Assembly: GCA_030602145.1 (NCBI GenBank)
Contig: JAUWAH010000044.1
Coordinates: forward strand, 1 to 10,381
Direction: 5' to 3'
Source of the DNA: Desulfobulbus sp.
Lineage (GTDB): Bacteria; Desulfobacterota; Desulfobulbia; Desulfobulbales; Desulfobulbaceae
DNA: 10,381 nt
Shown here: positions 1 through 10,381 of the stretch, piece by piece
How positions within the stretch are numbered: the stretch's first letter is position 1
Layout of the letters: the number at the start of each line of letters is the position of its first letter
The notes under the pieces: generated by a model
Told to the model about the DNA's origin: nothing
Database searches by the model: none
The model's input: the letters and a program-made list of their open reading frames with translations, nothing else
Position numbers and translations under genes: made by a program

Positions 1-66
1 GGCCTGTCCACCCTCAAGGGGCGGGAAAAACGGGCCGCCGGCCGGACGGGAGCCGTGGTGCAATGA
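1..66 (+). CDS. C-terminal end of an upstream gene (partial, unidentified)
   Basis: Frame 1 is open from the window edge to a TGA at 64-66 and encodes 21 residues ending in TGAVVQ. The stop shares the ATGA overlap with the ATG of the next gene at 63, an arrangement typical of translationally coupled operon neighbours. That overlap is the main reason to believe this frame. The tail is basic and low in information, so no family can be named. Frame 2 is also open here, as is common in GC-rich DNA, so the call is tentative. Confidence 0.45.
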   Translation, partial: GLSTLKGREKRAAGRTGAVVQ

Positions 67-3000
67 AACGACAGAAAGAACGCCTCTACAGGGTGATCGT
101 CGCCGGCGCCACGCCGGAGGGGATCGCCGCCACCAACAAGCTGGGCGAACTGGGCATTCCGGTCACCCTGGTCGATGGCGATCCCGATCTGGACCGCAAA
201 CTGGCCGGCGAGGAGTATCGGCTGCCTTCGGGGCTGGCCTTCAATTTCGCCCACCGGCCCGGCCTGATCAGGATCATGCGCAACAGCGCCATCCGTACCC
301 TGCTGCCGGCGCGGATCTCCTCGATCAAGCACACCTCGCAAGGGTTCAGCGTCCGCATCGATCAGGAGCAGACCTTCATCGATCCGGATCGATGCGCCCT
401 GTGCGGCAAATGCGTGGCGGTGTGTCCGGTGGACCACCCCGACAACGGCCGCGCCCTGCGCTATCACGCCCGTACCAGTTTGCCCGGCCGGCCCTTCATC
501 GATAAACGCAAACAGCCGCTCTGTCAGGAAAACTGCCCACTGGGCGTCAATGCCCAGGGCTACATCGCCCTCGCCGCCCAGGGGCGCTACGAGGAGGCCC
601 TGGCCCTGATCCGTCGCGACAACGTCCTGCCCGGCATCTGCGGCCGAATCTGTACCCATCCCTGTGAGGAGGCCTGCCGGCGGGGCGGGGTCGACGATCC
701 GGTGGCCATTCGGTCCATCAAACGGTTTCTAGCCGATTATGAGGGCGCCGACGCTGCCAGGCAGGAAACGGCCGGGCAGGCACTCGCCGACCGGGTCGAG
801 CCGACGCGATCCGAGAAGATCGCCATCATCGGTTCCGGCCCGGCGGGCATCGCCGCCGCCGCCGATCTGGCCCGCAAGGGATATGGGGTCACCGTGTTCG
901 AAAAGGAGGCCGAGGTCGGCGGCTTGCTTCGTTACGGCATCGGCGCCCATCGCCTGCCCCGGCCGATTCTCGACCGCGAGATTCGGCTGATCGAACGGAT
1001 GGGGGTCCGGTTCGTGACCAACCAGACGATCGATCTGGCCTCCGGACTCGATGCGCTGGCCAGCGAATACAACGGTGTGCTCCTGGCCACCGGGACTTGG
1101 CATGATCGCAAGATGGGCATCGAGGGTGAGAATCTGGAGGGTGTCGAGGGGTGTCTGGCCTTCCTGGCCCGGCGCCAGTGGGATAACCTGACCAGTCTGA
1201 GCGGCCGGGTGGCGGTGATCGGCGATGGCAACTCCGCCTTTGACCTGGCTCGAACCCTGGCCCGCATGGGGGCCGAGGTAAGCATCGTTTCATGGTTCGG
1301 CGCCGACCACATCCCCGCCGACCCGGACGAGGTGCGAGAGGCGGCCGAGGAGGGCGTCACCCTCATCGACGCCACCCAGGTTGTGGCCTTCCGGGGCGAG
1401 AACGGCCGCTTCACCCATCTGGAATGTATGCGCACCCGACTCGGCCAACCGGATGGTCGAGGCATCGCCTGGCCGGTGGTTGCCGAAGGGCAGCAGTCGT
1501 TTACCCTGGCCTTTGACCGTGCCTTTGTCGCCATCGGCCAGGTGGGCGGCTTCAGCCGCGACAGCTTCGGCGGCCGAATCGCGGTCAGCGAGCGCGGTTT
1601 CATCGAGACCGACCAGGACCTGCACACCACCATGGCAGGAGTCTATGCCGCCGGCGACACCGTATCCGGTCCGTCCTCGGTGGTTAAAGCCATGGCCACC
1701 GGTCGCAAGGCAGCCCGTTCCATCCACTTCGAGTGCACCTCAAGCCGTGAGGAGGGAGCAATCTCCCGGCCGGAGGACAAGGATTTCCGGACTATCCCGG
1801 CTGACTTGCCTGCCTGTGCGCGCACCGCGATGCCCGAGCTTGCCGCCGCCGAACGCAAACTCGACTTCCGGGAGGTCGCCCTGGGCTTCGACGGCGATCA
1901 GGTGCGATTGGAGGCCAGCCGTTGCCTCCAGTGCGGTGTCTGTTCCGAATGTTTGCAGTGCGTGGCCGCCTGCGGGGCGCTGAAGGCCATCGACCACTTC
2001 CAGGAGAAGGAGGAAATCGTCGAGCAGTGCGGTGCGGTGATCGTCGCCGATCCCGCCATTGCCCCCAACATCAAGGGCGACGACATCATCCGCGCCTATG
2101 GGCCCAAGGCGGCCCGTTCGGATGTCAACGACATGATCGTGCGCGGCTTTGACGCCGCTGCCCGGGCCCTGCTGCTGCTGGGCGGGACCTCAAGCAAGAT
2201 CAAGGGGTTTGGCCGTACTGTGTCCATGCCCGATCCCGGTTTGTCGCCGGAGATCCGCATCGGTGTCTTTGTCTGCCGCTGCAACGACAGCCTTGGCTGG
2301 CTGGAGGGCATGAGCACCCATCTCGACCGGTTGGCCGACGACAACCCGGCCATCGTCCATACCGAGATGCTGACCTCGGCCTGCGTCAAGGAGGGGTCCT
2401 CGGCCATTGTCCGGGCGGTGCGGGAGAAGGCCATCACCCGGCTCGTGTTGGCCTCCTGCGTCTGTTGCCCGCTCAATTTCGTCTGCAGCGCCTGCACCGA
2501 TCAGCGCAGCCGGCTGAAGAACAACCTCTTCCACGGCACCGGCATCAGCCGCTCCATGGTCGAGACCTGCAACCTGCGCGGCGAAACCCTGAGGCTGGTG
2601 GAGGCTAATCCGGCCCTGGCCCTGGAACGGTTCAAGGGGTTACTCCGCCGGTCGATCAAGCGGACCCTGACCCTGAAGCCGCTGTTGGCGGTGGACCGCA
2701 ATTACAACTTCGCCGCCGCGGTCATCGGCAATTCCCAGGCCACCATGACCAGCGCCCTGACCCTGGCCGATACCGGCCACGAGGTGTTCCGCTTCGGCAC
2801 CGCCGAGCAGCCCCTCAAGGACATGGTGGAACATGCCAACATCCACAATTTTCCGGACTGGCACGTCAAGGGCATCAAGGGAACCATCGGCGATTTCCAG
2901 ATCCTGGTCGAGGCCGACGGTCACCAGCAGGTGGTGCGGGCCGGTACGGTCATCCTGGGCGAAAAGGCCCGGCGCCGCATTGCCTATACCCATCAGGAAG

Positions 3001-3458
3001 GGTTGGCCAGCGCCACGGTGGAACCGGTGGTCCAGGAATATGGCACCACCAATATTCCCTTTGCCTATCCCTGCGCCACTTCGGTCCCCGGTCTCTTCCT
3101 GGCCGAACCGCCGGATATCAATGTCTCCAAGCTGAAGAAGGGGACAGCGGCGGCGGTGATGGTGGCGGCGGCCATGCCCCGCGGTCCCCGGCAGTCCAAG
3201 GGGCTGACCGCGGCCATTGACGAAAAGCTCTGCCGAGGCTGCGGCCGCTGCACCACGGCCTGTCTCTATCATGCGGTCACGTTGCAGCCCAATGAAGTTG
3301 GTGGCTGGCATGCCCATGTTGACGAGGCCCTGTGCAAGGGGTGCGGCAACTGCATCTCGGTCTGCCCGACCGGTGCCGCCGACAGTCCCTACCGTAACAG
3401 GGCCTTCCTTGAGCAGGCCCTCGAGGAACTGCTGGCACGGGAGAGTGTCCATGAATAA
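63..3458 (+). CDS. HdrA-like / NfnB-GltD-like / HdrA-like fusion, FAD- and NAD(P)-dependent iron-sulfur oxidoreductase
   Basis: The protein has 1131 residues, against roughly 650 for a plain HdrA and 470 for NfnB. Residues 1-125 align by eye with the middle of HdrA: a degenerate Rossmann start (GATPEG) and a ferredoxin motif C111-C114-C117-C121, without the DCSxC motif. Residues about 155-560 are NfnB/GltD-like: a cysteine-rich N-terminal domain (PGICGRICTHPCEEAC), FAD motif GSGPAG at 257-262, NAD(P) motif GDGNSA at 387-392 and AAGD at 529-532. Six cysteines follow at 621-637. Residues about 730-1050 again resemble HdrA (VCRC at 737-740), with a cysteine-rich patch (C799, C801, C802, C808, C811) and a degenerate dinucleotide fold (GNSQAT). 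Two complete [4Fe-4S] motifs end the protein (C1057-C1067 and C1091-C1101). No signal peptide or membrane span is seen, so it is probably cytoplasmic. A GGGAG Shine-Dalgarno at 48-52 and the ATGA overlap support the start. Inferred role: the NAD(P)H entry/exit module of the Hdr complex encoded downstream. Confidence 0.92.
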   Translation: MKRQKERLYRVIVAGATPEGIAATNKLGELGIPVTLVDGDPDLDRKLAGEEYRLPSGLAFNFAHRPGLIRIMRNSAIRTLLPARISSIKHTSQGFSVRIDQEQTFIDPDRCALCGKCVAVCPVDHPDNGRALRYHARTSLPGRPFIDKRKQPLCQENCPLGVNAQGYIALAAQGRYEEALALIRRDNVLPGICGRICTHPCEEACRRGGVDDPVAIRSIKRFLADYEGADAARQETAGQALADRVEPTRSEKIAIIGSGPAGIAAAADLARKGYGVTVFEKEAEVGGLLRYGIGAHRLPRPILDREIRLIERMGVRFVTNQTIDLASGLDALASEYNGVLLATGTWHDRKMGIEGENLEGVEGCLAFLARRQWDNLTSLSGRVAVIGDGNSAFDLARTLARMGAEVSIVSWFGADHIPADPDEVREAAEEGVTLIDATQVVAFRGENGRFTHLECMRTRLGQPDGRGIAWPVVAEGQQSFTLAFDRAFVAIGQVGGFSRDSFGGRIAVSERGFIETDQDLHTTMAGVYAAGDTVSGPSSVVKAMATGRKAARSIHFECTSSREEGAISRPEDKDFRTIPADLPACARTAMPELAAAERKLDFREVALGFDGDQVRLEASRCLQCGVCSECLQCVAACGALKAIDHFQEKEEIVEQCGAVIVADPAIAPNIKGDDIIRAYGPKAARSDVNDMIVRGFDAAARALLLLGGTSSKIKGFGRTVSMPDPGLSPEIRIGVFVCRCNDSLGWLEGMSTHLDRLADDNPAIVHTEMLTSACVKEGSSAIVRAVREKAITRLVLASCVCCPLNFVCSACTDQRSRLKNNLFHGTGISRSMVETCNLRGETLRLVEANPALALERFKGLLRRSIKRTLTLKPLLAVDRNYNFAAAVIGNSQATMTSALTLADTGHEVFRFGTAEQPLKDMVEHANIHNFPDWHVKGIKGTIGDFQILVEADGHQQVVRAGTVILGEKARRRIAYTHQEGLASATVEPVVQEYGTTNIPFAYPCATSVPGLFLAEPPDINVSKLKKGTAAAVMVAAAMPRGPRQSKGLTAAIDEKLCRGCGRCTTACLYHAVTLQPNEVGGWHAHVDEALCKGCGNCISVCPTGAADSPYRNRAFLEQALEELLARESVHE
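3439..3445 (+). promoter_or_regulatory. Ribosome binding site fixing the start of the MvhD-HdrC-HdrB gene
   Basis: GGGAGAG lies 5-7 nt before the ATG at 3451, inside the last codons of the preceding gene. The reading frame stays open further upstream, with an ATG at 3217, but those residues lie inside the ferredoxin-coding end of the previous gene and resemble no MvhD. This site therefore selects 3451, giving an 8-bp gene overlap. Confidence 0.75.
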
Positions 3459-5058
3459 TCATACCAACGGCCATCCATTGAATATACTCCTCTTTCTCTG
3501 CAACTGGGGGGCGCATGCCGCCTTTCTCACCCTCCAGGATGAACGACGTCCCATTCCAGACGAAATCCGCATGGTCCGCGTCCCCTGCGCCGGCCGCATC
3601 GATCGCGCCATGCTCCTCAAAGCCTTTGCCCAGGGCGCCGACGGTGTTGCTCTGGTCGGGTGCGAACCGGGCACCTGCCGGTACGGCTCCGGCACCGCCA
3701 CCTCGCTGCGCAATACCGACGATGTGCAGCGCATCCTCGATATCATGGGACTGGGGCGGGAGCGGCTGCGTTTTGCCGCATTTTTGCCGGAGCAGTCTGA
3801 GGACATGCTGCGTTTCCTCCAGAGTTTTGCCACCGAAATCAACGGGCTCGGCCCGGCTGGGATTGAGGCGGCACCGATCATGCCGACCGCCGGTTTCGAT
3901 GAGCGCCAGCAGGAGTTGCGGCAGTTGGTGGCCACCCACGACATTTATGCCTGCCAGGACTGCGGTAAATGCTCCTCGGCCTGTCCGCTGGCGTTGATCG
4001 GCAAATCCTTTTCACCGCGGGCCATTGCCTCGGCGGTGATCACCGGTGGCATCCATACCCCCGGTGTCCAGGAAAATGCCTGGTCCTGCCTGACCTGCGG
4101 CCTTTGTTACGAGCGTTGTCCGTCGGCGGTCAATTTTCCAGCCTTCATCAAGGATCTTCGCCACCTCTACCGCCGCACCGCCTTGCCGGGGCAAGAGGTC
4201 CATGGCGGCTTTTTCCACTCCCTGATGCGATCCATGTCTTCGACGGCGATTACTCCCAAGCGTTGGACCGGCCTGCCCGAGGAGATCCGCATCGACCCGG
4301 AGAGCACCACCCTGTTCTTCGGTGGCTGTGCCCCCTACTACGACATTTTTTTCAGCAAACACAACACGATCCAAACCAACCGGATCCTCATCGACAGCCT
4401 GCGGCTCCTTAATTTCTTCGATGTTGCCCCCCGGTTGCTGACCGACGAACGCTGCTGCGGCCACGACCTGCTCTGGTCCGGCGACAAGGAGAATTTTCAG
4501 CGGCTGGCCAGCCTCAATGTCGACAAGCTTAACCAATTGGGCATCGAGACCGTGATCACCACCTGTCCGGAATGCTACATGACCCTGCACACCACCTATA
4601 CCGAGCAGGGCTTGGAGCCGCGGTTCAAGGTCGTCCATCTCTACGATTTTCTTGAGGAGCAGCTCGATAAGGGCGCGGTGGGCTTCGAACCGTTCGACCA
4701 GGCCATCACCTTCCAGGATTCCTGCCGCCTCGGCCGGTTGGAAGGCAGGATCGATCTGCCGCGCAAATTGCTCAAACGACTCAAACCCAAGCAGTTCGTC
4801 GAGATGAAGGAATCGGGCAAGGCGGGGATCTGCTGCGGCAACTGCGCCTGGACCGGCTGCGACAGCTACAGCAAGGCCATGCAGGTCAAGCGGCTGGAGC
4901 AGGCGCATGCCACCGGCTCCGACCTGCTGGTGACGGCCTGTCCGAAATGCCAGTTGCATCTCACCTGCGCCATGGAGGACCCGTTCCGGCGCGAACAGTT
5001 GCAGATGGAGTTGATGGACCTGACCAGCCTCATCGCCCGGACCATCCGATGGGAATGA
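3451..5058 (+). CDS. MvhD-HdrC-HdrB fusion protein (heterodisulfide reductase-type subunit)
   Basis: The protein has 535 residues in three parts. Residues about 10-135 are an MvhD/FlpD-type domain with C17 (CNWG), C46 (CAGRI), C71 and C76. The usual second cysteine of CNWC is Gly20. Residues about 160-235 are HdrC-like with two full [4Fe-4S] motifs (C168-C171-C174-C178 and C213-C216-C219-C223). Residues about 285-535 are HdrB-like with two complete CCG motifs: C293, C335-C336, C372/C375 and C425, C461-C462, C497/C500. In characterised HdrB these bind two noncubane [4Fe-4S] clusters that reduce a disulfide, so the catalytic centre looks intact. The physiological substrate is unknown. The gene overlaps its upstream neighbour by 8 bp, implying translational coupling. 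In this family MvhD relays electrons from a donor enzyme to HdrA, and HdrC relays them between HdrA and HdrB. No membrane helix or signal peptide is seen. Confidence is high for the domains and low for the substrate. Confidence 0.94.
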   Translation: MNNHTNGHPLNILLFLCNWGAHAAFLTLQDERRPIPDEIRMVRVPCAGRIDRAMLLKAFAQGADGVALVGCEPGTCRYGSGTATSLRNTDDVQRILDIMGLGRERLRFAAFLPEQSEDMLRFLQSFATEINGLGPAGIEAAPIMPTAGFDERQQELRQLVATHDIYACQDCGKCSSACPLALIGKSFSPRAIASAVITGGIHTPGVQENAWSCLTCGLCYERCPSAVNFPAFIKDLRHLYRRTALPGQEVHGGFFHSLMRSMSSTAITPKRWTGLPEEIRIDPESTTLFFGGCAPYYDIFFSKHNTIQTNRILIDSLRLLNFFDVAPRLLTDERCCGHDLLWSGDKENFQRLASLNVDKLNQLGIETVITTCPECYMTLHTTYTEQGLEPRFKVVHLYDFLEEQLDKGAVGFEPFDQAITFQDSCRLGRLEGRIDLPRKLLKRLKPKQFVEMKESGKAGICCGNCAWTGCDSYSKAMQVKRLEQAHATGSDLLVTACPKCQLHLTCAMEDPFRREQLQMELMDLTSLIARTIRWE

Positions 5059-5204
5059 GAGCAGGTAGATAGCCTTTAGGTGGATAGTCTGTTAGCTCAA
5101 CAGCGCGCTTCACGTGAAAAACCTGCACGCTACAGACTAACAGACGAACAGACTCATTAGACGAATAGACTAACCAGCGAACCAGCTAGTACCGGAGAAC
5201 AGAT
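5059..5204 (+). repeat. Repeat-rich spacer upstream of hdrA
   Basis: The 146-bp spacer is visibly less GC-rich than the genes around it. From 5134 to 5190 it is a head-to-tail run of imperfect 8-nt units: AGACTAAC, AGACGAAC, AGACTCATT (9 nt), AGACGAAT, AGACTAAC, CAGCGAAC, CAGCTAGT. On the left, AGGTAGATAG (5063-5072) and AGGTGGATAG (5078-5087) form a direct pair. GTCTGTTAG (5087-5095) is the exact reverse complement of CTAACAGAC (5137-5145). The core between them holds the 10-bp palindrome TTCACGTGAA (5109-5118). No clear -35/-10 pair and no T-tract terminator is seen. It may be an mRNA structure that tunes hdrA expression or simply a slippage-prone spacer. Confidence 0.7.
5194..5197 (+). promoter_or_regulatory. 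Ribosome binding site of hdrA
   Basis: GGAG, within CGGAGA, lies 7 nt before the ATG at 5205 and directly follows the repeat run. It is a good match and supports this start, after which the HdrA N-terminal motif GVYVCHC begins about 17 residues in. Confidence 0.7.
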
Positions 5205-7625
5205 ATGTCAAAAACCCCTCCAGCCAAACCCGTCGAACAAGATGCACGCATCGGCGTCTATGTCTGCCATTGCGGCCTCAACATCGCCCAGTCGGTGGAT
5301 TGCACCAAGATCGCCCAGGATATAGCCGAAGTCGACGGCGTGATTATCTCGAAGGATATTGTCTACGCCTGCTCCGAACCGGGGCAACAGGCGATCAAAC
5401 AGGACATCATCGACAACGGCCTCGATCGGTTGGTGATCGCCTCCTGTTCGCCCCGCCTGCACGAGCCCACCTTCAAGAAGATGGCTGAAGCAGCCGGCGT
5501 CAACCCCTACATGGTCGACATGGCCAACCTGCGCGAGCAGTGCAGTTGGGTCCACATGAATGACCGCGACAACGCCACCGCCAAGGCCGAAACCCTCGTC
5601 AATATGGCGATTGCGCGTGTCCGCCAGCTCGAACCCCTGTACGAGGACACCCTGCCGCTCACCCAGAAGACCCTGGTGATCGGCGGCGGCATCGCCGGCA
5701 TCCAGGCAGCGCTCGATCTGGCCGACAGCGGCTATGATGTCACCCTGGTGGAGAAGAATGCCTCCATCGGCGGCATCATGGCCCAGATCGATAAAACTTT
5801 TCCGACCATGGACTGTTCGATTTGAATCTTAGGTCCTAAGATGACGGATGCCGGTCGGCATCCACGGATAAAGTTGTTGACGTTGAGTGAAGTGGTCGAT
5901 GTGAAGGGATATGTCGGCAACTTCAAAGTGAAAATCATCAAGAAGGCCCGCTACGTCGATGAGACCAGCTGCACGGCCTGCGGTGACTGTGCTAAGGTTT
6001 GCCCGGTGGTGCGGCCCGACGAGTTCAACATGGGCCTGGGGTCGCGCAAGGCGATCTATTCGCCGTTTCCCCAGGCGGTGCCCTCCTCCTATCTGATCAA
6101 CGCCAAGGAGTGTTTGGGCCACAATCCGGCGGTCTGCTCGAAGTGCGTCGAGGTCTGTGCCAAGGGGTGCATCAACTTCCATATGTCCGACGAGGAGATC
6201 GTCGAGGAGGTGGGCACGATCATCGTTGCCACCGGTCTGCAGCCGTATGACCCGACCGAGATGGATGAGTACGGCTATACCCGGTTCGACAACGTGCTCA
6301 CCAGCCTGGAGTTCGAGCGACTGGTCAATGCCAGTGGTCCGACCAAGGGTTCGCTGATCCGGCCGTCGGATCGCAACCACCCGAAATCGGTGGGGTTCAT
6401 TCAGTGCGTGGGCTCGCGCTCGGCGACCAAGGGCGGCCACTACTGCTCCAATATCTGCTGCATGAACACCATCAAGTCGAGCTTCATTATCAAAGAGCAT
6501 TACCCTGATGTCGAAGTCAAGGTGTTCTACATCGATATCCGCGCCTTCGGCAAGGGATTCGAGGACCTCTACACCCGCAGCCGTCGCATGGGCACCCAGT
6601 ACATCCGCGGCCTGCCCGGCTCGGTGGAGGAAACCGAAAACGGCAGTCTGAGGGTGGCGGTGGAGAACGCCGCCACCGGCACCCTGGAGTTCCACGAGTT
6701 GGATATGCTGGTCCTGGCCCAGGGCATGAAGCCCGCCCCCTCGACCCAGCGGTTGCAGGAGATCATGGGCTTGCAGCTCACCTCGGATGGCTTCTACCTG
6801 GAGGCCCATCCCAAGCTCCAGCCGGTGGATGCCGCCACCCGGGGTATCTTCTTCGCCGGCTGCGCCGAGGGCCCCAAGGACATCAAGGAGGCGGTCACCC
6901 AGGCCTCGGCCGCGGCCATGCGCGCCATCCGGTTGATGCACAAGGGCGAGATCAACACTGAGCCGATCACCTCGACGATCATCGTCGAAAAGTGCAAGGC
7001 CTGCGGCAAATGCGCCGAGGTCTGCCCGTACAATGCGATCAGCGTCGACGTCAAGGCCAAGAAACCGGCGGTGGTCAACTCCGCTGCCTGCGCAGGCTGC
7101 GGCACCTGTTCGGCCGAGTGCCGATTTGACGCCATCTCCATGAACCATTTCACCGATGCCCAGCTCATGGGGCAGGTGGACACCATGCTGGCGGTCGAGC
7201 CGGAGTCGAAGATCCTCGCCTTTGCGTGCAACTGGTGCTCGTACGCCGGCGCCGACTATGCCGGTGTCTCCCGGCTCCAGTATCCGGCCAATGTCCACCT
7301 CATCCGGGTGATGTGTTCCGGCCGGGTGGACGAAAAGTTCATCTGGGAGGGATTCCGTCAGGGCGCGCCGGTGATCCTGGTGAGCGGCTGCCACATTGGC
7401 GACTGCCACTACATCGACGCCAACCATTGGACAGAAAAGCGGGTGGAACGCATCCACAAGAAGATGGAAAAGATCGGCCTGCGGCCGGAGCGGTTGCAGT
7501 TGGAGTGGATCAGCGCCGCCGAGGGCATCCGGTTTGCCGAGACCATGCGACGGATGGAGAGGCTCCGGCAAAGCGTCACCGCCGAGGAGATCGCCGAAAC
7601 CCAGAACATCCTCACCAAGCTCTAA
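5205..7625 (+). CDS. hdrA: Selenocysteine-containing HdrA fused to MvhD (UGA 5823-5825 read as Sec)
   Basis: Read through the in-frame TGA, this is one 806-residue protein with Sec207. Domains in order: N-terminal HdrA domain with VCHC (C21, C23); FAD Rossmann motif GGGIAG at 160-165; DCSI-Sec-ILGPKM, the conserved HdrA DCSxC site with Sec in place of the second cysteine; ferredoxin motif C256-C259-C262-C266; a cysteine-rich insert (C303, C311, C314, C318, C322); two [4Fe-4S] motifs (C597-C607 and C629-C639); and a C-terminal MvhD domain with the full cysteine set (C675, C678, C704, C729, C734). HdrA is the flavin-bifurcating core of Hdr complexes, and Sec forms are known in methanogens and some sulfate reducers. 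Both halves are in the same frame and the protein motif runs unbroken across the TGA, which argues against a pseudogene. Ordinary gene calling would split it into 5205-5825 and a false gene at 5841. It follows the HdrBC fusion after 146 bp and is probably co-expressed with it. Sec decoding needs SelA/B/C/D elsewhere in the genome. Confidence 0.92.
5826..5842 (+). other. UGA-proximal palindrome with GGUC centre
   Basis: Directly after the UGA, ATCTTAGG (5826-5833) and CCTAAGAT (5835-5842) are perfect reverse complements around a single T, so the RNA could form about 7 bp with a GUC loop. It encodes ILGPK plus the first bases of the next Met codon. It starts 0 nt from the UGA and would lie inside the ribosome footprint during decoding, too close for a standard bacterial SECIS. 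It may be an auxiliary element that helps pausing, or a coincidence of the conserved peptide. Confidence 0.5.
5846..5863 (+). promoter_or_regulatory. Bacterial SECIS element of hdrA
   Basis: GGATGCC (5846-5852) and GGCATCC (5857-5863) form a perfect 7-bp stem capped by the tetraloop GGTC (5853-5856). Bacterial SECIS hairpins sit inside the coding region just after the UGA and present a G-U to SelB in the apical loop; E. coli fdhF has AGGUCU in its loop. The loop here begins 27 nt after the UGA, compatible with known bacterial SECIS spacing. The hairpin codes for the HdrA segment DAGRHP, so it is embedded in conserved protein sequence. Confidence 0.8.
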
Positions 7626-7630
7626 CCAGT

Positions 7631-7656
7631 GTGGCCGGACCACCATGGCCGGCCAC
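7631..7656 (+). other. Hairpin just after the hdrA stop
   Basis: GTGGCCGG (7631-7638) pairs perfectly with CCGGCCAC (7649-7656) across a 10-nt loop, starting 5 nt after the hdrA stop codon. No T-run follows, so it is not a classic intrinsic terminator. It could stabilise the mRNA 3' end or act with the stronger hairpin downstream. Confidence 0.35.
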
Positions 7657-7741
7657 GACGAACTCTCGAAGAACTGCGCACCGGCACGCCACCGTCGCCG
7701 GAGCCAGCATGGTTCGAAGAACGATAGCCTCCCCCTGCCAG

Positions 7742-7776
7742 GATGCGCAGGGCCGCGACCTCCGGCCCTGCGCATC
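7742..7776 (+). terminator. Strong 13-bp hairpin, probable end of the hdr operon
   Basis: GATGCGCAGGGCC (7742-7754) and GGCCCTGCGCATC (7764-7776) are exact reverse complements around a 9-nt loop, giving a very stable GC-rich stem about 115 bp after hdrA. There is no U-tract directly after it; the first T-run (GATTTT) is some 25 nt on. Termination is therefore likely but not certain. The same stem forms on either strand. Confidence 0.45.
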
Positions 7777-7979
7777 GATCCTCACCGGCCCGATCTGTGA
7801 CCGATTTTCGCTAACCTCCGTTGCCTGTTCAACGGTGATCGATTGTTCAACCCTTCGATGGTTTTAGTGCGAAGAGAACGGCCTTCTTTAAAAGGACTGT
7901 TTAAAGGACTGTTTTCACCAAGCAGAATAGCGCATACCCCGCCACGAGATGCACAGCTTCGTTCGCCCCCCTGTGGCGG

Positions 7980-8008
7980 TTGCCAAACCGGGCCGTACGC
8001 ATTAAACT
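7980..8008 (+). promoter_or_regulatory. Possible sigma70-type promoter for the DUF454 gene
   Basis: TTGCCA (7980-7985) matches the -35 consensus at 5 of 6 positions. It is followed after exactly 17 nt by TAAACT (8003-8008), which matches the -10 at 4 of 6. This would place the transcript start about 65-75 nt before the ATG at 8088. A second -10-like TATACG lies at 8016-8021 but lacks a good -35. Weak evidence from consensus matching only. Confidence 0.3.
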
Positions 8009-8087
8009 TTTCAATTATACGGAAAGGGGGAGCCTGTCGTAATCCGGTCGGCTGGTTCCGATATCATTCCAACCGATTGTACGCTTT

Positions 8088-8423
8088 ATGGTCCGTTTCG
8101 CTTTGGTGGTCGCAGGGTGGCTGAGTCTGGTGCTGGGCATCGTCGGCCTCCTCGTGCCCCTGCTGCCCACCACGCCCTTTCTCCTGCTTTCGGCCGCCTG
8201 TTTCTCCAGGGGCAGCGAGCGATGTGAGCGCTGGCTGCTCAACCATCCCCGATTGGGTCCGGCAATTCATAACTGGCGCACCCACCGGACCCTCTCCACC
8301 CGCGCCAAGCAGTTGGCTATCCTGACCATGCTCCTGGGCTCGGCCCTGGCCCTCTACCAGGTACCCCATCCCTGGTGCTGGCTGCCCACCCTCATCTGTG
8401 CTCCCATTGGCTGCTGGCTGTAG
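8088..8423 (+). CDS. DUF454 / YbaN-like small inner-membrane protein
   Basis: The 111-residue protein matches the DUF454 (YbaN) family pattern: GWLSLVLGIVGLLVPLLPTT at the N-terminus with its PLLPTTPFLLL block, then SRGSERCERWLLNHPRLGP, then NWRTHRTLSTRAKQLAI. Hydrophobic stretches at about 4-25, 28-40, 75-90 and 94-111 suggest a compact integral membrane protein with a cytoplasmic loop in the middle. Its function is not established. No good Shine-Dalgarno precedes the ATG at 8088, so translation may be weak, but the family motif begins about 11 residues in, which fits this start. It stands alone on the plus strand between the hdr locus and convergent transporter genes. Confidence 0.85.
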   Translation: MVRFALVVAGWLSLVLGIVGLLVPLLPTTPFLLLSAACFSRGSERCERWLLNHPRLGPAIHNWRTHRTLSTRAKQLAILTMLLGSALALYQVPHPWCWLPTLICAPIGCWL

Positions 8424-8461
8424 CGGCTGCCCGCCGAACCGCAGCGCGCCTGATCGATCGG

Positions 8462-8486
8462 CCGCCCGTTGGCTGGTGGTGTTTTG
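8462..8486 (+). terminator. Weak terminator-like hairpin after the DUF454 gene
   Basis: CCGCC (8462-8466) can pair with GGTGG (8475-8479), including one G-U pair, around an 8-nt loop, and TGTTTTG follows. The stem is short. It lies in the 91-bp gap between two convergent genes, where a terminator is expected. Confidence 0.25.
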
Positions 8487-8514
8487 ATCAGTACCTTTCG
8501 CCTCTGCATTACGT

Positions 8515-9303
8515 TTAGAGCAGACCGGTGAAGAGGGCTGCGGCAATGCCGAGCAGCAGTGTACCGGTGATGTTCTGGATGACCCCCATGGTCACCTTGT
8601 GCAGGTACCGTTTGCCGACGAGGACACCGGCAAAGGCCGCCAGGCAACCGGCCGCGATCAACAACCATTGGCCGCGATCGAATCCGCCTCCCGATCCGGC
8701 CAAGAAGAAGACGGAGCCGTAGGTCACAATCCGGGCCAGGTCGACCAGAAAACCGATCAGGGCATTGGTGCCCACAAAGGCCTGGGGCGAGATACCCACC
8801 TTGGTGAGAAAAGCAGCGCGCAGAGCACCCTGATGACCTGAAAAACCGCCGAAGAATCCCGACAACAGCCCACCGACGAGAAGATATTTGCGATCAAAGC
8901 GCAGGGCGCGCAGTCCGGGCACCAGTTCGAACAGGGCAAAGACGAACATCAAGGTACCCAAGGTCAGCTTGACCGGGGTGACGACGGCAAGACGCGAACC
9001 GATGGTGTAGCTGAAAACCTCGCCGAGGTGGGCGATGGAACCAAGGGCCGCAGCCCCGGCAAAGGCGGCAACGATGGCGGGCAGGCCGAAGCGAAGCACC
9101 AGATCCCGGTCGGCATTCCTGCCGACCACCGCCACCTTGAGGATATTGTTGGCGCCATGCACCAGGGCGGTAGCCCCCACCGCCACCTCCACCGGGAAAA
9201 AGAGGGCAAAGACCGGCAGCAGCAAGGTGCCGAGTCCGAAGCCCGAGTAAAGGGTCAGGCTCGATGCGAGAAAGGCGCAAAGGGCTATGATCAGATAGTC
9301 CAT
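8515..9303 (-). CDS. TauE/SafE-family membrane permease (putative sulfite/organosulfonate exporter)
   Basis: The 262-residue, very hydrophobic protein has about eight membrane spans and the two-repeat layout of TauE/SafE (formerly DUF81). The first half carries SGFGLGTLLLPVFALFFP and ATALVHGANNILK. The second repeats the theme with GLLSGFFGGFSGHQGALRAA and GTNALIGFLVDLARIVTYG. Family members are linked to export of sulfite, sulfonates or sulfoacetate, but many have no known substrate, and nothing here fixes one. On the minus strand an AGGAA (plus-strand 9310-9314) sits about 6 nt before the ATG, supporting the start at 9303. It lies 126 bp downstream of the MFS gene in the same direction and may be co-transcribed with it. 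It is convergent with the DUF454 gene. Confidence 0.9.
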   Translation of the reverse strand: MDYLIIALCAFLASSLTLYSGFGLGTLLLPVFALFFPVEVAVGATALVHGANNILKVAVVGRNADRDLVLRFGLPAIVAAFAGAAALGSIAHLGEVFSYTIGSRLAVVTPVKLTLGTLMFVFALFELVPGLRALRFDRKYLLVGGLLSGFFGGFSGHQGALRAAFLTKVGISPQAFVGTNALIGFLVDLARIVTYGSVFFLAGSGGGFDRGQWLLIAAGCLAAFAGVLVGKRYLHKVTMGVIQNITGTLLLGIAAALFTGLL

Positions 9304-9429
9304 ACCAGGTTCCTGTTGTGTCGATTCGGGTTGTTACGTTGTCTCTGCGGTTGTCGTCCGCCCCATTCCAAAGGGGACCGCGCCTTGTTCGACCGGGGAT
9401 TGGCTCCACCGGATCGGACAATTCCGGGC

Positions 9430-10381
9430 TTACTCCTTGCTGTGCTTGAACAGTGCATACAGCATCAGATCGTAGACGATTTTCAATCCGCCGGCCACGA
9501 AGAACGGTGCGGAAAAGAACAGCGGGCTGGCCATGAGCAGGCCGGCCAACAGCGGCGAGGCCGCCGCACCCACGGAACGGGCCACGGTGGTGATGCCCGA
9601 GGCTGCCGAGCGTTCGTCCGGCGCCACCACCGCCATGGTGTAGGACTGACGGACCGGCACGTCCATCTGCGAGATGCTGGCCCGGAGCAGCAGCACGGTG
9701 ATGGCCAGCCAGACGTTTGGCATCAACGGCACCAGGCACAGGAGGATGTTGGCGGGAATATGGGTATAGACCATGGTCCGCACCAGACCGATCCGGTCGG
9801 CGAGCCGGGTGGCCAGCAGGGCCGACATGCCGGCCAGCAGATTGGCTCCGAAGAACAGGGTGCCGAGCATTCCCTCGTCGACCCCGTAACGGACATGCAG
9901 CCACCAGGCGATCATGCTCTGGACCACGAACCCGCCGGCAAAGGCATCGAGGGCAAAGAGGGAACTGAGCTTGAAGACCACCTTTTGGGAACGGTGCAGG
10001 CCCATGGTTCTTGCAACCCCTTGGTCGGGCCCTGCCGATGTCGGCACCGCTTCCGCCTTCCTGGACAAAAAGACGAAGAGCAGGACCAGCGCCAATCCGC
10101 AGACCGCGTAGCCGGCCATGATGAACCGGTAGGCGTCCAGTCCGCTGAAGCCGATTGCCTGCATCCATTGCGCCAGCCAGCCTCCCGCCAGGGCGCCTCC
10201 GGCGGTGGCGAACGATCCGGCCAGGTTATACCAGCCGAATACCCTGGTGCGCCGGCTGTCCGGGACCAACTGGGAGAGAGCTGCCTGCTCGATGGATAAA
10301 AAAGGTCCGATCTCGCCGCCGCTTGGACTGACGATGCCGATGATCGCCGCGATGGTGATCCACACCGGATCGTCGGTGAGG
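9430..10381 (-). CDS. MFS transporter, N-terminus beyond the right edge (partial)
   Basis: The frame is open to the window end; a GTG at 10363-10365 is an internal Val codon rather than a likely start, since hydrophobic sequence continues from the edge. About 316 residues are visible, against roughly 400 for a typical MFS protein, so approximately the first two or three helices are missing. Visible marks: EQAALSQLVPDSRRTRVFGW followed by a helix rich in Gly and Ala (the TM4/5 region), a charged central loop near SRKAEAVPTSAG, then the C-terminal half with ATRLADRIGLVRTM, a motif-A-like loop, and SQMDVPVRQSYTMAVVAPDE. It ends FKHSKE. The substrate cannot be told from sequence; members of this kind are often annotated as drug or metabolite efflux. 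The gene precedes the TauE-family gene in the same direction. Confidence 0.88.
   Translation of the reverse strand, partial: LTDDPVWITIAAIIGIVSPSGGEIGPFLSIEQAALSQLVPDSRRTRVFGWYNLAGSFATAGGALAGGWLAQWMQAIGFSGLDAYRFIMAGYAVCGLALVLLFVFLSRKAEAVPTSAGPDQGVARTMGLHRSQKVVFKLSSLFALDAFAGGFVVQSMIAWWLHVRYGVDEGMLGTLFFGANLLAGMSALLATRLADRIGLVRTMVYTHIPANILLCLVPLMPNVWLAITVLLLRASISQMDVPVRQSYTMAVVAPDERSAASGITTVARSVGAAASPLLAGLLMASPLFFSAPFFVAGGLKIVYDLMLYALFKHSKE

Follow-up and report, generated by a model that had tools for sequence, protein, structure and literature searches.

The window (the whole stretch of DNA analysed, 10,381 nucleotides from a draft assembly of Desulfobulbus sp.) carries three consecutive Hdr-type genes on its plus strand. 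The first of them (63..3458, plus strand) encodes an HdrL-like protein of 1131 aa with a GltD-like NAD(P)/FAD part and an HdrA-like N-terminal part; the name HdrL is given on the basis of this domain make-up and of the available part of PMC2702500. The second (3454..5058, plus strand) encodes an MvhD-HdrD-like fusion of 534 aa with FlpD, Fer4 and two CCG stretches. The third is the hdrA-mvhD gene (5205..7625, plus strand), which is the subject of this analysis. Among the six window genes scanned with Pfam, no hydrogenase catalytic subunit was found. Downstream, the region 8088-10380 holds genes for a DUF454 protein and, on the minus strand, for a TauE/SafE-like protein (sulfite exporter family) and an MFS protein. 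Several repeats were also seen between the genes. The leader 5085-5182, in the gap between mvhD-hdrD and hdrA, contains AGAC-rich direct repeats of 16 nt at 5134, 5142, 5159 and 5167, together with an inverted copy, GTCTGTTAG/CTAACAGAC, at 5087-5095 and 5137-5145. After the hdrA gene there is a perfect 14-nt inverted repeat with a 7-nt loop (7742-7776), and two 12-nt tandem units, 92% alike, lie at 7888-7911.

The frame 5205-7625 contains exactly one internal stop, the TGA at 5823-5825 (plus strand), and reading of the frame revealed no indels, as had been stated in a preliminary description of this DNA. The readthrough product is 806 aa long, with selenocysteine (Sec, U) predicted at residue 207 within MDCSI-U-ILGPKM. 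Pfam scanning placed an FAD domain at residues 155-251 and the MvhD/FlpD domain (FlpD) at residues 670-785, the remainder carrying FAD and Fe-S domains. Against NCBIfam NF040770 (HdrA2) the protein scored 1195.3 bits (cut-off 1100) over residues 15-795. It also aligned with HdrA of PDB 5odc, chain A (E 5e-232), and here residue 207 corresponds, within an ungapped block and as counted off the printed alignment, to Cys197; the earlier placement of the TGA at a Cys position of the HdrA DCSxC motif was thereby borne out. On the opposite strand there is a 648-codon open frame antisense to hdrA (5829-7775, minus), which is probably a by-product of codon bias.

Relatives were searched with the HdrA-MvhD protein, and the best 80 of at least 582 confirmed loci, a set biased to close kin by this choice, were compared at the site. 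Each of the 80 reads TGA there, within the motif MDC[SA]I-TGA-ILGP. Among these relatives, L016 comes from Desulfobulbus elongatus DSM 2908 and is 91% identical over its best segment. In a search of the phylum, matches with E no higher than 1e-100 were obtained in 234 of 297 genomes, paralogues included. Among the matches listed, 37 rows (the window included) span the site at 64% identity or more; a single TGA is present in 36 of these and absent from the remaining one. The codon itself was read in the window and 29 other such loci, some of which repeat species among the best 80, and was TGA in every case; for six of the 36 rows the TGA was counted with its position within the gene left unread. 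From the same search 20 further regions were picked by hand. Fifteen of them match the site motif and all have Cys there; the other five (L142-L146) lie outside the site pattern and were excluded from the counts. Mapped onto a 125-row tree, the Sec label required 2 changes, versus 14.5 in shuffles. One of the 15 Cys regions, L133, has TGT at the site and falls inside the Sec group; the genome it comes from carries a Sec copy as well (L113). L133 sits on a long branch and its placement was flagged as unsure; it is likely to be a Sec-to-Cys change with a decayed hairpin.

The distribution of the Sec-type gene is patchy even within the genus. Five other genomes of the genus were present in the phylum search. 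Two of them (G052 and G281) have the gene with TGA, in two (G117 and G171) the only HdrA seen is of the Cys type and about 45% identical (L148 and L147, respectively), and for the fifth (G014) nothing above that level was found among the matches listed. In the organism's own genome, a draft of 72% completeness, the search for a second HdrA gave only fragmentary matches, none longer than 171 residues.

Two hairpins can be drawn downstream of the TGA. The putative bacterial-type SECIS hairpin (5846..5863, plus strand) has a 7-bp stem and a GGUC loop located 28-31 nt past the TGA, and so provides the downstream hairpin with a G in the apical loop that is typical of a bacterial selenoprotein gene. 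Pairing was counted in 104 distinct TGA sequences, obtained from 110 rows (the window, the best 80 of at least 582 loci, and the 29 others). All seven pairs are formed in 94 of the 104 and six of seven in the other 10, and the loop reads GGTC in 103. At the pair 5851-5858 we found T-A in 52 sequences, C-G in 45 and T-G in 7, and never C-A (Fisher p 4e-22, a value that ignores kinship among the rows). In the protein, one side of this pair changes Val to Ala and the other is silent within an Arg codon, so that the protein sequence alone leaves the pairing unexplained. The nine best full-length rows without a stop among the matches listed (L133-L141), all with Cys, form only 3, 4 and 5 of the pairs in five, three and one rows, respectively; L147-L152 entered the tree and were excluded from this count. 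For 5823-5870 the folding energy was −18.1 kcal/mol (z −2.63), a value reached by 3 of 200 shuffled sequences, and a 60-nt version gave z −2.02 (reached by 6 of 200). In the relatives L016, L024 and L095 the corresponding z values are −2.17, −1.69 and −0.71. All four values are only mildly low, and energy is therefore by itself weak evidence for a SECIS, whereas the conservation is strong evidence; the hairpin 5846-5863 is present in the minimum free energy structures of all four. The other hairpin lies directly after the TGA (5826..5842, plus strand; perfect 7-bp stem, loop GTC). Its role is doubtful: as a general SECIS it was rejected, being fully paired in only 12 of the 104 distinct TGA sequences.

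The preliminary description had taken a hairpin after the TGA as support for recoding and had considered recoding likelier than a nonsense mutation. A lone stop in an otherwise intact frame is, indeed, what a nonsense mutation or a sequencing error would be expected to leave in a broken gene. Such an accident is hardly credible for a TGA shared by every one of the best 80 relatives and accompanied by a conserved and covarying hairpin, with both the frame and its cysteines intact beyond the stop. Both earlier statements hold up against these data, the hairpin 5846-5863 being conserved jointly with the TGA across species, and the alignment of Cys- with Sec-type HdrA that had been proposed as a check gave the same picture, since the Cys homologues lack the hairpin. 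It might be argued instead that two proteins are made by design, a 206-aa N-terminal HdrA and an HdrA-C/MvhD protein starting from the ATG at 5841, which is 15 nt past the TGA and at least 95% conserved in the TGA rows. That same ATG is, however, a Met codon in the stop-free Cys homologues. A split there would cut through the FAD domain, and it would give no reason why a silent position in an Arg codon should pair with one that switches between Val and Ala, so we regard this arrangement as very improbable.

Recoding as Sec requires a dedicated machinery, and the preliminary description had proposed a search of the genome for selA, selB, selC and selD. The assembly (2.8 Mb in 481 contigs) contains selA (608 bits, cut-off 268), selB (358 bits, cut-off 242) and selD (364 bits, cut-off 125), as well as a match to tRNA-Sec (57.1, cut-off 47) with the anticodon loop CUUCAAC, for which tRNA-Sec is the best Rfam family in its stretch. 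Among 14 control genomes, scores above cut-off were obtained for tRNA-Sec in 5, selB in 2, selA in 1 and selD in 2; because 5 of 14 controls also pass, the tRNA-Sec score alone is inconclusive. The four genes are on four contigs other than that of hdrA, and in a draft a binning error is conceivable. The selD gene itself (L012, G000:C353, 996-2030 minus) has one in-frame TGA, in AAGUAAKLGPG, which we take to be the catalytic Sec/Cys site of SelD, and it is a second candidate selenoprotein of the same genome. Two further marks of a bacterial selenoprotein, a UGA aligned with Cys of homologues and a sel gene set, are thus found here. The DNA alone would be compatible with a UGA read as some other amino acid. 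We give this reading almost no weight, in view of the Sec machinery, the SECIS-like hairpin and the Cys in homologues; a general reassignment of UGA is likewise unsupported, the neighbouring mvhD-hdrD gene ending in TGA (5056-5058). Taken together, these comparisons indicate that TGA 5823-5825 is almost certainly a Sec codon within one long HdrA-MvhD gene.

The gene neighbourhood was also compared. Within the best 80 of at least 582 loci, the HdrL-like protein has matches in 68 and the MvhD-HdrD protein in 76. Twenty-nine of the 80 are too short upstream for the neighbourhood to be judged; the 51 whose upstream DNA extends over 5.1 kb or more all have both matches, the most distant of them (such as L088, L091, L093 and L095) matching only the HdrD part of the fusion and showing an HdrL-like match of 32-40% identity. 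Sec was also sought elsewhere in the operon, in the aligned tblastn stretches of these 80 loci: in-frame stops occur in six loci, and none resembles a Sec site. In L084 and L085 the stop is a TGA that separates the MvhD part from the HdrD part, suggesting split genes; in the other loci the stops are close to the ends of the genes.

Selenocysteine in HdrA is already known, and our main claim is right and ordinary in kind; the comparisons that follow refer to the available parts of the papers cited, unless the main text is named. Deltaproteobacterial Sec-HdrA was published as early as 2006 (PMC1794560), in a paper that counted 16 bacterial HdrA selenoproteins, and is treated also in PMC13188914. 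The Sec-HdrA proteins of deltaproteobacteria and methanogens described there are like the present one in having UGA-encoded Sec in the HdrA of anaerobes. PMC1794560 describes hydrogenase operons of the form hdrA-frhD-frhG-frhA(-glpC), whereas here a hydrogenase catalytic subunit is missing from the genes scanned and hdrA is fused to mvhD. In Desulfococcus multivorans, the HdrA dmul_C02770/80 (presumably hdrA1, judging by the locus tags) has a UGA plus a SECIS as here, and HdrA1 was detected in cells; the likeness is one of description, a Sec peptide being unreported in that source (PMC5109826). The gene set of the window resembles hdrA1-mvhD1-oxidoreductase of the same organism (PMC5109826). 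Desulfobacterium autotrophicum has Sec-containing Hdr proteins, HdrA1 and HdrA2, followed by MvhD, as here, and its HdrL/HdrA/HdrD/MvhD proteins resemble the window set, the HdrL type having an NADH-binding part (PMC2702500). HdrL1 and HdrL3 of that organism are selenoproteins, in contrast to the unbroken frame of the HdrL-like gene here (PMC2702500). The HdrA-MvhD fusion is shared with HdrA2 of Methanosarcina acetivorans (PMC5296606), in agreement with the NF040770 cut-off passed by our protein. HdrA2 has HdrB2C2 and F420H2 or ferredoxin as partners, and the main text of that paper does not contain the word "selenocysteine". As to an HdrB2/HdrC2-type partner in the window, the genes alone offer the MvhD-HdrD fusion with its two CCG stretches, which adjoins hdrA upstream. 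In methanogens, HdrA has been lost to gene callers or split because of Sec (PMC12054007). A literature search that reached few subscription papers found none joining Desulfobulbus with selenoprotein and selenocysteine.

What might Sec do at residue 207? The preliminary description had called the residue catalytic. This view found no support, the aligned Cys197 being described in the available part of PMC9012536 as reaching across the HdrA dimer to ligate a [4Fe-4S] cluster. Because of this description, which is a single one and concerns a Cys enzyme, we favour, with some reserve, the view that Sec207 ligates a [4Fe-4S] cluster through its selenolate and is not a catalytic nucleophile. The N-terminal cysteines 21, 23, 56, 81 and 113 are present in every covering row of 81 (the window and the best 80 of at least 582), and Cys33 in 79 of 80 covering rows. 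More tentatively, the selenolate could act in trans across the Hdr dimer, perhaps even completing a cluster of the HdrL-like partner, an idea that we think somewhat unlikely. The HdrA-like part of the HdrL-like protein keeps the VCxC, AC and ASC cysteines and lacks the DCSxC motif, which is also absent from all 63 HdrL matches of relatives examined; with similar N-terminal cysteines and no DCSxC, a mixed HdrA/HdrL complex is conceivable. In the tandem HdrAs of PMC9012536, again as far as the available part goes, one partner is without its own N-terminal domain; HdrA-MvhD, unlike that partner, has one, which argues against a mixed complex. For Sec as an Fe-S ligand, our search, mostly outside the subscription literature, found no statement on HdrA in titles or the openings of abstracts, and the accessible part of PMC10779653 does not mention this protein.

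We propose the following model for this organism, which by its nearest relatives is a Desulfobulbaceae-like sulfate reducer. SelB and tRNA-Sec would insert Sec at the UGA 5823-5825, guided by the intragenic hairpin 5846-5863. Within an Hdr complex whose other parts, the HdrL-like NAD(P)H module and the MvhD-HdrD module, are encoded by the neighbouring genes, HdrA-MvhD would be the subunit that carries flavin and distributes electrons. Electrons may pass from the NAD(P)H module through MvhD to the FAD of HdrA, and from there both to ferredoxin and, via the HdrD-like protein, to a disulfide-type acceptor. Sec207 would ligate a [4Fe-4S] cluster that is bound for the most part by the partner HdrA through its N-terminal domain. 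The recoding signal, the machinery, the conservation and the gene neighbourhood in this explanation are supported by sequence comparison.

The predicted gene model is thus corrected to one protein of 806 aa in place of two of 206 and 594 aa, and in many relatives the predicted Sec codon is conserved jointly with its SECIS and its gene neighbourhood. Sec would occupy a site that, in the available description of the solved complex, is an iron-sulfur ligand and not a substrate-handling residue. If the in-trans reading of Sec207 were true, it would amount to an electron-transfer cluster with a natural selenium ligand inside a bifurcating complex. The Sec207 site may therefore be a good place to ask what use selenium has in cluster chemistry and electron bifurcation.
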